Part shown: in pieces, positions 1 to 64,000 of the stretch
How positions within the stretch are numbered: the first letter of the stretch is position 1
Layout: every line of letters starts with the position of its first letter
NCBI RefSeq assembly: GCF_900108185.1
Contig: NZ_FNVA01000007.1
Location: 62,001-126,000 of the forward strand
DNA: 64,000 nt
Source of the DNA: Bryocella elongata
GTDB lineage: Bacteria; Acidobacteriota; Terriglobia; Terriglobales; Acidobacteriaceae
Direction: 5' to 3'
The notes under the pieces: model-generated
What the model was told of the DNA's origin: nothing
Databases searched by the model: none
The model's input: the letters and a program-made list of their open reading frames with translations, nothing else
Translations under genes and position numbers: made by a program

Positions 1-1
1 G

Positions 2-1222
2 TCGAAGGAGCAGGCCGACGGGAGCGCGGGGCCGATGTATGCCAAGTTCCGCAAGCGCATCACGTTTCCCATTACGAACGAACAGGGCAAGACGATTGCG
101 TTCACGGCGCGGGCGCTGGATTCGTCCGATGTGGACCCGAAGGCGGGGCCGAAGTATCTGAACTCGCCGGAGACGCTGCTCTATACGAAGGGCAACGTGC
201 TGTTCAATCTCGACAAGGCGAAGACTGCGATCCGCAAGCTGGAGTTTGCCCTGCTGGTCGAAGGCCAAATGGATTGCATCCGCGTGTTCACCAGCGGGAT
301 CGAGAACGTGATTGCGACCAGCGGCACGGCGTTTACCGAAGCGCAGGTGCGGTTGCTGTCGCGTTTCGCGAAGAAGATCGTGCTCAACTTCGACCCTGAC
401 GACGCGGGGCAGAACGCTGCCGAGAAGACGCTCACCATGCTCGTCGAAGAGGACTTCGAGGTGCGCGTCGTGACTCTCCCCGGCGGCCTCGACCCGGACC
501 GGTTCATCCTGGAGAATGGGATTGCGGCGTACACGGAGCAGGTGCGTGGAGCGACTCGCTATGCGGACTACCTCATCGAGCGGGCTCGCGCGCAGTTTGG
601 CACGCGTACGGGTGAGGCCAAGCAGAAGGCGCTGAACTTTCTGCTGCCGCACATCAAGCGGCTGCCCAGCGCGATTGCGCGGGCGGAGTTTGCGGAGAAC
701 GCGGCGCAGAAGCTGGGCATTGAATCGTCGCTGGTGCGGCAGGAGTTGAAGAACGCCGCGCAGCACCGGCTGGAGAGTGTGAAGGCCGCCGAACCGCGTG
801 CGGTGACGGAGGTCGAACGCATTCTGCTGAAGGCGCTGGTGCTGCCGGACGCGGACTCGGCGCGGGCGCTGGCTGCGGAGAAGCTGGGGGCGTATCCGGA
901 GTGGTACTCGGACCTGGCGTCGGCGCCGGTGCTGGAGGTGCTGGCGAATGCGCCGGTGCCGGATAATCCGCTGGAGGCTGCGCCGGACCAGGCGTCGCGT
1001 GCGCTGCTGGCGAGCGCTTTGCTGACGGCGTCGGAGACTGGCGACGAGATTACAGCGGAGCGGGTGCAGCATGCGCTGGAGCGGTTGCACGCGGACTACG
1101 TCGATCGCAGGCTGCGGGAGATCCGGCAGCAGATGGCTGAGGCGCAACGTCGTGGGGATGAGGCGGAGCTGATGCGGCTGGCGCAGGAGAAGATGCGGCT
1201 GGATCGCGAGCGCAAGCGGTAG
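2..1222 (+). CDS. dnaG: DNA primase DnaG, 3' part (5' end outside window)
   Basis: Synthesises RNA primers for DNA replication. The reading frame is open from base 2, so the N-terminal zinc-binding domain and the start lie upstream of the window. Visible is the end of the RNAP basic region (KFRKRITFPI near 44-70), then the Toprim domain with its glutamate in LLVEGQMD (about 250-274) and the DxD-type acidic motif FDPDDAG (about 389-409). The C-terminal 200 or so residues are the poorly conserved DnaB-interaction region and end in a charged helix. A candidate hairpin repeat lies 87 bp downstream. Family assignment is secure; only the extent of the gene is unknown. Confidence 0.95.
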   Translation, partial: SKEQADGSAGPMYAKFRKRITFPITNEQGKTIAFTARALDSSDVDPKAGPKYLNSPETLLYTKGNVLFNLDKAKTAIRKLEFALLVEGQMDCIRVFTSGIENVIATSGTAFTEAQVRLLSRFAKKIVLNFDPDDAGQNAAEKTLTMLVEEDFEVRVVTLPGGLDPDRFILENGIAAYTEQVRGATRYADYLIERARAQFGTRTGEAKQKALNFLLPHIKRLPSAIARAEFAENAAQKLGIESSLVRQELKNAAQHRLESVKAAEPRAVTEVERILLKALVLPDADSARALAAEKLGAYPEWYSDLASAPVLEVLANAPVPDNPLEAAPDQASRALLASALLTASETGDEITAERVQHALERLHADYVDRRLREIRQQMAEAQRRGDEAELMRLAQEKMRLDRERKR

Positions 1223-1308
1223 AAGCTGAAATGTGCGCTTGGCTTCCGATGGTGTTGATCTTCACTGGAAGGATCCGGTGTCTGCCGGGGGCTGCAATCA
1301 AACTCAAG

Positions 1309-1340
1309 CCCGGGTCCGAAGATCCGGGCCCGGGGCACCC
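1309..1340. repeat. REP-like hairpin with GGCACCC tail
   Basis: Between dnaG and the flippase gene. Arms CCCGGGTC and GATCCGGG pair (one G-T wobble) around a CGAA loop and are followed by GGCACCC at 1334-1340. The same architecture, a short hairpin next to GGCACCC, occurs in inverted orientation inside hisS at 62843-62885. The remaining 1223-1462 holds no gene that I can support. Confidence 0.45.
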
Positions 1341-1462
1341 GATGTCCGACGATAGAATCGAGCACATGGCTGTTTGGCTTGCGGCAGGCGTCTCACGTGG
1401 CATGATCTCTTTGCGAAGCGCGCAGGTTGCGTCGTGCCGGGGTGGCCTGCGGAGTGCCCTGC

Positions 1463-2854
1463 ATGGATGAGCACGTACGCAAGCGGCTGCTCGTCGGCTT
1501 CCTGACCAACATCGTCTCCAAGGCTTCGGGCACGTTGATCCAACTGGTGCAGGTTCCGGTGATGTTTCATTACTGGGGCCAGACGATGTTTGGCGTATGG
1601 GCGATCCTGACGGGCCTGCCTGCATATCTCAGCTTCTCGAACACGGGTTTTGGCACCGTTGCCGGCAACGAGATGACGATGCGCATGGCCCGTGGCGAGC
1701 AGGACGAGGCGCTGGGTGTTTTTCAGAGCTGCTGGTGGCTGATCTCGCTGATGATGGGATGCATTGGCGTGGTGTTCTGCGTGGCGATCTGGCTGCTGCC
1801 GATGGCGCACCTGCTGAACCTGGATGGCATCAGCGAGCACGATACGAGCTGGGCTCTGTTCTGGCTGGGGCTCTCGATGCTGTTCAACCAGCTGGAGACG
1901 CTGCTGCAGGCCAGCTATCGCTGCATCGCTCGGTATAGCTACGGCAATTTTCTGAAGAGCATGTTCACGATCATCGCGTTTGCGATCCAGATTGCGCCGA
2001 TCGTGATGGGCTATGGGCCGCGCACGGTGGCGATGGTCTTCGCGCTGGCGAACATCTCGATCACGCTGATCCTGTGCGTGTTGGTGAAGCGCGATATTCC
2101 GTGGATCAGCTATGGCTGGAACCACGCGTCGTTTGCGGAGATCAAGCGGTTGACGCGGCCTTCGATTGCGTTCATGGGATTTCCGCTGGGGCAGTCGCTG
2201 AATCTGCAGGGGTCGCAGATGGCGGTGAACTATGCGCTGGGGCCGGGTGCTGTAGCGGTGTTCTCGACGGGGCGCACGGTGTCGCGGCTGGCGCTGCAGG
2301 CCGTGGAGATGGTGAAGAACACGGTGTGGCCGGAGCTTTCGATTGCGTTTGGCTCGGGCAACTGGGAGCTGGTGCGGACGCTGCATCGGCGCGCATGCCA
2401 GATTGCTCTGTTCTTCTCGCTGGCGGTGATGGTTGTTGTTGCCGCGCTGGGACCGCCGTTCCTGCATCACTGGACGATGGGGAAGGTTCCCGCCGACATG
2501 AAGCTGATCGGCCTGTTGCTGCTGGTGGTGGTGCTGTACTCGCTGTGGTCCACGAGCGCGACGCTGGTCTCCGCGATCAATATGCATGAGCGGCTGGCGA
2601 CGGTGTACACGGTCGCCACGGGGTGCACGGTGCTGGTGACCTATGCTTGTGCGCGGCACTTTGGGCTGTATGGCGCGGCGGCTTCGCTGATGCTGGCTGA
2701 GCTGGTGATGGATGTGTATGTGCTGCCGGCGTCGCTGAAGATCTCGCATGACACGTGGCCGGGTTTCCTGCGCGCGGTGCTGCACTGGCCGGAGAGCCTA
2801 CGTCCGGCGGCGCTGCTGCGACGGCTGCGTGGCGCAGGCGCGGCTGCGGAGTAA
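1463..2854 (+). CDS. Polysaccharide flippase, Wzx/MATE-like (MOP superfamily)
   Basis: Predicted 463-residue inner-membrane protein, probably moving lipid-linked oligosaccharides to the periplasmic face. Long hydrophobic segments run through the whole length, starting at VSKASGTLIQLVQVPVMFHY, which is typical of polysaccharide biosynthesis proteins that begin with a first helix at residues 10-35. About 12 membrane spans can be counted by eye. ATG 1463 is chosen; a TTG at 1427 in frame would add 12 residues without hydrophobic character. No glycosyltransferase is adjacent, so the substrate is unknown. It could also be annotated simply as a lipopolysaccharide biosynthesis or oligosaccharide flippase family protein. 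Confidence 0.8.
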   Translation: MDEHVRKRLLVGFLTNIVSKASGTLIQLVQVPVMFHYWGQTMFGVWAILTGLPAYLSFSNTGFGTVAGNEMTMRMARGEQDEALGVFQSCWWLISLMMGCIGVVFCVAIWLLPMAHLLNLDGISEHDTSWALFWLGLSMLFNQLETLLQASYRCIARYSYGNFLKSMFTIIAFAIQIAPIVMGYGPRTVAMVFALANISITLILCVLVKRDIPWISYGWNHASFAEIKRLTRPSIAFMGFPLGQSLNLQGSQMAVNYALGPGAVAVFSTGRTVSRLALQAVEMVKNTVWPELSIAFGSGNWELVRTLHRRACQIALFFSLAVMVVVAALGPPFLHHWTMGKVPADMKLIGLLLLVVVLYSLWSTSATLVSAINMHERLATVYTVATGCTVLVTYACARHFGLYGAAASLMLAELVMDVYVLPASLKISHDTWPGFLRAVLHWPESLRPAALLRRLRGAGAAAE

Positions 2855-3011
2855 CCTGGCGTAACGAATCCGGCGTGGGACTCGTCTGTAGAGAGACCGC
2901 CGCAGCAGAGATACTGCTGCCGCGTTGTGGTGTGGGGCAACTTGCGTCGCATAATAGTTGGTGAAACCCGGAGTGCTCTTCCTGATGATGCAGAACGCCC
3001 CCCTTTGTCTT

Positions 3012-5495
3012 ATGGCTCGCAGCTTTGTGCGTGGCAGTCTCGTCCGCCGCTTTCTTCTTCCCGCGGTATGCATGGTTGCCGTACTTCCAACTGCTGCGGT
3101 CAGCGCGCAGGCGCAGCGCGTGTATACGGCCAGCGACTACAAGCAGGCTGAGCGCTGGATGAGTTACAACACGCGTCCGCTGGTCTCGCACACGGTGAGC
3201 AACGTGACGTTTCTTGCGGATGGGCGCGTGTTTTATCGCGACTCGCAGGCGGCGGGTGCGATGTACATGCTGGCTGATCCGAAGAAGGGAACGAAGGCTC
3301 CGGCGTTCGATCGCGATGCGCTGGCCACTGCGTTGACGGCTGTGACGCGATACCCCATCACGGGCGCGACGCTGAATGTGAGCACCTACGAACCGACGGC
3401 CGATGGCTTTCGCGTGACGACGGGTGAAGGAACCTTCAGCTGCGACCGTTCTGCGACAACGTGCAGCAGGGTGGCGGTGCCTGCGCCATACGTTCGCGGA
3501 CAGGAGCCGCAGGCCCAGGCGAAGACGCCGCCTGCGGGCGCGCCTCCGGCGGGACGGCGTCGCCGGGGTGGTGGAGAATCGGTGAATGTGTCTCCGGACG
3601 GCCATTTTGCGGCGTTTCTTCGGGAGAACAACCTGTGGGTGCGTGACCTCGGTACGGGTGAGGAGCATGCGCTCACGACGGATGGCATCGAGGACTATGG
3701 CTACGCGACGGACAACGCGGGCTGGACGCATTCGGACCAGGCGATTGTGACGTGGTCGGAGGACTCGAAGAAGATTGCGACGTTCCGCCAGGACCAGCGC
3801 AAGACAGGCTTCATGTATCTGGTGCCGGTGACGAACCGTCATCCGAAGCTGCAGGCGTGGCGCTATCCGCTGGTGGGCGATACGGATGTGACGATGATCG
3901 AGCCGGTGGTGATCGATGTGGCGTCGGGCGCGATGACGAAGCTGAAGATCGAGCCCATGCAGCATCGCAGCATGGAGTGCGACGACATCAGTTGCGACGG
4001 CGATGGCAAGTGGAGCGACGTGGATTTCTCGCCGGATGACACGAAGCTGGCGTTTGTCTCGACGTCGCGCGACCACAAGGACGAGTGGGTGAAGGTTGCG
4101 GACACGACCTCGGGCGAGGTGCGCGATGTGTATCACGAGCATGTCGACACGTATTACGGCAACGAGGCCAAGACGGACTGGAAGGTGCTGTGGGATTCCA
4201 ACGAGTTCGTGTGGGCTTCGGAGCGTAAGGACTGGGCGCAGTACTATCTTTACGATCTGAGCAACGGCAAGCTGAAGGGCGAGATCACGCACGGTGAAGG
4301 GCCGGTGGCGGAGATCGTGGGCTTCAACCGCAAGCTGCGCACGTTGTACTTCACGGCGTATGGCAAGGCGAAGACGGAGAACCCGTACTATCGCAAGCTG
4401 TACAGCGTGAAGCTCGATGGCAAGGACCAGACGCTGCTGACGCCGGAGGATCTGGATCACGCGATCACGGCGACGGCGGATGGAAGCTACTTCGTCGATG
4501 TGTACTCTTCGCTGGATCATCCGCAGACGACGGTGCTGCGTGACGCGAGTGGCAAGGTGGTGCTGGAGCTGGCGAAGCAGGACATCTCAGCATTGATAGC
4601 GGCGGGATGGAAGCCGCCGATGCCGATCAAGATGAAGGCTCAGGACGGCAAGACGGACATCTACGGCTATGCGTGGCGGCCGACGAACTTCGATCCCGCG
4701 AAGAAGTACCCGGTGGTGGATGTGATCTATCCGGGGCCGCAGGGCGGGTCGGTGATGGTGCACGGCGCCCTGGGATTTTCGGCTTCGCTGGGCGATGACC
4801 AGGCGCTGGCGGACCTTGGCTTCGTGGTGGTTTCGATCGAGGGCATGGGCAATCCGTTCCGCTCGAAGAGCTTCCACGACTATCACGCGTCGAAGCCGGA
4901 AGACATAGGCGAAGACACGGTGCCGGACCAGGTGGCTGGGCTGAAGGAGCTTGCACAGCAGTATCCGTGGATCGATCTCGATCACGTGGGAATCTGGGGC
5001 CACTCGGGTGGCGGCAATGCGACGGCATCGGCGCTGTTCCACTTCCCGGACTTCTTCAAGGTGGGCTGGTCGGAGAGCGGCAACCACGACAACCGCGACT
5101 ATGAAGACGACTGGGATGAGCGCTGGGCCGGGCTCGAAGTCATTGGACCTGACGGCAAGAGCAACTACGATGCGCAGGCCAACCAGAACTATGCAGCGAA
5201 CCTGAAGGGCAAGCTGATGCTGGTGCATGGTTCGATGGACGACAACGTTCCCCCGAACAATACGCTGATGCTGGTCGATGCGCTGATGAAGGCGAACAAG
5301 AACTTCGACCTGCTGATTGTGCCGAACGTGCCGCATGGCTACCAGGCGATGGGGCCGTACATCATGCGGCGGCGCTGGGACTACTTCGTGCAGAATCTTG
5401 CTGGCGGCACACCGCCAACGGACTTCACGATGACGCCCTCGGCACAGGCGGCGCGGGCTGCGTTTGGGCCTGAGGTGGAAGGGGACCAACCGTAA
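3012..5495 (+). CDS. Secreted S9 family peptidase (DPP IV-like)
   Basis: Likely exported serine peptidase releasing dipeptides from peptides. From ATG 3012 the protein is 827 residues and opens with a signal peptide (Arg-rich start, FLLPAVCMVAVLPTAAVSAQ). A DPP IV-type beta-propeller covers about residues 60-500, interrupted by a low-complexity Pro/Gly/Arg loop (PPAGRRRRGGG). The C-terminal alpha/beta-hydrolase domain has the nucleophile elbow GHSGGG (Ser665), the acid region SMDDNVPP (about residues 740-748) and the histidine in NVPHGYQ (His775). GHSGGG replaces the more usual GWSYGG elbow. In-frame starts at 2985/2988 would place extra residues before the signal peptide, so 3012 is preferred. 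Confidence 0.88.
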   Translation: MARSFVRGSLVRRFLLPAVCMVAVLPTAAVSAQAQRVYTASDYKQAERWMSYNTRPLVSHTVSNVTFLADGRVFYRDSQAAGAMYMLADPKKGTKAPAFDRDALATALTAVTRYPITGATLNVSTYEPTADGFRVTTGEGTFSCDRSATTCSRVAVPAPYVRGQEPQAQAKTPPAGAPPAGRRRRGGGESVNVSPDGHFAAFLRENNLWVRDLGTGEEHALTTDGIEDYGYATDNAGWTHSDQAIVTWSEDSKKIATFRQDQRKTGFMYLVPVTNRHPKLQAWRYPLVGDTDVTMIEPVVIDVASGAMTKLKIEPMQHRSMECDDISCDGDGKWSDVDFSPDDTKLAFVSTSRDHKDEWVKVADTTSGEVRDVYHEHVDTYYGNEAKTDWKVLWDSNEFVWASERKDWAQYYLYDLSNGKLKGEITHGEGPVAEIVGFNRKLRTLYFTAYGKAKTENPYYRKLYSVKLDGKDQTLLTPEDLDHAITATADGSYFVDVYSSLDHPQTTVLRDASGKVVLELAKQDISALIAAGWKPPMPIKMKAQDGKTDIYGYAWRPTNFDPAKKYPVVDVIYPGPQGGSVMVHGALGFSASLGDDQALADLGFVVVSIEGMGNPFRSKSFHDYHASKPEDIGEDTVPDQVAGLKELAQQYPWIDLDHVGIWGHSGGGNATASALFHFPDFFKVGWSESGNHDNRDYEDDWDERWAGLEVIGPDGKSNYDAQANQNYAANLKGKLMLVHGSMDDNVPPNNTLMLVDALMKANKNFDLLIVPNVPHGYQAMGPYIMRRRWDYFVQNLAGGTPPTDFTMTPSAQAARAAFGPEVEGDQP

Positions 5496-5500
5496 GGGCG

Positions 5501-5902
5501 TTATGCTTCGCCGGATTCGTCGAGCATGCCGTAGATCTGGAGGCCTCGCTGCATGTTTGTGGCGAGGCCTTCGGCTTTAAGGATTGCGAGCTCTGCAGCG
5601 GGTAGCGGGAGAACATCCTTGGCTGTCGCGCGGAAGAGTGCGATCCAGCGGGCGAAGTGCTGCGGCTGCAGCTGCAGCTGAAAGTGCGCGAGCATGAGGT
5701 GGCCCTTGTAGCGTCCGCTGGCGAGCAGCACGCTGGACCAGAAGTCGCGCAGCAGCGAAAGGTGCGCGTCCCAGCTGTGGATGCGGCTGGCGAAGATGGG
5801 CGCCAGGAGCGGGTCTTCCATCACGCGGGCGTAGAAGGTCTCGACGAGCAGGGTGATCTCGTCTTCGGTGATGATGGCTGGCTTCGCGGCGAGGTCGCTC
5901 AT
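5501..5902 (-). CDS. Group III truncated haemoglobin
   Basis: 133-residue haem protein with the truncated 2-on-2 globin fold, thought in other bacteria to handle oxygen, nitric oxide or peroxide. The N-terminal helix (LVETFYARVMEDPLLAPIF) and the proximal-histidine helix (QHFARWIALFR) match group III proteins, with FWSSVLLASGRYKG in the CD/E region. The start codon overlaps the stop of the upstream gluQ gene in an ATGA arrangement, so translation is probably coupled. Its stop lies 5 bp from the convergent S9 peptidase stop. Physiological ligand cannot be read from sequence. Confidence 0.88.
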   Translation of the reverse strand: MSDLAAKPAIITEDEITLLVETFYARVMEDPLLAPIFASRIHSWDAHLSLLRDFWSSVLLASGRYKGHLMLAHFQLQLQPQHFARWIALFRATAKDVLPLPAAELAILKAEGLATNMQRGLQIYGMLDESGEA

Positions 5903-6876
5903 GTCAGGCCTACGCTATCACTGGCCGGGTCCTGCGTCTGTGATGTGGAACTCTCGAACATGGCGCGGACCTGTGCGGGCGTGTGGCCCTGTTCGCGGAG
6001 TGTGCGCAGGGCGAGGGCATCGTGACGCTTGGCGAGACGCACGCCGAGGTCGTCGCGCATCAGGTCGGTGTGGAAGTAAGCGGGCGTGGGAAGTCCGAGC
6101 GCGCGCTGGAGAAGGATCTGGCGCGCGGTGGACTTGAGCAGGTCGCGGCCGCGGACGACTTCGGTGATGCGCATGGCTGCATCGTCGACGACACAAGCGA
6201 GTTGATAGCTGGGCAGGCCGTGATCGCGAGGATCGTTTGTGAGCTTCCTGCGCCAGACGAGGAAGTCACCGAAGTCAGCTTCGCGTGTGCAGCCTGCGAC
6301 GAAGGACTGCGGGCCGGCGTGGCCATCGAGGAAGTTGATGGCTTCGCCGTCGGGGACGCGGAGGCGGTAGTTGGTGGCGGGATTGAAGGCCGGCCGTTGA
6401 GCCGGCAAAGCGGGTCCTTCGCTGCGCTCAGGATGACAAGAGCCGTTCCATGGAGAAGCTACGTGCGGACGGCAGCGGCCGTTGTAGACGGGCTCGTCGT
6501 CGGGGTCGGGCTGCAGATCATTGGGCGCGGTGGTGCTGTCTTCGTGCGGTGCGGCCATGGCCTGGGCGAGGTCTTTGCGGCTGCAGGTGCAGGGGTATGC
6601 GTGGCCGCTGCGCACGAGCTGCATCATGGCGTCGCGATAGAGCTCGAGACGATCACTCTGACGCTGCTCGTCTTCCCATGTGATCCCTAGCCAGCGAAGA
6701 TCTTCCTTCATGGCGTGGGAGTATTCGGGCTTGGCTCGCTGGAAGTCGAGGTCTTCATCGCGCAGCAGGAGTGTGCCGCCGGCTGCACGGGCTCGCTCGC
6801 AGGCGATCCAGAAGGTGCGTGCGTGGCCCAGGTGCAGCAGGCCAGTGGGAGATGGAGCCAGGCGACCTTTGTACAT
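5899..6876 (-). CDS. gluQ: Glutamyl-Q tRNA(Asp) synthetase
   Basis: Activates glutamate and attaches it to queuosine-34 of tRNA(Asp). 325 residues, close to the usual 290-310 plus an insertion. The class I HIGH equivalent is HLGH (residues 16-19), the zinc-site cysteines lie in YPCTCSRKDL and VYNGRCR, and the degenerate KMSKS loop is RLAKRHD near the C terminus, consistent with a GluQRS rather than a full GluRS, which would have an anticodon domain. Between the last zinc ligand and the NYRLRVPDG strand a stretch of about 20 residues (CHPERSEGPALPAQ core) is encoded by a REP-like repeat (6387-6447). The downstream globin gene is translationally coupled by ATGA. Confidence 0.93.
   Translation of the reverse strand: MYKGRLAPSPTGLLHLGHARTFWIACERARAAGGTLLLRDEDLDFQRAKPEYSHAMKEDLRWLGITWEDEQRQSDRLELYRDAMMQLVRSGHAYPCTCSRKDLAQAMAAPHEDSTTAPNDLQPDPDDEPVYNGRCRPHVASPWNGSCHPERSEGPALPAQRPAFNPATNYRLRVPDGEAINFLDGHAGPQSFVAGCTREADFGDFLVWRRKLTNDPRDHGLPSYQLACVVDDAAMRITEVVRGRDLLKSTARQILLQRALGLPTPAYFHTDLMRDDLGVRLAKRHDALALRTLREQGHTPAQVRAMFESSTSQTQDPASDSVGLT
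6387..6447 (-). repeat. REP-like element inside gluQ coding sequence
   Basis: On the minus strand the element begins TGTCATCCTGAGCGCAGCGA, continues with GGACC and ends in an inverted GCCGGCTCAACGGCCGGC hairpin. It is open in frame and adds about 20 residues to GluQRS. The edge resembles the ATGACAC-terminated repeat at 61343-61452 upstream of hisS (minus strand there begins GTGTCATCCCGAGCGAAGTC). Confidence 0.7.
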
Positions 6877-7011
6877 AGAGCAGTGAGCCGTGAAGGTTGA
6901 GTAGAAAGTAACGGGTCGTGGGCAACGGGTCGCGGGTTACTGCGACCGCGATGGTGCGACATGGCGCAGTGGGGTGTGACAGATCGTCGAGGAGGCGCGG
7001 GTGGCGAAGAA

Positions 7012-7821
7012 TCACAGCGTACTGCTGCGCGTGTTGTCGAAGGGGATAGCGAGCAGGCGTCGAACCAGGCCGGAGAGGCGGCGCAGATCGTTGGAGAGAT
7101 CGCGGCCGAGGGCCCTGGAGTCGACATCAGCGCCTTCCTCGAGCAGGAACGCGGTGTTGGTCATGCTCTGGAGCGGGTTGTTGATCTCGTGCGCGAGGGC
7201 GTGGGCCATGCGAGCGGCGGAGGCGGTGCGTTCCTGCATGATCATCAAGGCGTGCTGCCGCTGGTGTTTGAATCCCATGGCGGCAAAGTCGGCGAGCATG
7301 GTCATCAGGCGGACGTCGTTCTTGTCGAAGGCGTCGGCCCGGGTGTGGGCCATGATGAAGATCGTGCCGCGGGTTTCATCCACGCTCCACGGAAGCAGGA
7401 TGCCGTCTGTCACGAGCGGCGCTTCGACCCCGAGGATGTCGAAGAACCTCTTGTCCACGGTGAAGTGCTGTGCGGTGCCGCGCTGCAGGCAAAGACCGCA
7501 GGCGCTGGGGTACTTCGGCAGTATGGCGTCGAGAAATCCCGAGTAGTTTCCGGCAGTTGCGACCCAATGGTAGAACTGCTCGTCGGTCCCACCGACGCGC
7601 TCGATGCTGATGCCTGCACTGTCGGCGCCGCAGAGATCCACCGCAGCGCGGACGAGCTCCTGGAGGATATCATCGGGGCGCTGCAGCATGGCGCGGGAGA
7701 GCCGCTGCAGTCCGTCAAGCTCCATGGTGATGTCGCGTGGGTGCAACTCTCTGGCGGCGAATGCCTCATCGCAGCGCAGATCCAACACTTCGAGCCCGGT
7801 GTCTTCCATCATGGGAGTCAT
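7012..7821 (-). CDS. GAF-domain sensor with HisKA-like helix but no ATPase domain
   Basis: 269 residues from ATG 7821, preceded by GAGGAC. Residues about 30-190 look like a GAF domain (LVRAAVDLCGADSAGISIER, then conserved YPSACGLCLQRG). The C-terminal part contains a HisKA-type H-box, AHALAHEINNPLQSM, with the phospho-acceptor histidine. The protein ends about 50 residues later, without N, G1 or G2 boxes of a histidine kinase ATPase. Either it is a shortened kinase or a dimerising sensor that uses a partner kinase. No response regulator is adjacent. Bases 6877-7011 downstream carry no remnant that I recognise. Confidence 0.7.
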   Translation of the reverse strand: MTPMMEDTGLEVLDLRCDEAFAARELHPRDITMELDGLQRLSRAMLQRPDDILQELVRAAVDLCGADSAGISIERVGGTDEQFYHWVATAGNYSGFLDAILPKYPSACGLCLQRGTAQHFTVDKRFFDILGVEAPLVTDGILLPWSVDETRGTIFIMAHTRADAFDKNDVRLMTMLADFAAMGFKHQRQHALMIMQERTASAARMAHALAHEINNPLQSMTNTAFLLEEGADVDSRALGRDLSNDLRRLSGLVRRLLAIPFDNTRSSTL

Positions 7822-7907
7822 GGAGTCCTCAATTATCCGGGGATTATCTGCCGAAGTCCATGGGAAACCCTGTGGCGACCGCGCCGGGCGGGTGCGGGAG
7901 GACGAGC

Positions 7908-8426
7908 TCAGCGCTCCGGGCGCAGCTCGTAGAAGGGATGCAGGACACCATCGGCGCCCCACGGCTCTTCGTGGCTGAAACGGAAGCCGAGGCGCTCGAT
8001 GAGCTGTTGCGAGTTGGTATGTCCCGGGCCGTGGCCGGCGATGAGAGCTTCGGCGTGGAGCGTGTCGAAGGCATAAGCGATCGCGCCGCGTGCGGCTTCT
8101 TCGCCGAGACGCAGGCTCCAGTGCCGGGGATGCACGTGCACGCCGACCTCGAGGACGTTGGTGCTGTCATGGTAGGGACGAAGTCCGCAGACACCGGCGA
8201 AGCTGCCGTCGGCAAGGAGTTCTATGGGCCAGTAGCAGAAGCCGAAGCGCTGCTGGCGGCTCATTTCGAGCTCGAAGCGGGCGAGGGACTGGGTGGCATT
8301 CATGGGGCCACCCATGAAGCGCATGACGCCGGGATCGCTCCAGAGCTCGCGGGCGAGAGGAAGGTCCTCGAGGGACCAGTGCCGGAAGCCCAGCCGCAGC
8401 GTAGTGAGGAAGTAGGTTGCCGGCAT
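7908..8426 (-). CDS. GNAT family N-acetyltransferase (RimJ/RimL-like)
   Basis: 172-residue acetyl-CoA dependent N-acetyltransferase. The N-terminal strand TTLRLGFRHWSLEDLP and the segment FAGVCGLRPYHDSTNVLEVG are typical of the RimJ/RimL-type GNAT subfamily; the acetyl-CoA loop region is LRLGEEAARGAIAYAF and the late helix NSQQLIERLGFRF is the usual beta6-alpha4 signature. Substrate is unknown; members modify ribosomal protein termini, antibiotics or small amines. It lies upstream of the GAF-domain gene on the same strand with an 86-bp gap. Confidence 0.82.
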   Translation of the reverse strand: MPATYFLTTLRLGFRHWSLEDLPLARELWSDPGVMRFMGGPMNATQSLARFELEMSRQQRFGFCYWPIELLADGSFAGVCGLRPYHDSTNVLEVGVHVHPRHWSLRLGEEAARGAIAYAFDTLHAEALIAGHGPGHTNSQQLIERLGFRFSHEEPWGADGVLHPFYELRPER

Positions 8427-8514
8427 ACCGTCCTGTGGGTTGGGCGGGAGCTTGAAGCGGTGAAGGTCACGGTGACGAAGCGCGGCGTGACTGGCGAGCG
8501 TGTCTGTGCGAGTA

Positions 8515-9450
8515 CTACTGACTGAACTTTTCGGGATGCAGCACGCGAGCGAGCACGCCGTGGGCGTGGCCCAGGGCAGCTTCGGCTTCGCGGCGTGGAA
8601 GGTTCAACCGTCCCATCACGATGGCTGTTTTTACGTCGCTTCCGCTTTCAGGAAGCAGCTCGGCGGCCTTTTCGAGTGAGACCTCGGCGGCTTCGGCGAT
8701 GATGCGATGCGCGCGGGCGACCAGCTTGGCGTTGGTCGGGCGCACGTTCACCATCAGGTTGCCGTAGGTGGCCCCGGTGCGCACCATGACCCCGGTGGAG
8801 AGCATGTTGAGCACGAGCTTGGTGGCGGTGCCGGCCTTGAGGCGCGTGGAGCCGGTGACGACCTCCGGGCCGACGAAGGGCGTGATGGCGAGGTCGGTCT
8901 GCATGGCGAGTTCGGAGTGCGGCACGCAGCTGAGGCCGATGGTCAGGCAGCCCATCATCTTCGCGTAGTTGATCGCGCCCAGGACGTAGGGCGTGCGGCC
9001 GCTGGCGGCGATGCCCACGACGACGTCAGGGCGGCCCTCCCGCGCGAAGCCGGCGCGACCGAGGTCGCGTGCGCCTTCTTCCGGAGAGTCTTCGGAGTGC
9101 TCGCTGGACAGCCGCAGCGCGCCGTCGCCACCGGCGATGAGGCCCTGAACGAGGTCTGCGGAGACGTTGAAGGTGGGCGGGCACTCACTGGCGTCCAGCA
9201 CGCCGAGGCGTCCGCTGGTTCCTGCGCCGATGTAGAAGAGGCGGCCTCCGCGCTCGAAGCGCGACGCGACCTCGTCGACGGCTTTGGCGATGAAGGGAAG
9301 CTCGTTGCGCACAGCATGCGCGACTTTGGCGTCCTCATCGTTGATCAGCTCCAGCATCTGGAGGGTCGGGAGCTCATCGAGATGATTGGTCGCGGGGTTG
9401 CGCGACTCGGTCACCAGCTTGGCGAGATCGACATTTGCGGGAGCGGCCAT
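8515..9450 (-). CDS. murQ: N-acetylmuramic acid 6-phosphate etherase
   Basis: Cleaves the D-lactyl ether of MurNAc-6-phosphate to give GlcNAc-6-phosphate in peptidoglycan recycling. 311 residues, normal size. The family start TESRNPATNHLDELPTLQML, the sugar isomerase (SIS) fold with RLFYIGAGTSGRLGVLDASE, the ECPPTF segment and ETSL-like TGSTRLKAGTATKLVLNM are all present. It stands alone without anmK or nagA in this window. Assignment is strong. Confidence 0.95.
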   Translation of the reverse strand: MAAPANVDLAKLVTESRNPATNHLDELPTLQMLELINDEDAKVAHAVRNELPFIAKAVDEVASRFERGGRLFYIGAGTSGRLGVLDASECPPTFNVSADLVQGLIAGGDGALRLSSEHSEDSPEEGARDLGRAGFAREGRPDVVVGIAASGRTPYVLGAINYAKMMGCLTIGLSCVPHSELAMQTDLAITPFVGPEVVTGSTRLKAGTATKLVLNMLSTGVMVRTGATYGNLMVNVRPTNAKLVARAHRIIAEAAEVSLEKAAELLPESGSDVKTAIVMGRLNLPRREAEAALGHAHGVLARVLHPEKFSQ

Positions 9451-9564
9451 AACTCAACCATCATATCGGCCCACCGATGCTGAAGGTGAGGGTGGCTGCG
9501 GAAATAGCCCTGCTGCGTGGATCTGCGCGCTTCCGGTTCTGGCACCAGGGCGTGTGCGCGCTGT

Positions 9565-9599
9565 GCGAAACGGGAGTAACAGCGGGCTTCAGCCCGCGG
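9565..9599 (+). repeat. Left REP end of the RAYT unit
   Basis: Contains the palindrome GCGGGCTTCAGCCCGC. Its reverse complement matches 10133-10167 at 33 of 35 positions. Confidence 0.85.
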
Positions 9600-9645
9600 T
9601 AGGATTCAGCCAAACCAGTTGAGGCTTCAGCCTCGGGCAGTCCTC

Positions 9646-10107
9646 ATGCATAGAGCACCACAGGTACTGCGTACCTACTTCACAACGTTTTCAACGGCGG
9701 CCAGGCGCAGGATCTTCGCTGTTCCTGCCCAAGCAGCGCTGTTTGTCGAGACGCTGATGCACTACCGCGTGCAAGGCCGATTTGCGCTGCACGCCTTTGT
9801 GGTGATGCCGGACCATGTACATCTGCTTCTGACTCCGGCACCGGAGGTCTCATTTGAGAAGGCTCTACAGTTCATCCGGGGTGGTTTTTCCTTCAGGCTG
9901 CACAGCCGCGAAGAGGTCTGGGAGCGGGGGCATTTCGACAAGCGGGTCCCGGACCTTGCAGCCTATGAGACGACCTTGGCCTATATCCACCAGAATCCCG
10001 TGAAGGGCGGATTGGTCGCGAGCGCGTCGGGGTATGCGTATTCCTCGGCCAGCCGGATGGGTGAGATGGACGCGATGCCCGATTGGCTTTCCGTGGGCCG
10101 GGGCTAA
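9646..10107 (+). CDS. REP-associated tyrosine transposase (Y1_Tnp, RAYT)
   Basis: 153-residue HUH/Y1 single-strand transposase relative of the IS200/IS605 group. The HUH motif is in VVMPDHVHLLL and the catalytic tyrosine is in LAYIHQNPVKGGLV; both are diagnostic. The protein probably binds and cleaves REP hairpins as single strands, but RAYTs are generally domesticated and single copy. ATG 9646 is used; a TTG 27 bp earlier is in frame but lies inside the inner REP hairpin. The gene ends 26 bp before the right REP end. Confidence 0.92.
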   Translation: MHRAPQVLRTYFTTFSTAARRRIFAVPAQAALFVETLMHYRVQGRFALHAFVVMPDHVHLLLTPAPEVSFEKALQFIRGGFSFRLHSREEVWERGHFDKRVPDLAAYETTLAYIHQNPVKGGLVASASGYAYSSASRMGEMDAMPDWLSVGRG

Positions 10108-10132
10108 AGCCCCGAATCCTTGTATTTGTTTT

Positions 10133-10167
10133 CCGCGGGCTGAAGCCCGCTGCTACTCCCGCTTCGC
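10133..10167 (-). repeat. Right REP end of the RAYT unit
   Basis: Contains GCGGGCTGAAGCCCGC followed by TGCTACTCCCG. Inverted copy of 9565-9599 with two mismatches. Confidence 0.85.
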
Positions 10168-10193
10168 GTCGTTGGTGTGCTCGATATCTTCGG

Positions 10194-10226
10194 CAAAGAC
10201 AAAGGCCAACCCTTGCGGGCTGGCCT
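10194..10226 (-). terminator. Intrinsic terminator after iscU
   Basis: On the minus strand AGGCCAGCCC and GGGTTGGCCT pair (one G-U wobble) around a GCAA tetraloop and are followed by TTGTCTTTG. It sits about 65 bp after the iscU stop. Confidence 0.75.
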
Positions 10227-10290
10227 GTGTGATCTGTGTGCAACGAGCGGTCAATCAAGACAAACCGATCGATTGGTGCTGCGTCGCGTC

Positions 10291-10710
10291 TTAGTGAGCA
10301 GCGACGGCAACGGCCTCGGTTTCGGCCACGTTGTTCTTCTTCTTCCAGTCGCCGATGGCGGCGCGGATCGCGTCTTCTGCCAGCACCGAGCAGTGGATCT
10401 TCACCGGGGGAAGCGCGAGCTCCTTCACGATGTCGGTGTTGGAGATCTGCAGAGCCTCGGAGACGGTCTTGCCCTTCACCCATTCGGTGGCGAGCGATGA
10501 GCTCGCGATGGCAGAGCCGCAGCCGAAGGTCTTGAACTTCGCGTCTTCGATGACCTGGGTCTCAGGGTTCACCTTGATCTGGAGGCGCATGACGTCGCCG
10601 CACTCGGGTGCGCCGACCAGGCCGGTACCAACCTCAGACGAGCTCTTATCGAGCGTGCCGACGTTGCGCGGATTTTCGTAGTGATCGACAACCTTGTCGC
10701 TGTAAGCCAT
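10291..10710 (-). CDS. iscU: Iron-sulfur cluster assembly scaffold IscU
   Basis: 139-residue scaffold on which [2Fe-2S] clusters are built before transfer. The three ligand cysteines are visible in GAPECGDVM, KTFGCGSAIAS and KIHCSVLAEDA, as is the start AYSDKVVDHYENPRNVG. The LPPVK motif, the site recognised by the HscA chaperone, is present directly before the third cysteine, so interaction with the hscA product at 47768 is expected. ATG 10710 follows a GCGAGGAAC Shine-Dalgarno; a longer in-frame start at 10794 would add non-homologous residues. No iscS is next to it, unlike the classical operon. Confidence 0.96.
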   Translation of the reverse strand: MAYSDKVVDHYENPRNVGTLDKSSSEVGTGLVGAPECGDVMRLQIKVNPETQVIEDAKFKTFGCGSAIASSSLATEWVKGKTVSEALQISNTDIVKELALPPVKIHCSVLAEDAIRAAIGDWKKKNNVAETEAVAVAAH

Positions 10711-10985
10711 GGATGTGTTCCTCGCTGGGTTTGATGATAACTCGGACTGTTTCGGTGCGCAAATATATTGCGGCCCGTCTGTGACGCGGATCACAGGATT
10801 TCACCGGTGTTGGTGGACCGCAACAGGTCATTTCCGGTTCGTTCCGAATAGGGCCGGAGACGCGAATGTCTCCGGAAGTCCACAGGGCGACGAGCCGCGA
10901 TGGAGGCGGAATGCCTATCTCTCGGAAAGCAGGCGTGTTATTCGCGCTGCAAGAGCCGTTAATCGCACCCGCTATACTCGACGCC

Positions 10986-12371
10986 ATGAGCGACAACCCC
11001 TCCAACCTCACCGAACCGATTCCGCCGGATCTTAATGGTGGTATCGATCCGTCCGAGCAGCCAAATCCGATGCTGGGCGAGCCGGAGACGGTGGAGGCGG
11101 TCGGCGCTGAGGGAGTCGGGACCGGGATGCCGGGGATTGAAGCGCCCCAGGGCCGCCGCGCTGCTGCGACCTTCATCTTCCTCACCGTGGCGCTGGACAT
11201 GCTCGCCATGGGGATGATTTTGCCGGTGCTGCCCAAGCTGATCGAGGGATTCGTCAACGGAAACGACGCGAAGACGGCGACGTGGCTGGGCATCTTCGGC
11301 ACGCTCTTTGCGGGAATGCAGTTCTTCTTTTCGCCGGTGCTGGGTTCGCTTTCGGACCGGTATGGACGCCGGCCCATCGTGCTGCTATCGAACTTCGGCC
11401 TGGGCTGCGACTACATCGTGATGGCGCTGGCGCCCACGCTTCCGTGGTTGTTCCTGGGGCGGGTGATCTCGGGTCTCACAGCTTCGAGTGTGCCTACGGC
11501 GATGGCCTACATGGCGGATGTGACTCCGCCGGAGAAGCGCGCCGGCGCCTTTGGGATGCTGAACGCGGCGTTTGGTGTGGGTTTTGTGCTCGGGCCTGCG
11601 CTGGGTGGCGTGCTGGGCAACGTCAACCCGCGGCTTCCGTTCTGGATCGCTGCGGTGCTCTCGCTGCTGAACGGCATGTACGGGCTGTTCGTGCTGCCGG
11701 AGTCGCTGAAGGCCGAGCACCGCTCGCGCTTCTCGTGGAAGCGGGCCAACCCGATTGGCTCGCTGCAGCTCTTCCGCAGCGTCAAGGGCGTGCTTCCGCT
11801 GGCGTTCCTGCTGCTGCTGGGCTACATCGCGCAGCAGTCGCTGATGAGCGCCTACATGATCTACGTCTATTCGCGCTATCACTGGACGGCGCAGACCGGC
11901 GGCCTGTCGCTGGCGGTGGTGGGCATCGTCACGGGGATCTACGGCGCGATGCTGGTGAAGCCTGCGGTGAAGTGGATCGGCGAGCGGCGGTCGATCCTGC
12001 TGGGGTATGTGGGTGGGGCGATCGGGTACTGGATGTTCGGCTTCTCGAAGACGGGCCTGCTGGTCTGGCTGGGGATTCCGCTGCTGAACCTGATGAGCAT
12101 CGCGTGGCCGGCGGCGCAGTCGATCATGTCGAAGGTGATTCCGCCGAACCAGCAGGGGGCTTTGCAGGGAGCGACGAATTCGCTGCGCGGTATCGCGGGG
12201 CTGATTGGGCCATCGCTGTTCACGCGGGTGTTCGCGGATTCGCTCGGGGTGCATCCGGTGTTCCCCACGGAGGGCGCGCCGTTTTACCTCGCGGGGCTGA
12301 TGCTGGTGGCGGGGCTGGTGCTGCTGTTTATGAGTTCGATTGGGCGACCGGTGGAGGTCCCGGCGGCTTAG
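10986..12371 (+). CDS. MFS transporter, TetA/DHA1-like
   Basis: 461-residue inner-membrane efflux carrier candidate with about 12 membrane segments. After a 55-residue hydrophilic N terminus the first helix TFIFLTVALDMLAMGMILPVLP is followed by the DHA1 motif A loop SDRYGRRPIVLLS and by FLGRVISGLTASSVPTAMAYMADVTPPEKRAGAFG, as in tetracycline-type antiporters. Substrate is unknown. ATG 10986 is chosen; an in-frame ATG at 10911 would lengthen the unstructured N terminus. It is divergent from iscU (275-bp gap) and ends 10 bp from the convergent TPR/OGT gene. Confidence 0.85.
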   Translation: MSDNPSNLTEPIPPDLNGGIDPSEQPNPMLGEPETVEAVGAEGVGTGMPGIEAPQGRRAAATFIFLTVALDMLAMGMILPVLPKLIEGFVNGNDAKTATWLGIFGTLFAGMQFFFSPVLGSLSDRYGRRPIVLLSNFGLGCDYIVMALAPTLPWLFLGRVISGLTASSVPTAMAYMADVTPPEKRAGAFGMLNAAFGVGFVLGPALGGVLGNVNPRLPFWIAAVLSLLNGMYGLFVLPESLKAEHRSRFSWKRANPIGSLQLFRSVKGVLPLAFLLLLGYIAQQSLMSAYMIYVYSRYHWTAQTGGLSLAVVGIVTGIYGAMLVKPAVKWIGERRSILLGYVGGAIGYWMFGFSKTGLLVWLGIPLLNLMSIAWPAAQSIMSKVIPPNQQGALQGATNSLRGIAGLIGPSLFTRVFADSLGVHPVFPTEGAPFYLAGLMLVAGLVLLFMSSIGRPVEVPAA

Positions 12372-12381
12372 CTGTTGTCGT

Positions 12382-14526
12382 CTAGAATCCGCTGGCTCTC
12401 TTCAGACCGAGGTAGGTAGATGCAACCGGCTTTGCTGCAGACTGCGCTGGAATGCGAGTCTGCTCCGTGCCGTTCAGCCAGCGCACGTACATCTGCTCAA
12501 AGGCATCTTCCAGGGAGTGCGTGAGCGAGACGGAGTCGCACAGCTGGCTGGCGGCCATCTGCTCGCGGAGGTCGCTGCGCATGGCCGTGCGGGAGGCGTT
12601 GTCGTCGGTGCAGGTGCGGGCGATGGCGGCGACGATTCCGGCGAACTCCGCGGCGTCGCGGGCGATCCATTCGGGGTGGCCCAGCGCGTTGAGCGCTGCA
12701 CCGGTGATGCGAGCGCCTTCGGTCTGGCCTTCGACCGTGACGGTGGGAACGCCCATCCAGAGCGCGTCGAAGCTGGTGGTGCCGCCGTTGAAGGGCACGG
12801 TGTCGAGCGCGATGTCGAGCTGGTGATACATGCGCATGTGGCGCGCGTGGCCGGGCTCGTAGGAGAGGAACTCGACGCGCTCGGGAGCGATGCCATGGAC
12901 GGCGAGGCCGGTGCGGATGCGGTTGTGCGACTCGGTCTCGGCGTTGCCTCGGTCTTCCAGCAGCAGGACGGAGTTGGGCACCGCCTTCAGGGCGCCGGCC
13001 CAGAGGGCGAGCGTGGCCTCGCGGATCTTGGCGAACTTGGCGAAGGCCCCCATGCGGATCTTGCCTTCGGGATGTGGCTGCCAGCCGAGGTCGAGGTCGC
13101 GGTCGCCGCGATAGCAGACGCCGATGCGTGGCAGACGCCAGAAGCGCTCGGAGAAGTGAGCTTCGATGGAAGCGGGCGGGTCCTGGTCGGCGATGAAGTA
13201 GTCCATCTCGGTCAGGCCCGTCGTGGACCAGTAGCCGATGTAGGTGGCCTGCACCGGGGCGGCACGGCGGGCGAAGATGCCGAGGCGGTTGTTCAGCGTG
13301 TGGCCGGAGGTGTCAATGAGGACGTCGATGTGCTCGCGGCGGATGCGCTCGACGGCGGCGGCGTCGCTGAGGGTCGTGAGCGGCACAAAGCCATCGGCCA
13401 GCTCGCGGATGCGGGCGGCGCGCTCGCAGTAGCGGCCGGTGACGGGGAAGAGCGTGAGGTGGAAGCGGGAGCGGTCGAGGGTGGCGAGAATGGGCTCCAG
13501 GAACTCGGCGACGGCGTGGGTTCCGAGCTCGGCGGAGACGATGCCGACGCGGAGGCGGCGACGGGCGACACCGGCGCCCAGGGGCTCGGCGGGGAAGGCT
13601 CCGCCCCAGGGGCAGGAGGCTGCGCGGGCTGCGTTGCGCTCTTCGGCGGTGAGGAGGAAGCTTTCGAACTGGCGAGCCAGGGCAAGCTCACTTTCCGCGG
13701 GGATATCCCGGGTAAAGGCGTGCAGGTACAAAAGGTTGGAGAAGGCGACGGGGTTACGCGGATCCACAGCGAGGGCAGCTTCATAGGCGCGTGAGGCGAT
13801 GTTGGGTTCGCCCTGGTCGCGCAGGGTCTCGCCGAGGTTGTTGTAGCCGCGCGGATCGCGGGGATTGAGGGCGATCACGCGGCGGTAGCACTGCGCGGCC
13901 TCCTGCAGCATGCCTTCCTGCTTGAAGGCGTTGCCGAAGTTTAGGGAAGCTTCGAGGTTGTTGGGATCGAGCTCGAGGGCGTGGCGGCTGGCCTCGCCCG
14001 CAGCGGCGTGTTTGCCAATGGCGTTGAGGGCGGCGCCGAGGTTGACCCAGCCGTCGGTGAGCTTCGGATCGAGCTCGACGGCCTTGATGAGGCTCGAGGC
14101 GGCTTCGCTGTTGCGGCCGAGCGCGAGGAGCGCCTGGCCGAGGTTGCTGTGCGCACTGGCCAGCTTCGGGTTCAGCTCAAGGGCCTTGAGATAACAGACG
14201 CGGGCGCGTTCGGCGTCGCCGAGATAGTAGAGCGCAACCCCAAGATTCGACACGGCGTCCGCGGAGCGGGGGTCGATCTCGATGGCTGCGGCGAGGCTGG
14301 CCGCGCCTTCCCGCCAGCGCGCCGCGCGGAGGTGGGTAACGCCCTCGTTCATGCGTGCGTGAAAGCGGGCCTGCTGGCCGGCATCCGCCTGAGCGGCCGC
14401 GCGGGCGATGCCGTTGGGAGCAGCGGGAGCCTTCGCTCCGCGACGCTGCTGCGAACGGTCGGTGAAGAACATTTGTTTGGGAAGCGCTGCTTCCGTCGTC
14501 GATCGCTGCTTGTCTTGAAAGCCCAT
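12382..14526 (-). CDS. TPR protein with O-GlcNAc transferase (SPINDLY-type) domain
   Basis: 714 residues. The N-terminal half holds about seven TPR units (for example AVSNLGVALYYLGDAERARV, SAHSNLGQALLALGRNSEAA). The C-terminal half is a GT41-like transferase: RLRVGIVSAELGTHAVAEFL, IDVLIDTSGHTLNNRLGIFA, APVQATYIGYWSTTGL, GAFAKFAKI, DIALDTVPFNGGTTSFDALWMGVPTVT. The family puts GlcNAc or fucose on Ser/Thr using UDP-GlcNAc or GDP-fucose; the bacterial acceptor is unknown here. ATG 14526 follows GCAGGGAAAC. No flagellin or adhesin acceptor gene is adjacent. Confidence 0.88.
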   Translation of the reverse strand: MGFQDKQRSTTEAALPKQMFFTDRSQQRRGAKAPAAPNGIARAAAQADAGQQARFHARMNEGVTHLRAARWREGAASLAAAIEIDPRSADAVSNLGVALYYLGDAERARVCYLKALELNPKLASAHSNLGQALLALGRNSEAASSLIKAVELDPKLTDGWVNLGAALNAIGKHAAAGEASRHALELDPNNLEASLNFGNAFKQEGMLQEAAQCYRRVIALNPRDPRGYNNLGETLRDQGEPNIASRAYEAALAVDPRNPVAFSNLLYLHAFTRDIPAESELALARQFESFLLTAEERNAARAASCPWGGAFPAEPLGAGVARRRLRVGIVSAELGTHAVAEFLEPILATLDRSRFHLTLFPVTGRYCERAARIRELADGFVPLTTLSDAAAVERIRREHIDVLIDTSGHTLNNRLGIFARRAAPVQATYIGYWSTTGLTEMDYFIADQDPPASIEAHFSERFWRLPRIGVCYRGDRDLDLGWQPHPEGKIRMGAFAKFAKIREATLALWAGALKAVPNSVLLLEDRGNAETESHNRIRTGLAVHGIAPERVEFLSYEPGHARHMRMYHQLDIALDTVPFNGGTTSFDALWMGVPTVTVEGQTEGARITGAALNALGHPEWIARDAAEFAGIVAAIARTCTDDNASRTAMRSDLREQMAASQLCDSVSLTHSLEDAFEQMYVRWLNGTEQTRIPAQSAAKPVASTYLGLKRASGF

Positions 14527-14597
14527 GAATCCGTTTCCCTGCCCAGTGTCGTATCCCACCTATCGGCCATACTCTGTCCGAGGTTGAGGCGGGGCAA

Positions 14598-14638
14598 AAT
14601 CGGACACTCCCCCGAAGGTCGCAGGAGGCTGTCCGATT
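14598..14638 (-). terminator. Terminator-like stem-loop between phospholipase-like gene and OGT gene
   Basis: Perfect 9-bp arms AATCGGACA and TGTCCGATT enclose a loop with further CTCC/GGAG pairing. On the minus strand the stem runs into TTTT, so it should end transcription of the gene at 14642-16183 before the downstream gene at 14526. Confidence 0.7.
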
Positions 14639-14641
14639 GGG

Positions 14642-16183
14642 CTAGCGGGTCATTCTGGAATCGGGGCCAGGAGCCTGACCCGGGGACGCAGGCTTTGCCG
14701 GAGACGGCGTGGGGTCCGAAGGCGTCGTGGGATGGCCGCCTGCGGGGCCGGGGTCGCCGCTGCCGTCGGCGTAGGTGGGGAAAGGGATGGGCTCGGTGCT
14801 GGTGGGCATGGGCCGCAGGGTATCGAGGTCCTTCAGCACCTGGGCCCAGAGCTCCGGCTTCTTCTTCGTCGCGAAGGGAAGGTCGAGATTCGCGTAGTAG
14901 GCGAGGATGTCGTCCTTGATTCCGGGCGGCACGGGCGCTGCGGGCGTCAGCGTAAGCCGATGCAGCAGCGTGGCATAGGTGTCATCGGTCAGCCGGTATC
15001 CGGAGGGGCGGACGGGGCTGCCGGTGTCGAGGTCGCGATTGAGCAGGGGATGCCGGGGGTCGTTGGAGTCGCGGGGGATCGTCTGCTCGGCGCCGGGCTG
15101 GGCGGGAAGCGGATCGGAGGCGGGCGGGTCGGAGTGGGTGTCGCTGGCGGCGGCGAGTGTCGCCGTCGACCGTGTCGCCGGGGGCGGGGTAAAACGGCGC
15201 AGCTCGCCGTTGAGGAGATCGGTGGAGAGCAGCACGGAGTGGACGTAGCGGGCTTCGGTCTCCTGCGTGGGCCCCTTTACGGCAGCCAGGCTCAGCTGGT
15301 CGACCTTGGGCAGGATGTAGAGGAAGCCCGCGAGGGTGTAGGTGCCAATGCCTGCCTTGCGGCGGTACTGGTCCCAATCGTTCTTCTGCGCGACGGCGGT
15401 GGTTTCGCGGATGAGCCGCTGTACGTCGGGGCTGTCGAGCTCCGTGGGCTCGTGCTTGCGGTGGAGGATGGTGACCGCGTAGGCGATGCGCGGGATGAAG
15501 CCGTGTACGGCCCAGCGGTAGGTGCCCACGTTTATGCGATGGTGGCGGGTGTCGGTGAAGTCTTCGCGCAGGCCGTAGGTCTGGTAGAAGGCCAGCGAGA
15601 GCTGCCGGACGGGGACCTCGAGGCCAACGTGGCGCAGGTAATGCACCGGGGCTAGACGGTGCTGCGCGATCTCGTCGATGTCGAAGGCGAACTCGGTCTG
15701 TACGTGCTGATGGGCGCCTTCGGCGTAGTTCACGCTCTTGCCATACTTCTTGGCGAGCTTGGGAAACTCGACCGGAACGGCGACGTTGGTGGCGGTGGCA
15801 TGGCCGACGGAGTCGCCGATGTAGTGCGAGAGCGCGCCGACGGCGAAGGCGAGCTCGTCGGCGTTGCCGGCGTTGCGGAAGAGGTTGATGACGAAGTCAC
15901 CTGAGCGGACGTAATGGGTGAGGTCGGAGAAGAAGGCATCGCCGAAGGGGTAATACCCTATGTCCTGGATGACGCAGCCACCGTAAGCGTAGGCGCGGGC
16001 GTGCTCCAGTTCAGCGGGCGTGATCGTCGGGTAACGGCTCCTGATCAGGGGGACGATGGATGAGTCCCAGGTGAGGTCGATGAGCTGCTCGTGGGTGAGC
16101 AACGAGTAGGCTCCTGCCGGGTGAGCAGGAAAGAACGCCAGAGTCACGAAGAGGAGGAGGAACGAACGCCAGCGCGCTTGCAT
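14642..16183 (-). CDS. Secreted zinc-dependent phospholipase C-like protein
   Basis: 513 residues with a signal peptide (FLLLFVTLAFFPAHPAGAYS). The mature protein starts with LLTHEQLIDLTWDSSI, and the histidine/acid pattern of the zinc-dependent phospholipase C / P1 nuclease fold follows: TPAELEHARAYAYGG, DLTHYVRSGDF, ALSHYIGDSVGHATATN. About residues 330-513 form a Pro/Ser/Thr-rich tail that looks disordered and has no recognised domain. The family hydrolyses phospholipids with three zinc ions; activity here is unproven, and many acidobacterial relatives are only annotated by domain. Confidence 0.75.
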   Translation of the reverse strand: MQARWRSFLLLFVTLAFFPAHPAGAYSLLTHEQLIDLTWDSSIVPLIRSRYPTITPAELEHARAYAYGGCVIQDIGYYPFGDAFFSDLTHYVRSGDFVINLFRNAGNADELAFAVGALSHYIGDSVGHATATNVAVPVEFPKLAKKYGKSVNYAEGAHQHVQTEFAFDIDEIAQHRLAPVHYLRHVGLEVPVRQLSLAFYQTYGLREDFTDTRHHRINVGTYRWAVHGFIPRIAYAVTILHRKHEPTELDSPDVQRLIRETTAVAQKNDWDQYRRKAGIGTYTLAGFLYILPKVDQLSLAAVKGPTQETEARYVHSVLLSTDLLNGELRRFTPPPATRSTATLAAASDTHSDPPASDPLPAQPGAEQTIPRDSNDPRHPLLNRDLDTGSPVRPSGYRLTDDTYATLLHRLTLTPAAPVPPGIKDDILAYYANLDLPFATKKKPELWAQVLKDLDTLRPMPTSTEPIPFPTYADGSGDPGPAGGHPTTPSDPTPSPAKPASPGQAPGPDSRMTR

Positions 16184-16288
16184 AGACCTGATAGACCTGC
16201 AGGTGAGAGCTTCATGGGCGTGCGTGAGTTGTACCTGGCGGCACTTTATGAATGACGCGTCATGTCGAGATCACCATCCGCGAAAGCT

Positions 16289-16444
16289 TTATCTATGCCC
16301 TAACGAGATGGGATGACCACCGACCGCGACGTAGAAGACATAGAGCAGCACGAGGATCACGAGCCACAGCGCGACCTGCGCGGGAATGCTCTTCTTCTTG
16401 GCAATCTTTTCGTCGACCTTGGTGTAGGGGGCGTTGTGCGGCAT
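16289..16444 (-). CDS. Small single-span membrane protein (51 aa), unknown function
   Basis: Short gene found by reading the minus strand: a charged N terminus (PHNAPYTKVDEKIAKKKSIP) is followed by one hydrophobic helix (VALWLVILVLLYVFYVAVGG) and a short tail GHPISLGHR. Positive residues before the helix predict N-in, C-out. AGGAG lies 9 nt before ATG and is itself inside a perfect hairpin (16454-16470). It is downstream of another membrane protein gene on the same strand (103-bp gap). No function can be assigned. Confidence 0.65.
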   Translation of the reverse strand: MPHNAPYTKVDEKIAKKKSIPAQVALWLVILVLLYVFYVAVGGHPISLGHR

Positions 16445-16453
16445 CGTGTGAGG

Positions 16454-16470
16454 CTCCTGAAGCTCAGGAG
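16454..16470 (-). promoter_or_regulatory. Hairpin covering the Shine-Dalgarno of the 51-aa gene
   Basis: On the minus strand CTCCTGA-GCT-TCAGGAG forms perfect 7-bp arms with a 3-nt loop. The right arm contains the AGGAG ribosome-binding site, so folding would hide it. Confidence 0.5.
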
Positions 16471-16547
16471 TTCTGTGATGCGCTGGTGCGCCGGGGGGAT
16501 GGTACGCGGCTGGAAATGAGCGCGTTAGCCTTTGAGGCCGCGCGGCG

Positions 16548-16880
16548 TCAGCCCTTGAAGTCCCGATAGTGAATCAGCTCGCTGATGCCGATCCAGACAT
16601 CGACGAGGCCGATGCCGGAGATGAGTCCGCGCATCCAGCCCTGGATCGCGATGGCGTCGATGGCCGGGTGGGCCATGAGCCAGCCGTTCTGGTCCCAGTA
16701 GCGCGGGGACCAGGGCAGCACCGCGAGGATGCCGCCGATGTAGAAGCAGAACAGCACAAAGACCACGAGGCTCATCCGCTGCAACCACACAGGCGCAGGG
16801 GCCACGGGTTCCTTTGGGGCCCGGCCGGGGGAACTCATCGGCGATGCGGTCTGGGATGCGCTGGAGGACTGCAAAGACAT
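16548..16880 (-). CDS. Small integral membrane protein (110 aa), unknown function
   Basis: From ATG 16880 (SD GGATAGG) the protein has a 30-residue Ser/Pro-rich N terminus, one clear membrane helix (MSLVVFVLFCFYIGGILAVLPW) and a second hydrophobic stretch (AIQGWMRGLISGIGLVDVWIG). The motif SPRYWDQNGWLMAHPA lies between them. I do not recognise a named family. It may be co-transcribed with the 51-aa membrane protein gene downstream. Confidence 0.6.
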   Translation of the reverse strand: MSLQSSSASQTASPMSSPGRAPKEPVAPAPVWLQRMSLVVFVLFCFYIGGILAVLPWSPRYWDQNGWLMAHPAIDAIAIQGWMRGLISGIGLVDVWIGISELIHYRDFKG

Positions 16881-17040
16881 CCTATCCACGTTAGCAGGTT
16901 CAGGATTGGGGAGGGACACCCGAAGGTGTTGGCGGGCTTTGGGAGGGACGAAGCTCTGGGCGAAACGGAAGCCGCACATCGCAAAAGAGTTTGAGCATCG
17001 CTGACCAAACGCAGCGATGCCCTTCGCCCTGCCTTACGAG

Positions 17041-18870
17041 CTACCTTGCGGGTCTGGCTGGAGGGTAGGAGGATGCAGCGGGGGCGGGTTGCTGCTTCAT
17101 CTCTCCGGCGATGTCCGCAGCGGAAGCGTCGGCGCGGCCGTGATGGGCGAGGCCGAAGTGCATATCCTTCTTCTCGCCGGAGATCTCGATGGGCAGCTCC
17201 ATGCCGGCGCCATCCTTGGCGAGGAAGTGATCGACGGGCTTCAGCAGCAGCGACTTCCAGCCGGTGACCATCTGCGAGGGCTTGGCGTCGGTCTTGACGT
17301 GGCCGCGGAAGTCGTAGCGGTCGTGGTCCATGAGGTAGGCGCCCACGAGCTGGATGTCGGCGCCGGGCACCTGGTAGTGCACGGAGCTGAACAGCGCCTG
17401 GCTGTGGGCAAGGTTGAAGGTGGTGGCAAGCTGCGAGTTGACCTCGGCCTTGCGGTCGGAGCCGGCGTCCCTGGACTCCTCGGGACGGCCCTGCGCGCGC
17501 ATGCTGAGGCCATCGATCTTGTCCTGCACCTTGGGATTGCCGAAGGTGATGCTGCGGGCGGAAAGAGTTCCGGACAGCTCAATCTTGGTAGCCACCCGGA
17601 CGTGTCCGGGAGGGATGTGCAACTTCGCCCTGAGCGTGACGGGGGCACGCATGACGGGAGGCTCGCTCTTCATGCCGAGCTCGAGGAGGTCTTCCATGCG
17701 GCCGCTGGGCACGGTGACGTCGAGCGCGATGTCGTGGCCGAGGTGGTCGACCTTGGCGACCATGCCTTTGGCGAGAATGTGGGTGTTGCGCAGCCAGGCG
17801 TCCACCGGGTCGAGCTGCGTATCACCGCTGGTCGCGTCCACAAAGGCGTGGAACTTGGTCCTGAGCGGCAGCGGGTGGTTGGAGATGTCGAGCGAGAAGT
17901 CGGGTGTGTCGGTGGCGCCATCGACGGTGAGCTTTTCGAGCACGCCAGCGAAGTGGCCGTCGGAGGACATCATGCCGCCGATGCCCTTGATGGTGTTGAG
18001 GTCGGCGTGGCGGAACTGGTAGTCGCCGTCGAGGGGTGTCTCGCGGGGAGCATCGACGTTCCATGGACCGAAGTGGCCCGCGGCGTGGATGTCGCCTCTG
18101 GGCTTGGGATTGGTGAGCTGCGCGTCGTAGTGCATCCCGGCCTGCTGATCGACGTTGGTCAGGGTCAGCGACTGGATGTCGAAGACCATCGGGTCTTTGT
18201 TGGGGTTCGAGGTCTCGAGGATGAGCTTGACGTTGCGGCAGTCGATCTCTTCGGCGGTGAAGGCGAGCTTGACGCGCGACTTCGGCTCGAGCTGGCCACT
18301 GGAGTTGCCGCCGCTGGAGTTGCGGCCGTCGGAGTTGCGGAAGAGCTGTCCGCGCTCCGAGCCCGGGGGAAGATCGAGCACCATGCCATCGACCTGGATG
18401 CGGCCGATCTGCGTTGGCTCGTGCAGCAGGCCTTTGAAGGTGGTGCGGAAGCTGAAGTGATCGACCTTGATGAAGGCGCGTGGCGTGGATGATTGCGGTG
18501 CGGCGTTGGCGTCGCTCTCCGGGCCGGGAATGGTGTGTGCGGGAGAGCCGAAGGGCAGGCGCAGACCGGTGCCCTCGACCTCAATGCCTTTGAAGAGCGA
18601 GATGTCGAGCTGATCGAGTTCGACGGGGGTATGGAAGCGGGCGGAGAGGGTGTCGACGACGCGCTTGCGGACGATGGGGCCGGCGTGCTGCAGCACGTAC
18701 TCCACCCCGATACCGAGGGTGATCACGACGAGCAAGATGCTGCCCAGCAACCACTTGAACCACGCACGCTGCCACCAGCGCCGTGTGCCTGCTGTCTTGT
18801 TTCCCGAGGTGTTGCTGCTTCCCGCCGTGCCCGTGCTTTCCGTCGCGTCCAAAGGTCGTGCCCCTTCCAC
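17041..18870 (-). CDS. AsmA-like envelope protein
   Basis: 609 residues with one N-terminal membrane anchor (WFKWLLGSILLVVITLGIGVEYVL, about residues 38-61) followed by a long periplasmic region. The start of that region, IVRKRVVDTLSARFHTPVELDQLDISLFKGIEVEG, is the AsmA/TamB/Mdm31-like opening motif, and C-terminal beta-strand-rich repeats such as GTLSARSITFGNPKVQDKIDG fit a lipid-transfer bridge fold. GTG 18870 is the only plausible start found. The role is probably lipid transport or outer-membrane homeostasis, by family analogy. Confidence 0.7.
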   Translation of the reverse strand: MEGARPLDATESTGTAGSSNTSGNKTAGTRRWWQRAWFKWLLGSILLVVITLGIGVEYVLQHAGPIVRKRVVDTLSARFHTPVELDQLDISLFKGIEVEGTGLRLPFGSPAHTIPGPESDANAAPQSSTPRAFIKVDHFSFRTTFKGLLHEPTQIGRIQVDGMVLDLPPGSERGQLFRNSDGRNSSGGNSSGQLEPKSRVKLAFTAEEIDCRNVKLILETSNPNKDPMVFDIQSLTLTNVDQQAGMHYDAQLTNPKPRGDIHAAGHFGPWNVDAPRETPLDGDYQFRHADLNTIKGIGGMMSSDGHFAGVLEKLTVDGATDTPDFSLDISNHPLPLRTKFHAFVDATSGDTQLDPVDAWLRNTHILAKGMVAKVDHLGHDIALDVTVPSGRMEDLLELGMKSEPPVMRAPVTLRAKLHIPPGHVRVATKIELSGTLSARSITFGNPKVQDKIDGLSMRAQGRPEESRDAGSDRKAEVNSQLATTFNLAHSQALFSSVHYQVPGADIQLVGAYLMDHDRYDFRGHVKTDAKPSQMVTGWKSLLLKPVDHFLAKDGAGMELPIEISGEKKDMHFGLAHHGRADASAADIAGEMKQQPAPAASSYPPARPAR

Positions 18871-18985
18871 GTGCTGTCAGGACGATTAGACTGCGCGCGG
18901 GCGATCCCCGTTGCGTGGAGTGAGCGGAAGGTGCGGAATGCCGTGAAACGGGCCGGTCTTGCGGCCAATGAGAGAATGAAGATGC

Positions 18986-21136
18986 ATGCTTCAACTTTCA
19001 GGCGCCGGCAAACGTTTCGGCCACAAACTCCTCTTTGAAGAACTGAACTGGCTGGTCACCCCCAACGAGCGCACGGGGCTCGTGGGCGGCAATGGCACCG
19101 GCAAATCCACGCTGCTTAAGATCCTGGGCGGCTTCGAGGGCCTGGACTACGGCCAGCGCACGCTGGTGAAGGGCATGACCATCGGCTACCTGCCACAGGA
19201 TGGCCTGGCCATGCGCGGCAAGACGGTCTTCGAGGAGTGCCTCTCGGTCTTCGACGAACTGCGCGAGATGGAGAAGGAGAGCGAAGCGCTGACGCATGTG
19301 CTCTCCGACGCCGATCCCAAGAGCAAGGAGTATGCCGCGGCGGCCGATCGCTACTCCGAGATTGCCGAACATCTGCACGTGCACGACATCTACACGCTGG
19401 ATGCGCAGGTGGGTGCGGTGCTGGGCGGACTGGGCTTCAGCAAGGAAGACTGGGAGCGCAAGACCGAGGAGTTCTCGGGCGGCTGGCAGATGCGTATCGC
19501 GCTGGCGAAGCTGCTGCTGCAGAAGCCTTCGCTGCTGTTGCTCGACGAGCCTACGAACCATCTCGATATCGAGTCGCGTAACTGGCTTGAGGAGTACCTG
19601 AACGGCTACGAGAACGCGTTCATCCTGATCTCGCACGATCGCTACTTCCTGGACATGACGGTGAAGAAGATCGTCGAGGTCTGGAACAAGCGGATGCATG
19701 TGTACCACGGCAACTACGAGAAGTACCTGACGCTGAAGGAAGAGCGCCGCACGCAGCTGATGGCGGCGTACAAGAACCAGCGCGACCGCATCGAGGCGCT
19801 GGAGGCCTTCATCAATCGCTTCCGCGCGCAGGCCACCAAGGCCAAGCAGGTGCAGTCGCGCGTCAAGGAGCTCGAAAAGATCGAGCGCATCGAGGTGCCG
19901 GAGGAGGAAGCGACGATTCACTTCAGCTTCCCGCAGCCAATCGCCTCGGGGCGCACGGTGGTTGAGGTTACGAACCTCTGCAAGGACTTCCCGACCCCGG
20001 ATGGCGGCACCAAGCGCGTGCTGGAGAATCTGAACTTCACCATCGAGCGCGGGGATCGCGTGGCGCTGGTGGGGGCGAACGGTGCGGGTAAGTCGACGCT
20101 GATTCGCTTGCTGTCCGACCTCGACAAGCCGACCAGCGGACAGATCAAGCTCGGCCACAACGTGCTGCCGGACTATTTCGCGCAGGACCAGTACAAGGTG
20201 CTGGATCACTCGCACGAGATGCTGGACGACATCACGGGTGCGAACCCGAAGGTCGATGTGGTGACGCTGCGCTCGCTGCTGGGCTGCTTCATGTTCTCCG
20301 GCGATGATGTGTTCAAGAAGCTCGGCGTGCTTTCGGGCGGCGAACGCAATCGTTATGCGATGGCGAAGATGCTGGTGTCGCCTTCGAACTTCCTGATGCT
20401 GGACGAGCCGACGAACCATCTCGATCTGCGCGCGAAGGATGTACTGCTGGACGCGATCAAGAACTTCAACGGCACGGTGCTGTTCGTCTCGCATGATCGC
20501 TACTTCATCGACGGGCTCGCGACGCGGGTCTTCGAGGTGGAGAACAAGCGGGTGCACATCTATCCCGGCAACTACGAGGACTACATGTTCCGCAAGAGCG
20601 GCGGCAGTGTCGCGCATGCAGGGACGGCAGCGAAGATCCTGGGCAGCGAGAACTCTGCCAACGCCAAGGTGGATGCAGCTACGGGGATGATCAAGCCGGT
20701 GAAGCAGACCGGAACGGCCGACGCGAAGACGCCTCCAGCAAAGGAGCCGGCGGCTGTGCAGGTGAAGGCGGTTGTCATCGACGGTGGATTCGATGACGCT
20801 CCGTTTGTCTCGGCCGTTGAGCCTGCAGGCGCGAACAGCACGCATGAGATCGAAGGCTCGCTGGCAGCGGTCGTGCCCACGCCGAAGTCGAATGTGAAGA
20901 AGCTGAACCCGATCAAGTTGAAGCTGCTTGAGGATCGTGTGGGCGCGCTGGAAGATGAGCTGGCGGATCTCGAGTCGCGCATTGCGGCGGCTGTGGGGCA
21001 GCAGGGTTTCTTCACGAACGCTGAAGCCGCGCGCACGCTGGCGGCGGAGATCGAAGGACTGCGCGAACAGCACGCCGCCCGCACAGCGCAGTGGGAAGAG
21101 TTGGCGATGCAGCTTGAGGAACAGGCGACCGCGTAG
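18986..21136 (+). CDS. ABC-F family ATP-binding protein (Uup-like)
   Basis: 716-residue soluble protein with two ABC domains and no membrane segments. Domain 1 has Walker A GGNGTGKST and Walker B LLLLDEPTNHLD; domain 2 has GANGAGKST, LSGGERNRYAMAK and LMLDEPTNHLD. The first signature is FSGGWQMRIALAK. The linker between domains is the basic ABC-F helix pair (RRTQLMAAYKNQRDRIEALE). A C-terminal coiled coil after residue 640 fits Uup. Such proteins act on ribosomes or DNA-linked processes rather than in transport. It is 17 bp from the next gene, with which it likely forms a transcript. Confidence 0.9.
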   Translation: MLQLSGAGKRFGHKLLFEELNWLVTPNERTGLVGGNGTGKSTLLKILGGFEGLDYGQRTLVKGMTIGYLPQDGLAMRGKTVFEECLSVFDELREMEKESEALTHVLSDADPKSKEYAAAADRYSEIAEHLHVHDIYTLDAQVGAVLGGLGFSKEDWERKTEEFSGGWQMRIALAKLLLQKPSLLLLDEPTNHLDIESRNWLEEYLNGYENAFILISHDRYFLDMTVKKIVEVWNKRMHVYHGNYEKYLTLKEERRTQLMAAYKNQRDRIEALEAFINRFRAQATKAKQVQSRVKELEKIERIEVPEEEATIHFSFPQPIASGRTVVEVTNLCKDFPTPDGGTKRVLENLNFTIERGDRVALVGANGAGKSTLIRLLSDLDKPTSGQIKLGHNVLPDYFAQDQYKVLDHSHEMLDDITGANPKVDVVTLRSLLGCFMFSGDDVFKKLGVLSGGERNRYAMAKMLVSPSNFLMLDEPTNHLDLRAKDVLLDAIKNFNGTVLFVSHDRYFIDGLATRVFEVENKRVHIYPGNYEDYMFRKSGGSVAHAGTAAKILGSENSANAKVDAATGMIKPVKQTGTADAKTPPAKEPAAVQVKAVVIDGGFDDAPFVSAVEPAGANSTHEIEGSLAAVVPTPKSNVKKLNPIKLKLLEDRVGALEDELADLESRIAAAVGQQGFFTNAEAARTLAAEIEGLREQHAARTAQWEELAMQLEEQATA

Positions 21137-21153
21137 TACACACGAGGGCAGGC

Positions 21154-21630
21154 ATGAGTCCTTCGAAGGCGCCGAAATCGCCGCAACCGCATCGCGACTA
21201 CTCCGGCACGCCGCTGGAGCGGAAGCTTGGCCTGGTGACGGCGAAGGGTGGCGTGGGCGAGGTTGCGTTGCTCGGGGAGCCTGATGGCTTTCGCGAACTG
21301 CTGGGTGGAGTCGGCGCGGCTGAAGGCGTTTTGCTACAGACAAGGCTACGACCTGCGAGTGCGCTGGCACTCTGCTTCGTGCGATCAAAGCGTGAGCTGG
21401 CGGCGACGATGGAGCTGCTGACGGCGCAGTTGCCGATGAGGGCGCATGTGTGGATCATGCATCGGAAGGCGCATCCCAAGGCGCATGCCAAGCCGGACTT
21501 CAGCCAGAATGACGTGCGCGATGCCGGGCTGGCCGTTGGTCTCGTCGACTACAAGGTTTGTTCGGTGAATCAGGATTGGTCCGGGCTGAAGTTCGCCTGG
21601 CGCAAAGAGCCCTCGAAGGCCGGACAATAG
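21154..21630 (+). CDS. DUF3052 family protein
   Basis: 158 residues. The diagnostic start is HRDYSGTPLERKLGLVTAKG, followed by a small alpha/beta domain with WIMHRKAHPKAHAKPDFSQNDVRDAGLAVGLVDYKVCSV and DWSGLKFAWRK near the end, all typical of DUF3052. Function of the family is unknown. It lies between the ABC-F gene and a small exported protein in one direction with very short gaps, so these three are probably co-transcribed. Confidence 0.78.
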   Translation: MSPSKAPKSPQPHRDYSGTPLERKLGLVTAKGGVGEVALLGEPDGFRELLGGVGAAEGVLLQTRLRPASALALCFVRSKRELAATMELLTAQLPMRAHVWIMHRKAHPKAHAKPDFSQNDVRDAGLAVGLVDYKVCSVNQDWSGLKFAWRKEPSKAGQ

Positions 21631-21636
21631 AAGGCG

Positions 21637-22311
21637 ATGAAGATCAAGACTCGGATGGGAATGGCCGTTGTCACGGCTGTGCTGCTCACGCTTCCAGGGC
21701 TCGCGCAGCAGCCCTGGGAGGTCACCTTGCACCAGCGGCACGATGCGCTGGTCGCGAAGAATGGCCCGGGCACCGATGCCGCGTTGCGCGACCGTCTGCT
21801 CGCCATGGGCAAAGAGGACCAGAGTGTGCGCTTTCGCAACGTCAACGCGCCAGCGGACGAGAAGAATGCGACCGCGGCGGAGCTTTCTGCGGTGGATCAT
21901 AAGCTCACCGATGAGCTGCGGGAGATCTACGCCGCGCATGGCTGGCCGACGATCGCGATGGTGGGGTATGACGCTTCGCAGGCCGCGATGGTGATTCTCA
22001 CGCACTCGCCGGATCATGGGTTCCAGCGGGCGTTACTGCCGCGGCTGGAAGGCCTGGCGCACGCTGACCGCATCGACGGGGCGCAGGTTGCCGTGGCCGT
22101 CGACAAGGAGCTTGTCTCCGAAGGCAAGCCGCAGCGGTATGGTTCGCAGTTCAAGTTTGTGGATGGCCAGGCCATGATGATCGCGGTCGAGGACTCTGCG
22201 AATCTGGACAAGCGCAGGGCCGAGGTGATGCTGCCGCCCATGGATGCTTATCGCAAGCAGCTTGGCGAGATGTTTCACGTGCCAGTGTCGGACATGATCG
22301 TGCGTCCGTAG
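21637..22311 (+). CDS. Secreted DUF6624-like protein
   Basis: 224 residues with a signal peptide (MGMAVVTAVLLTLPGLAQQ). The body contains HGWPTIAMVGYDASQAAMVILTHSPDHGFQRALLPRL and the later RYGSQFKFVDGQ and RRAEVMLPPMDAYRKQLGEM, a pattern that I associate with DUF6624. The family has no assigned enzyme activity. The gene starts 6 bp after DUF3052 and ends 11 bp from a convergent antiporter gene. Confidence 0.65.
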   Translation: MKIKTRMGMAVVTAVLLTLPGLAQQPWEVTLHQRHDALVAKNGPGTDAALRDRLLAMGKEDQSVRFRNVNAPADEKNATAAELSAVDHKLTDELREIYAAHGWPTIAMVGYDASQAAMVILTHSPDHGFQRALLPRLEGLAHADRIDGAQVAVAVDKELVSEGKPQRYGSQFKFVDGQAMMIAVEDSANLDKRRAEVMLPPMDAYRKQLGEMFHVPVSDMIVRP

Positions 22312-22322
22312 CCCGCACACGC

Positions 22323-23975
22323 TTATGCAGATTGACCTTCGCTGAACTCGCTGCGGCTTTCCGCGAGGTCGAGGTCACGCTCCATCTGGCGGATGACCTC
22401 ATCGCCGACGCTGGAAGCGTTGCGCAGCTCCATCAGCGCGTCGCGTTCGACGAGGATGGTTCCGCGGATGAGGTCGAGGCGCTGGCGGGCCCTGTTGGCG
22501 AGCCGTTGTTCCTCCTGCTCATCGATGGTTCCTGCACCATGGCGCGTGGCTTCGAGGCGATGCTCGTACTTGTGCTTCAGGTCGTCGATGTCGTGCGCGA
22601 GTTCGTGGTCGGCATCGACGCGTTTGGCGTCGAGGAAGGTAATGGCGGTCTCTGAAAGCACGCGCATGGCGTAGCGGCGCTCTTCGGCGAGGATGTGATC
22701 GTCTCCGCCCATGCCGAGCAGGCGGATGAGGGGTGGCAGGCCGAGGCCCTGCACCACCAGCGTCACGAAGATGATGGTGAAGGTGAGGAACAGGATCAGG
22801 TTGCGCTGCTCGAAGGGCTGGCCGTTGGGCAGTGTTTCGGGAAGGCTGAGTGCCGCGGCCAGCGAGACGACGCCGCGCATGCCCATCCAGCCGAGCATGA
22901 AGATGGAGCGCGGCGGGGGCAGCGGCGTATTCGCGGGCAAGGTCCTGAAGACGCGCTTGCGCAGCCAGAAGGAGACCTTCGCTCCGGGAAAGACCCATGC
23001 CATGCGCAGCGCGATGAGTACGGCGCTGAAGGCGATGCCGTACTTGATCAGCGCGCCCACGCTGTAGCCGCGGATGCCATCGAGGATGTAGGGGAGCTGC
23101 AATCCGATGAGTGCGAAGAGCGTGCCGTTCATCAGGAAATCGAGCACGCGCCACGCGCTGAGCAGCTCCAGGCGGGCCTGCGGGGAGAGGTAGGTGGCGC
23201 TGCGGCGGCTGAGGAAGATGCCGCAGGCGACGACCGCGAGCACACCGGAGGCGCGCAGCTCCTCGGCGGCGAAGTACGCGACGTAGGGGACGATGAGGCT
23301 GACCACCATCTCGATGGGGCCCTCGTCGATCCAGCGCTCGACCCAGGTCATGGCGAGGGCCAGCAGCAGGCCGGCGCCGAGGCCTCCGATGGTGAGCCAG
23401 AGCAGTCGGAGCAGGCTGCTGCCGACGGTGGGCTCGTGCCCGCTGAGGAGCATGGTGGTGCCGAGTTCTACGGCGAGCAGGGCCGTCGCATCGTTGAGCA
23501 GGGATTCGCCTTCGATGATGGTGACGAGGCGGCGCTCGAGGCCCAGGGAGTTGGCGATGGAGGTTGCTGCGACGGCGTCGGTTGCTGCGACGATGGCGCC
23601 CAGCAGGAAGCCGGAGCGGAAGTCGAAGGCGGTGATGAAGCGGTCGGCGAAGAGAGCGATGCCGAAGACGGTGAAGAAGACCAGCCCCGTCGCGAGCATG
23701 GAGATGGAGACGATCTGGCGGCGGAACTCGGGCCAGTTGGTGTTCCACGCAGCGGCGTAGAGCAGCGGCGGCAGGGCGACGTTGAAGACGAGTGCCGGCT
23801 CCAGCCGCACGTGCGGGATGTGCGGCACGAACGACAACAGCAGGCCGGCGCAGACGAGCAGGATCGGGTAGGAGACGTTCCAGCGCCGCGCCAGCGTACC
23901 GAAGAGCGCGACCAGCACCAGCACGAAGAGCGCAATGCCCTGCACGGTGTGCGTGATGGGGGTGACGTCGGGCAT
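22323..23975 (-). CDS. Na+/H+ antiporter, CPA1 (NhaP/YjcE-like)
   Basis: 550-residue inner-membrane exchanger. About 12-13 membrane segments cover residues 1-410, including RLEPALVFNVALPPLLYAAAW and the cation-site segment GAIVAATDAVAATSIANSLGLERRLVTIIEGESLLNDATALL, which carries the conserved TD and the E-S-L-L-N-D motif of CPA1 exchangers. A cytosolic C-terminal helix region follows (from about residue 430) with EERLRYAMRVLSET-like content. ATG 23975 follows GAGAG; the longer in-frame start at 24098 lacks hydrophobic context. Likely role is pH and sodium homeostasis. Confidence 0.88.
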   Translation of the reverse strand: MPDVTPITHTVQGIALFVLVLVALFGTLARRWNVSYPILLVCAGLLLSFVPHIPHVRLEPALVFNVALPPLLYAAAWNTNWPEFRRQIVSISMLATGLVFFTVFGIALFADRFITAFDFRSGFLLGAIVAATDAVAATSIANSLGLERRLVTIIEGESLLNDATALLAVELGTTMLLSGHEPTVGSSLLRLLWLTIGGLGAGLLLALAMTWVERWIDEGPIEMVVSLIVPYVAYFAAEELRASGVLAVVACGIFLSRRSATYLSPQARLELLSAWRVLDFLMNGTLFALIGLQLPYILDGIRGYSVGALIKYGIAFSAVLIALRMAWVFPGAKVSFWLRKRVFRTLPANTPLPPPRSIFMLGWMGMRGVVSLAAALSLPETLPNGQPFEQRNLILFLTFTIIFVTLVVQGLGLPPLIRLLGMGGDDHILAEERRYAMRVLSETAITFLDAKRVDADHELAHDIDDLKHKYEHRLEATRHGAGTIDEQEEQRLANRARQRLDLIRGTILVERDALMELRNASSVGDEVIRQMERDLDLAESRSEFSEGQSA

Positions 23976-24153
23976 GGGCAGCTCTCTTTCTCCGCGCGGG
24001 CAATCCGCGGGGTGAGGTTTGAGGATAACGAACGTCTGGCGACATTTGTTGGCGACGGCCTTTGACGGTTCCGGAAGGTCAGGTGACGTTCTCTTCATCC
24101 TGTCTTCAGCTCCTGACGGGTAGGATGGTCACGCTGTCTTCGCGGTCATTGCT

Positions 24154-24723
24154 ATGCAGACAACCTTCCGCAGTCTTGTCACGTCGATCCACGGGTTGCT
24201 CTTCGGCAGCCTCTTCCTCATTGCTATCGCTGCGACGGTGTTGGAGCTACTGCGGCAGCAGGTGATGGTGCGGCCTGCGGAGCTGACGCCGCTCGGCCGG
24301 TTCTTCGAGCGTGCGGCTTATATCAAGATGGCGGCCTTTGGCTGGATCGCGGTGCTGCTGGGCACGTATGTGATCTACCCGTGGTATCGGGCGAAGCCTC
24401 CGGCGGGCGCCAACCTGGCGGACTATCCACGAAGCCTGTTGCTCTCGAGCCCGAACACGGCAGCGTGGCACAGCTTTGGCATGGAGTGGAAGGAGCACGC
24501 CGGCTGGATCGCGCCGATCGTTGCGACGATGCTGGCGGTGGTGATGATTCGTCATGCAGCGGCTTTGCGAGTGGACAAGCGCCTGGGCCGCGCGGTGCTG
24601 ACATTCGCCTGTGCCGGGCTGCTAGCGACGGCGGTGGCGGGGTTCTTCGGTGCGATGCTGGACAAGACGGCGCCGGTCGTCGGCGGAGCGACCTACACCG
24701 TGATGGGAGGGCACCATGGCTGA
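24154..24723 (+). CDS. Four-span membrane protein, unknown function
   Basis: 189 residues with hydrophobic helices at about residues 12-33 (HGLLFGSLFLIAIAATVLELL), 58-75 (MAAFGWIAVLLGTYVIYPWY), 112-128 (WIAPIVATMLAVVMIRH) and 147-165. The loop SFGMEWKEHAGWIAPI is distinctive. Residues such as HGLLFG and HAGW contain histidines at membrane edges, which would suit haem or quinone binding, but no known family is recognised. The last 8 bp overlap the next membrane protein gene, so the two are coupled. Confidence 0.6.
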   Translation: MQTTFRSLVTSIHGLLFGSLFLIAIAATVLELLRQQVMVRPAELTPLGRFFERAAYIKMAAFGWIAVLLGTYVIYPWYRAKPPAGANLADYPRSLLLSSPNTAAWHSFGMEWKEHAGWIAPIVATMLAVVMIRHAAALRVDKRLGRAVLTFACAGLLATAVAGFFGAMLDKTAPVVGGATYTVMGGHHG

Positions 24724-25069
24724 GATGGAGAACAGCTACAGCGGAGCGCCGTCGGCGGTACAGGGCAGCGTATGCGCGGCGCTGGTGAGCGCGGGCCTCG
24801 GGTGCTTCGTGCTCGGGTTAACGGATGTGCTGGCCGACGCGAGCCAGGCGATGAACAAGGCTTTCAATATCTACAACCCCACGGGTGCGCTTTCGGGTGA
24901 GACGACGCTGGCGGTGGTGTTGTGGCTGGTGAGCTGGTTTGTGCTGGAGCGGATGTGGACGGCGCGGGCACCGAAGCTCGGTGCGGCGCTGGGGGCGGCG
25001 CTGGCGATGCTGCTGCTGGGGCTGGCGCTGACGTTTCCTCCGATCGTGGATGTGCTGACGGGGCACTAA
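24716..25069 (+). CDS. Three-span membrane protein, unknown function
   Basis: 117 residues, three hydrophobic helices (VQGSVCAALVSAGLGCFVLGL, TTLAVVLWLVSWFVLERMW and LGAALGAALAMLLLGLALTFP). The start codon lies inside the end of the previous gene with GGGAGGG as ribosome-binding site, so the pair is almost certainly translated together and may form one membrane complex. I do not recognise the family. Confidence 0.6.
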   Translation: MAEMENSYSGAPSAVQGSVCAALVSAGLGCFVLGLTDVLADASQAMNKAFNIYNPTGALSGETTLAVVLWLVSWFVLERMWTARAPKLGAALGAALAMLLLGLALTFPPIVDVLTGH

Positions 25070-25132
25070 CTCTTTTCGCGCTGGTGCATCCCATCACCCG
25101 CAGTTTGGCCTGGCGTTGGTAGCATGGGTGCC

Positions 25133-26065
25133 ATGCGCATTCTTGTGGTCGGCGCCGGCGCGGTCGGCGGATACTTCGGTGCACGTCTGATGGCGGCGGG
25201 TCGTGATGTCACGCTGCTGGTTCGTGAGGGCCGGGCGGCCCAGATTCGCGAGCATGGGCTGCAGGTGATCAGCCCGTTTGGCGATCTCCATTTGCAGCCC
25301 AAGCTGGTGACGGCGGCGGAGCTGCGCGCGAACCCCACGCCCTACGACCTCATCCTCCTGAGCACCAAGGCGTACTCGCTGGAGGCTGCGATGGAGGACT
25401 TCGCGCCTGCCGTGGGGGCTCAGACGTCGATTCTGCCGCTGCTGAATGGCATGCGCCATCTGGAGGCGATGGAGGCCCGGTTCGGCGCTCATGCGGTGCT
25501 GGGCGGCTCCACGCGCATCGTTTCGGACATGGATGCCGAAGGGCGCATTCATCAGCTGGAGCCACTGCATGACGTCGTCTTCGGCGAGCGCGACAAGAGC
25601 GTGACGCCGCGGATCCAGGCTATCGCCGCAGCGCTGCACGGAGCGAACTTCGACGACAAGCTGGCCCCGGACGTGCTGGCCTTCATGTGGCAGAAGTGGG
25701 TGTTCCTCGCGGCGCTGGGCGGCATCACGTGCCTGATGCGCGGCAGCATTGGCGAGGTCGCCGCGGCTCCCGGAGGGCTCGAGACGGCGGCTGCGATTCT
25801 CGATGAGACCGATGCCATCGCCACGGCGAACGGCTATCCCACGCCGCAGGCCTTCCTGGAGAACACGAGGTCGCGGGTGCTGAAGAAGGACTCTCCGCTG
25901 ACGGCGTCGATGTATCGCGACCTGGAGCGTGGAGCGGCTGTGGAGGCCGACCAGATCCTGGGCGACCTCATCCGTCGAGGCAAGGAAAAGGGCGTAGCTG
26001 CGCCGCTGGTGACGGCCGCCTATGCGCAGCTGAGCGTGTATTCGGCCCGCCGCAGTAAGGGATAG
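25133..26065 (+). CDS. panE: 2-dehydropantoate 2-reductase (ketopantoate reductase)
   Basis: Reduces ketopantoate to pantoate with NADPH in coenzyme A biosynthesis. 310 residues from ATG 25133. The nucleotide-binding motif is ILVVGAGAVGGYFGARL; LILLSTKAYSLEAAM carries the catalytic lysine region; KWVFLAALGGITCLMRG and SMYRDLERGAAVEADQILG match the C-terminal ApbA domain. The last motif, SMxxDxxxGxxxEADxIxG, is diagnostic. Some paralogues reduce other 2-keto acids, so symbol is likely but not certain. It precedes ppc by 79 bp. Confidence 0.88.
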   Translation: MRILVVGAGAVGGYFGARLMAAGRDVTLLVREGRAAQIREHGLQVISPFGDLHLQPKLVTAAELRANPTPYDLILLSTKAYSLEAAMEDFAPAVGAQTSILPLLNGMRHLEAMEARFGAHAVLGGSTRIVSDMDAEGRIHQLEPLHDVVFGERDKSVTPRIQAIAAALHGANFDDKLAPDVLAFMWQKWVFLAALGGITCLMRGSIGEVAAAPGGLETAAAILDETDAIATANGYPTPQAFLENTRSRVLKKDSPLTASMYRDLERGAAVEADQILGDLIRRGKEKGVAAPLVTAAYAQLSVYSARRSKG

Positions 26066-26144
26066 AGCTGGCGCGCCGTCCGACCCCGCTTATGGACGCC
26101 CTACACTCGGCAGGACTGTGGGCAGCGGCAAAGCGGTGCCTGGC

Positions 26145-29051
26145 ATGTCATCATCGGATATGTCTTCGTTTTGGAGCCCGGCCAGCTGGTCGGAACGTCT
26201 GGCCGAGTTGGAAGCCCGCACGGGAGAAGCCAAGCAGGCGCCGCTGCGTCGTGATGTGCGTTCGTTGGGAGCCCTGCTGGGTCAGGTGCTGCGCGAGCAG
26301 TCCCGCGACCTGCCGAATCATTCGATCTTCGATGCCGTAGAGAACCTGCGCCGCACCGCCATCGCCCGTCGTGAGGCGGACGCCAAGGGCCCCGCGCACG
26401 ACCCTGAGGCCCAGCGTCTGCTCGACGAGGCGCTGGACCAGGTGCACCAGGCAGCCGGCGACTTGCAGACGGGCGAGCACGGACGGCCGTCGGCGGCCTA
26501 TCGCCTGGCGCGGGCTTTCGCGTTCTACTTCGAGCTGATCAACCTCGCGGAGACGAACCATCGCAAGCGCCGCCGCCGGGCCTCGCTGCTGGATGAGAGC
26601 ACACCGCCGCAGCGCGGCAGTCTGCAGGGCACGTTCCGCCGGTTGAAGGCCGTGGGCGTCACGCGCGCTGAGGCGCTGAAGCTGCTGCAGCGGGTCTGCG
26701 TGACTGCGGTCTTCACTGCTCACCCCACCGAGGTCGCCCGCCGCAGCGTGATGTTCAAGCGGCGTCGCATCTCCGACCTGCTGGCCGCGCTGGACGTTGC
26801 GCCGCTCCCGGCCAATGAGATGGAAGCTCTGGAGTCGGCGCTGCTCGCGGAGATCACCGCGTTGTGGCAGACCGACGATGTACGTTCCGAGCGGCCGACG
26901 GTGCGCGATGAGATCCGCATGGCGCTGGACTATTACGAAGCTTCGATCTTCGAGACGATTCCCGTGCTCTACGCCGAGATTGCGCACGCACTGGATGCGG
27001 AGTATCCGGCGAAACGGCCGACGCGCTTGTCCGAGCTGCCCATCGTTGCGACCTTTGGCTCGTGGATCGGCGGCGACCGCGATGGCAATCCGTTCGTGAC
27101 GGCATCGACGACAGAGGAGGCGATGGCGATGGCTCGCGGTTTGCTGCGCGAGCACTACCTCGGGCGGCTGTCCCTGCTGTTTGAACAGCTGGCATCGTCG
27201 ACGCGGCAGGCGCCGATCTCCGCGGCGTTGCACACGCGGCTCGAGCAGTATCTGGCGCAGCTGCGTTCGTCGGGCGCGCATAGTTTTGGCGATCGCTTTC
27301 CGCATGAGGCAGTGCGGCTGCACCTGGCCTGCGTGACGTTGCGGCTGGGTGGAACGCCGCCGACGACGATGCACCGCAACCTCTCGCTGACCAGCCGCGC
27401 GACGCTGCCGGAGTACCGCAGCGCCGATGAGCTGCTGAACGATCTGACGCTGCTGCGCGACTCCCTGGAGGAGAACCGCGGCGAGCGGCTGGCAGAGCTG
27501 TATGTCGATCCGCTGCTGCTCACGGTGCGTACCTTTGGTCTGCATCTGCAGACGCTGGATATTCGCCAGCATGCGCGCGTCCACGCTGCGGCGGTGGAAG
27601 AGTTGAGCGCGTCCACGAGCTCGCAGCAGATGGCAACGCCGTTGAGCAAGGAGACTGCCGAGGTCCTCTCGACCTTCCGCGCCATCGCCGAGCTGAAGCA
27701 GAGCTCGCCCATCGCGATTCGCCAATACGTCATCAGTGGAGCGAGTGAAGCGGAAGATGCGCTGCGCGTGCTCTGGCTGGCGCGCATGGGCAATGTGAAT
27801 GTTGAAGGTGGCGATGCCGATGGCCGCCACGATCCGGGCCTGCAGCCCGTGCCGCTGTTCGAGTCCATCGAGGACCTGCAGCAGGCCCCGCGTATCTGCC
27901 GCGAGCTATGGTCGAGCGAGCTGTACAAGCCGCTGCTGAAGGCCTGGGGCGGGACGCAGGAAGTGATGCTCGGCTATTCCGACTCCAACAAGGATGGCGG
28001 CATGATCGCGTCCACGTGGGAGATCTGGAAGGCGCATCGCGCTCTGCATGAGGTGGCGCGGGAGTGCGGCGTCACGCTGCGGCTCTTCCATGGCCGCGGA
28101 GGCACGGTAGGTCGCGGTGGTGGGCCCACGCATCGCTCCATCTACGCGCAGCCGTTTGACAGCTTCACCGGCGAGCTTCGCCTCACCGAGCAGGGCGAGG
28201 TGTTGAACTGGAAGTACTCGGACGTGGTGCTCGCGGAGCGCAACCTGGAGCTGATGATCGCGGCGTCGCTCGATGCGATTGCGCGGCCGGACAAGAAGGC
28301 GAATCCGGACTGCCAGGCGCACCTTACCGGCGAGATTCTCCCCGCGTGGGAGGCTGCGTTCGATGAGCTGTCGGCGTCGTCTTTCAGCTTCTACAAGCAG
28401 CACATCATCGACAACCCGGACATCTTCACGTACTTCGATCAGGCGACGCCGGTGGCTGAGCTGGAGCACGCTCGCATCGGTTCGCGGCCTGCGAAGCGCG
28501 TGGATGCCAGCGCAACGAAGCAGCGCTCTCTGGCTGATCTGCGAGCCATCCCGTGGGTCTTCGGCTGGATGCAGTCGCGGCACGTGGTGCCCGCTTACTT
28601 CGGCGTGGGGCATGCGATCGAGAGCTTCATCGCGAAGCATGAGGATGGGCTGGCGCTGCTGCAGCAGATGATGCGCAGCTTCCCGCTGTTCCTCGACATG
28701 ATCCGCAACGTGGAGATGGCGCTGGCCAAGGCCGACTTCGGCATAGCTCGGCTCTATGCGGGCCTGGTGGAAGATGAAGCGTTGCGCGAGCGGGTCTTCA
28801 GCAATCTCGAAGCGGAGTTCGACCGCACGGAGCGCATGGTTCTGGCGGTGACCGGACAGACGGAGCTGCTGGAGCGCAACGCCGTGCTGTCGAACTCGAT
28901 TCGACTGCGCAATCCGTACGTCGACCCTTTGAGCCTGCTTCAGGTGGAGCTGCTGCGCCGCAAGCGTGCGGGCGAGCGCAGCGAAGAGCTGGATCGAGCG
29001 ATCACGGCGACGATCAACGGCATCAGCGCTGGGTTGCGCAATACGGGCTGA
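26145..29051 (+). CDS. ppc: Phosphoenolpyruvate carboxylase
   Basis: Carboxylates PEP with bicarbonate to oxaloacetate, replenishing the TCA cycle. 968 residues. Catalytic and binding motifs are intact: FTAHPTEVARRS, GSWIGGDRDGNPFV, MLGYSDSNKDGGM, FHGRGGTVGRGGGPTH (catalytic glycine-rich loop), and the carboxy-terminal GLRNTG that ends many bacterial enzymes. ATG 26145 is the likely start; a GTG at 26118 and another ATG at 26160 are in frame. The stop lies 2 bp from a convergent gene, so no terminator fits between them. Confidence 0.96.
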   Translation: MSSSDMSSFWSPASWSERLAELEARTGEAKQAPLRRDVRSLGALLGQVLREQSRDLPNHSIFDAVENLRRTAIARREADAKGPAHDPEAQRLLDEALDQVHQAAGDLQTGEHGRPSAAYRLARAFAFYFELINLAETNHRKRRRRASLLDESTPPQRGSLQGTFRRLKAVGVTRAEALKLLQRVCVTAVFTAHPTEVARRSVMFKRRRISDLLAALDVAPLPANEMEALESALLAEITALWQTDDVRSERPTVRDEIRMALDYYEASIFETIPVLYAEIAHALDAEYPAKRPTRLSELPIVATFGSWIGGDRDGNPFVTASTTEEAMAMARGLLREHYLGRLSLLFEQLASSTRQAPISAALHTRLEQYLAQLRSSGAHSFGDRFPHEAVRLHLACVTLRLGGTPPTTMHRNLSLTSRATLPEYRSADELLNDLTLLRDSLEENRGERLAELYVDPLLLTVRTFGLHLQTLDIRQHARVHAAAVEELSASTSSQQMATPLSKETAEVLSTFRAIAELKQSSPIAIRQYVISGASEAEDALRVLWLARMGNVNVEGGDADGRHDPGLQPVPLFESIEDLQQAPRICRELWSSELYKPLLKAWGGTQEVMLGYSDSNKDGGMIASTWEIWKAHRALHEVARECGVTLRLFHGRGGTVGRGGGPTHRSIYAQPFDSFTGELRLTEQGEVLNWKYSDVVLAERNLELMIAASLDAIARPDKKANPDCQAHLTGEILPAWEAAFDELSASSFSFYKQHIIDNPDIFTYFDQATPVAELEHARIGSRPAKRVDASATKQRSLADLRAIPWVFGWMQSRHVVPAYFGVGHAIESFIAKHEDGLALLQQMMRSFPLFLDMIRNVEMALAKADFGIARLYAGLVEDEALRERVFSNLEAEFDRTERMVLAVTGQTELLERNAVLSNSIRLRNPYVDPLSLLQVELLRRKRAGERSEELDRAITATINGISAGLRNTG

Positions 29052-29053
29052 TG

Positions 29054-29680
29054 CTACTTGAGCGCCGCATCGTAGGTTTGGAGCGTGCCATTGCCAATGT
29101 CGCGTAGCGCCCCAAGATTCGCCAGTGCCTCACGAACGATGGGTTCGGCCTGGCGCAGGTCTTCGTCCCGCAAGTCATCCGGCTTCGAGGTGGCGACGAA
29201 GCTTTCGATGCGCAGGAAGGAATCGAGGGTCTTTTCTTCCTGACGCTCGTACTGTTCCTGCTCCTTGTAGCACTCGGCGAAGTCTTCGACGAGGGTGTAG
29301 GCCATGTAGGACGCCGCACCGGTGGTGGAGGCGGAGCGCCAGGCCGCGTCGCGGAGTGGGCCTTCCTGGATGCCAAGCCGCAGCTGGTGCGAGTCCATCG
29401 CCTTGTGCGCGAGACGACCGTCGATGTAGTGGATCACTGCAACCAGGTCCTTCATCTCGCTATCGATGGCGCCCTGCAGCTGCACCACGTGGTTGCGGTT
29501 CTCGCGCAGTTCCTGACGAATCTGTTCTTCGGCCTCGATGCGCTGATGCCTGTGGTGCACCGCCTCCGCAGCGTTCTCGAGCCCGAGCGCGATCAGCAGG
29601 CCGACGGTAATCGTTCCGAGATGCACGAAAAACTCGCGTGTACCGTTGATAGGGTGCTCCGGGGCGTGGACGTCCAGCAT
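29054..29680 (-). CDS. Membrane-anchored coiled-coil protein, unknown function
   Basis: 208 residues. N terminus DVHAPEHPINGTREFFVHLG is followed by one membrane helix (TITVGLLIALGLENAAEAVHH) and a long Glu/Arg-rich helical region (HRHQRIEAEEQIRQELRENR) typical of coiled coils. The rest is helical with FAECYKEQEQYERQEEKTLDSF. The N-terminal pattern recurs, as far as I know, in acidobacterial hypothetical proteins, but has no assigned function. Convergent with ppc and divergent from the secreted esterase. Confidence 0.6.
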   Translation of the reverse strand: MLDVHAPEHPINGTREFFVHLGTITVGLLIALGLENAAEAVHHRHQRIEAEEQIRQELRENRNHVVQLQGAIDSEMKDLVAVIHYIDGRLAHKAMDSHQLRLGIQEGPLRDAAWRSASTTGAASYMAYTLVEDFAECYKEQEQYERQEEKTLDSFLRIESFVATSKPDDLRDEDLRQAEPIVREALANLGALRDIGNGTLQTYDAALK

Positions 29681-29739
29681 GGAAACTCCGCGATGGGGTA
29701 TGAGTTGTGGCTAGACTATCAGCCCGTTGGTGTGGCTCA

Positions 29740-30900
29740 ATGTTTCGCATGAAGCTTGGTCTGCTTGCCGCTGTCCTTGCCGCCGGGACCCTTACCGTTG
29801 CCGCGTCCACCGCAACAGCCCAGCTGATGCCCAACAAGCCCGTCGAGTACAAGACGCACGAGGTGAACGCCGATGGTTCGATCACCTTTCGCTATCCGGA
29901 TGCGAGCGCGAAGCAGGTGGTAGTGGCGACGGATGCTTCGCTGAAGCCGCTCGAGATGAAGCGCGACGACAGCGGCATGTGGTCGGTGACCACTCCGCCG
30001 CTGACGCCGGAGGTCTACGGCTATACCTTCCTCGTCGATGGAGTGCAGCACCTGGACCCTCGCAACAGCGATGTGAGACCGAACTACAACTCGTACTTCA
30101 GCAACGTCACTGTGCCTGCAACTCCGCCTGCGCCCTGGGAGATGAACGCCGTGTCGCACGGCCGCGTGGATCATCACACTTACACGACGCATATCGCGAC
30201 AAACATCCCGCAGAATCAGGACAGTTACATCGTTTACACGCCAGCGGGATATGACGAGCACAAGAAGGGCGGCTATCCGGTGATGTATCTCCTGCATGGG
30301 TGGAGCGACCCGGAGACGGGCTGGATTGGCGTCGGCAAGGCGGACATGATCCTCGACAAGCTGATCGCCGACGGCAAAGCCGTACCGATGATTGTGGTGA
30401 TGCCGCTGGGCTATGGCAACTTCGACTTTGCGACGCATGGCATGAGTGTGTGGAGCGACCCGGCGAAGGTGGTCGAGAACGTGCACCTGTACGAGCAGAT
30501 GCTCGAGCAGGAGGTGATGCCTGCGGTCGAGCACGAGTACAACGTGGCGAAGGGACGCGAGAACCGCGCCATTGCAGGGCTTTCGATGGGCGGGCTGGAG
30601 ACCTTGTCCGTGGGCCTGAAGCATACGGATCAGTTCGCGTATGTGGTCGCGATGAGCTCTGCGGTGCAGGGCGCTCATTACGACGAGACGTGGCCGGGGC
30701 TGGATGCGAAGAAGGCGAGCCTGAAGCTGCTGTGGGTGAGCTGCGGCGTCAGCGATCCGCTGGTGACGCCGAACCGCGCGTTCATCACGTGGGCGAAGAC
30801 GAAGGGCTTCGATGTGAATGCGGTGGAAACTCCGGGTGCGCACACATGGGTGGTGTGGCGCGACAACCTGGTGCACGTGGCGCCGATGTTGTTCCGGTAG
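29740..30900 (+). CDS. Secreted esterase, enterochelin-esterase/Fes-like fold
   Basis: 386 residues with a signal peptide (GLLAAVLAAGTLTVAASTATAQ). An N-terminal immunoglobulin-like module (about residues 40-115; SITFRYPDASAKQVVVATDA) is followed by an esterase D-type alpha/beta-hydrolase: YPVMYLLHGWSDPETGW (oxyanion), ENRAIAGLSMGGLETLS with the nucleophile serine in GLSMGG, and the histidine in GAHTWVVWRD. Relatives include feruloyl/acetylxylan esterases and siderophore esterases; the E-set plus hydrolase arrangement favours a plant-polysaccharide esterase. ATG 29740 or 29749 would both give a signal peptide. Confidence 0.8.
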   Translation: MFRMKLGLLAAVLAAGTLTVAASTATAQLMPNKPVEYKTHEVNADGSITFRYPDASAKQVVVATDASLKPLEMKRDDSGMWSVTTPPLTPEVYGYTFLVDGVQHLDPRNSDVRPNYNSYFSNVTVPATPPAPWEMNAVSHGRVDHHTYTTHIATNIPQNQDSYIVYTPAGYDEHKKGGYPVMYLLHGWSDPETGWIGVGKADMILDKLIADGKAVPMIVVMPLGYGNFDFATHGMSVWSDPAKVVENVHLYEQMLEQEVMPAVEHEYNVAKGRENRAIAGLSMGGLETLSVGLKHTDQFAYVVAMSSAVQGAHYDETWPGLDAKKASLKLLWVSCGVSDPLVTPNRAFITWAKTKGFDVNAVETPGAHTWVVWRDNLVHVAPMLFR

Positions 30901-30950
30901 AACGAAGCTCTATGCGGGCCTTCGCATGCTCAATCAGCCGATACACCTCT

Positions 30951-31003
30951 GGGGCTAAACCCGGTGATTTAGGAGCGTTAACGGCGGGCCTGAAGCCCTG
31001 CCC
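30951..31003. repeat. Degenerate REP pair
   Basis: Half-palindromes GGGGCTAAACCC (30951-30962) and GGGCCTGAAGCCC (30986-30998) resemble the GGGCTNAAGCCC hairpins of the RAYT unit at 9565-10167. The spacer has no reading frame of note. Confidence 0.55.
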
Positions 31004-31031
31004 TAACAATCCGGACTTGCGCAAAAATCCC

Positions 31032-31160
31032 CTAAGAGCTAAGAGCTAAGAGCTAAGAGCTAAGAGCTAAGAGCTAAGAGCTAAGAGCTAAGAGCTAAGA
31101 GCTAAGAGCTAAGAGCTAAGAGCTAAGAGCTAAGAGCTAAGAGCTAAGAGCTAAGAGCTA
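31032..31160. repeat. Perfect 7-bp tandem repeat, 18.4 copies
   Basis: Unit CTAAGAG repeated without a single mismatch for 129 bp. It ends 3 bp before the stop codon of the minus-strand carboxylesterase gene, so it lies at that gene's 3' end. Because 7 is not a multiple of 3, every frame cycles through the same seven codons and meets a stop every 21 bases on both strands, so it is not coding. On the minus strand the unit reads TAGCTCT, close to TAGCTCC of the array at 32908-32966. Confidence 0.97.
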
Positions 31161-31163
31161 CTC

Positions 31164-32879
31164 CTATGTTCCCGGCTGCACGTACGGTACCTGGCCGAGA
31201 TAGCTACGTTCCCGGCCGCGCGGATCGTCTTCGATCCGTGGTGGGTCGTTGAGGATAAGCGTGGCTCGCTGCCTGAGGTCGAAGGTGGGCCAGTGGGGCA
31301 GCTTCGGGTTGTTGGGATTGCCCGTTCGCGCGAAGGCGATGTAGGTCTCACTGACGATCTCGGCCATGTGCTGTGCGCGTGCCTGGTCTGCTGGGCTTGC
31401 GCCCACCATGCCTGGCGAGAGCGCAACGTTGTCGAAGGCCAACGGAATGTCGAGCGTGTGTGGCGCGCCCCACTTGCCGCCGTCGACGCCGCTCTTCCAG
31501 TTCAACTGATAGACCCAGGTGTGAGGCTGCGATTTGGGATCGGCCGCGCGGCGATCGGCCTCGATGACCTCGCCGCGCCACGAGCGCGAGTCTGTGGTAA
31601 CGGCGAAGAACACATCGGCTGGTGAGTAATCGGGATGCCACTCGCGATACTTCGCGACGACCTCGGCTGCGGGCAGCGAGACGGTGTCGCTGCGCAGGAA
31701 GGGATCGTTCTTCTCGAGTGCTGCGGGCAGGGCTTCCCACGTGAGCGAGAAGAGCGCAGGCTGGCCGCCGCCAATGAGCACACGTGTCTCGTCGTGCGTG
31801 TTGCCGAGGATCATCGGGATGCTAGTGGATTGTTGCGGATCGGTCGGCGAGAAGGGATCGACGGGCAGCGAGCGGCCATCGCGCACCGGGCCAAAGTAGC
31901 CTGCGCTGCGTGTCGCGCGCTGGATCTCTTCCATGCTCGCGGAGCGTAGCACCTTCGCGGCTTCGGCAGGAGTTGCACCTTCCGCGACGCCAAGAGCCTT
32001 CAGCGCAGCCTGTGCGCGAGGCGTAGCGTGCGCTGGTTCAACGCCGGTGACCTGCTGGCCGCTCATCGAGAGAACGCGATGGAAGAGTCCCTTTGCCGGA
32101 GGCTGGGCCATCAGCGTGGCGCACTTGGCTCCGCCGCCGGACTGGCCGAAGATCATCACACGGTTGGGGTCGCCGCCAAAGTGCGCGATGTTCTCGCGCA
32201 CCCATTGCAGCGCGAGTATGAGGTCGAGCTGGCCAGCGTTGCCGGAGTCTTCAAAGCCCTGCCCTGGCACCGCGTCGGCGAGGTACATGTAGCCGAAGGC
32301 GTTGAGGCGATGATTCACGCAGACGACGACCACATCGCCGCGTTTCGCGAGCCGTGAGCCGTCGTAGAGCGCGGCGTTGGCTGTGCCGTTGGCGAAAGCT
32401 CCGCCGTGGATGTAGAACATCACGGGACGAAGGAGGCGCGGCGCGGCACGGCCCTCGGGATATTGCAGTGATGGTGTCCACAGGTTGAGGTGCAGGCAGT
32501 CTTCGCTCTGCGGGCCTTCATCGGGAGGCAGGTGATAGCCCGTCGGTGGAGGTGCGTCGCGCTTGCCGCTCTCATACGCAGGCCGCGCGCCGACGACCTG
32601 CGGCGCTCGCGGCGCCCATGCCAGGCAGTCGCGAACTTCAGACCACTCGTCGGGGCGCTGCGGCGCGGCGAAGCGTGTCTTCGCCGTGTCCATGCCGTAC
32701 GGTATGCCCTTGAAGCCGACCATACCTTCCGCGGTGCGATAGCCACGCACAGGGCCGTTGCCGGTATGCGCAACGAGAGGATCGTTGGCATAGGTCTGCC
32801 CGAGGACTTGCAGCGGGCGAGGCGCGAGCCACATGGTGCTCGCGATCGATCCGGACTTGAGGAGTTCACGACGGTTCAT
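31164..32879 (-). CDS. Carboxylesterase type B (para-nitrobenzyl esterase-like)
   Basis: 571-residue alpha/beta-hydrolase. The N terminus MNRRELLKSGSIASTMW has a twin-arginine-like start, so export by Tat is possible. Family motifs: GFKGIPYG, SEDCLHLNLWTP, VMFYIHGGAFANG (oxyanion), and RVMIFGQSGGGAKCATLM with the catalytic serine in GQSGGG; the histidine region is KWGAPHTLDIPLAF. Substrate is unknown; the family hydrolyses varied carboxylic esters. The gene is flanked by heptamer arrays in opposite orientation on both sides. Confidence 0.9.
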   Translation of the reverse strand: MNRRELLKSGSIASTMWLAPRPLQVLGQTYANDPLVAHTGNGPVRGYRTAEGMVGFKGIPYGMDTAKTRFAAPQRPDEWSEVRDCLAWAPRAPQVVGARPAYESGKRDAPPPTGYHLPPDEGPQSEDCLHLNLWTPSLQYPEGRAAPRLLRPVMFYIHGGAFANGTANAALYDGSRLAKRGDVVVVCVNHRLNAFGYMYLADAVPGQGFEDSGNAGQLDLILALQWVRENIAHFGGDPNRVMIFGQSGGGAKCATLMAQPPAKGLFHRVLSMSGQQVTGVEPAHATPRAQAALKALGVAEGATPAEAAKVLRSASMEEIQRATRSAGYFGPVRDGRSLPVDPFSPTDPQQSTSIPMILGNTHDETRVLIGGGQPALFSLTWEALPAALEKNDPFLRSDTVSLPAAEVVAKYREWHPDYSPADVFFAVTTDSRSWRGEVIEADRRAADPKSQPHTWVYQLNWKSGVDGGKWGAPHTLDIPLAFDNVALSPGMVGASPADQARAQHMAEIVSETYIAFARTGNPNNPKLPHWPTFDLRQRATLILNDPPRIEDDPRGRERSYLGQVPYVQPGT

Positions 32880-32907
32880 GCGGGCACCATGGGGGAAAGA
32901 ACATTCG

Positions 32908-32966
32908 GCTCCTAGCTCCTAGCTACTGGCTTCTAGCTCTGAGCTATTCGCTATTCGCTTCTTACT
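32908..32966. repeat. Degenerate 7-bp repeat, about 8 copies
   Basis: Units in register: CCTAGCT, CCTAGCT, ACTGGCT, TCTAGCT, CTGAGCT, ATTCGCT, ATTCGCT, TCTTACT. It lies upstream of the carboxylesterase and runs over the stop codon of the next minus-strand gene (32962). The TAGCTCC phase matches the other strand of the perfect array at 31032-31160. Confidence 0.8.
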
Positions 32967-33714
32967 GCTTCTCCGGCGTAACCTTCACGGCCTTGTTCTT
33001 CTCGAACTCGATGTCGATGGGGTGGCCATCGTTCGCGAAGTGTACGGTGCTGTTGCCGAAGTCATTGCTGCTGGGTTTCATCACCTGGCCGAGGGCCATC
33101 ATGGACTGGTTCAAGGTCATGCCGGGGACGACCTCGTGCTTGTCCACGTGCGACCAGGCTTCAGGGCCCCAGTGCTTGTAGAGCTGATGCGGATCGTCGT
33201 AGAACATGATCTCGTCGGTGTAGAAGGTGTACTGGCCCGCGTCGTAATAGCCGACGGGTGTTGCATAGAGTTGCTTCGGGTCCGCGGAGTTGGGCATCGT
33301 GAAGGCGAGCAGTACATGCTTCTGGCCTGCGGGGATGCGGAAGGTGGCGTTGCCCTTCTTCGGCGGCACCTGCTCGAAGACGTCTTTGATCTCCAGCGGC
33401 GTTGCGGCCCATAGCGTGTCGACGGGCTTCGAGTAATCCACGTGCTTGCCGGTGTCCTTGAAGTAGTCGAGCTGGCCGCCGGCACTGACCCAGATGGTCT
33501 TGCCGATGAGGTCGCGCTCGTCCTTCAGCGAGTCGGGCCGCAGCTTACGCGGGAAGACCGTGTCGTCGTCGGAGAGCGTGGGGCGATCTGCGATGACCTT
33601 TGTAGCGGGGCCACTGTCGTCCGTGTGCGCCTTATATGCAAAGTAGACGCGTGTGCCGAGAACCGCAGCAAGGACAGCGGCGACGCCGAGTCCGATCTTC
33701 AAGCCATTCGTCAT
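32962..33714 (-). CDS. Membrane-anchored protein, unknown function
   Basis: 250 residues from ATG 33714 (SD GGGAG). One N-terminal hydrophobic anchor or uncleaved signal (GLKIGLGVAAVLAAVLGTRVYFAY) precedes a soluble domain with FRIPAGQKHVLLAFTMP, YATPVGYYDAGQYTFYTDEIMFYDDPHQLYKHW and the C-terminal NDFGNSTVHFANDGHPIDIEFEKNKAVKVTPE, which looks like a beta-rich lipoprotein-type domain. I do not recognise a named family. Its leader carries three 16-bp direct repeats (33747-33794). Confidence 0.6.
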   Translation of the reverse strand: MTNGLKIGLGVAAVLAAVLGTRVYFAYKAHTDDSGPATKVIADRPTLSDDDTVFPRKLRPDSLKDERDLIGKTIWVSAGGQLDYFKDTGKHVDYSKPVDTLWAATPLEIKDVFEQVPPKKGNATFRIPAGQKHVLLAFTMPNSADPKQLYATPVGYYDAGQYTFYTDEIMFYDDPHQLYKHWGPEAWSHVDKHEVVPGMTLNQSMMALGQVMKPSSNDFGNSTVHFANDGHPIDIEFEKNKAVKVTPEKQ

Positions 33715-33746
33715 CGTGGTGTGGTTCTCCCTGTCTGGCGGTTCAG

Positions 33747-33794
33747 GTTTCTTCGTTGCGGAGTTTCTTCGTGACGGAGTTTCTTCGTAACCAA
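33747..33794. repeat. Three 16-bp direct repeats upstream of the 33714 gene
   Basis: Units GTTTCTTCGTTGCGGA, GTTTCTTCGTGACGGA and GTTTCTTCGTAACCAA abut without gaps, 33 to 80 bp before the start codon on the minus strand. Confidence 0.75.
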
Positions 33795-33827
33795 GGTAGT
33801 AGATGCAGCGCCGACTGCCAACCGCTG

Positions 33828-35189
33828 CTAACCCACCGGTTCCATCGACGAGAACTGCTTCTCCACCTCGATCAGGTCTTCGGCTGTGAGCTTGTCGGCC
33901 TGGCGCAGGGCGGGAAAGAAGACCGACCACAGGCCGGTGACGGCGAGGGAAGCGATGCCGCCGAGGACCACGGCGCGGACGGCTCCGAACCAGTGGGCGG
34001 TGAGGCCGCTCTCGTACTCGCCGAACTCGTTGGAGGCGCCGAGGAAGAGCCAGTTGATGCTCGAGACGCGGCCGCGCATCTCGTTGGGTGTGGCGAGCTG
34101 CAGGATGGACGAGCGTACGACCACGCTGATCATGTCCGTCGCTCCGACGATGAACAGCGCCAGGCAGCTGAGCCAGACGTTGCGGCTGAGGCCGAAGAGG
34201 ACCGTCGCTGCGCCGAAGCCGGCGACGCAGATGAGCATGGTGCGTCCTGCGCTGCGCTGGATGGGCCGGGCGAGCAGGCTGAGCGAGACCAGCAGCGCGC
34301 CGACCGAGGGCATCGCGCGCAGCAGGCCCAGGCCGTGTGGCCCGGCGTGCAGCACTGTGTCGGCGAAGATGGGCATCAGCGAGACGGCTCCGCCCAGCAG
34401 CACGGCGAAGAGGTCCAGCGAGATGGAGCCGAGCAAGAGGCGTGTGCTGATGACGTAACGCAGCCCGGCGAGCATGGTGTCGACGGTGAAGCCCTTCTGC
34501 TCGCCTGCACCGCGGGGATGGATCTGCAGGATCATCACGAGGAAGGTAGCGAGCGCGAGGATGGTGAAGCAGTAGACGAGCGGAGCTCCGTTGACGACTG
34601 CGAAGCGGCCGGAGAAGTCGTGTGCGAGGTCGATGACGAAGAGCAGGCCACCGATCATGGGGCCGGTGACGTTGGCGATCTGGAAGATGCTCGCGCCCCA
34701 GGTGACGGCGTTGACGAAGTGTTCTTTGGGCACCAGTGTGGGCACGAGAGCCCCGGCGGCCGGCCCGGCGAAGCAGCGGCAGGTGCCGATGATGGCGAGC
34801 ACACCGTAGACCGCCCAGACGTTGCGCACGCCGTGGAGCGTGATGGCGAGCAGCAGGGTGGAGGCGGTCAGCTGGCCGGAGTAGCAGACCAGCAGGACGG
34901 TGCGGCGGTCGTAGCGATCGGCCACGTGCCCGGCTGGCAGGGTGAAGAGCATCATGGGCAGGAAGAGCGCGAGGCCGGTGTAGCCGAGAGCCATCGCGGA
35001 ATGGGTGAGCTGGTAGATCTGCCAGGCGACGCCGACGGCCTGGGCTTCGGCGGCCATCGTCCCCAGGAAACGCGCGGCGGAGTAGAAGCGGAAGTCGCGG
35101 TAGCGCCAGGCGATGGTGGGGGGCAGGGCATGCAGCATGCCCCGGGAGTGGGCGGCGTTCTCTTTGGGTGTACTGTCGGCCTCGGCCAT
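33828..35189 (-). CDS. MFS transporter, EntS-like (MFS_3)
   Basis: 453-residue carrier with about 12 membrane segments. AWRYRDFRFYSAARFLGTMAAEAQAVGVAWQIYQLTHSAMALG is the standard start of the enterobactin-exporter-like group, followed by the MFS motif GHVADRYDRRTVLL. ATG 35189 is used because the longer in-frame start at 35339 adds Pro-rich hydrophilic sequence. Substrate unknown; siderophore or drug export is only a family-level guess. No siderophore genes lie nearby. Confidence 0.82.
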   Translation of the reverse strand: MAEADSTPKENAAHSRGMLHALPPTIAWRYRDFRFYSAARFLGTMAAEAQAVGVAWQIYQLTHSAMALGYTGLALFLPMMLFTLPAGHVADRYDRRTVLLVCYSGQLTASTLLLAITLHGVRNVWAVYGVLAIIGTCRCFAGPAAGALVPTLVPKEHFVNAVTWGASIFQIANVTGPMIGGLLFVIDLAHDFSGRFAVVNGAPLVYCFTILALATFLVMILQIHPRGAGEQKGFTVDTMLAGLRYVISTRLLLGSISLDLFAVLLGGAVSLMPIFADTVLHAGPHGLGLLRAMPSVGALLVSLSLLARPIQRSAGRTMLICVAGFGAATVLFGLSRNVWLSCLALFIVGATDMISVVVRSSILQLATPNEMRGRVSSINWLFLGASNEFGEYESGLTAHWFGAVRAVVLGGIASLAVTGLWSVFFPALRQADKLTAEDLIEVEKQFSSMEPVG

Positions 35190-35350
35190 CTGTCTATGCT
35201 GCCACAACGCTCTGGTTGCCCGGCCGGTAGGGTGTATTAAGGACGATCCGCAGAAAATCTGGCCCGGATTCGGGTCTTGAGGCGCGGGATTCGGGTTGCT
35301 ATCGGCCAGCTGAATCCCCGGGCTACCCGGTACAATCAAATACAGACGTT

Positions 35351-35845
35351 ATGGCGAGCACGCTACTCCAACCCGGAACGAACGCGCCGAAGCCCGGCGC
35401 GGGTCTTGAGTCCAAGGACCCGCTGGCGGGGATGGTGCTGCTGCCTGCGGAAGGCTTTGCCCCTCGCGCGAAGAACGCTGTCGAGATCACGAAGAATGCG
35501 CTCAAGCGCATCCGCGTGGCCATGGCTAAGGAAGGCGTTTCGCCCGACGATGGCGGTCTGCGGCTGGGTGTCCAGGGCGGCGGCTGCAGCGGTCTGAGCT
35601 ACAACATCCGCTTCGATACGAAGCCCCGTGAACGCGACCGGGTGTTCGTGTTTGGCGAAGGTCTCGAGACGCCGAACGATCCTTCCGGTGGCAAGGCCGT
35701 CAAGGTCTTCGTCGATCCCAAGAGCTTCCTCTACCTGGCTGGCATGGTGCTGGACTTCGAGGAGACGCTGATGCGGCAGGGCTTCAACTTCATCAATCCG
35801 AACTCGACGAAGTCGTGCGGCTGCGGTTCCAGCTTCTCGGCGTAA
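35351..35845 (+). CDS. iscA: Iron-sulfur assembly protein IscA/ErpA-type
   Basis: A-type carrier that passes clusters to apoproteins. 164 residues: a non-conserved N-terminal extension of about 40 residues, then VEITKNALKRIRVAMAKEG, the first ligand cysteine in GVQGGGCSGLSYNIRF, and the C-terminal pair in STKSCGCGSSFS. All three cysteines are present. The family is clear; whether it is IscA, ErpA or SufA by function is not decidable from sequence alone. It is the only A-type gene in the window and follows iscU in the dispersed ISC series. Confidence 0.88.
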   Translation: MASTLLQPGTNAPKPGAGLESKDPLAGMVLLPAEGFAPRAKNAVEITKNALKRIRVAMAKEGVSPDDGGLRLGVQGGGCSGLSYNIRFDTKPRERDRVFVFGEGLETPNDPSGGKAVKVFVDPKSFLYLAGMVLDFEETLMRQGFNFINPNSTKSCGCGSSFSA

Positions 35846-35861
35846 CGCGCTCCGCCACCAT

Positions 35862-37313
35862 TCAGGCGGCTTCGGTCTCGCAATCAGCCATTTCCACTCG
35901 ATTCCGCCCAGCGCGCTTGGCGCGGTACAGGGCGGTGTCGGCTTCGTGGATCAGGAGCTCGGGGTGATCGCCGACCTGCGGCCAAAGGACGCAGACGCCG
36001 ATGCTGAGTGAGACGACGCCTCCGGCGGCTGGATTGCCGTCGTTGGGCAGCTTGAGATCAAGGGCCCGCTGACGGATGTCTTCGGCCTTGCGGGCTGCGC
36101 TCTCCAGGCTGGCTTCCGGCATCAGGATGGCGAACTCCTCGCCGCCGTAGCGGGAGACCATGTCGTAGCCGCGCTTGGGGACCTCGAGGAGCATCTTGCC
36201 GATCTCCTTCAGGCAGTGGTCGCCGTGCTGGTGGCCGTGGGTGTCGTTCAGGTGCTTGAAGTGGTCGAGGTCGATCATGATGAGCGCGACCGGTCCCTGA
36301 CGGCGGACGGCGCGGCGGAACTCGGTCGTGAGCATGCGGTCGAAGTGGCGGCGATTGAAGACCCCGGTCAGGCCATCGCGGATGGAGAGCTCGTTGAGCT
36401 CGACGGTCATCTCGCAGAGGGAGGCCTGCATGCGAAGGAGCTCCTGCTGGGTGCCTTCGAGCTCCTCGTTGATCATGCGTAGTTCTTCGTTGGCGGAGTT
36501 CAGCTGGTTGTGGGCATCGCTGAGCTGCTCATGGGCCTTGCGCAGCTGTTCATGGGCTTCGCTGAGGGCTGTGATGCGGCGTTCGTCGAAGGCGGCTCCG
36601 GCGAGTGTACCGAGCAGGACAATCGCAGTGAGAATACCGACACCGCAGGAGCCGAGCAGCCCGACGTGAATGGTGTGCGCCAGGTCAGGCTCTGCGCCCA
36701 TGTCATGGAAGTGCACCGTGGCCATCGCGGTGTAGTGCATGGCAGCGATGCCAATTCCCATGAGCGAGGACGCCAGCGTGCGGCGCAGGATGGTGCGGCA
36801 ACGGGTGCAATTGGTGGCCCGGGAGGCCACGGCGAGGGAGGTCCAGGCAAAGACGCCAGCGGCGGCGACGGCGAGCACGATGCCCCACGGCTGGTAGACC
36901 TCCATGGCGCGGGAGCGCATCGCGGCCATGCCGGTGTAGTGCATGCCGCCGATGCCGGCGGCCATCAGCAGAGCGCTGGCCAGCAGGCGGCGGCGGGTCG
37001 TTTCCGCGTGGCTGATCTGTTCGAGCACAACGGCCGAGGCAGCGACTGCCATGAGCGCGGAGAGAATGACAGTGGGCCAGTGGTAGAGCACCTCGACGGG
37101 GAGCACCACGGCCAGCATGCCCAGATAGTGCATGCTCCAGATGCCGCCGCCGAGGGCGATCGACCCACCGGAGAGCCAGATCGTGCGCTGCAGCACTGTG
37201 GTCGAAGCGCGCATGCGGTCGGCCAGCGTCAGCGCAGCGTAGGCTGAGGCGATGGAGGTGGCAACGGAAGCCACCACCAGCCAGGGAAGATACCGCACTG
37301 TGAGCTCTGACAT
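35862..37313 (-). CDS. MHYT-domain diguanylate cyclase (GGDEF)
   Basis: 483-residue sensor making cyclic di-GMP. Seven membrane helices carry three MHYT signatures (SMHYLGM, GMHYTGMAAM, AMHYTAMA), proposed to bind copper and sense gases or redox state. A coiled coil (ALSEAHEQLRKAHEQLSDAH) joins it to a GGDEF domain with intact active site RYGGEEFAIL and, five residues before GGEEF, RGYD, the inhibitory I-site RxxD, so product feedback is expected. ATG 37313 is chosen; a GTG at 37361 is also in frame. There is no EAL domain. Confidence 0.92.
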   Translation of the reverse strand: MSELTVRYLPWLVVASVATSIASAYAALTLADRMRASTTVLQRTIWLSGGSIALGGGIWSMHYLGMLAVVLPVEVLYHWPTVILSALMAVAASAVVLEQISHAETTRRRLLASALLMAAGIGGMHYTGMAAMRSRAMEVYQPWGIVLAVAAAGVFAWTSLAVASRATNCTRCRTILRRTLASSLMGIGIAAMHYTAMATVHFHDMGAEPDLAHTIHVGLLGSCGVGILTAIVLLGTLAGAAFDERRITALSEAHEQLRKAHEQLSDAHNQLNSANEELRMINEELEGTQQELLRMQASLCEMTVELNELSIRDGLTGVFNRRHFDRMLTTEFRRAVRRQGPVALIMIDLDHFKHLNDTHGHQHGDHCLKEIGKMLLEVPKRGYDMVSRYGGEEFAILMPEASLESAARKAEDIRQRALDLKLPNDGNPAAGGVVSLSIGVCVLWPQVGDHPELLIHEADTALYRAKRAGRNRVEMADCETEAA

Positions 37314-37555
37314 CCTGATGCCCGATTCTGCCGCCCGAAGCTCCTCGGTGATGCGGCGCACCTTTCGAGGTATCGCCTATCGGTTGAATGCGGCGGGTTG
37401 TGCATGCGGTCTTTCGATACTCGGGCCGAGGTAACCCCCACAAAGGTGGGATACGCGAGGTCCGGTCGAGACTGAAGCTGGTGCAGCGCGGAAAGGACGG
37501 ACGTGAAATCAGCAACATCCGGGAACAAGGGCTTGGGTTGAGGTGTCTAAGGAGA

Positions 37556-38806
37556 ATGCCCCGCCGTCTCGCCCGCGGATTTGTGACCGGACTGAAAGCT
37601 GTTGGCGTCGTGCTGATGGGCGCGCTGGTGCTGTTGCTGGGGTTGATTCAGGCTTCGAACTGGATCAACTGGTGGCATGCCCGGGCGCTGCTCAAGGATG
37701 TTCAGGCGCTCCCAGCGCAGCCCATGTGGCCGGACGCGCAGCGACTGATGACGCGATGGGGAGCGTGGGGGCACTACGAGGGCACATGCGCCGCGGAGCA
37801 TTGCCAGTACACGATCCAGGTGGCCGATCCGATCCTCGGACACATCATTGGGATGAACGAGCATCTCTGGAACGTTGTGACCTCCGAGGCGTTTCTACGT
37901 GTTGTGCACTGGCTGGGGTATCGCGAGGCTGCGATGTATTTTGGGATGCACGTTCACCATGGCCGCGTGATCTTCGATGCCGTCGTTGCCTCGATCATTC
38001 CGACGGTGTGGGGAGCGGATGGAGTCATGGCGTCCTCGACGATGCGCTACACCCTGGCTGTGTCCCTTGCAGATAAGGAAGCAGAAGACTGGCAGGACAA
38101 TGAGTTCATGCCGAATGCTTCGGAGGACCTCGTCGATCACCCGGACTATATGGTTGGTCGCGGAATCTGCTCGGGTTGCGTGATGGACCAAGTTGCATTT
38201 ACCCCCTTTGCAAGTGTGGACGTCAGAGATCGCTATCGGCGTTTCGATCTTTCCTGCTTTGCCTTATGGCTGAATACGTGCCGCAAGCCAAGCGACCTTC
38301 TGCCCGCTCTCCGCGCCTTTGACGAGGCGACGGACCGCGAGTGGGCGCGCCATGATACGGTCTATCGGGATAGCGGCCAGGCGATGGAAGAGCCTTCACC
38401 GCCATGTCGCGTGAATGGGCTTGTTGTGGGCCGCGATTCGAACTATGTGCTGGCGGTTGAGCCCATCCGCACGGAGCAGAAACCAGACGAGACGGTTCCT
38501 GAGCTGCAGACATGGACGCGGGTAAGGGTGCGCGAGGTGCTGAAGCGCCCCGCCGAACAACGGCAGGCATTCATCCAGCCGAAGTCGGGCGATGAGTTGG
38601 AGGTCGCTGGCGAGGCGCTTCCGCTTGGATCGGGTCTACTGCTGCCTACAGGTGGCGAGATCACCATGGTTTCAGATGGGTTCGAGCTAAGCTCGTGCAA
38701 ACCGCTCCTCGACACACCTGCTACTCGTGAGCAGGTGAAGCAGGGAATCGCGCAGGATGTGCTGGACGATGGGCCGAGGCCAAACGGTAATCTACAGCGA
38801 CGGTGA
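37556..38806 (+). CDS. Membrane-anchored protein, unknown function
   Basis: 416 residues. One N-terminal membrane helix (GLKAVGVVLMGALVLLLGLIQ) precedes a soluble region with several cysteines (GTCAAEHCQYTIQVADP, GICSGCVMDQ, FDLSCFALWLNTC) and a C-terminal beta-rich module (TWTRVRVREVLKRPAEQRQAFIQPKSGDE). I cannot name a family. The annotated start ATG 37556 is preceded by TAAGGAGA very close to the codon, so an upstream start cannot be excluded. A long REP pair follows the stop. Confidence 0.6.
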   Translation: MPRRLARGFVTGLKAVGVVLMGALVLLLGLIQASNWINWWHARALLKDVQALPAQPMWPDAQRLMTRWGAWGHYEGTCAAEHCQYTIQVADPILGHIIGMNEHLWNVVTSEAFLRVVHWLGYREAAMYFGMHVHHGRVIFDAVVASIIPTVWGADGVMASSTMRYTLAVSLADKEAEDWQDNEFMPNASEDLVDHPDYMVGRGICSGCVMDQVAFTPFASVDVRDRYRRFDLSCFALWLNTCRKPSDLLPALRAFDEATDREWARHDTVYRDSGQAMEEPSPPCRVNGLVVGRDSNYVLAVEPIRTEQKPDETVPELQTWTRVRVREVLKRPAEQRQAFIQPKSGDELEVAGEALPLGSGLLLPTGGEITMVSDGFELSSCKPLLDTPATREQVKQGIAQDVLDDGPRPNGNLQRR

Positions 38807-38810
38807 CGGA

Positions 38811-38909
38811 ACGATGGGCTTCAACCGCTGAGCGACGTTGGAGAACGTACCTCAGGGGCTGAAGCCCATCGTCTGGTTCGTGTTCTTGCGGCACGGTTAA
38901 AACCGTGCC
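38811..38909. repeat. Long REP pair plus hairpin
   Basis: Outer arms 38811-38832 and 38851-38872 are 22-bp imperfect inverted repeats beginning ACGATGGGCTTCAACCGCTG, with an inner ACGTT/AACGT hairpin in the loop. A second hairpin, GGCACGGTT-AA-AACCGTGCC, lies at 38890-38909. The arms contain the GGGCTNAAGCCC core of the RAYT-linked repeats. It separates two convergent genes and may act as a terminator in both directions. Confidence 0.75.
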
Positions 38910-38966
38910 CTTCCGTTCTCGGCGACGACTGAAGGAACGAGGCGCGCTCAGGTGCGACGCTCCGGC

Positions 38967-41126
38967 TTATTGGTCGTCCGGCTTGGTCGCTGGCTTGGTG
39001 TCGTCTGTCGCGGGCTTGGCTTCGGGCTCGCCGTCGTTCTTCGGCGTCGCCTTGGGGTCGGGCTTTGGCTTCGGCTGGATGCCGCGGACGTAGAGGTCGT
39101 ACCACTCGAACCAGTGGTCGTAGCGGTCGCGGATGTAGCTGGGGCGGGTGAAGCCGTGGAACTGGCCGGGGTAGACGATCAGCTCGGCGGTCGTGCCGAC
39201 GCTCTTGAGCGCCTGGTACATCTGCTCGCCGCCCTGCACCGGCACATTGAAGTCTTTGTCGCCGCCCATGAACAGCGTTGGCGTCTTGATGCGGTCGGCG
39301 TGCAGGAACGGGTACGACATCTTCACGTACTGGTCGAGCGCCTTCCACGGCGGCCCGATCTCGTTTTCGTACTGCAGGATGTACTCGTCGATGCCGTAGA
39401 AGCCGAGCAGATTGCCCATGCCCGCGCCGGAGCTGGCCGCCTTGAAGCGTGTGGTGGAGGCGATGGTGTAGTCGGTGAGGATGCCGCCGTAGCTCCACCC
39501 ACCCACGCCGAGCAGGTTGGCGTCGATCTTGCCGGTCGCGACCGCGGCGTCGGTCATGGCCAGCAGGTCGGTGACCTCCTTGTTGCCCCAGTCGTTGTTG
39601 ATCGCGAAGCTGTAGGCCTCGCCTCGGCCGGTGCTGCCGCGGTAGTTCACGTTCAGCACAGCGTAGCCGTGCGCGGCGAAGAGCTGCGTGTCGCTGTTGA
39701 AGCCGTGGCCGTCCTGCGAGGTGGGCCCGCCGTGGATGCGCAGGATCATCGGAACCTTCGTCCCCGCGACGTAGCCCAGCGGCAAGGTGAAGAGGCCGTG
39801 GACTTCGTTGCCGTCTTTGGTCTTCGCGGAGAAGTCGGTCACGGTGGCGAGGTTGAGCGTGGCCAGCAGAGCATCGTTGTGGTGCGTCAATGGGCGGAGT
39901 TTGCCATCCTCCAGCGCGTAGATCTCACCCGCGGCGGTGTCGGAGGTCCAGGTGAGGGCGACGTGGCCGCCCTCGGCGTTCAGGCCGTTGGCCTCGCCGG
40001 AGCCTTCGGTGATGCGCTGGACTTTACCAGCTCCCGGACCCGAGCCATCCAGCGGAAAGCTCGCGACGAAGACCTGGCGGTCTTCCTGCACGGCGGCCAA
40101 CACGGCGTCGCCCTTGGGGCTCATCACCCCGCCGCCGGTCCAGTGGTCGTACTTGGGTGCGAGCAGCTGCACCGGGCCGCCGGCTGCGGGGACCATCGCC
40201 AGCTGCGAGAGGTCATAGATGGAGTAGTGCGGGCTCACACCCTCGTGGAAGACGATGGACTTCGAGTCCGGCGTCCACACCAGCGGCCCGCTGTCGCGGC
40301 CGGTGAAGGTGGTGAGCTGCTTCGGGTGCGAGCCCGGTTTGGCATCGACGACGAAGATGTCCGGGTTAGCGAACCGGTCGGGATCGGGCTGCGTCTGGTT
40401 GCTGACGAACGCCACCTTCGTCCCGTCAGGGCTGAAGGTGCCTGACTCCTCCTCGTAGGCCTTCGCGCCGGACGCGGGGGCATCCGTGAGCTTGGAGAGC
40501 TTCTTCGTCGCGATGTCGAAGAGGTAGAGGTGCGGCTGCTTGTCGGTCAGGTAGCCTTCGACGTCTTCCTTGAAGTGGAAGCGCGTCATGACGATGGGTT
40601 TGGGCGCCTTGGGCTTGGCTCCCGGGCCTGCGTCGGGCTCGTCCTTCTCGGTCAGCGTCAGCAGCAGGGTCTTCGAATCGGGCGACCACTTGTAGCCGCT
40701 GAGATCCATCTTTACGTCGGTGATCTGGTGCGCCTCGCCGCCACGGCGGTCCAGCACCCACACCTGCGATCCCTTGGCGTCTCCCTCGCGCCCGCTGGTG
40801 AAGGCGAGGAACTTGCCGTCGGGGCTCCACTGCGGCGAGCCCGCGCCGTCCTTGCCGTAGGTCAGCTGCACGTGCTGCGTGCCGTCCCAGCTGACCATCC
40901 AGAGGTTGTTGATGGACTTATCGTCGCCCACGTCGACGTGCGAGACGGTGTAGGCGATCCAGGCTCCATCGGGCGAGAGCGCCGGCGCGCCCACCCGCTG
41001 AATCTTCTGCATGTCGTCGACCGTCATGCCGTGCTTTGCTGGTGTTGCCGCGGCAGGAGCCTGCGCCAGCGCGGCCAGCGCGCACAGCGGCAGCAGGGCC
41101 GCAGGAAGAAGCTTGTTGAGTCGCAT
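38967..41126 (-). CDS. Secreted S9 family peptidase (prolyl oligopeptidase-like)
   Basis: 719 residues from ATG 41126 with a signal peptide (LLPAALLPLCALAALAQAPA). A TolB-type beta-propeller (for example GAGSPQWSPDGKFLAFTSG, YKWSPDSKTLLLTL) fills most of the first 450 residues. The hydrolase domain has VPMILRIHGGPTSQDGH, the nucleophile elbow GGWSYGG (Ser545), the acid region GGDKDFNVP (about residue 623) and the histidine in PGQFHGF (His657). The extreme C terminus is a Lys/Pro/Asp-rich tail. Unlike the S9 protein at 3012 it keeps the classical GWSYGG elbow. Confidence 0.92.
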   Translation of the reverse strand: MRLNKLLPAALLPLCALAALAQAPAAATPAKHGMTVDDMQKIQRVGAPALSPDGAWIAYTVSHVDVGDDKSINNLWMVSWDGTQHVQLTYGKDGAGSPQWSPDGKFLAFTSGREGDAKGSQVWVLDRRGGEAHQITDVKMDLSGYKWSPDSKTLLLTLTEKDEPDAGPGAKPKAPKPIVMTRFHFKEDVEGYLTDKQPHLYLFDIATKKLSKLTDAPASGAKAYEEESGTFSPDGTKVAFVSNQTQPDPDRFANPDIFVVDAKPGSHPKQLTTFTGRDSGPLVWTPDSKSIVFHEGVSPHYSIYDLSQLAMVPAAGGPVQLLAPKYDHWTGGGVMSPKGDAVLAAVQEDRQVFVASFPLDGSGPGAGKVQRITEGSGEANGLNAEGGHVALTWTSDTAAGEIYALEDGKLRPLTHHNDALLATLNLATVTDFSAKTKDGNEVHGLFTLPLGYVAGTKVPMILRIHGGPTSQDGHGFNSDTQLFAAHGYAVLNVNYRGSTGRGEAYSFAINNDWGNKEVTDLLAMTDAAVATGKIDANLLGVGGWSYGGILTDYTIASTTRFKAASSGAGMGNLLGFYGIDEYILQYENEIGPPWKALDQYVKMSYPFLHADRIKTPTLFMGGDKDFNVPVQGGEQMYQALKSVGTTAELIVYPGQFHGFTRPSYIRDRYDHWFEWYDLYVRGIQPKPKPDPKATPKNDGEPEAKPATDDTKPATKPDDQ

Positions 41127-41219
41127 GGCGGAAGTGTAGCAAGGGCCAAGGGCCGCGGCCCGGTGCATCGTAACGAAATCCGTCGCAACTAGAATGGGTC
41201 GGGGACGATCGAATCGAAT

Positions 41220-41831
41220 ATGAGCCACGACGGACACAACAACTACTTCACGCAGTTTGAACTGCCGCTTCACATGCACATTGATACGGCAGCGCTGGAG
41301 AAGAGCTTCTACGCGCAGTCGCGGAAGCTGCATCCGGATCGCTTCGCGGCGAAGCCTGCAGCTGAGCAGGAGGCGGCGCTGGCCGCGAGCTCGCGCCTGA
41401 ACGATGCCTACCGCACGCTGCGCGATCCTATTGCGCGGACGGAGTATCTGCTGGGGCTCGAAGGTGTTCAGCTCGAAGAGCAGTCGCGCGCGGCCACCGA
41501 CGCGGCGAAGGCCGCAGGCACGGAGAAGAAGCAGGTCGCGCCGCCGGACCTGCTGGAGGAGGCCTTCGAGCTGAACATGGCGCTCGAAGAGCTGAAGATG
41601 GGCGACGATCCCGATGCCCGCCAGCTGCTTGAAGGCGAGCGGACGAAGTTCTCCGCGATGCTCGAAGCCACGAACGAGGATCTGCAGGAGCTGTGGACGA
41701 AGTGGGACGCCGCCGTCGACGCCAAGGATGACGCGGGAAGGACCTCCGCGAAGGACGCGATGGTCGCGTTGCTGAATCGCAGGAGTTACATCCGCAACCT
41801 GGTGCGCGACGTGAACGCGGCGTTAGATTAG
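41220..41831 (+). CDS. hscB: Fe-S protein assembly co-chaperone HscB
   Basis: J-domain protein that brings IscU to HscA and stimulates its ATPase. 203 residues, close to the usual 170-200. The J domain opens with NYFTQFELPLHMHIDTAALE and carries the HPD motif in KLHPDRFAAKP; the HSCB C-terminal helical domain includes APPDLLEEAFELNMALEELK, the three-helix bundle that contacts IscU. The hscA gene lies about 6 kb downstream and iscU about 31 kb upstream, an unusual separation. Confidence 0.94.
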   Translation: MSHDGHNNYFTQFELPLHMHIDTAALEKSFYAQSRKLHPDRFAAKPAAEQEAALAASSRLNDAYRTLRDPIARTEYLLGLEGVQLEEQSRAATDAAKAAGTEKKQVAPPDLLEEAFELNMALEELKMGDDPDARQLLEGERTKFSAMLEATNEDLQELWTKWDAAVDAKDDAGRTSAKDAMVALLNRRSYIRNLVRDVNAALD

Positions 41832-41865
41832 GGCCGCAGCGCTGGACAACTAACAGGAGCTATTG

Positions 41866-42258
41866 ATGCCACTCGTACGAATCTCTGTCCATCAGCACGT
41901 GGACGCTGCGAAGCGCCGCATCCTTGCCGACGCTGCTTACGACGCCATGCGCACGGCCTTCGGCATTCCCGAAGGCGACCGCTTCATCGTCGTCACCGCA
42001 CATGGTGAGGGCGAGTTGTTCATCGGCCCGGACTTTATGGGCGTGAACCGTACCGAAGGGTACACGCTGGTTCATGTGACGCTGAGGCGCGGGCGCACGC
42101 CGGAGTTGAAGCAAGCGTTCTACGCGGAGCTGACGAAGCTCTTCGGCGAACGCGCGGGGATTGCACCGGACGACGTGATGATCGTGCTCAGCGAGAACGA
42201 ATCGGCAGACTGGAGCTTCGGTCGCGGTGAGGCTCAGTTCCTTGCGCCGAAGCCGTAA
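41866..42258 (+). CDS. Tautomerase superfamily protein
   Basis: 130 residues. After removal of Met the N-terminal residue is proline (PLVRISVHQHVDAAKRRILAD), the catalytic base of tautomerase-fold enzymes. The doubled-size subunit with DRFIVVTAHGEGELFIGPDFMGVNRTEGY and DVMIVLSENESADWSFGRGEAQF matches the Tautomerase_2/MSAD-like group rather than the 62-residue 4-OT. Substrate unknown. CAGGAGC precedes ATG 41866. Confidence 0.85.
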   Translation: MPLVRISVHQHVDAAKRRILADAAYDAMRTAFGIPEGDRFIVVTAHGEGELFIGPDFMGVNRTEGYTLVHVTLRRGRTPELKQAFYAELTKLFGERAGIAPDDVMIVLSENESADWSFGRGEAQFLAPKP

Positions 42259-42331
42259 CTGGAGGCGCGGAGAGTAACTTCTTCGGTTCCTCACAGCTCT
42301 ACACAGGCGGGGCATGCGATACCCATCATGT

Positions 42332-43237
42332 ATGCGCCGCCTGTCCTTTCTGCTGTCGTTTGTCCTCGCCTGCCTTTGCGTTCCGGCTGTTCGTGCCGAT
42401 ATCGACCCCACCTGGACGACGCAGGTCACTCCCTTTCGCATCACGGACAACCTGTACTACGTCGGCTCGCAGGACCTGGCGAGTTTCCTGGTCGTCACGC
42501 CGAAGGGCAACATCCTCATCAATGCAAATCTCGAAAGCTCGCCGCCGCAGATTCGCGCGAGTGTGGAGAAGCTCGGCTTCAAGTGGGCGGATACGAAGAT
42601 CCTGCTCAATGGCCAGGCGCATTCCGATCACATGGGCGGCGCGGCGGCGGTGATCCTCGAAACGCATGCGAAGAACATGGTGATGGATGGCGATGTGGAG
42701 ACGACGGAAGCCGGCGGGGCGAAGGGCTTCCAGGCGAACTGGCACTTCGACACAAGGTTCCCTCCCGCGCATGTGGACCGCGTGCTGCATGACGGCAGCA
42801 AGGTGACGCTGGGCGGCGTGACGCTGGTGGCGCACAAGACACCGGGCCACACGCGCGGCTGCACGACCTGGACCATGCGCGCTCACCTTCCGGGTGAGCC
42901 AGCGGGCCTGCTGCGCAACGTCGTCATCGCGGGCGGGGCCAGCTTCTGGAGCGAGTACCACTTCGTCGCGCGGCCCGGTGTACCGGAGAGCTACCCCGGC
43001 ATCGCGAAGGACTTCGAGCACACCTTCGCGGTGCTGCACGCTCTGCCGTGCGATGTGTTTCTCGGCGAGCATGGCAAGTACTTCGACCTGGAGACGAAGC
43101 TGAAGCGCTATCCGAAGGAAGGCCCGGAGGTCTTCGTCGATCCCGTGGGGTATCAGGCGTTTGTCACCAATGCTGAGAAGACGTTCGACGCGGCGCTGGC
43201 GAAGCAGACGGCTGAGGCCGCTGGGGCGAAGCATTGA
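42332..43237 (+). CDS. Subclass B3 metallo-beta-lactamase-like protein with Gln at position 116
   Basis: 301-residue exported protein with a signal peptide (LSFLLSFVLACLCVPAVRA). The metallo-hydrolase fold starts with FRITDNLYYVGSQDLASFLV. The first zinc site reads GQAHSDHMGG, so the usual His116 is Gln while His118, Asp120 and His121 remain; His196 is in TPGHTRGCTTW and His263 in LGEHGKYF. Gln116 occurs in GOB-type B3 enzymes. Whether it cleaves beta-lactams here or has another role is not shown by sequence. ATG 42332 gives the cleaner signal peptide than 42314. Confidence 0.85.
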   Translation: MRRLSFLLSFVLACLCVPAVRADIDPTWTTQVTPFRITDNLYYVGSQDLASFLVVTPKGNILINANLESSPPQIRASVEKLGFKWADTKILLNGQAHSDHMGGAAAVILETHAKNMVMDGDVETTEAGGAKGFQANWHFDTRFPPAHVDRVLHDGSKVTLGGVTLVAHKTPGHTRGCTTWTMRAHLPGEPAGLLRNVVIAGGASFWSEYHFVARPGVPESYPGIAKDFEHTFAVLHALPCDVFLGEHGKYFDLETKLKRYPKEGPEVFVDPVGYQAFVTNAEKTFDAALAKQTAEAAGAKH

Positions 43238-43312
43238 GTTGGATCGCGAACGATATCGCCCTGACTCGTTCGTTCGATTGACTCCCACGGCCCGGGAACT
43301 TAGGTTCAGGGC

Positions 43313-44539
43313 ATGTCTGGCCGCACGTACCTGATGGTTCTTCCCGTCGAGCACTACCGGCTGGACGCGAACCATGTGGCGCTGGAGAGCGCCTTTGCCG
43401 AGCACCTGTTGCTGCTGCGCGACCGCGCCGCCGCGCTGGGGCTGCGGCTCGTGGTGGCGATGCGCCCGATGAGCGCCGTCGCGTATGAACAGGCAGGCAG
43501 TTCGCTGGCGACGCATGATGCAGCGGCCACCGGCATTGAGGTCATCACGCTCGAGTCTGCGTCGGGATCATTCGGGAAGACGCTCAACACGTTGCGCGCG
43601 GCCTCGGCGCAGGCCGCCGTGGTGCATACGGGACTTTCGTTCGCGATCAGGCATCCCACGGAGTTTGCTGCGTGGCTGATGGGCTGGGCGCGCGGGCGGG
43701 TCACGATTTTCGTGGTCGATATCGACTTTCGCGGCGAGGGTCGGATGGACGGCTCGGCGTGCGCGAAGCCGAGCGTCTTTCAGCGCTTCCTGTTGATGCA
43801 GCTGCGGCTGGCTGTCTCGCTGTGTTCGGTGGTGCTGCTCAAGGGACAGCGTTTTGCCGCTGAGTACGCGAAGGGGCGAACGAACGTGCACAGCTTCCTC
43901 GACGCGGCGCACTCGGCGGAGTACCTGCTGCCGGGGGATGCGCTGGCGGCGAAGGTTGCGTCACACGACGACCGCACTCGCCCGCTGGAGCTGGTCTACT
44001 TCGGCCGCTTCGTGGAGCGAAAGGGCATCGCCGAGATGCTGCGCACGCTGGCGGCGACCCGGGCTCGAGGTGTTGATGCGGAGCTGCACCTCTACGGTTC
44101 CGGACCGCAGCGCGGAGAACTCATGGCGCTGGCCGCTGAGCTCGAGATCGTCGAGCACGTGCTGTGGCATGAACCGATACCGTATGGTCCGGAGCTCTTC
44201 GCTGCTGTAGCGAAACACCATCTGTTGCTGGGGATGCCGCTGACGCCAGACACGCCGCGCAATGCGATTGATGCGATGGCCGTTGGAGTGCCGTTCCTGG
44301 CGTTCGACACGGAGTATTATCGCGAGCTCGCCGCCAGCGGAGCTGGAAGCTGCACTGCGTGGCCGGATGTTGATCAGGCCGCGGCGAGGCTTGCAGAGCT
44401 GGATGCGGATCGTCCGCGCCTGAAGGCCATGGCGACAGCGGCGCACGCCTTTGCTGTCGCCAACACGCAGGAGAGCTGGGTGGCGCGACGCGATGCGTGG
44501 ACGCGAGGGGCCCTGCAGCAGCGCGGGCTGCTGCGCTGA
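43313..44539 (+). CDS. Glycosyltransferase, GT4-like
   Basis: 408 residues with a two-Rossmann GT-B layout. The C-terminal half shows LELVYFGRFVERKGIAEMLR, LHLYGSGPQRGELMALAAELEI and LGMPLTPDTPRNAIDAMAVGVPFLAF, matching the donor-binding core of GT4 enzymes, although the usual EGFGLPxxEAMA is altered to a TPDTPRNAIDAMA sequence. Donor and acceptor are unknown. The gene stands alone between the metallo-hydrolase and the convergent DinB gene, so no cell-surface cluster is implied. Confidence 0.78.
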   Translation: MSGRTYLMVLPVEHYRLDANHVALESAFAEHLLLLRDRAAALGLRLVVAMRPMSAVAYEQAGSSLATHDAAATGIEVITLESASGSFGKTLNTLRAASAQAAVVHTGLSFAIRHPTEFAAWLMGWARGRVTIFVVDIDFRGEGRMDGSACAKPSVFQRFLLMQLRLAVSLCSVVLLKGQRFAAEYAKGRTNVHSFLDAAHSAEYLLPGDALAAKVASHDDRTRPLELVYFGRFVERKGIAEMLRTLAATRARGVDAELHLYGSGPQRGELMALAAELEIVEHVLWHEPIPYGPELFAAVAKHHLLLGMPLTPDTPRNAIDAMAVGVPFLAFDTEYYRELAASGAGSCTAWPDVDQAAARLAELDADRPRLKAMATAAHAFAVANTQESWVARRDAWTRGALQQRGLLR

Positions 44540-44555
44540 CAGCTTCCCTCAGCGG

Positions 44556-45026
44556 CTAAAGCGCTTCCAGTACCTTGAGGTGATGCAGGTCGTGCCCGGC
44601 CATAATCTGCACGATGGTCCACAGCGGCTCTTCGCCGCGCTCGGGATGCGTGTAGATCTTGGCCTTGTCGGCGTCTGTCAGCGCGCCTACCAGAGCTACA
44701 TTCCAGGCACGCAGGGCGGCGAGCGTTGCCCGGGCCTCGGCCAGCGTGTAGGCGCTGTAGGGCTTTGCCCAGGAGTCCTGGTCGAAGGGCTGAATGACGG
44801 GGCTCTCCGCGCCATAGGCAAAGCGGAGGCGCCACGCCCAGGCGACCTCGCAGTCGGCCAGGTGCGCCATGACCTCGCGGAGGTTCCACTTTCCGGGCGC
44901 AGAGCGGGCCTCGAGCTGCTCGGGTGTGAGCGCGTCGTAGACCTTCGCGAGCCGGGCTGGGGTGGAACGAATTGTTTCGAGCGGATCGTCGCTGCCGAGC
45001 ACATCGAGATAGGGAATCTTTGCCAT
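44556..45026 (-). CDS. DinB family protein
   Basis: 156-residue four-helix-bundle protein. Metal-ligand histidines of the DinB_2/YfiT-like fold are at VMAHLADCEVAWAWRL and at IMAGHDLHHLKVLEAL. Members include thiol-dependent metalloenzymes such as bacillithiol transferases, though many are uncharacterised. ATG 45026 has AGGAGA in front; an earlier in-frame start at 45107 is not needed. It lies 20 bp downstream of the VOC gene on the same strand, so the two are probably one transcript. Confidence 0.82.
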   Translation of the reverse strand: MAKIPYLDVLGSDDPLETIRSTPARLAKVYDALTPEQLEARSAPGKWNLREVMAHLADCEVAWAWRLRFAYGAESPVIQPFDQDSWAKPYSAYTLAEARATLAALRAWNVALVGALTDADKAKIYTHPERGEEPLWTIVQIMAGHDLHHLKVLEAL

Positions 45027-45046
45027 GGGTTCTCCTGATTCTGATC

Positions 45047-45502
45047 TTAGCTTTGCAGGTCTTCCTGCGCTGGATGTGCCCATGGATCGTAGCTGCCCAC
45101 CCACCACGTGTGGCCTTCGGGGTCTTCGCAGCCGAAGGAGAGGCCACCGTGCGACGGCGATGTGAGCTCCTGCACGATGGGCGCGTTCGCGGCCTTCGCG
45201 CGCTCATACGCCGCGCGACAATGGTCGTCGGTCATGATCAGGCAGACGTGCGAGGTCTCGCGTCCGCCTGCGTCCTTCGGGCTGATCCAGCGGCCCGCCG
45301 ATGCGCCGCCATTGCTGGCCGAGCCGAGCATCACCATGCCGCCGCCGTAGGTCAGTTCGCCGTGGGCCACGGTGTCGCCGGGGCCGGGATAGACGGCCCT
45401 GCGGGTCATGCCGAGCACGGTGCAGAGCCACTCGATGGCGGCGTTGCAATCGACGTAGCGAATGGCAGGGATAATGGTTGATCCGTTGACGGAGGCGCTC
45501 AT
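45047..45502 (-). CDS. VOC superfamily protein (glyoxalase/bleomycin-resistance-like)
   Basis: 151 residues. Start TIIPAIRYVDCNAAIEWLCTVLGM is the usual first beta-alpha unit; HGELTYGGGMVMLGS and the final LSFGCEDPEGHTWWVGSY supply the metal-site glutamate and histidine positions of the family. Likely a PhnB-like VOC protein; substrate unknown. ATG 45502 is preceded by GGAGG with a long spacer. Co-directional with the DinB gene, divergent from the oxidoreductase gene at 45561. Confidence 0.82.
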   Translation of the reverse strand: MSASVNGSTIIPAIRYVDCNAAIEWLCTVLGMTRRAVYPGPGDTVAHGELTYGGGMVMLGSASNGGASAGRWISPKDAGGRETSHVCLIMTDDHCRAAYERAKAANAPIVQELTSPSHGGLSFGCEDPEGHTWWVGSYDPWAHPAQEDLQS

Positions 45503-45560
45503 GCGACCATGATCCTCCGGGAACCCGCATCCACACAACAGGGAGGTACATCAAAAGCCT

Positions 45561-46520
45561 ATGAACGCCGCCGTCGTCACCAGCTATAGCCAGCCGCCGC
45601 AGTACACCACCTTCGATAACCCCATTCCTGCCGAGGGCGAGGTGCTGGTCCAGGTCCGCGCCGCCGGGCTGCACCAGATCGTGCGCTCCATCGCCGCGGG
45701 CAAGCATTACATGAGCACGGGCAAGTTCCCGTTCATCCCGGGTGTGGACGGCGTGGGCATCTTCCCCGATGGCTCGCGGAATTACTTTGGCGGCGCGCGC
45801 TTTCCCTATGGGACGATGTGCGAGCAGACCGTGATCACCCCGGCGGTGGTGATTCCTTTGCCTGAGTCGATCGACGACGCGATGGCCGCAGCGATTGCGA
45901 ACCCCGCGATGAGCTCCTGGTTCGCGCTGGATCGTGCAGGATTTGTGGCGGGACAGAGCGTCCTGATCCTCGGCGCGACCGGCACCAGCGGCCAGCTCGC
46001 GGTGCAGATCGCGAAGCATCGCGGTGCGGGCAAGGTTATCGCGACGGGGCGCAATCCCGAGGCGCTGGCGAAGCTGAAATCGCTCGGCGCGGATGAGGTG
46101 GTCTCGCTCGATCAGCCGACGGAGGCGCTGGTCGCTTCGCTGCGTGACGCGATGCTGGCCAACGGTGTTGACGTGGTACTGGACTACCTGTGGGGTTCGC
46201 CGGCGGAGGCTGCGCTGAACGCTCTGGGAGCCAAGGGCGTGGTGAAGCCGGGCGGCCGCGTGCGCTTCGTGCAGATCGGTAACCTCGCGGGCGAGACCAT
46301 TGCGTTGCCGGCACACACGTTGCGCAGCACCAACATTGAGCTGCTGGGCTCGGGCTTCGGTTCGGGGTCGATGAACGGCATCGCCGAGGCCATTGGTGGT
46401 TTCTTTCAGCTCGCCGCGACGCAGAAGTTTGAGTTCAGCTACAAGGCTGTGCCGCTGGCCGAGGTGACCGAGCGCTGGGGCGAGAAGGATGGCACAACGC
46501 GGCTGGTCTTCGTTCCGTAA
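45561..46520 (+). CDS. MDR-family NAD(P)H oxidoreductase (quinone oxidoreductase-like)
   Basis: 319-residue medium-chain dehydrogenase. N-terminal GroES-like part (NPIPAEGEVLVQVRAAGLHQIV) and Rossmann domain with LILGATGTSGQLAVQIAKHRGAGKVIATGRN, the NADP-binding AxGxxG variant. The usual structural-zinc cysteine cluster is not visible, which fits zinc-free quinone or enoyl reductases. Substrate is unknown. It is divergent from the VOC gene with a 58-bp spacer. Confidence 0.8.
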   Translation: MNAAVVTSYSQPPQYTTFDNPIPAEGEVLVQVRAAGLHQIVRSIAAGKHYMSTGKFPFIPGVDGVGIFPDGSRNYFGGARFPYGTMCEQTVITPAVVIPLPESIDDAMAAAIANPAMSSWFALDRAGFVAGQSVLILGATGTSGQLAVQIAKHRGAGKVIATGRNPEALAKLKSLGADEVVSLDQPTEALVASLRDAMLANGVDVVLDYLWGSPAEAALNALGAKGVVKPGGRVRFVQIGNLAGETIALPAHTLRSTNIELLGSGFGSGSMNGIAEAIGGFFQLAATQKFEFSYKAVPLAEVTERWGEKDGTTRLVFVP

Positions 46521-46553
46521 GAAAGCAAGCCTGGAGCGGCGCCAATATTCCTC

Positions 46554-46581
46554 TTGACGATATATCCGTGACGGATATATG
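46554..46581 (+). promoter_or_regulatory. Promoter with PadR operator between -35 and -10
   Basis: TTGACG (46554-46559) and TATATG (46576-46581), spacer 16. A perfect 9-3-9 palindrome, ATATATCCG-TGA-CGGATATAT (46560-46580), fills the spacer and overlaps the -10 element, fitting autorepression by the PadR protein encoded next. Confidence 0.7.
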
Positions 46582-46590
46582 TTCGACGGC

Positions 46591-46926
46591 ATGGGAAAGA
46601 CTCTTGCTTCGGGACCGTCTCCGCTCAGCCCTGCCGTCTTCTCCATCCTGCTCGCGCTGGCGGATGGAGAGAAGCATGGCTACGGGATCATGCAGGAGGT
46701 TCGCGATCATGCGCCGATGGGGCCTGGAACGCTCTACGGATCGCTGGACCGCCTGCTGGCTGCGTGTTTGATCGAGGAGACGGGACTTACGGACGACGAG
46801 CGCCGCCGCTATTACCGGCTGACCGGTGCGGGCCGTGACGCGCTCGATGCGGAGGCTGCGCGCATGCAGGCCAACCTGGCGAGGGCGCGGCGCAAGGGAA
46901 TCAAGCCGATAGGGGTGCGGGCATGA
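46591..46926 (+). CDS. PadR family transcriptional regulator
   Basis: 111 residues from ATG 46591. Winged-helix DNA-binding region: LSPAVFSILLALADGEKHGYGIMQEV, then APMGPGTLYGSLDRLLAACLIEET and DERRRYYRLTGAGRDALDAE, the standard PadR pattern; the dimerisation tail is short. An ATG at 46579 is in frame but lies on the -10 element, so 46591 is preferred; no Shine-Dalgarno precedes it, so the message may be leaderless. It overlaps the next membrane gene by ATGA. Confidence 0.88.
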   Translation: MGKTLASGPSPLSPAVFSILLALADGEKHGYGIMQEVRDHAPMGPGTLYGSLDRLLAACLIEETGLTDDERRRYYRLTGAGRDALDAEAARMQANLARARRKGIKPIGVRA

Positions 46927-47678
46927 AGAGGCAGCCAGTGTTGATGCGGGTTTATGCCGCTTCGCTCGAACTGTATCCGGAGGCATTTCGCGAGCGTTAT
47001 GGCGCGGAGATGCTGGACACCGCCAGCCGCGAGTACGCGGCAGCAAAGAGACCGCTTCGATTTGCTGTCGTGCTGATGGGAGACACAGCCATGTCGGTTT
47101 TCCGTGAGAACCTGCGTGCGACGCCTGTGCGTCCGGTGATGCTGGCAGGGTTTGTGATGTTCTTCAGCTTTCTCCTGCTGGGTGTGGCGCTGTTTGGGCA
47201 GCAGAGGCTGAGGCGCGGCGCGGACCAGGCTCCCGAGGCGTTGACGGCCCAGGTGGCGGCGCAACCCGACAGCGCTGCGGCGCGGCTTGGCTGGCCTCGC
47301 CACGAAATCTCTTCGCCGGAGTGGCTGTCCAGTTCGAGCAGTTTCCTGGCGCTGTACGATGCCTCAGGAAAGGTCTGGGCCGCGAACGCGGAGTTTGAGG
47401 GCGCGCTGCCGCAGCCGCCGAAGGGCATCTTCGCGACGATCCGCGCGCGTGGGATGTACAAGGTGACCTGGCAACCGGAGCACGGCGTGCGCGTGGCGTT
47501 GGCGGGGCGTTCTCTGCCGGATGGGGGCTTCGTCCTTGCCGGCCAGAGCCTCATTCCGGGCGAGGCGAGGACGGATTCCTTTTACCGTTTCCTCCTCGAG
47601 CTTTGGGCGGTCATGTTGTTGTATACCGGGGTGCTGGTGCTAAGCCGATGGTGGCAGGCTTCGCGACGCACTGTTTGA
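46923..47678 (+). CDS. Two-span membrane protein with extracytoplasmic sensor-like domain
   Basis: 251 residues, start overlapping the PadR stop in ATGA. The N terminus VYAASLELYPEAFRERYGAEM resembles the cytosolic start that I know from PadR-linked acidobacterial permeases. Two membrane helices (about residues 75-97 VMLAGFVMFFSFLLLGVALFG and 222-242) enclose a periplasmic domain with FLALYDASGKVWAANAEFEG and VRVALAGRSLPDGGFVLAGQSL, like the sensor part of a histidine kinase, but no kinase or HAMP follows. Probably forms a sensing or signalling unit with PadR. Confidence 0.65.
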   Translation: MKRQPVLMRVYAASLELYPEAFRERYGAEMLDTASREYAAAKRPLRFAVVLMGDTAMSVFRENLRATPVRPVMLAGFVMFFSFLLLGVALFGQQRLRRGADQAPEALTAQVAAQPDSAAARLGWPRHEISSPEWLSSSSSFLALYDASGKVWAANAEFEGALPQPPKGIFATIRARGMYKVTWQPEHGVRVALAGRSLPDGGFVLAGQSLIPGEARTDSFYRFLLELWAVMLLYTGVLVLSRWWQASRRTV

Positions 47679-47767
47679 GTGCAGGACCGAAGCCGCATCC
47701 TCTCGTGGCGCATCCATTCAACAGGCCCTTGGTACCATCAGGGGCGTCCGTTGACGGAGAATAGGAG

Positions 47768-49858
47768 ATGGGCCGTTCGCAGCGCAGCACGCGCGGAGCC
47801 CCCTCGAGAGGAATCAGCTTGGCAGAACTCGTACAGATCTCAGGCCAGTCGGCCGGCCCCGTGGTGGGCATCGACCTTGGCACCACCAACTCGCTCATCG
47901 CCTACATGCAGGGCTCGACGCCCACCGTCATTCCGGGCGAAGATGGCTCGCCCATCGTGCCTTCGGTCGTGGCCTTCGACCAGGAGACGAAGGATGGCTT
48001 CAGCGTGGGCAATGCGGCGCGTGGCGTGCTGCTCACGAACTCCTCGAACGCGGTGTATTCGGTGAAGCGGCTGATGGGCCGCGACCTCGCGGACATCGAG
48101 CCGGAACTGAAGCTGTTTCCGTTCCATCTCGCCGAAGGCTTGAAGCCCGGTGAGGTGCTGAAGCTCAACGTCGGCGGCCTCACGCTGACTGCGCCGGAGA
48201 TCTCGGCTTATGTGCTGCTGCAGTTGAAGCGCAACGCCGAGCGCTTCTTCGGCGCACCGGTGACCAAGGCTGTGATCACGGTGCCCGCGTACTTCAACGA
48301 TGCGCAGCGACAGGCCACGAAGGATGCGGGCCGCATCGCCGGGCTTGAGGTGCTGCGGCTGGTGAATGAGCCGACGGCCGCGGCGCTGGCCTATGGCCTC
48401 GACCAGAACAAGGATGGCGTGATCGCCGTGTATGACTTTGGCGGCGGCACCTTCGATATCTCCATCCTCAAGCTGCACGAGGGCATCTTCGAGGTCATTG
48501 CGACCGGCGGCGATACGCATCTTGGCGGTGATGACATCGACAACCTGTTGACTGCCGTTGCGATCGACGACATTCGCGGCGATCTCGGCGTGGACGTCAC
48601 GACGCACCCCGAGCTGGTGCAGTCGCTGCGCAAGGCCGTTATCGACGCGAAGATTGCGCTAAGCTCTGGCGACTCCACGCGACTACAGCTTGACCTCGGC
48701 GAAGGCAAGCACTACCTTCGCGAGATCACCCGCGAGCAGTTCGAGCAGCTGGTCGCTCCGATCCTGGAGCGCACGGCTGCGCCGGTTCGGCAGGCGCTTC
48801 GCGATGCCGGGTTGAAGCCGGAGCAGATCGATGAAGTGGTGATGGTCGGCGGCTCGACGCGCATCCCTGCCGTGCGCACGCTGGTCTCGAAGATCTTCGA
48901 CCTCGAAGCCCGTGGCCGCAAGCTGCACACCGAACTCAATCCTGACGAGGTCGTCGCACTGGGCGCCGCGGTGCAGGCGCAGATCCTCTCCGGCGAAGAG
49001 AACGCCGCGACCAACGATCTGCTGCTGCTGGATGTGACGCCGTTGTCGCTGGGCATCGAAGCGCTGGGCGGCGTGATGAGCCGCATCATTCAGCGCAACT
49101 CGACGATTCCTGCGAGCGCTACGGAGCACTTCACCACCGGTGTCGATGGGCAGACCAACGTTGCGATCCACGTGCTGCAGGGCGAGCGCGAGCTGGCGAA
49201 GGATTGCCGGTCGCTGGCGCGGTTCGATCTGAAGGGCATTCCACCGATGATGGCGGGTCTGCCGCGCATCGAGGTCAAGTTTCTCATCGATGCGAACGGC
49301 ATTCTGCATGTGAGCGCGCGCGAGCAGCGCAGCGGCATGGAGTCGCAGGTCGAGGTCAAGCCCACCTACGGACTCACAGACGAGCAGGTCGAGACGATGA
49401 TCCTCGAGAGCTTCGACTACGCCGAAGAGGACCTCACCGCGCGCCAGGTCATCGAAGCGCAGAACGAGGGAAACACCATCCTCGAGGCCGTGGAGAAGGG
49501 TGCGAAGTCGCAGGCATGGCAGATGCTGACAAGCGATGAGCATGAGGCAATTCATGCCGCGGTCACTGAGCTCAAGGCGTCACTGGCCGGTGGCGACTAT
49601 CGCATCATCCGCAAGGCGATCGAGACGTTGGATCAGAAGACGCGCCGCTTCGCCGAGATCATGATGGATACCGCCGTGAGCGGAGCGCTGAGCGGCAAGA
49701 CGATGGCGGCGGCAGGCGAGGATATCGCAGCGAAGGGCAACGCCCCCAGCGCTCCGCATCCGTTCCGCAAGGCCGAGATCGACGAAGGCCACACGCCGGA
49801 CGCGATCGAGAAGACCGAAGCCGATCCAGAGACGCCGGGTGAATCAACCGAAGACTAA
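47768..49858 (+). CDS. hscA: Hsp70-type chaperone HscA-like
   Basis: 696-residue ATP-driven chaperone. N-terminal ATPase motifs: VVGIDLGTTNSLIAYM, AVITVPAYFNDAQRQATKDAGRIAGLEVLRLVNEPTAAALAYG, and the phosphate-2 VYDFGGGTFDISIL. Substrate-binding domain starts at DVTPLSLGIEALGGVMSRII. Placement after hscB and before a [2Fe-2S] ferredoxin, in the same order as the classical isc operon, supports HscA over general DnaK. Its C-terminal tail (PETPGESTED) is acidic and lacks the DnaK EEV-type end. The last codons lie in a stem-loop. Confidence 0.85.
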   Translation: MGRSQRSTRGAPSRGISLAELVQISGQSAGPVVGIDLGTTNSLIAYMQGSTPTVIPGEDGSPIVPSVVAFDQETKDGFSVGNAARGVLLTNSSNAVYSVKRLMGRDLADIEPELKLFPFHLAEGLKPGEVLKLNVGGLTLTAPEISAYVLLQLKRNAERFFGAPVTKAVITVPAYFNDAQRQATKDAGRIAGLEVLRLVNEPTAAALAYGLDQNKDGVIAVYDFGGGTFDISILKLHEGIFEVIATGGDTHLGGDDIDNLLTAVAIDDIRGDLGVDVTTHPELVQSLRKAVIDAKIALSSGDSTRLQLDLGEGKHYLREITREQFEQLVAPILERTAAPVRQALRDAGLKPEQIDEVVMVGGSTRIPAVRTLVSKIFDLEARGRKLHTELNPDEVVALGAAVQAQILSGEENAATNDLLLLDVTPLSLGIEALGGVMSRIIQRNSTIPASATEHFTTGVDGQTNVAIHVLQGERELAKDCRSLARFDLKGIPPMMAGLPRIEVKFLIDANGILHVSAREQRSGMESQVEVKPTYGLTDEQVETMILESFDYAEEDLTARQVIEAQNEGNTILEAVEKGAKSQAWQMLTSDEHEAIHAAVTELKASLAGGDYRIIRKAIETLDQKTRRFAEIMMDTAVSGALSGKTMAAAGEDIAAKGNAPSAPHPFRKAEIDEGHTPDAIEKTEADPETPGESTED

Positions 49859-49877
49859 GGTCTTCGGTTGATTCACC
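49838..49877. terminator. Perfect 18-bp stem-loop containing the hscA stop codon
   Basis: GGTGAATCAACCGAAGAC (49838-49855) is exactly inverted at 49860-49877 with a TAAG loop that contains the hscA stop. It is also just after the convergent lipoprotein gene. No T-run follows on either strand, so it may be a bidirectional barrier or RNA stabiliser rather than a classical terminator. Confidence 0.8.
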
Positions 49878-49885
49878 GCGCCGGC

Positions 49886-50320
49886 CTAGGGGAGTTCGAT
49901 CTGCTGCATGGCGGCGATAGCGACGATGCGTTCGGTCGGATCTCCGCTGACGGTTTGTTCTGTGAGGGGCGAGCCGGAGAAGACGCGGTACTGATGGGTA
50001 CCATTGGTGGGGTCCACCAGCTCGACGCGTTGCGGTGCGCCGGGAATACGCGCGCCGAACCAGTGCGGATCCTCACGCTGCGACCACGTCACGAGAGCGC
50101 GCGAGGTGCCGTCGGTGAAGAGCGTTGACGTCGTTCCCATGGTGCGATCGACCGTGACCACCAGGGGCGTCCACGACAGGATGGGATAGGGCAGCTGGCC
50201 GTGCAGCGTGGCGTCGGTGTTGATCAGGTCGCTCGTCGCGGGTGGCTGATGCCGGGTGCAGCCGTTGAGCAGGCCCAGGGCGAGGGTTGCAGCAAAGGTA
50301 AGGGTCGAGGCGAGCTTCAC
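49886..50320 (-). CDS. Predicted lipoprotein, unknown function
   Basis: 144 residues from GTG 50320, which overlaps the stop of the upstream haem protein gene in GTGA and is preceded by a strong GGAGGTG. The N terminus KLASTLTFAATLALGLLNGC has a lipobox ending in Cys. The mature part contains VVTVDRTMGTTSTLFTDGTSRALVTWSQREDPHWFGARIPG, which I do not recognise. Coupling to the haem protein suggests a shared extracytoplasmic job. Confidence 0.65.
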   Translation of the reverse strand: MKLASTLTFAATLALGLLNGCTRHQPPATSDLINTDATLHGQLPYPILSWTPLVVTVDRTMGTTSTLFTDGTSRALVTWSQREDPHWFGARIPGAPQRVELVDPTNGTHQYRVFSGSPLTEQTVSGDPTERIVAIAAMQQIELP

Positions 50321-51246
50321 TGGGCACCTCCGCCGCGCGGCAGCGGCATGCTGTAGACGTAGTCGTGGTCGTGCATGGGAGCGTGGCAGCCGGTGCATTC
50401 CTGGTCGAAGTGCGCGTCTGCGCCGTAGGGCTTCAGGTCGTTGCCGCGGAAGCGTGCGTAGCCCCAGCCCTGCGTGGACTTGTACTTTTCGGCATCCTTC
50501 TCCATGAACTCGACCTGGATGAAGTTGCCCGCCGTGATGTGTCCCTTGCCATCGTCGACGGCCTGGACGGCGATCTTGGCGATGGCCGCGCCGTTGGGCC
50601 AGGGGCTGATGTTTCCGGCCTCGATGGCCTTCACTGCGATGTCGTTGCCGGTGATGAGGCGCAGGGTGTGGTTGTCGCCGCGGTCGGTGGTGCTGACGAT
50701 CTTCCAGCTCTTGTAGTCAGCGGGGAAGGGGACGCCGTTGAGTGACGGGCCTGCGGGCCGCTCCGTCGCGGTGGAACTCGCCGGTGGGGGCGTTGCCGGG
50801 GTAGGCGATGTGGAGGGTGTGAACGGTGCAAGGTACGCCTTCAGTGTCGCCAGCTCCGCCGGGGTCACACCTGCGTCGCGATGCACGGCGAGGTAGCTGG
50901 GCAGCGGCATGGCGCCAAGCTGGATCATGTTGACGGCCTCGAAGAGCGTGGCGCGCTGTGCGCCGGCGGGCCTGGCGCCGATTTCCGAGAAGTTCAGATG
51001 CGCCCGGGCGTTGCGGACGTCCTTGGCGACGATCCAGTAGGGCGGCGCGATCTGGTCATACCATTCGAGCTTCGGGGTGTCGGAGTGGCAGGCGTAGCAG
51101 CGACGCTCGAGGATGGCTCGCACCTCAGGGGGAGCGGCGATCTCGGCCTGGGGTCCCGCGGGCGTGCCCAGCGAGGGCCTGATCGCCTGCGCCGCGAGGA
51201 GCGCGACGACGCCAGCGAGGGCGAGTGTGAGAAGGCTTCGTTTCAT
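50317..51246 (-). CDS. Haem-binding protein with cytochrome P460-like domain
   Basis: 309-residue exported protein: signal anchor (LLTLALAGVVALLAAQAIRP), a haem-binding domain with CYACH (about residues 51-55), then a Pro/Ser/Thr linker and a C-terminal module (GVPFPADYKSWKIVSTTDRGDNHTLRLITGND) ending with CTGCH near residue 288. Two c-type CxxCH motifs imply two covalent haems. Cytochrome P460 domains oxidise hydroxylamine or detoxify nitrogen species in other bacteria; function here is unproven. The lipoprotein gene downstream is coupled. Confidence 0.82.
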   Translation of the reverse strand: MKRSLLTLALAGVVALLAAQAIRPSLGTPAGPQAEIAAPPEVRAILERRCYACHSDTPKLEWYDQIAPPYWIVAKDVRNARAHLNFSEIGARPAGAQRATLFEAVNMIQLGAMPLPSYLAVHRDAGVTPAELATLKAYLAPFTPSTSPTPATPPPASSTATERPAGPSLNGVPFPADYKSWKIVSTTDRGDNHTLRLITGNDIAVKAIEAGNISPWPNGAAIAKIAVQAVDDGKGHITAGNFIQVEFMEKDAEKYKSTQGWGYARFRGNDLKPYGADAHFDQECTGCHAPMHDHDYVYSMPLPRGGGAQ

Positions 51247-51447
51247 CAGGAGGTCCTCTGGTCTTGGTCGTTTCGGTGGTTCGATGGCGTTTCGCCGGTA
51301 TTGCGGGGCTCATCGAGCAGGCTAATCCCTCTGCCCGTATCAGAGCAGACTCCAAGTGCGGACATGATGATGCGTCATAAGGATGGCTTATCTGCCGGGC
51401 GCGCTTTGACGGCGGGGAAACGTGCGGCGAAGTAAGATAGAAGCTGT

Positions 51448-51882
51448 ATGTCCGATCACGCGTCCAACCCGCTCCCCGAAGTCGATCTCTCCAAGCCACC
51501 CGCGGAGAACATGGTCCGTGTGACCTTCCAGCCTGAAGGCAAGACCGTTGAGTTCCCGTTTGGCTCGCTGCCGTACGACGGCCACGGCGAGCCGATGAGC
51601 CTGCTGGATGTCGCCGAAAACTACGGCATCTTCCTCGACCACGCGTGTGGCGGCGTCTGCGCCTGCACGACCTGCCACCTCTTCGTGAAGGAGGGCGGCA
51701 GCAGCCTCTCGGAAGCGGAGGAGAAGGAGCTGGACCGTCTCGACCTCGCGCCGGGGCTGCAGCTCAACTCGCGCCTCGGCTGCCAGGCTGTCATCGAAAA
51801 GCCCGGCACGTACCTGGTCGAGATTCCTTCGTGGAACAAGAACTACGTGCAGGAAGGCAAGCCGGTCGGGAACACGAAGTAG
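51448..51882 (+). CDS. fdx: [2Fe-2S] ferredoxin, ISC-type
   Basis: 144-residue electron carrier that supplies electrons for cluster assembly. Cluster cysteines lie in DHACGGVCACTTCH and later in LNSRLGCQ, the adrenodoxin/ISC pattern rather than the plant type. A 35-residue N-terminal extension precedes the fold. It comes after hscA, 1.6 kb away, as in iscSUA-hscBA-fdx, but with two minus-strand genes in between. A strong hairpin follows at 51925. Confidence 0.92.
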   Translation: MSDHASNPLPEVDLSKPPAENMVRVTFQPEGKTVEFPFGSLPYDGHGEPMSLLDVAENYGIFLDHACGGVCACTTCHLFVKEGGSSLSEAEEKELDRLDLAPGLQLNSRLGCQAVIEKPGTYLVEIPSWNKNYVQEGKPVGNTK

Positions 51883-51924
51883 ACCTCGCTGGTTCCCTCA
51901 AGGTCTAATTTCGGTGACCAAAAT

Positions 51925-51966
51925 GACCTCGTTCCTCGACAGCGAAAGCTGTAGAGGTGCGAGGTC
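51925..51966. terminator. Long imperfect stem-loop with GAAA tetraloop
   Basis: GACCTCG and CGAGGTC outer arms, CAGC-GAAA-GCTG at the tip. It lies 40 bp after fdx and before the convergent PDZ gene stop; likely bidirectional. No strong T-run is seen. Confidence 0.65.
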
Positions 51967-52005
51967 TTCAGGTTTGGAGGGATAAGGTCGTTGCCGGTGT
52001 AGGTC

Positions 52006-52986
52006 TTACTCGTCGCCCTTGAAGGCGTGCGGCCACTCCAGCATGGAGTGTTTCTTCGCCTCCAGCGTGAGGGTGATCTGCTGCTCGTGGCGCTCGCGCA
52101 GCAGGGTGACGACCACGGGGCGGCCCTTGGCGGTGCGCAAGTGCTTGCTCCACAGGTTCGTGGTGCGCAGCCCTACGCCGTCGGCCTTCAGGAGCACGTC
52201 TCCGGCCTTGAGTCCTGCCTCGGCGGCCGGGCTGTTGGGCGCGACGCTCTGGATCAGCAGGCCGTTGCCGTCCGCGACGCCGAAGAACCCGGCGAGCTGT
52301 GGCGTCATCACTTCGAGCTCCAGGCCGGTGAACGGGCCGGTGTGGAGCACTGTGCCCAGGAAGGTCTGCCCGCGCATCGCCTTCGTCGGAGGCGGTGGAG
52401 CTGGATCGGCGAAGTCGGCCCGCGCCTCTTCCGCGTCGACGGGGTCCGAGGCGGAGTTGGTCGAGATGGCAGGCTGGTTGTTGACGCCGATGTGCGCGAT
52501 GACGTCCTTCTCAATCTGGCTGCGATCGGCGAGGACGGTGTTGACGTGGACGTCCCGGCCCTGGCGGACCAGCGAGAGCGCCATGTTGAAGCCCGCGCCG
52601 GCGTCATGGATCATGCGACGCAGCATATCGGCGCTGGCGGAGTTCTGGCCGTTGACGGAGACGATGACGTCCTGCGGCCGCAGACCGGATTTGCCGGCTG
52701 GGCCGTCGTGGTCAACGGCGACGATCAAGATGCCGCGGGTGCCTTTTTCGTGCAGGGCAGTGGCTTCGGCGTCGGAGAGGTCGTGGAACTCGATGCCGAG
52801 GTAGCCGGAGGTGTGCTGCGGCTGGGTGTGGCCGGTATGCGCTGCGAGGCCGAAGGCACTGGAGCTCGCACCGGGAAATAAAGCCGTAGCCATGCACGCA
52901 TACAGGCATACCGTCTGCGCGCAGCGGTGGAGCGCCGCGCGGGGGACGCCGGGCCGAAGAATATCGCGATGAGCGAGCACGGTCAC
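52006..52986 (-). CDS. Exported double-PDZ domain protein
   Basis: 326 residues with a probable signal sequence (CLYACMATALFPGASSSAFG). Two PDZ-like domains: one at about residues 60-150 (GYLGIEFHDLSDAEATAL, GPAGKSGLRPQDVIVSVNGQ) and one at about 235-310 (GLLIQSVAPNSPAAEAGLKAGDVLLKADG). No protease domain is present. It starts with GTG 52986 four bp after the anti-sigma stop, so it belongs to the sigma/anti-sigma operon. It may capture misfolded envelope proteins or regulate a separate protease. Confidence 0.8.
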   Translation of the reverse strand: MTVLAHRDILRPGVPRAALHRCAQTVCLYACMATALFPGASSSAFGLAAHTGHTQPQHTSGYLGIEFHDLSDAEATALHEKGTRGILIVAVDHDGPAGKSGLRPQDVIVSVNGQNSASADMLRRMIHDAGAGFNMALSLVRQGRDVHVNTVLADRSQIEKDVIAHIGVNNQPAISTNSASDPVDAEEARADFADPAPPPPTKAMRGQTFLGTVLHTGPFTGLELEVMTPQLAGFFGVADGNGLLIQSVAPNSPAAEAGLKAGDVLLKADGVGLRTTNLWSKHLRTAKGRPVVVTLLRERHEQQITLTLEAKKHSMLEWPHAFKGDE

Positions 52987-52990
52987 AAGC

Positions 52991-53950
52991 CTACTGAATA
53001 TCTGACGCCCCCTGCAGGACCTGGAAGCTGGCGTTACGGACGGCGGGGTTCACATCGCGTGTCGAGACGGAGCGGAGGACCTCGCGAACGCTGGTGTCGG
53101 CGTGAACGGGAGTCAGCATGCTGATGGCCTGGGCGCGGACGTCGGGGTTGTGGTCGCGGAGCACAGCATCGAGCACGGCGTCGCGCACGTTCTCGTCGTC
53201 GGCCACATACGGCTGCAGGCCGGTGAGCGCCTTGAGGCGTACGGCGGAGTTCCTGTCGCTGCGCAGCGAGGTGATCAGGGTGCCGCGGATACCGTCGGGC
53301 TGCCCGCTGCTCTCGCAGTCATGGCCGGCGATGCATTCCTTCGCGAGCAGGTCCACGGAGTTTGCATGGACCTCACCGGAGCTTGCCAGCGTGGTGCCGA
53401 GCATCAGCAGGTGGCGGATCTGGGGATCGTCGAGCGAGCCCTGAACGCTCTCGGGGACGAGGCGGTTGTAGTTGACCTGCACCACCTCGGAGTTGGGGGT
53501 CTGCACGATGCCGGAGACGCTGGCGATGGGGCCGGTGCCGCCGTTGAGAACGACGGTCGACGGGAGCCTGGGCGCGTGGGCGACCTGGTAGCGGTTCAGG
53601 ATGTTGCCGCTGAGGAAGCCGACGCCGAGCAGCAGCGTCGCGAGTGCGGGAGCGCCCTGCAGGAAGCCGAGCCAACGGAAGGCGTGGCCCAGAAATCGTT
53701 GTCCGGCGGAGCGCGGCGGGATGGCGTCGAGGGCTTCGTCCAACCGCATGCGCGAGGCTGCCAGCAGGTTGGGCGAAGGTTCGACGACCGGCAGCGTGGC
53801 CAGCTCTTCATTCAGGGCGATCAGCGCGTTCCATTCGCGCCGGCAATCCGCGCACCCGTTCAGGTGTTGCTCCAGCGGGAGCTGCATCTCGTCCGGCAGC
53901 TCTCCGTAGTGCGCGAGGATCATCGTCTGTTGCGAAGTCTCACAGTTCAT
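52991..53950 (-). CDS. Zinc-finger anti-sigma factor with HEAT-like repeats
   Basis: 319 residues. The first 40 residues hold a zinc anti-sigma motif (HLNGCADCRREW: His, Cys and Cys ligands). A membrane helix follows (FLQGAPALATLLLGVGFLSGNI, about residues 95-116). The periplasmic part contains HEAT-like helical units (GTLITSLRSDRNSAVRLKALTGL, VRDAVLDAVLRDHNPDVRAQAISML). It lies 106 bp downstream of the ECF sigma gene and so probably inhibits it, with the repeats sensing an extracytoplasmic ligand. Confidence 0.82.
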   Translation of the reverse strand: MNCETSQQTMILAHYGELPDEMQLPLEQHLNGCADCRREWNALIALNEELATLPVVEPSPNLLAASRMRLDEALDAIPPRSAGQRFLGHAFRWLGFLQGAPALATLLLGVGFLSGNILNRYQVAHAPRLPSTVVLNGGTGPIASVSGIVQTPNSEVVQVNYNRLVPESVQGSLDDPQIRHLLMLGTTLASSGEVHANSVDLLAKECIAGHDCESSGQPDGIRGTLITSLRSDRNSAVRLKALTGLQPYVADDENVRDAVLDAVLRDHNPDVRAQAISMLTPVHADTSVREVLRSVSTRDVNPAVRNASFQVLQGASDIQ

Positions 53951-54056
53951 GGTGCGTACCTCAGTGGCCTATCCGAAGTGGGTGCTGCCTTGTTGCTGCT
54001 GCCCGGCGCCGATCATTTGTCGTCGGCACTCTGAGCGGGGTGTTGCCGATGCTGCG

Positions 54057-54830
54057 CTACCGCACCTCCGCGAGTTTGGCTCGCAGCTTTCTGGTGGCGC
54101 GGAAGAGCGTATTCTTGGCCGTTTCCTCAGTCGTCGAGAGCATCTCGCCAATCGTACGAAGCTTGAGGCCCTGGTAATGCTTGAGTTCGAAGACCGTGCG
54201 CTCCCGGGGGGTGAGCTCATCGAGCGCGCTCTGGATCGCGGTGTGCATGGTCTTGCGTTCGAGCTCGCGGGCTGGATTCGCTCCGGCGCGCCCGTCGGTG
54301 ATGTTGGCCAGCAGGTCCATCTCTTCGCCTGCAGCGTCGGTGGCCGTGGAGGGATCTTCGCGGCGGCTCTTGCGGCGGCGAAGCTGGTCCAGGCAGAGGT
54401 TAGTGACGATCCGGTAGAGCCACGTGTAAAACGAGCACTCGAACCGGAAGTTCGAAAGATGCCGGTACGCCTTGATGAAGGCGTCCTGGTGCACGTCCTG
54501 CGCGTCCTGCTCGTTGCCGAGCATATGCAGCGCGAGTCGAAGTACGCTGCGGTCGTAGCGGCGCACCAGCGTGTCGAAGGCGGCGCGGTCGCCCTTCTGG
54601 GCCTGGCGGATGAGTTCGTCATCCTCAGCCCGCTGCTGCTGGCGCACTTCCATCTGCTCGGCGGTTAGCCGGGCGCGGGCGCCGGGTTGGGCTACGGCTC
54701 TGGGCACTGAGGGCGATTCTACCGCCAACAGGGTAGACGATTGCGTCAACGTCTCCTCCAAACCGAGAGCAAAGGGACTGCGGCGCCGGCCTACGTCGCC
54801 GGGGAGGACGATCGCATCGGAAGCGTTCAT
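54057..54830 (-). CDS. RNA polymerase ECF sigma factor
   Basis: 257 residues with an extended N terminus of about 75 residues. Sigma region 2: DELIRQAQKGDRAAFDTLVRRYDRSVLRLALHMLGNEQDAQDVHQDAFIKAYRHL, and FRFECSFYTWLYRIVTNLCLDQLRRR. Region 4: LTPRERTVFELKHYQGLKLRTIGEMLSTTEETAKNTLFRATRKL. It is followed by a zinc-finger anti-sigma gene and a PDZ gene in one direction. The ribosome-binding site lies in a palindrome at 54837-54853. Promoter target is unknown. Confidence 0.92.
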   Translation of the reverse strand: MNASDAIVLPGDVGRRRSPFALGLEETLTQSSTLLAVESPSVPRAVAQPGARARLTAEQMEVRQQQRAEDDELIRQAQKGDRAAFDTLVRRYDRSVLRLALHMLGNEQDAQDVHQDAFIKAYRHLSNFRFECSFYTWLYRIVTNLCLDQLRRRKSRREDPSTATDAAGEEMDLLANITDGRAGANPARELERKTMHTAIQSALDELTPRERTVFELKHYQGLKLRTIGEMLSTTEETAKNTLFRATRKLRAKLAEVR

Positions 54831-54836
54831 TTGTTG

Positions 54837-54853
54837 CTGACTCCGGAAGTCAG
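54837..54853 (-). promoter_or_regulatory. Palindrome over the ECF sigma Shine-Dalgarno
   Basis: CTGACT-TCCGG-AGTCAG on the minus strand, 6-bp perfect arms, contains CGGAG 7-12 bases before ATG 54830. It could hide the ribosome-binding site. Confidence 0.4.
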
Positions 54854-54911
54854 GGTACGTACCTGTTCTGGTAGACGCGGGGGTGGTGGAAAACGTGAGC
54901 AGGGAAAGGCG

Positions 54912-55026
54912 AGGGTCCAGGGCCCAGGGTTTAGGGCCCAGACGGCGTGTGTGTTCCGCGGAAGGCTTTCCTGGACCCTGGACCCTGGGCCCTGAGCCCT
55001 GAGCCCTAATCCCTGTACCCTGTCTT
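54912..55026. repeat. Inverted pair of 7-bp repeat arrays
   Basis: Left array 54912-54939: four AGGGNNN units (AGGGTCC, AGGGCCC, AGGGTTT, AGGGCCC). Right array 54971-55026: eight CTNNNCC-phase units, in effect CCCTNNN, in the opposite orientation. Spacer 54942-54970. The right array ends 2 bp before the carbonic anhydrase ATG. No coding capacity. Confidence 0.85.
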
Positions 55027-55028
55027 TC

Positions 55029-55562
55029 ATGCTCCGTCCCTTCAACAACATCCTGCCCTCCGTCCCGGCTTCCGCCTATGTTGACCCCAGCGCGCAGGTT
55101 ATCGGCGACGTGGTGCTGGGCGAGCACGCCAGCGTCTGGATGAACGCCGTCATCCGGGGCGATGTGAACTCCATCCGGGTTGGGGCGCGGTCCAATGTGC
55201 AGGACTGCGCGGTGCTTCACGGGCAGCGCTATCTCTACTCGGTCACCGTGGGGGAGATGTGCACCATCGGGCACAATGCCACGGTGCACGGCTGCGTGCT
55301 GGAGGATGAGGTGCTCATCGGCATCAACTCCGTGGTGCTGAACGGGGCGCACATCGGTACTCAGTCCATCATCGCGGCCGGGGCGGTCATCCCGGAGCGC
55401 ACGGTGATTCCTCCCCGTTCGCTGGTGGCAGGCGTGCCCGGCAAGGTGCGCCGCGCCATCACCGAGGAGGACATCGCGCTGATCCGAACCTACGGCAACA
55501 ACTACCTCGACTACCTGAAGGTGTATCTTTCCTCCAACAGCACCCCCAGCAGCATTCCATAG
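55029..55562 (+). CDS. Gamma carbonic anhydrase family protein (LbetaH)
   Basis: 177 residues forming a left-handed beta-helix: hexapeptides such as VIGDVVLGEHASVWMNAVIRGD and SIRVGARSNVQDCAVLHG. Histidines in NVQDCAVLHG and IGHNATVHG correspond to zinc ligands of gamma-CA/PaaY/YrdA proteins, and the C-terminal helix is present. Activity is uncertain because many relatives lack CA activity. No clear Shine-Dalgarno exists, since the leader is the heptamer array. It precedes the DUF3857 gene by 17 bp. Confidence 0.85.
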   Translation: MLRPFNNILPSVPASAYVDPSAQVIGDVVLGEHASVWMNAVIRGDVNSIRVGARSNVQDCAVLHGQRYLYSVTVGEMCTIGHNATVHGCVLEDEVLIGINSVVLNGAHIGTQSIIAAGAVIPERTVIPPRSLVAGVPGKVRRAITEEDIALIRTYGNNYLDYLKVYLSSNSTPSSIP

Positions 55563-55579
55563 TCAGGCCCAGATACCTC

Positions 55580-58500
55580 ATGCAGAGCTCGTTCCCCGCA
55601 CGCCCGCTTTCCGTCCTGTCTCTCCTGCTTGCGCTCACCGGCATCGCCGGAAGGATGCACGGGCAGGCTGCCGCGTCTGCCGTCGCCGATTACCGCAATG
55701 AGTCGAGCTACTTCGAGCGCGTTGACCGGACGTATACCTACAACGACGATGGCACGGGGGTGCGCGAGTTGCTGGGCATCGTGCATGTGCAGACGCAGGC
55801 CGGCGTCAAAGATCTGAGTGTCCTCAGTTTTCCGTTTGCCTCGGGCTCGGAGCACGTCGAGATCGACTACGTCCGGGTGCGCCACGCTGATGGCACGGTC
55901 GTGAATACGCCGGCGACAGACGTGCAGGAGCAGCCTGCGCCCGTGACGCGCGAAGCTCCCTTCTACTCCGACCTCAAGGATGAGCAGATTCCGGTGCGGA
56001 GCATCCGGCCCGGCGACACGCTGGAGTACCACATCCGCTTCGTGCGGACCCGCGCCGAAGCTCCGGGGCAGTTCTGGCAGAGCGAGAACCTGATGATCCC
56101 GTCGAGCGGCGTGGTGACGCTGTCCGAGAATGTGATCCTCCGCGCTCCCGCGGCCAAGTATGTGCAGGTCTGGAGTCCGGGACGCACGCCGGAGATCGCG
56201 ACGGCGAACGGCCAGAAGACCTGGACGTGGCATAGCTCGCAGCTCACGCCCATCGTGGGCAACGACAAGGCGACGCTGCTGAAGCTCGACAACCTGCCTG
56301 ACCTCGGGACCAACGATCAGCCGCGGCTGCCGGCCATCGCGTGGACGACCTTCCACTCCTGGGCGGAGGTGGGCGCCTGGTATCGCAAGCTGCAGGCTGC
56401 TCGCGTCGAACCCGATGACGACGTTACGGCGAAGGTGCAGCAGCTCATCGCCGGCAAGACGACTCCCGAGGAGAAGGCCCGCGCGGTATATGGCTTCGTC
56501 GGCCCGCAGGTGCGGTACATCGGTGTGGCGTTTGGCATCGGGCGCTATCAGCCGCATGAGTCCGGTGATGTGTTGCGGAACCAGTACGGCGACTGCAAGG
56601 ACAAGCACACGCTGCTGGCCGCGATGCTGTCGGCCGTCGGCATTCAAGCGGATGCAGCGCTCATCGGCGCGGGCGAGGCCATCAGCCCGGATGTACCTTC
56701 GCCGGGCTGGTTCAACCATGTCATCACGGTGGCGCACATCGACGGCAAGGAGAACTGGCTGGATGCGACCGCCGAGGTGGCTTCCTTCCGCCTGCTGATG
56801 CCGCAGCTCCGCGGGAAGCAGGCGTTGGTGATTCCGGCCACCGGGGACGCACACCTCGAGACCACGCCCGCGAAGGCGCCGTATGCGCTCGAGGACCACT
56901 TCGTCTCCATCGGCACGCTGGATGAGCAGGGCACCGCGCACTCCAAGATCACCCTCGACCTGCACAGCGATGCGGAGATCCTCTTCCGCCAGGCCGCGCG
57001 CTCGGTATCGCCCGCGCAGTGGGACGACCTGATGCAGAAGATCAGCGAGTCGCTGGGCTTCCAGGGCAAGGTGGCGGATGCGGAGTTCAGCCGTCCGGAC
57101 GACCTCAGTACACCGCTGCACATCGCCTACAGCTACACGCGGGAGAAGAGCGGCGACTGGGAGAACCTGCGCATTGTGCCGCAGATTCCTCCTGCGGGGA
57201 TCGGGGACGTCGACGAGAAGGATCCGCCCGTGACACCGATCGAGCTTGGCTCGCCCAATGTGCAGATCGCCCACTCGGAGATGAAGCTTCCTCCGGGCTG
57301 GACCGCGGAGCTGCCGCTGCCCATCCACGCGCATGCCAGCTTCGCCACGCTGGACAAGACCTACAAGCTCGATCACGGCACGCTGATCGTGGATCGCCGG
57401 GTGGAGATTCTGACCGACCACCTTCCCGCGACAGAGTGGAAGACCTATCACCAGTGGTTCAAGGATGCGAGCCTCGACGGTGAGCTGTACATCCAGCTCG
57501 ATCGCGCGACCGGGCACACCACGGTGAACAACGAGAGCGCGGGTTTGCTGATTCAGGAAGCGTCCGAGCTGATCTCGCAGAAGGACCTCGAAGCGGCACG
57601 CAAGAAGCTCGACTCGGCGAAGTCGCTGAACGAGCACCAGGCGCGGCTCTGGAGCACTTACGCCGCGGTGGAGCTCGCCTATGGAGCGCCCACGAAGGCC
57701 ACCGAGGATCTCAGGAAAGAGATTGAGTACCACCCCGATGAAGGCCTCGCCTATCGGATGCTCGCGACCGCGCAGTTCCAGCGCAAGGACAACGATGGCG
57801 CCATCGACACGATGCGCAAGTTCCTCGATCGCAACCCGGGCGATGAGAGCGCAGCGCTGTTCCTGGCATCGATGCTGAAGACCAAGGAAGATCTCAAGGG
57901 CGCGGAGGTGGTTCTCCGCTCCGCGCTGGAGAAGAACCCCACGAGCGTCCCCATCAAGCTCGAGCTGGGCTCCGACCTGATGCAGGATGGAGGTCAGGCC
58001 GAGGCTCGTCCCCTGCTGGAGTCGATCATCAACGAGGTCCGCGACCCGATCCAGCTGAACAACGCAGCGTATGAGCTCGCCAACCACTCCTTCGACATTC
58101 CACTGGCAGAGAAGGCCGCTCTGAAGGCGCTGGACCTGCTGGACGAAGCCAGCGCTACCGGCGAGACCGGCCGCGCGATGCTCTTCCGCTCCGAGCTGCT
58201 GATCAACACCTGGGACACCTACGGCTGGATCCTCTACCAGGACGGCAAATATGACGAGGCCCTGCCGTGGATCAGCGCGGCGTGGCGCAACGGCCTCGCG
58301 CAGGAGCCCGGTATGCACCTTGGCCAGGTGCTGGAGAAGACGAAGCACGAGCCTCAGGCGCTTGCGGTCTACCAGCTTGCGACGACGGCGAAGGCGGATG
58401 GCGGCGAGAAGCTCGCGGACACCATCAAGCAGCGGATCGCAGCGCTGAAGTCCGCCGGTGTGCATCCGGCGGCGAGCAACGACGCCCGCGATCTCGCCAC

Positions 58501-58828
58501 GACGCTGCAGCAGCAGCGGACGTACAAGGTGCCTCGTGCGAAGAAGGGTGGAGCGTTCTGGTCGGAGGTGGAGCTGGATCTCACCGCGCAGGGAACGAAC
58601 TCGGTGCGGTTCATCGAGGACTCGTCGAAGAGTGGCAGCGATGCGGGCTCCGTGGCGGATCGCGATGCCGAGCTCGATGCCGTGAAGGGGTTCGATCTCG
58701 GGCTTGGCGTACCGCCTGCAAGCCATGGGCACCTCATCCGGCGCGGCGTGTTGAGCTGCCACAACGACAAGGAGTGCGACCTGGTGCTGGAGCTCGCAAA
58801 CGACGTCGCGACGCAGGCCCAGCAGTAG
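55580..58828 (+). CDS. DUF3857 / transglutaminase-like protein with TPR region
   Basis: 1082-residue exported protein. Signal peptide (LSLLLALTGIAGRMHGQ), then DUF3857 (about residues 50-225; FERVDRTYTYNDDGTGVREL, RPGDTLEYHIRF). A transglutaminase-like core follows, with the catalytic Cys in QYGDCKDKHTLLAAML, His in FNHVITVAHIDG and Asp in WLDATAE. The C-terminal third is TPR (LAYRMLATAQFQRKDNDGAI). Family function is not settled; possible peptide crosslinking or proteolysis in the periplasm. Probably co-transcribed with the carbonic anhydrase gene. Confidence 0.88.
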   Translation: MQSSFPARPLSVLSLLLALTGIAGRMHGQAAASAVADYRNESSYFERVDRTYTYNDDGTGVRELLGIVHVQTQAGVKDLSVLSFPFASGSEHVEIDYVRVRHADGTVVNTPATDVQEQPAPVTREAPFYSDLKDEQIPVRSIRPGDTLEYHIRFVRTRAEAPGQFWQSENLMIPSSGVVTLSENVILRAPAAKYVQVWSPGRTPEIATANGQKTWTWHSSQLTPIVGNDKATLLKLDNLPDLGTNDQPRLPAIAWTTFHSWAEVGAWYRKLQAARVEPDDDVTAKVQQLIAGKTTPEEKARAVYGFVGPQVRYIGVAFGIGRYQPHESGDVLRNQYGDCKDKHTLLAAMLSAVGIQADAALIGAGEAISPDVPSPGWFNHVITVAHIDGKENWLDATAEVASFRLLMPQLRGKQALVIPATGDAHLETTPAKAPYALEDHFVSIGTLDEQGTAHSKITLDLHSDAEILFRQAARSVSPAQWDDLMQKISESLGFQGKVADAEFSRPDDLSTPLHIAYSYTREKSGDWENLRIVPQIPPAGIGDVDEKDPPVTPIELGSPNVQIAHSEMKLPPGWTAELPLPIHAHASFATLDKTYKLDHGTLIVDRRVEILTDHLPATEWKTYHQWFKDASLDGELYIQLDRATGHTTVNNESAGLLIQEASELISQKDLEAARKKLDSAKSLNEHQARLWSTYAAVELAYGAPTKATEDLRKEIEYHPDEGLAYRMLATAQFQRKDNDGAIDTMRKFLDRNPGDESAALFLASMLKTKEDLKGAEVVLRSALEKNPTSVPIKLELGSDLMQDGGQAEARPLLESIINEVRDPIQLNNAAYELANHSFDIPLAEKAALKALDLLDEASATGETGRAMLFRSELLINTWDTYGWILYQDGKYDEALPWISAAWRNGLAQEPGMHLGQVLEKTKHEPQALAVYQLATTAKADGGEKLADTIKQRIAALKSAGVHPAASNDARDLATTLQQQRTYKVPRAKKGGAFWSEVELDLTAQGTNSVRFIEDSSKSGSDAGSVADRDAELDAVKGFDLGLGVPPASHGHLIRRGVLSCHNDKECDLVLELANDVATQAQQ

Positions 58829-58850
58829 CGCCTGCACGCGTTTTCCTTTC

Positions 58851-58916
58851 GCGATTCACAAGCGATCCCTAAGCGATCCATAAGGAATCCAATGGATATT
58901 CGCAGGGAATCCACCA
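58851..58916. repeat. Six helically phased 11-bp repeats
   Basis: GCGATTCACAA, GCGATCCCTAA, GCGATCCATAA, GGAATCCAATG, GATATTCGCAG, GGAATCCACCA follow each other every 11 bp, 130-195 bp upstream of the ferritin-like gene. Such spacing puts each unit on the same DNA face. The rest of 58829-59045 shows nothing else. Confidence 0.55.
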
Positions 58917-59045
58917 GTAGCTCTACGCTCATTTTCCGGGAGACCTCATCCCCGTCGCGTGCATCCTACCGCTTATAAGCCTGGTTCATGCCGTGGCTGC
59001 AGCGTTCGACCCGCCTCCCCGCGGGAGAAAAAGAGGATGTATTTC

Positions 59046-59513
59046 ATGTCGACCCAGAAGAGCTCCATCACCAAGGAAGCGTTCATCGATCTGCTCAACG
59101 AAGACCTGGCCCGCGAATACCAGGCCGTCATCGCCTATGTGAACTACTCGCAGGTGCTGAAGGGCGCGCAGTACATGAACATCGCGGCCGAGCTCGCCAA
59201 GCACGCCGAGGAAGAGCTTTCGCATGCGCTGAAGCTCAGCTTCTGGATCGACTACCTCGGCGGTATGCCCTGTGTGAAGCCCAAGGCCGTGAAGACCAGC
59301 GAGAAGGCCGAGGACATGCTGCGCTTCGACCTGGAGAACGAGAGCGAGACGATCCGCAACTATCGCCGGCGCGTGAAGCAGGCCGAGGAGCTGTCGCACT
59401 ATGCCATCGGTGAGGACCTGCGCGAGATCCTGCGCGACGAGGCCGACCACCTCAATGCGCTCGCGACCGCGCTGGGCGAGGATACGCCCGATCCCGGCGT
59501 CGCTGACGAGTAA
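59046..59513 (+). CDS. Ferritin-like / bacterioferritin-family protein
   Basis: 155 residues, four-helix bundle. Diiron ligands: NEDLAREYQAVIAYVNYSQ (Glu), AELAKHAEEELSHALKLS (E-x-x-H pattern) and later LENESETIRNYRRR and REILRDEADHLNALATAL (second E-x-x-H). This fits a Dps/bacterioferritin-like group of bacterial ferritin-like proteins. ATG 59046 has AGAGG at the correct distance; an ATG at 59037 is nearer to that SD than usual. A textbook terminator follows. Likely iron storage or oxidative-stress protection. Confidence 0.8.
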   Translation: MSTQKSSITKEAFIDLLNEDLAREYQAVIAYVNYSQVLKGAQYMNIAAELAKHAEEELSHALKLSFWIDYLGGMPCVKPKAVKTSEKAEDMLRFDLENESETIRNYRRRVKQAEELSHYAIGEDLREILRDEADHLNALATALGEDTPDPGVADE

Positions 59514-59536
59514 CTTCCAAGGTGAAAGCAACGCAG

Positions 59537-59567
59537 AAAGGCCTGCCATCGCGGCAGGCCTTTTTAT
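59537..59567 (+). terminator. Intrinsic terminator after ferritin-like gene
   Basis: AAAGGCCTGCC and GGCAGGCCTTT pair perfectly around ATCGC and run into TTTTTATT. On the minus strand it would also give AAA-rich flank, so it may serve the convergent gene at 59595 too. Confidence 0.95.
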
Positions 59568-59594
59568 TGCATTGATCTTCGCAGACCGCAGCTG

Positions 59595-59927
59595 CTACAT
59601 CTCGCGGCGGAGAGCGTAGTACCATCCGATGGCGCAGAGTTGCACGAGCATCAGCAGCTCCATATCGAAGGCGAAGTTGGTAAGCACCGGGTGCGCGGCA
59701 GGAGCCAGAGCGAACATCACCAGCGTCACGACCATCGCCGCTCCCAGCGAGATAAGGCTGCCAAAGCTGCGTGGAGCGCGGCGAGGCGACTGGGGCGGCA
59801 GCGCGGCGGCCACGCGAGCGGCGAAGCCTTCCGGAACCGCGATCTGCGGCTTGCGCTCGAGCGTGCGATTGAGCAGAGCGTCTTCGCTTGCGGTCATCTT
59901 GAAATCGACTGGTACGTTCTGCTGCAT
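59595..59927 (-). CDS. Small membrane protein, candidate anti-sigma without zinc finger
   Basis: 110 residues from ATG 59927 (SD AAAGGAG). About 60 cytosolic residues (FKMTASEDALLNRTLERKPQIAVPEGFAARV) precede two membrane helices (FGSLISLGAAMVVTLVMFALAP and LLMLVQLCAIGWYYAL). It is 68 bp downstream of the ECF sigma gene on the same strand. The position is that of an anti-sigma factor, but the zinc-ligand pattern is absent and the helices replace the usual periplasmic domain. Unrecognised otherwise. Confidence 0.55.
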   Translation of the reverse strand: MQQNVPVDFKMTASEDALLNRTLERKPQIAVPEGFAARVAAALPPQSPRRAPRSFGSLISLGAAMVVTLVMFALAPAAHPVLTNFAFDMELLMLVQLCAIGWYYALRREM

Positions 59928-59995
59928 CGCCTTCGCTCCTTTCAGCAACTTCCATCCTATCGTGCGGTAGTTTGGCCGGTCGTTCGTTTGTGCTG

Positions 59996-60655
59996 TCACG
60001 CCCATCGCCAGAGCCTCTTTCTGGGTGCATCGACGACCGGCAGGGCTTCCGGTGCGGCAGCCGGAGCCGACGCTGGCCGCCCGTCCCTGGCTCCTCGCAA
60101 TCGTTCACCCAGCCGCTTGCGCCCGCGATGCAGGTGGGTCCGCACGGTGTTTACCGGCAGACTCAAGGCCGAGGCGATGCCCTCATAGCTCAGCTCTTCC
60201 TGGTGGTAGAGCACGATCACAGCTCGCTCCATCTCGGGCAGCGCCTGGAGCTCGGCTTCGAGCGCGCGTTCCATCTCGGCCAGCTCCATGCGATCGTGCG
60301 GGGTGCGGGCATGCTCGCTGGCGTCGGCATCCCCGGCAAAATTCTCCAGCCATGCTGCGCTCTCGCCCTCGTCCTCGACAAAGGCGGGAACCTCCGCGAT
60401 GTGCTCGCGCTCCTTCTTGCGGCGCTTCCATTCGTCCTGCGCCACGTTGACGACGATGCGGTAGAGGTAGGTCGAGAGCATGGCCTCGCCGCGAAACTCC
60501 GGCAGAGCGCGATAGAGCCGCAGGAAGACCTCCTGCGCCAGGTCCTCGACGTGCGTGCCTGCGCCGGTCATGCGCGTGAGCGTGCGAAAGACCATGCCCT
60601 GGTGCTCGCGCACCAGCGATTCGAACCCCTCTGGACTCGTCAGGTCTCTCCGCAA
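59996..60655 (-). CDS. RNA polymerase ECF sigma factor, TTG start
   Basis: 219 residues from TTG 60655, the only start near a ribosome-binding site (GGAG, 7 nt before). Region 2: LVREHQGMVFRTLTRMTGAGTHVEDLAQEVFLRLYRALPEFRGEAMLSTYLYRIVVNVAQDEWKRRKK. Region 4: LPEMERAVIVLYHQEELSYEGIASALSLPVNTVRTHLHRGRKRL. A Pro/Ala/Arg-rich tail ends the protein. Divergent to the gene at 60836 with mirrored promoter elements between them, which suggests that the sigma directs its own synthesis. Confidence 0.88.
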   Translation of the reverse strand: MRRDLTSPEGFESLVREHQGMVFRTLTRMTGAGTHVEDLAQEVFLRLYRALPEFRGEAMLSTYLYRIVVNVAQDEWKRRKKEREHIAEVPAFVEDEGESAAWLENFAGDADASEHARTPHDRMELAEMERALEAELQALPEMERAVIVLYHQEELSYEGIASALSLPVNTVRTHLHRGRKRLGERLRGARDGRPASAPAAAPEALPVVDAPRKRLWRWA

Positions 60656-60696
60656 ACTTACGTCTCCAGTCCCGCAACCATCATGACCCCACCTCA

Positions 60697-60722
60697 GACC
60701 GTGGGGAAATCGAAAAGTTTCA
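60697..60722 (-). promoter_or_regulatory. ECF-type promoter toward the sigma gene
   Basis: TGAAACTTTTC at 60722 downward and CGGTC with GGTC at 60700-60697; the distance from TGAAAC to GGTC starts is 22 bases. About 40 bp upstream of TTG 60655. Confidence 0.65.
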
Positions 60723-60732
60723 CGAGCGGCGC

Positions 60733-60758
60733 TGAAACTTTCGCAACCCTCCCCGGTC
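60733..60758 (+). promoter_or_regulatory. ECF-type promoter toward the 60836 gene
   Basis: TGAAACTTTC at 60733 and GGTC at 60755-60758, again 22 bases from start to start. Back to back with the minus promoter, with 10 bp between the two TGAAAC boxes. Confidence 0.65.
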
Positions 60759-60835
60759 ATAGGGTCCATCAAGTTTCGGGCTGCAACGGCGGGACCCCCG
60801 GCAGCCCAGAGAAATCCAAATTCAGGAGAACCACC

Positions 60836-61312
60836 ATGCCGCTTCTTTCCCTCGCACTCTTCCTCTTCCACGAGTCCGGCCTCGACAGTCCGTTCATCGT
60901 TCCCGTTGCCGGCTGCCTCATGATTCTCGGCATCGTCATCGCGGGCGTGTGGTCCAGCAATCGCGCCAACGAGATGCGCAGCCGCGAGCGCCTGGAGTGC
61001 ATCGCCCGAGGCGTGACGCCGCCCCCCACCGCCGAGGAGCTGGCCATCATGCACGGCAAACCCACTGCCGACCGCGTCCGCCGCCGCGCCAACATCCGGC
61101 TCTCCGGCATCGTCGTGCTCTCCGCCGGCGTGGGCCTGGTCGCGTTCTTCATCGCGCTCTCGGCCATCCTGCAGCAGCGCGAGGTGCTCTCCGGCGCCGC
61201 CGTCGGCCTCGTCCCGCTGGCCATTGGGCTCGGCTTCCTCATCGACACCAGGCTTCAGTCGAAGGAGATGAGCGAGTCGAACAGCTCCTCCTCCTCGTCA
61301 GACGTGGCCTAG
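60836..61312 (+). CDS. Membrane protein, DUF6249-like
   Basis: 158 residues, SD CAGGAGAA. Three hydrophobic segments: SLDSPFIVPVAGCLMILGIVIAG-like near residues 17-38, IVVLSAGVGLVAFFIALSAI and GAAVGLVPLAIGLGFLID. Between the first two lies a cytosolic segment RSRERLECIARGVTPPPTAEEL, a pattern that I associate with DUF6249. Divergent partner of the ECF sigma gene and likely in its regulon. Molecular function unknown. Confidence 0.7.
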   Translation: MPLLSLALFLFHESGLDSPFIVPVAGCLMILGIVIAGVWSSNRANEMRSRERLECIARGVTPPPTAEELAIMHGKPTADRVRRRANIRLSGIVVLSAGVGLVAFFIALSAILQQREVLSGAAVGLVPLAIGLGFLIDTRLQSKEMSESNSSSSSSDVA

Positions 61313-61342
61313 GTTCTATCAACGTATACGGCTCCCTCGGGT

Positions 61343-61452
61343 GTGTCATTTCGACCGGAGCGGTGCGGCTTCATCGCACCGCGCAGTGGAGAAACCTGCA
61401 TCTTGCCCAGGCGAACAGGCTGCAGATCCCTCGACTTCGCTCGGGATGACAC
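61343..61452. repeat. REP/MITE-like repeat upstream of hisS
   Basis: About 110 bp bounded by GTGTCAT (61343-61349) and ATGACAC (61446-61452) in inverted orientation. The right part reads TCGACTTCGCTCGGGATGAC and resembles the edge of the element in gluQ. It stays open in the hisS frame but is upstream of ATG 61485. Confidence 0.75.
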
Positions 61453-61484
61453 CTCCCACGGGCTCCCCGATACACTGGAAGGGT

Positions 61485-63179
61485 ATGTCGACCAACGCCG
61501 GCGCGCCGCAGAAGCGCCCCACCCTCAAGGCCGTCCGCGGCACCCGCGATCTCCTCCCCGACCAGACTCCGCTCTGGAACTTCGTCGAAGCCACCGCCCG
61601 CGGCGTCTTCGCCCGCTACGGCTTCGGCGAGATCCGCACGCCGATCCTCGAAGATACCTCCCTCTTCGCCCGCGCTGTGGGCGAGGAGACCGACATCGTC
61701 GGCAAGGAGATGTTTACGTGGGAAGACGGGTTGCGTGAGGACCTAAGGTCGCTTGAGTCAGATTGGCGACGAGTCCACGCAGATTTGTTAGACGTTGAAA
61801 GTACCTTCACACTTACCGCGAGGCCGATCGCGTGGACGGTTGCAACAATTGAAGGCAACCTGACGTTCGTGGAATTTCGAGTTCTGGTTCCTAAGACTCC
61901 TGACTTCGAGCTGAAGAAGAGAAATTCTGAACTTAAGGACCAGGGGACCCTTCACCGCGTAGTCGTCCCGAATTGGCGGATGGACCTTCTGGATCTGACC
62001 GCCTATGAAGATGCAGGTATTCGGGTCGAGGCCTTGAGCGGTCGCCATGTGGCCAAATCGGAATCGGTCTCGCTCCGCCCCGAGAACACCGCAGGCGTCG
62101 TCCGCGCGTACATCGAGCACAAGCTGGGCGAGACCGGCCAGCTGCAGAAGCTGTACTACATCGGCCCGCAGTTCCGCCGCGAGCGTCCGCAGAAGGGCCG
62201 CTACCGGCAGTTCTGGCAGATCGGCGCCGAGGTCATCGGCCCGCAGTCGTCGGGCTCGGAGTCCGCGCTGCGCGACGCCGAGGTGCTGCAGATGCTCGCC
62301 GCCCTCCTGGACGAACTCGGGATCCGAGGCTGGAGATTAGACCTGAACTCCGTAGGCTCCAGCGAAGATCGGGCCCGCTACAACGAAGCCCTGCGCGCCG
62401 CTCTCGCACCGGTCAAAGACCAGCTCTGCCCTGACAACCAGCGCCGCGCCGAGACCAACCCCCTGCGCGTGCTCGACTCCAAGGACGAGAACGACCAGGC
62501 CATCATCGAAGGCCTGCCCAAGATAGCCGACTACCTCGCCGAAGACTCGCGCGAGCACTTCCAGCAGGTGCTCGCCGCGCTCGATGCCTGCGGCGTGAAG
62601 TACAACCTGAATCCGCGCCTCGTGCGCGGTCTGGACTACTACACCCGCACCACCTTCGAGTTCACCGTGACCACCGGCCTGGGCACGCAGAACGCCCTGC
62701 TGGGCGGCGGGCGCTACGACGGCTTGAGCGAGATGCTCGGCGGCCCACGCGCGCCTGGCATCGGCTTCGCCATCGGCGAAGATCGCCTGATCCTCACCCT
62801 GCAGGCCCAGGCCGAGGAAGACGCTCGCGTGGCCAGGGAATCGGGTGCCCTTGTTTCTGGAGCCAGTCTCGCTTCTGAGACCTGGGTTCCTGCATGGGCA
62901 GCGAAGAAGCTCGACGCCTACATCGCCCCGCTGGGCATCGCCCAGAACCCTGCAGCCCTCGCCCTCGCGCACGAACTCCGCTCCGCCGGCCTCACCGTTG
63001 AAGTCGGCGATGGCGCCTTCAAACTCCGCAAGAGCTTCGACGTCGCCGACTCGCTGGCCCGCAACATCATCCTGCTCGGCGAAGACGAAGTCGCAACCCA
63101 GACCGCAACGGTGAAGAGCTTCGCGAGCGGGGAGCAGAAGAAGATTGCGCGTGCAGAGTTGATCGCCGTGTTGCGGTAA
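61485..63179 (+). CDS. hisS: Histidyl-tRNA synthetase with large in-frame insertion
   Basis: Attaches histidine to tRNA(His). 564 residues, against roughly 420-470 in most bacteria. Class II motif 1 region (RGTRDLLPDQTPLWNFVEAT to KEMFTWED, residues 19-81), motif 2 (LRPENTAG at 197 and FRRERPQKGRYRQFWQ), the HisA motif RLVRGLDYYT (about 378) and motif 3 (APGIGFAIGEDRL) are intact, as is the anticodon-binding domain (LDAYIAPLG onward). Two extra segments: about 109 residues at 82-190 between motifs 1 and 2, and about 20 residues near 452-475 in the hinge before the anticodon domain. ATG 61485 follows GGAAGGG. Confidence 0.93.
   Translation: MSTNAGAPQKRPTLKAVRGTRDLLPDQTPLWNFVEATARGVFARYGFGEIRTPILEDTSLFARAVGEETDIVGKEMFTWEDGLREDLRSLESDWRRVHADLLDVESTFTLTARPIAWTVATIEGNLTFVEFRVLVPKTPDFELKKRNSELKDQGTLHRVVVPNWRMDLLDLTAYEDAGIRVEALSGRHVAKSESVSLRPENTAGVVRAYIEHKLGETGQLQKLYYIGPQFRRERPQKGRYRQFWQIGAEVIGPQSSGSESALRDAEVLQMLAALLDELGIRGWRLDLNSVGSSEDRARYNEALRAALAPVKDQLCPDNQRRAETNPLRVLDSKDENDQAIIEGLPKIADYLAEDSREHFQQVLAALDACGVKYNLNPRLVRGLDYYTRTTFEFTVTTGLGTQNALLGGGRYDGLSEMLGGPRAPGIGFAIGEDRLILTLQAQAEEDARVARESGALVSGASLASETWVPAWAAKKLDAYIAPLGIAQNPAALALAHELRSAGLTVEVGDGAFKLRKSFDVADSLARNIILLGEDEVATQTATVKSFASGEQKKIARAELIAVLR
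61728..62054 (+). other. Low-GC in-frame insertion within hisS
   Basis: Codes for about 109 residues (after MFTWED, to just before AKSESVSLRPEN). Counted GC at 61741-62040 is 158 of 300 (53%), against 41/60 and 43/60 in flanking coding lines. Codons rare elsewhere in the window, such as CTA, TTA, AGG and CGA, cluster here. No known domain recognised. Confidence 0.85.
62843..62885. repeat. REP-like hairpin inside hisS
   Basis: CCAGTCTC and GAGACCTGG pair with one bulge; GGGTGCCC lies upstream at 62843. In opposite orientation this is hairpin plus GGGCACCC, as at 1309-1340. It encodes part of the GASLASETWVPAW segment of HisRS. Confidence 0.55.
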
Positions 63180-63202
63180 AGTGGACGCACGCGAGGTGTG
63201 GC

Positions 63203-63391
63203 ATGGACTTCAGCATTGAGATGGAACGCGAAGACGATGGCCGCTGGATCGCCGAGGTGCCCGAGCTTCCGGGCGTCATGGTCTATGGGGCAACTCAAGC
63301 CGAGGCCAAGTCGAAGGTCCAGTCACTCGCTTTGAGTGTCTTCGGATGCGTGAAATCTGTTGACTTGGGCCATGCAACTTCCCAGAATTGA
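63203..63391 (+). CDS. HicB-like antitoxin-fold protein, no HicA partner seen
   Basis: 62 residues: FSIEMEREDDGRWIAEVPELPGVMVYGATQAEAKSKVQSLAL is the partial RNase-H-like fold of HicB proteins. The last 18 residues do not look like the usual C terminus, so a frameshifted end is possible. GAGGTG precedes ATG. A hicA gene is not visible on either side; the gene is 23 bp after hisS and 3 bp before the RHH antitoxin gene, so it may be co-transcribed with both. Confidence 0.7.
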   Translation: MDFSIEMEREDDGRWIAEVPELPGVMVYGATQAEAKSKVQSLALSVFGCVKSVDLGHATSQN

Positions 63392-63394
63392 TCC

Positions 63395-63688
63395 ATGGCG
63401 GGAACCTCCGGTGTCGTCAATCCGATCGATCTTCACGTGACCATGGAGCAGCTTATGCTCTTGCGCGAGGCTGCGGAGCGCGAGCGGAGCTCCCTGGAGG
63501 GTTTCGTACTGGACGCCGCATTGGACGCTGCTCGAGCTCATTCCTCCAGCAAGCGCCGCGTAACCCGTGACGAGGCTCTGGCGCTTTTGCGAGAGGCACG
63601 CGCCGCCGTTCGGCATGCGAATCCGCTGAATCGCGACCTGGCGGCGGAGTTGCTCGATGAACGCAGAGCCGAAGCGGACCGTGAATAA
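63395..63688 (+). CDS. RHH antitoxin, DUF1778-like
   Basis: 97 residues. NPIDLHVTMEQLMLLREAAERERSSLEGFVLDAALDAA is a ribbon-helix-helix pattern (beta strand, then two helices), as in DUF1778/VapB antitoxins. The C-terminal half is helical (RRVTRDEALALLREARAAV) and probably wraps the toxin. It overlaps the PIN gene, the usual arrangement of antitoxin before toxin. It should repress its own promoter, possibly located before the HicB-like gene. Confidence 0.75.
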   Translation: MAGTSGVVNPIDLHVTMEQLMLLREAAERERSSLEGFVLDAALDAARAHSSSKRRVTRDEALALLREARAAVRHANPLNRDLAAELLDERRAEADRE

Positions 63689-64000
63689 GGTCGTTCTTGA
63701 CGCCTCCGTCATACTGGCCCTCCTCAAGGAGGAGCGGATCGACGAACGAGCTCTTGATCTTGTCCAGGGCGGCTATATGAGCGCCGTCAATGTTGCAGAA
63801 GTGTTCAGTAAACTTAGCGACCTAGGACCGTCACCCTCCGAAGCCATGGAGAAGATATCCGCTCTCCTGGAACTACTCGAAGAGATCGTCCCGTTCACGA
63901 ATGGACAGGCTCGGACGGCCGGAGCCCTGCGGGAGTCGACCAGGCATCTGGGGCTTTCGCTCGGGGATAGAGCGTGCCTGGCTCTGGCAATTGCGCTCCA
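63657..64000 (+). CDS. PIN-domain toxin (VapC-like), 3' end outside window
   Basis: Open to the window end. Start is ATG 63657 or GTG 63681, both inside the antitoxin gene. PIN acidic residues: Asp in VVLDASVILALLKEE, Glu in AVNVAEVFSKL, and Asp in LSLGDRACLALA. These form the magnesium-dependent ribonuclease site. About 108-115 residues are visible of a normal 125-140, so only the last strand and helix are missing. It pairs with the RHH antitoxin upstream as a type II toxin-antitoxin module. Confidence 0.85.
   Translation, partial: MNAEPKRTVNKVVLDASVILALLKEERIDERALDLVQGGYMSAVNVAEVFSKLSDLGPSPSEAMEKISALLELLEEIVPFTNGQARTAGALRESTRHLGLSLGDRACLALAIAL

Follow-up and report, generated by a model that had tools for sequence, protein, structure and literature searches.

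A divergent in-frame domain in the histidyl-tRNA synthetase of Bryocella elongata and other Acidobacteriaceae: a candidate exchanged cassette of hisS

The window analyzed here was a 64,000-nt stretch of Bryocella elongata DNA (contig NZ_FNVA01000007.1, positions 62,001 to 126,000 of the forward strand) that carried hisS, encoding histidyl-tRNA synthetase (HisRS), close to its 3' end (Table 1). The ORF at 61485-63179 translated without internal stops to a 564-aa HisRS, which bears out the original prediction of an in-frame insertion in this enzyme. Pfam detected both the catalytic and the anticodon-binding domains around the insert, and the HisRS of relatives aligned to the window protein on either flank of it. 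From the W of KEMFTW to TLRPEN the window had 116 codons, compared with 14 in most congeners and 16 or 21 in five. Relative to the usual loop this adds a net 102 residues, so the predicted length of about 109 was a fair estimate. Alignments to PDB entries placed the insertion point between residues 73 and 75 of E. coli HisRS (1htt), directly before TLRPE. The genome was also checked for a second hisS, as had been proposed, and held one copy only, with no further copy of the insert elsewhere. The full-length HisRS model had a pTM of 0.52 with pLDDT <50 for residues 54-84 and 191-203, so the place of the insert on the enzyme cannot be read from it. On the 3' side of hisS in the window (63203-64000), three ORFs were noted by eye: a short HicB-like one, a small one resembling an antitoxin, and one that is PIN/VapC-like. 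Of 14 relatives from named genomes, 10 have an aspS-like gene near this place.

Table 1 Features of hisS in the window and of a stand-alone relative of the insert
Feature	Position	Strand	Basis
hisS, 564-aa histidyl-tRNA synthetase with insert	61485..63179	+	Translation, Pfam, sole hisS of genome
HisRS N-terminal part of catalytic domain (class II motif 1 side)	61485..61721	+	Pfam, translation, alignment to relatives
KEMFTW-to-TLRPEN stretch, 116 codons, holds inserted domain	61722..62069	+	Comparison with congeners
Inserted domain, bounds of the original prediction (GC 0.541, GC3 0.578)	61728..62054	+	Composition, family alignment A2
Predicted N-terminal helix of insert, with Trp (residue 94)	61743..61775	+	Structure model md85d7e04b1e1, alignment A2
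VEFR, aligned with LVELK (L057), LVEIR (L066), FIEFR (L047)	61869..61880	+	Alignments
HisRS remainder: TLRPEN, motif 2 (FRRERPQKGRYRQF, by eye), rest of catalytic domain, anticodon-binding domain	62070..63176	+	
L154, stand-alone PD-(D/E)XK-like protein, 146 aa, genome G106	L154:1444-1884	-	Profile A6, E 3.3e-5

The insert had been described as foreign-looking, and in its base composition it was. GC over 61728-62054 was 0.541, relative to a mean of 0.642 (sd 0.033) for the 300-nt windows of the whole stretch, and only 7 of 1274 such windows were as GC-poor, three of these 7 overlapping the insert itself. Of the predicted contrast between 53% GC in the insert and about 70% in its flanks, the low insert value held and the flanks were slightly lower, at ~67%. 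GC3 was 0.578 in the insert vs 0.862 in the remainder of hisS. Apart from the insert, 300-nt windows below 54% GC (0.513-0.537) occurred only at 30851-31300, where an esterase-like ORF (29707-30900) ends and a gap follows.

Two kinds of in-frame element were considered and rejected for the window. Rickettsia palindromic elements (RPEs) are short palindromic repeats found in frame in many protein genes. The HisRS insert shares with them the in-frame insertion into a housekeeping protein, but inserts at this site are 112-144 residues long, the window's is single copy in its genome, and it has no long palindrome: one 11-nt imperfect pair was the only inverted repeat, and no direct repeats of ≥10 nt lay around the insert. 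Inteins with homing endonucleases have Cys, Ser, or Thr as their first residue and a C-terminal Asn or Gln followed by Cys, Ser, or Thr. Like them, the HisRS insert is in frame at one conserved site of an essential gene, patchy in occurrence, and horizontally mobile; unlike them, it is short and lacks both the Cys/Ser/Thr start and the end junction with its Asn nucleophile. The window insert started with EDGLRE and ended with HVAKSESVS, its Pfam matches included no intein, and there was no sign of splicing.

We searched 398 Acidobacteriaceae genomes, obtained a HisRS match in 367, and read the candidate loci at which that match was split. This reading gave 33 HisRS with a large insert (112-144 residues at the site), including that of the window, spread over 14 genera. 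Within the window's genus 5/28 genomes carried one. Genomes with an unbroken single HisRS match were scored as being without a large insert on that match alone, except where the locus itself was read. Seven genomes with fragmentary or odd HisRS matches (G087, G144, G214, G268, G313, G349, and G406) were left unjudged, and G772, G785, and G786, where the HisRS match also looks split, as well as L078, which carries a further insert, stand outside the 33. Among 24 genomes from other families, 21 were judgeable, and the insert was found in 0/21 (gaps of 3-15 nt). When named GTDB genomes were scanned, 14 insert loci emerged, at least 12 of them duplicates of loci already in the set; most belonged to Acidobacteriaceae MAGs, and they included Granulicella sp. 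dw_53 and Granulicella sp. clean330. An aspS-like gene, recognized as AspRS, followed hisS in 10 of these 14 loci, the other four ending soon past hisS, and neither the 14 loci nor the end of the window gave any hint of a partner gene for the insert. Since other genomes have homologous domains at the identical codon, an assembly error, the artefact considered in the original prediction, would be a very unlikely source of the insert.

The same loop also took up smaller inserts, and twelve more loci had mid-size inserts of 30-52 residues at the hisS site. Four of these twelve (L069, L071, L072, and L075, from genera g7 and g45) had a separate insert class of 41-43 residues in this loop, with the pattern EDP...LAGTQ or LAGSQ, alike by eye. 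A phylum-wide run of profile A3 over 396 genomes gave 0 matches, an empty answer that carries no weight as it missed even the window's own insert. At E ≤ 1 in 40 chosen genomes, profile A3 recovered copies of hisS, plus weak matches at three other places (E 0.13-0.76), while missing some known divergent inserts. Second, distant HisRS-like matches occurred at G057:C152:8490-9233 (34%) and G060:C18:107176-108000 (32%), possibly HisZ or a paralogue.

The 33 large inserts aligned as a single domain (alignment A2), with a Trp in the first helix invariant in 33/33 and a conserved RLVVP-like strand. They were nonetheless very divergent, with a median identity of 22% vs 72% for the host enzyme, and the nearest relative of the window insert, that of L047 from another genus, was ~30% identical. 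The original prediction would have been undercut by the same residues recurring with normal codon use in most Acidobacteriota HisRS. We found the 32 other inserts all strongly divergent from the window's, and in all 32 copies compared GC3 was lower than in the host core, as was GC in 30.

Selection was examined in 17 pairs. Insert dN/dS was ~0.1-0.5 in the 6/17 pairs with finite insert dS, and core dN/dS was ~0.07-0.20 in the 15/17 with finite core dS; by these ratios the insert is under selection as a protein. Just after the first helix, all three g80 pairs had pN > pS (0.51/0.38, 0.16/0.00, and 0.39/0.22), with pN mostly lower elsewhere, in a scan that was small and uncorrected and whose pairs have shared branches. 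One could read the insert as a tolerated passenger in a loop that takes almost any folded insert, recombining in and out with neither drive nor benefit. The several kinds and lengths of insert at the site agree with this, and purifying selection could mean folding alone. However, the recurrence of one domain family in 14 genera is difficult to account for if nothing drives or rewards it, and the excess of pN after the first helix, for all its small numbers and shared branches, also speaks against a passenger, which we consider unlikely.

We compared the history of the insert with that of its host gene. A tree of the HisRS core (91 rows, insert removed, 'quick' method) excluded L039, L050, and the named loci, and its rows were picked partly for having inserts, so counts on it are not population frequencies. 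Presence of the large insert required 25 changes on this tree, 16 of them forced by well-supported branches, vs a mean of 26.7 when shuffled, and 124/500 shuffles were as low. Mid-size inserts were clustered (7 changes vs 11.5 shuffled; 0/500 shuffles as low), as was the absence of any insert (23 changes vs 30.7 shuffled; 1/500 as low). Close relatives differed in carrying the insert. The sisters L002 (insert) and L011 (none) had flank-window identities of 0.80-0.98 with a mean of ~0.93, including 0.93 and 0.95 at the boundary, and flank windows of L049 and L100, likewise unlike in insert, were 0.85-0.98 identical. The insert boundary was exact and in frame in sister pairs of ~93% mean nucleotide identity.

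The sequences of the inserts also departed from those of their hosts. L003 and L007, from the same genus, had a core dS of 0.26 and saturated synonymous sites in the insert (pS 0.78), so that their inserts are not one cassette inherited from the common ancestor of the hosts. L053 and L058 belong to different genera, and their inserts were 72.7% identical vs 71.1% for the core. In the nearest-neighbor comparison, which like that of GC3 left out L039 (n = 32), the nearest insert came from the same genus for 9/32 and the nearest core for 24/32, and nearest insert and nearest core coincided in 4/32. Insert and core identity were correlated (Spearman 0.36; 0/2000 permutations as high), which means that part of the inheritance is vertical. 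From these sequence comparisons, the view that insert relationships track the host gene only weakly, with horizontal exchange of the cassette, is well supported, and the large insert seems to have been gained, swapped, and lost repeatedly at one exact spot.

Insertion domains are familiar in class II aminoacyl-tRNA synthetases, where the INS domain of ProRS and insertion 1 of GlyRS are conserved within clades. The HisRS insert resembles them as an accessory domain between class II motifs and differs in being hypervariable, patchy, and exchanged. The titles and abstract openings that we searched, from few subscription journals, contained nothing on such HisRS inserts. A domain that contacts tRNA or regulates HisRS, tuned to the tRNA-His or a metabolite of the host, would suit a position adjoining the TLRPE segment (residues 73/75 of 1htt). 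A host-tuned function is at odds with the near-random scatter of the insert over the HisRS tree and with its exchange across genera, and we find such a role improbable. On the evidence of alignment and tree, the insert is very likely a hypervariable domain cassette exchanged among hisS alleles in the loop before TLRPE.

No domain had been recognized in the insert originally, and the domain libraries (Pfam, PHROGs, PADLOC, and NCBIfam) likewise placed the inserts in no convincing family (best E-values 0.0024 for DUF5857 and 0.0042 for CARF_PDDEXK, the latter with L066); profile methods point to the PD-(D/E)XK superfamily. A PDB profile search with the inserts returned HisRS only, through the alignment ends or at E 0.3-5, and tblastn searches of phages (window type and L058) and plasmids (window type and L066) gave nothing or chance-like matches at E 0.3-0.8. 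A domain model of L076, built with 15 sequences, reached a pLDDT of 81.6 and had the order helix, short strand, short helix, hairpin, long helix, strand, helix, strand, which is compatible with the PD-(D/E)XK core (alpha-beta-beta-beta-alpha-beta). Foldseek gave no match at E ≤ 0.001 among PDB or viral structures; gelsolin/ADF and Ohr made up most of its best PDB matches, among which BamHI, MUS81, and Can2 also appeared.

The clearest profile similarity came from a subgroup of five inserts (L055, L057, L066, L070, and L074), which aligned to NucS_C with an hhalign probability of 90.1 and ELK over ELK, compared with 1.8 for the OsmC control and ≤1.1 for 100 column-shuffled controls. Against NucS_C, all 33 inserts together scored 1.8, the 28 outside the subgroup 0.1, and a three-row subset 17.4; the window's type with its nearest relative scored 1.3 against NucS_C and 0.2 against L154. 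Because most other subsets scored low against NucS_C and L154, nuclease ancestry rests on one subgroup and on transitivity, the subgroup scoring 95.2 against the other inserts. Catalytic residues were scarce. VEFR of the window stands at what we take to be the place of the (D/E)xK motif, with no obvious Asp before it, and by eye only L057 of the 33 has both the Asp and (D/E)xK.

Profile A6, made from the five-insert subgroup, was run over the 398 genomes and matched nine: those of the five hisS inserts and of L154, L155, L156, and L157. L154, with the signature D...ELK...QQLALY, scored over nearly its full length against the subgroup (94.8) and all 33 inserts (80.8), with lower values for the 28 inserts outside the subgroup (8.3) and for NucS_C (1.0). 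Its best Pfam family was AHJR-like (E 0.12), and its gene adjoins endolysin and DNA-methyltransferase-like genes. Searches of phages and viral contigs found no relatives of L154, and PHROGs had no family for it. L155, a stand-alone protein of genome G250, matched profile A6 at E 0.0014 and Pfam PDDEXK_9 at 4.2e-5, just short of the family cut-off. L156 and L157 were rejected as chance-like matches (0.004 and 0.007).

The resemblance has two sides. One subgroup resembles NucS_C and a stand-alone protein whose gene adjoins phage genes, and the order of helices and strands is compatible with PD-(D/E)XK; the inserts are, unlike that superfamily, mostly without catalytic residues, embedded in HisRS, extremely divergent, and without a significant fold match. 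Judged from profiles and motifs, it is likely that the inserts descend from phage-associated PD-(D/E)XK proteins, and most copies have probably lost catalysis, leaving a non-catalytic cassette.

Such an ancestry invites comparison with a homing-type selfish element that is not spliced out. In this scheme an empty hisS would be cut at the conserved loop by a nuclease, either the domain of the element itself or that of a phage relative supplied in trans; repair would copy the cassette in frame, and dead copies would persist because they must still fold within an essential enzyme. In keeping with homing are the use of a single exact site within a conserved essential gene, the patchy occurrence, exchange across genera, a decayed catalytic motif, and relatedness to nuclease-like proteins. 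Yet by eye a single copy (L057) of 33 keeps both Asp and ExK, the flanks of the two closest pairs show no drop in identity toward the insert and hence no mark of a co-converted tract, and the same site is also used by different, mid-size inserts. We think homing an unlikely explanation, if a little less so than a mere passenger.

We prefer to see the insert as a horizontally exchanged, nuclease-derived, and probably non-catalytic cassette kept through conflict, a reading that we hold tentatively and at somewhat less than an even chance. Recombination between hisS alleles, running through the conserved codons that border the site, would bring cassettes in and take them out, and the need for HisRS to fold would keep them in frame. 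As to why they are maintained, we lean toward the idea that the domain may alter the way in which HisRS is met by foreign proteins of phages or competitors or by the acceptor end of the tRNA, such that rare variants are favored; that conflict with phages or competitors does favor rare cassette variants is conceivable, though we would sooner doubt it than assert it. The chances are evenly balanced for the broader proposition that a phage-nuclease-derived domain has become a mobile in-frame cassette of one essential gene without splicing, surviving because it folds inside HisRS, and that genera trade a shared pool of divergent alleles through homing or because rare variants shield the enzyme from phage or competitor factors. 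The original prediction offered a new domain or a tolerated element at an insertion-prone loop, and both parts seem to hold, as the inserts form a domain family and behave like a mobile element.

Aminoacyl-tRNA synthetases are regarded as conserved enzymes of the core, and a domain swapped like an allele beside the active site of one would be a surprise. If this is true, a hypervariable and horizontally traded part exists within a core enzyme of translation. Pairs such as L002/L011 and L049/L100, close enzymes with the cassette as their main difference, would provide a natural system for studying how essential proteins take up foreign domains, and the same system bears on homing without splicing and on HisRS as a possible battleground with phages or competitors.
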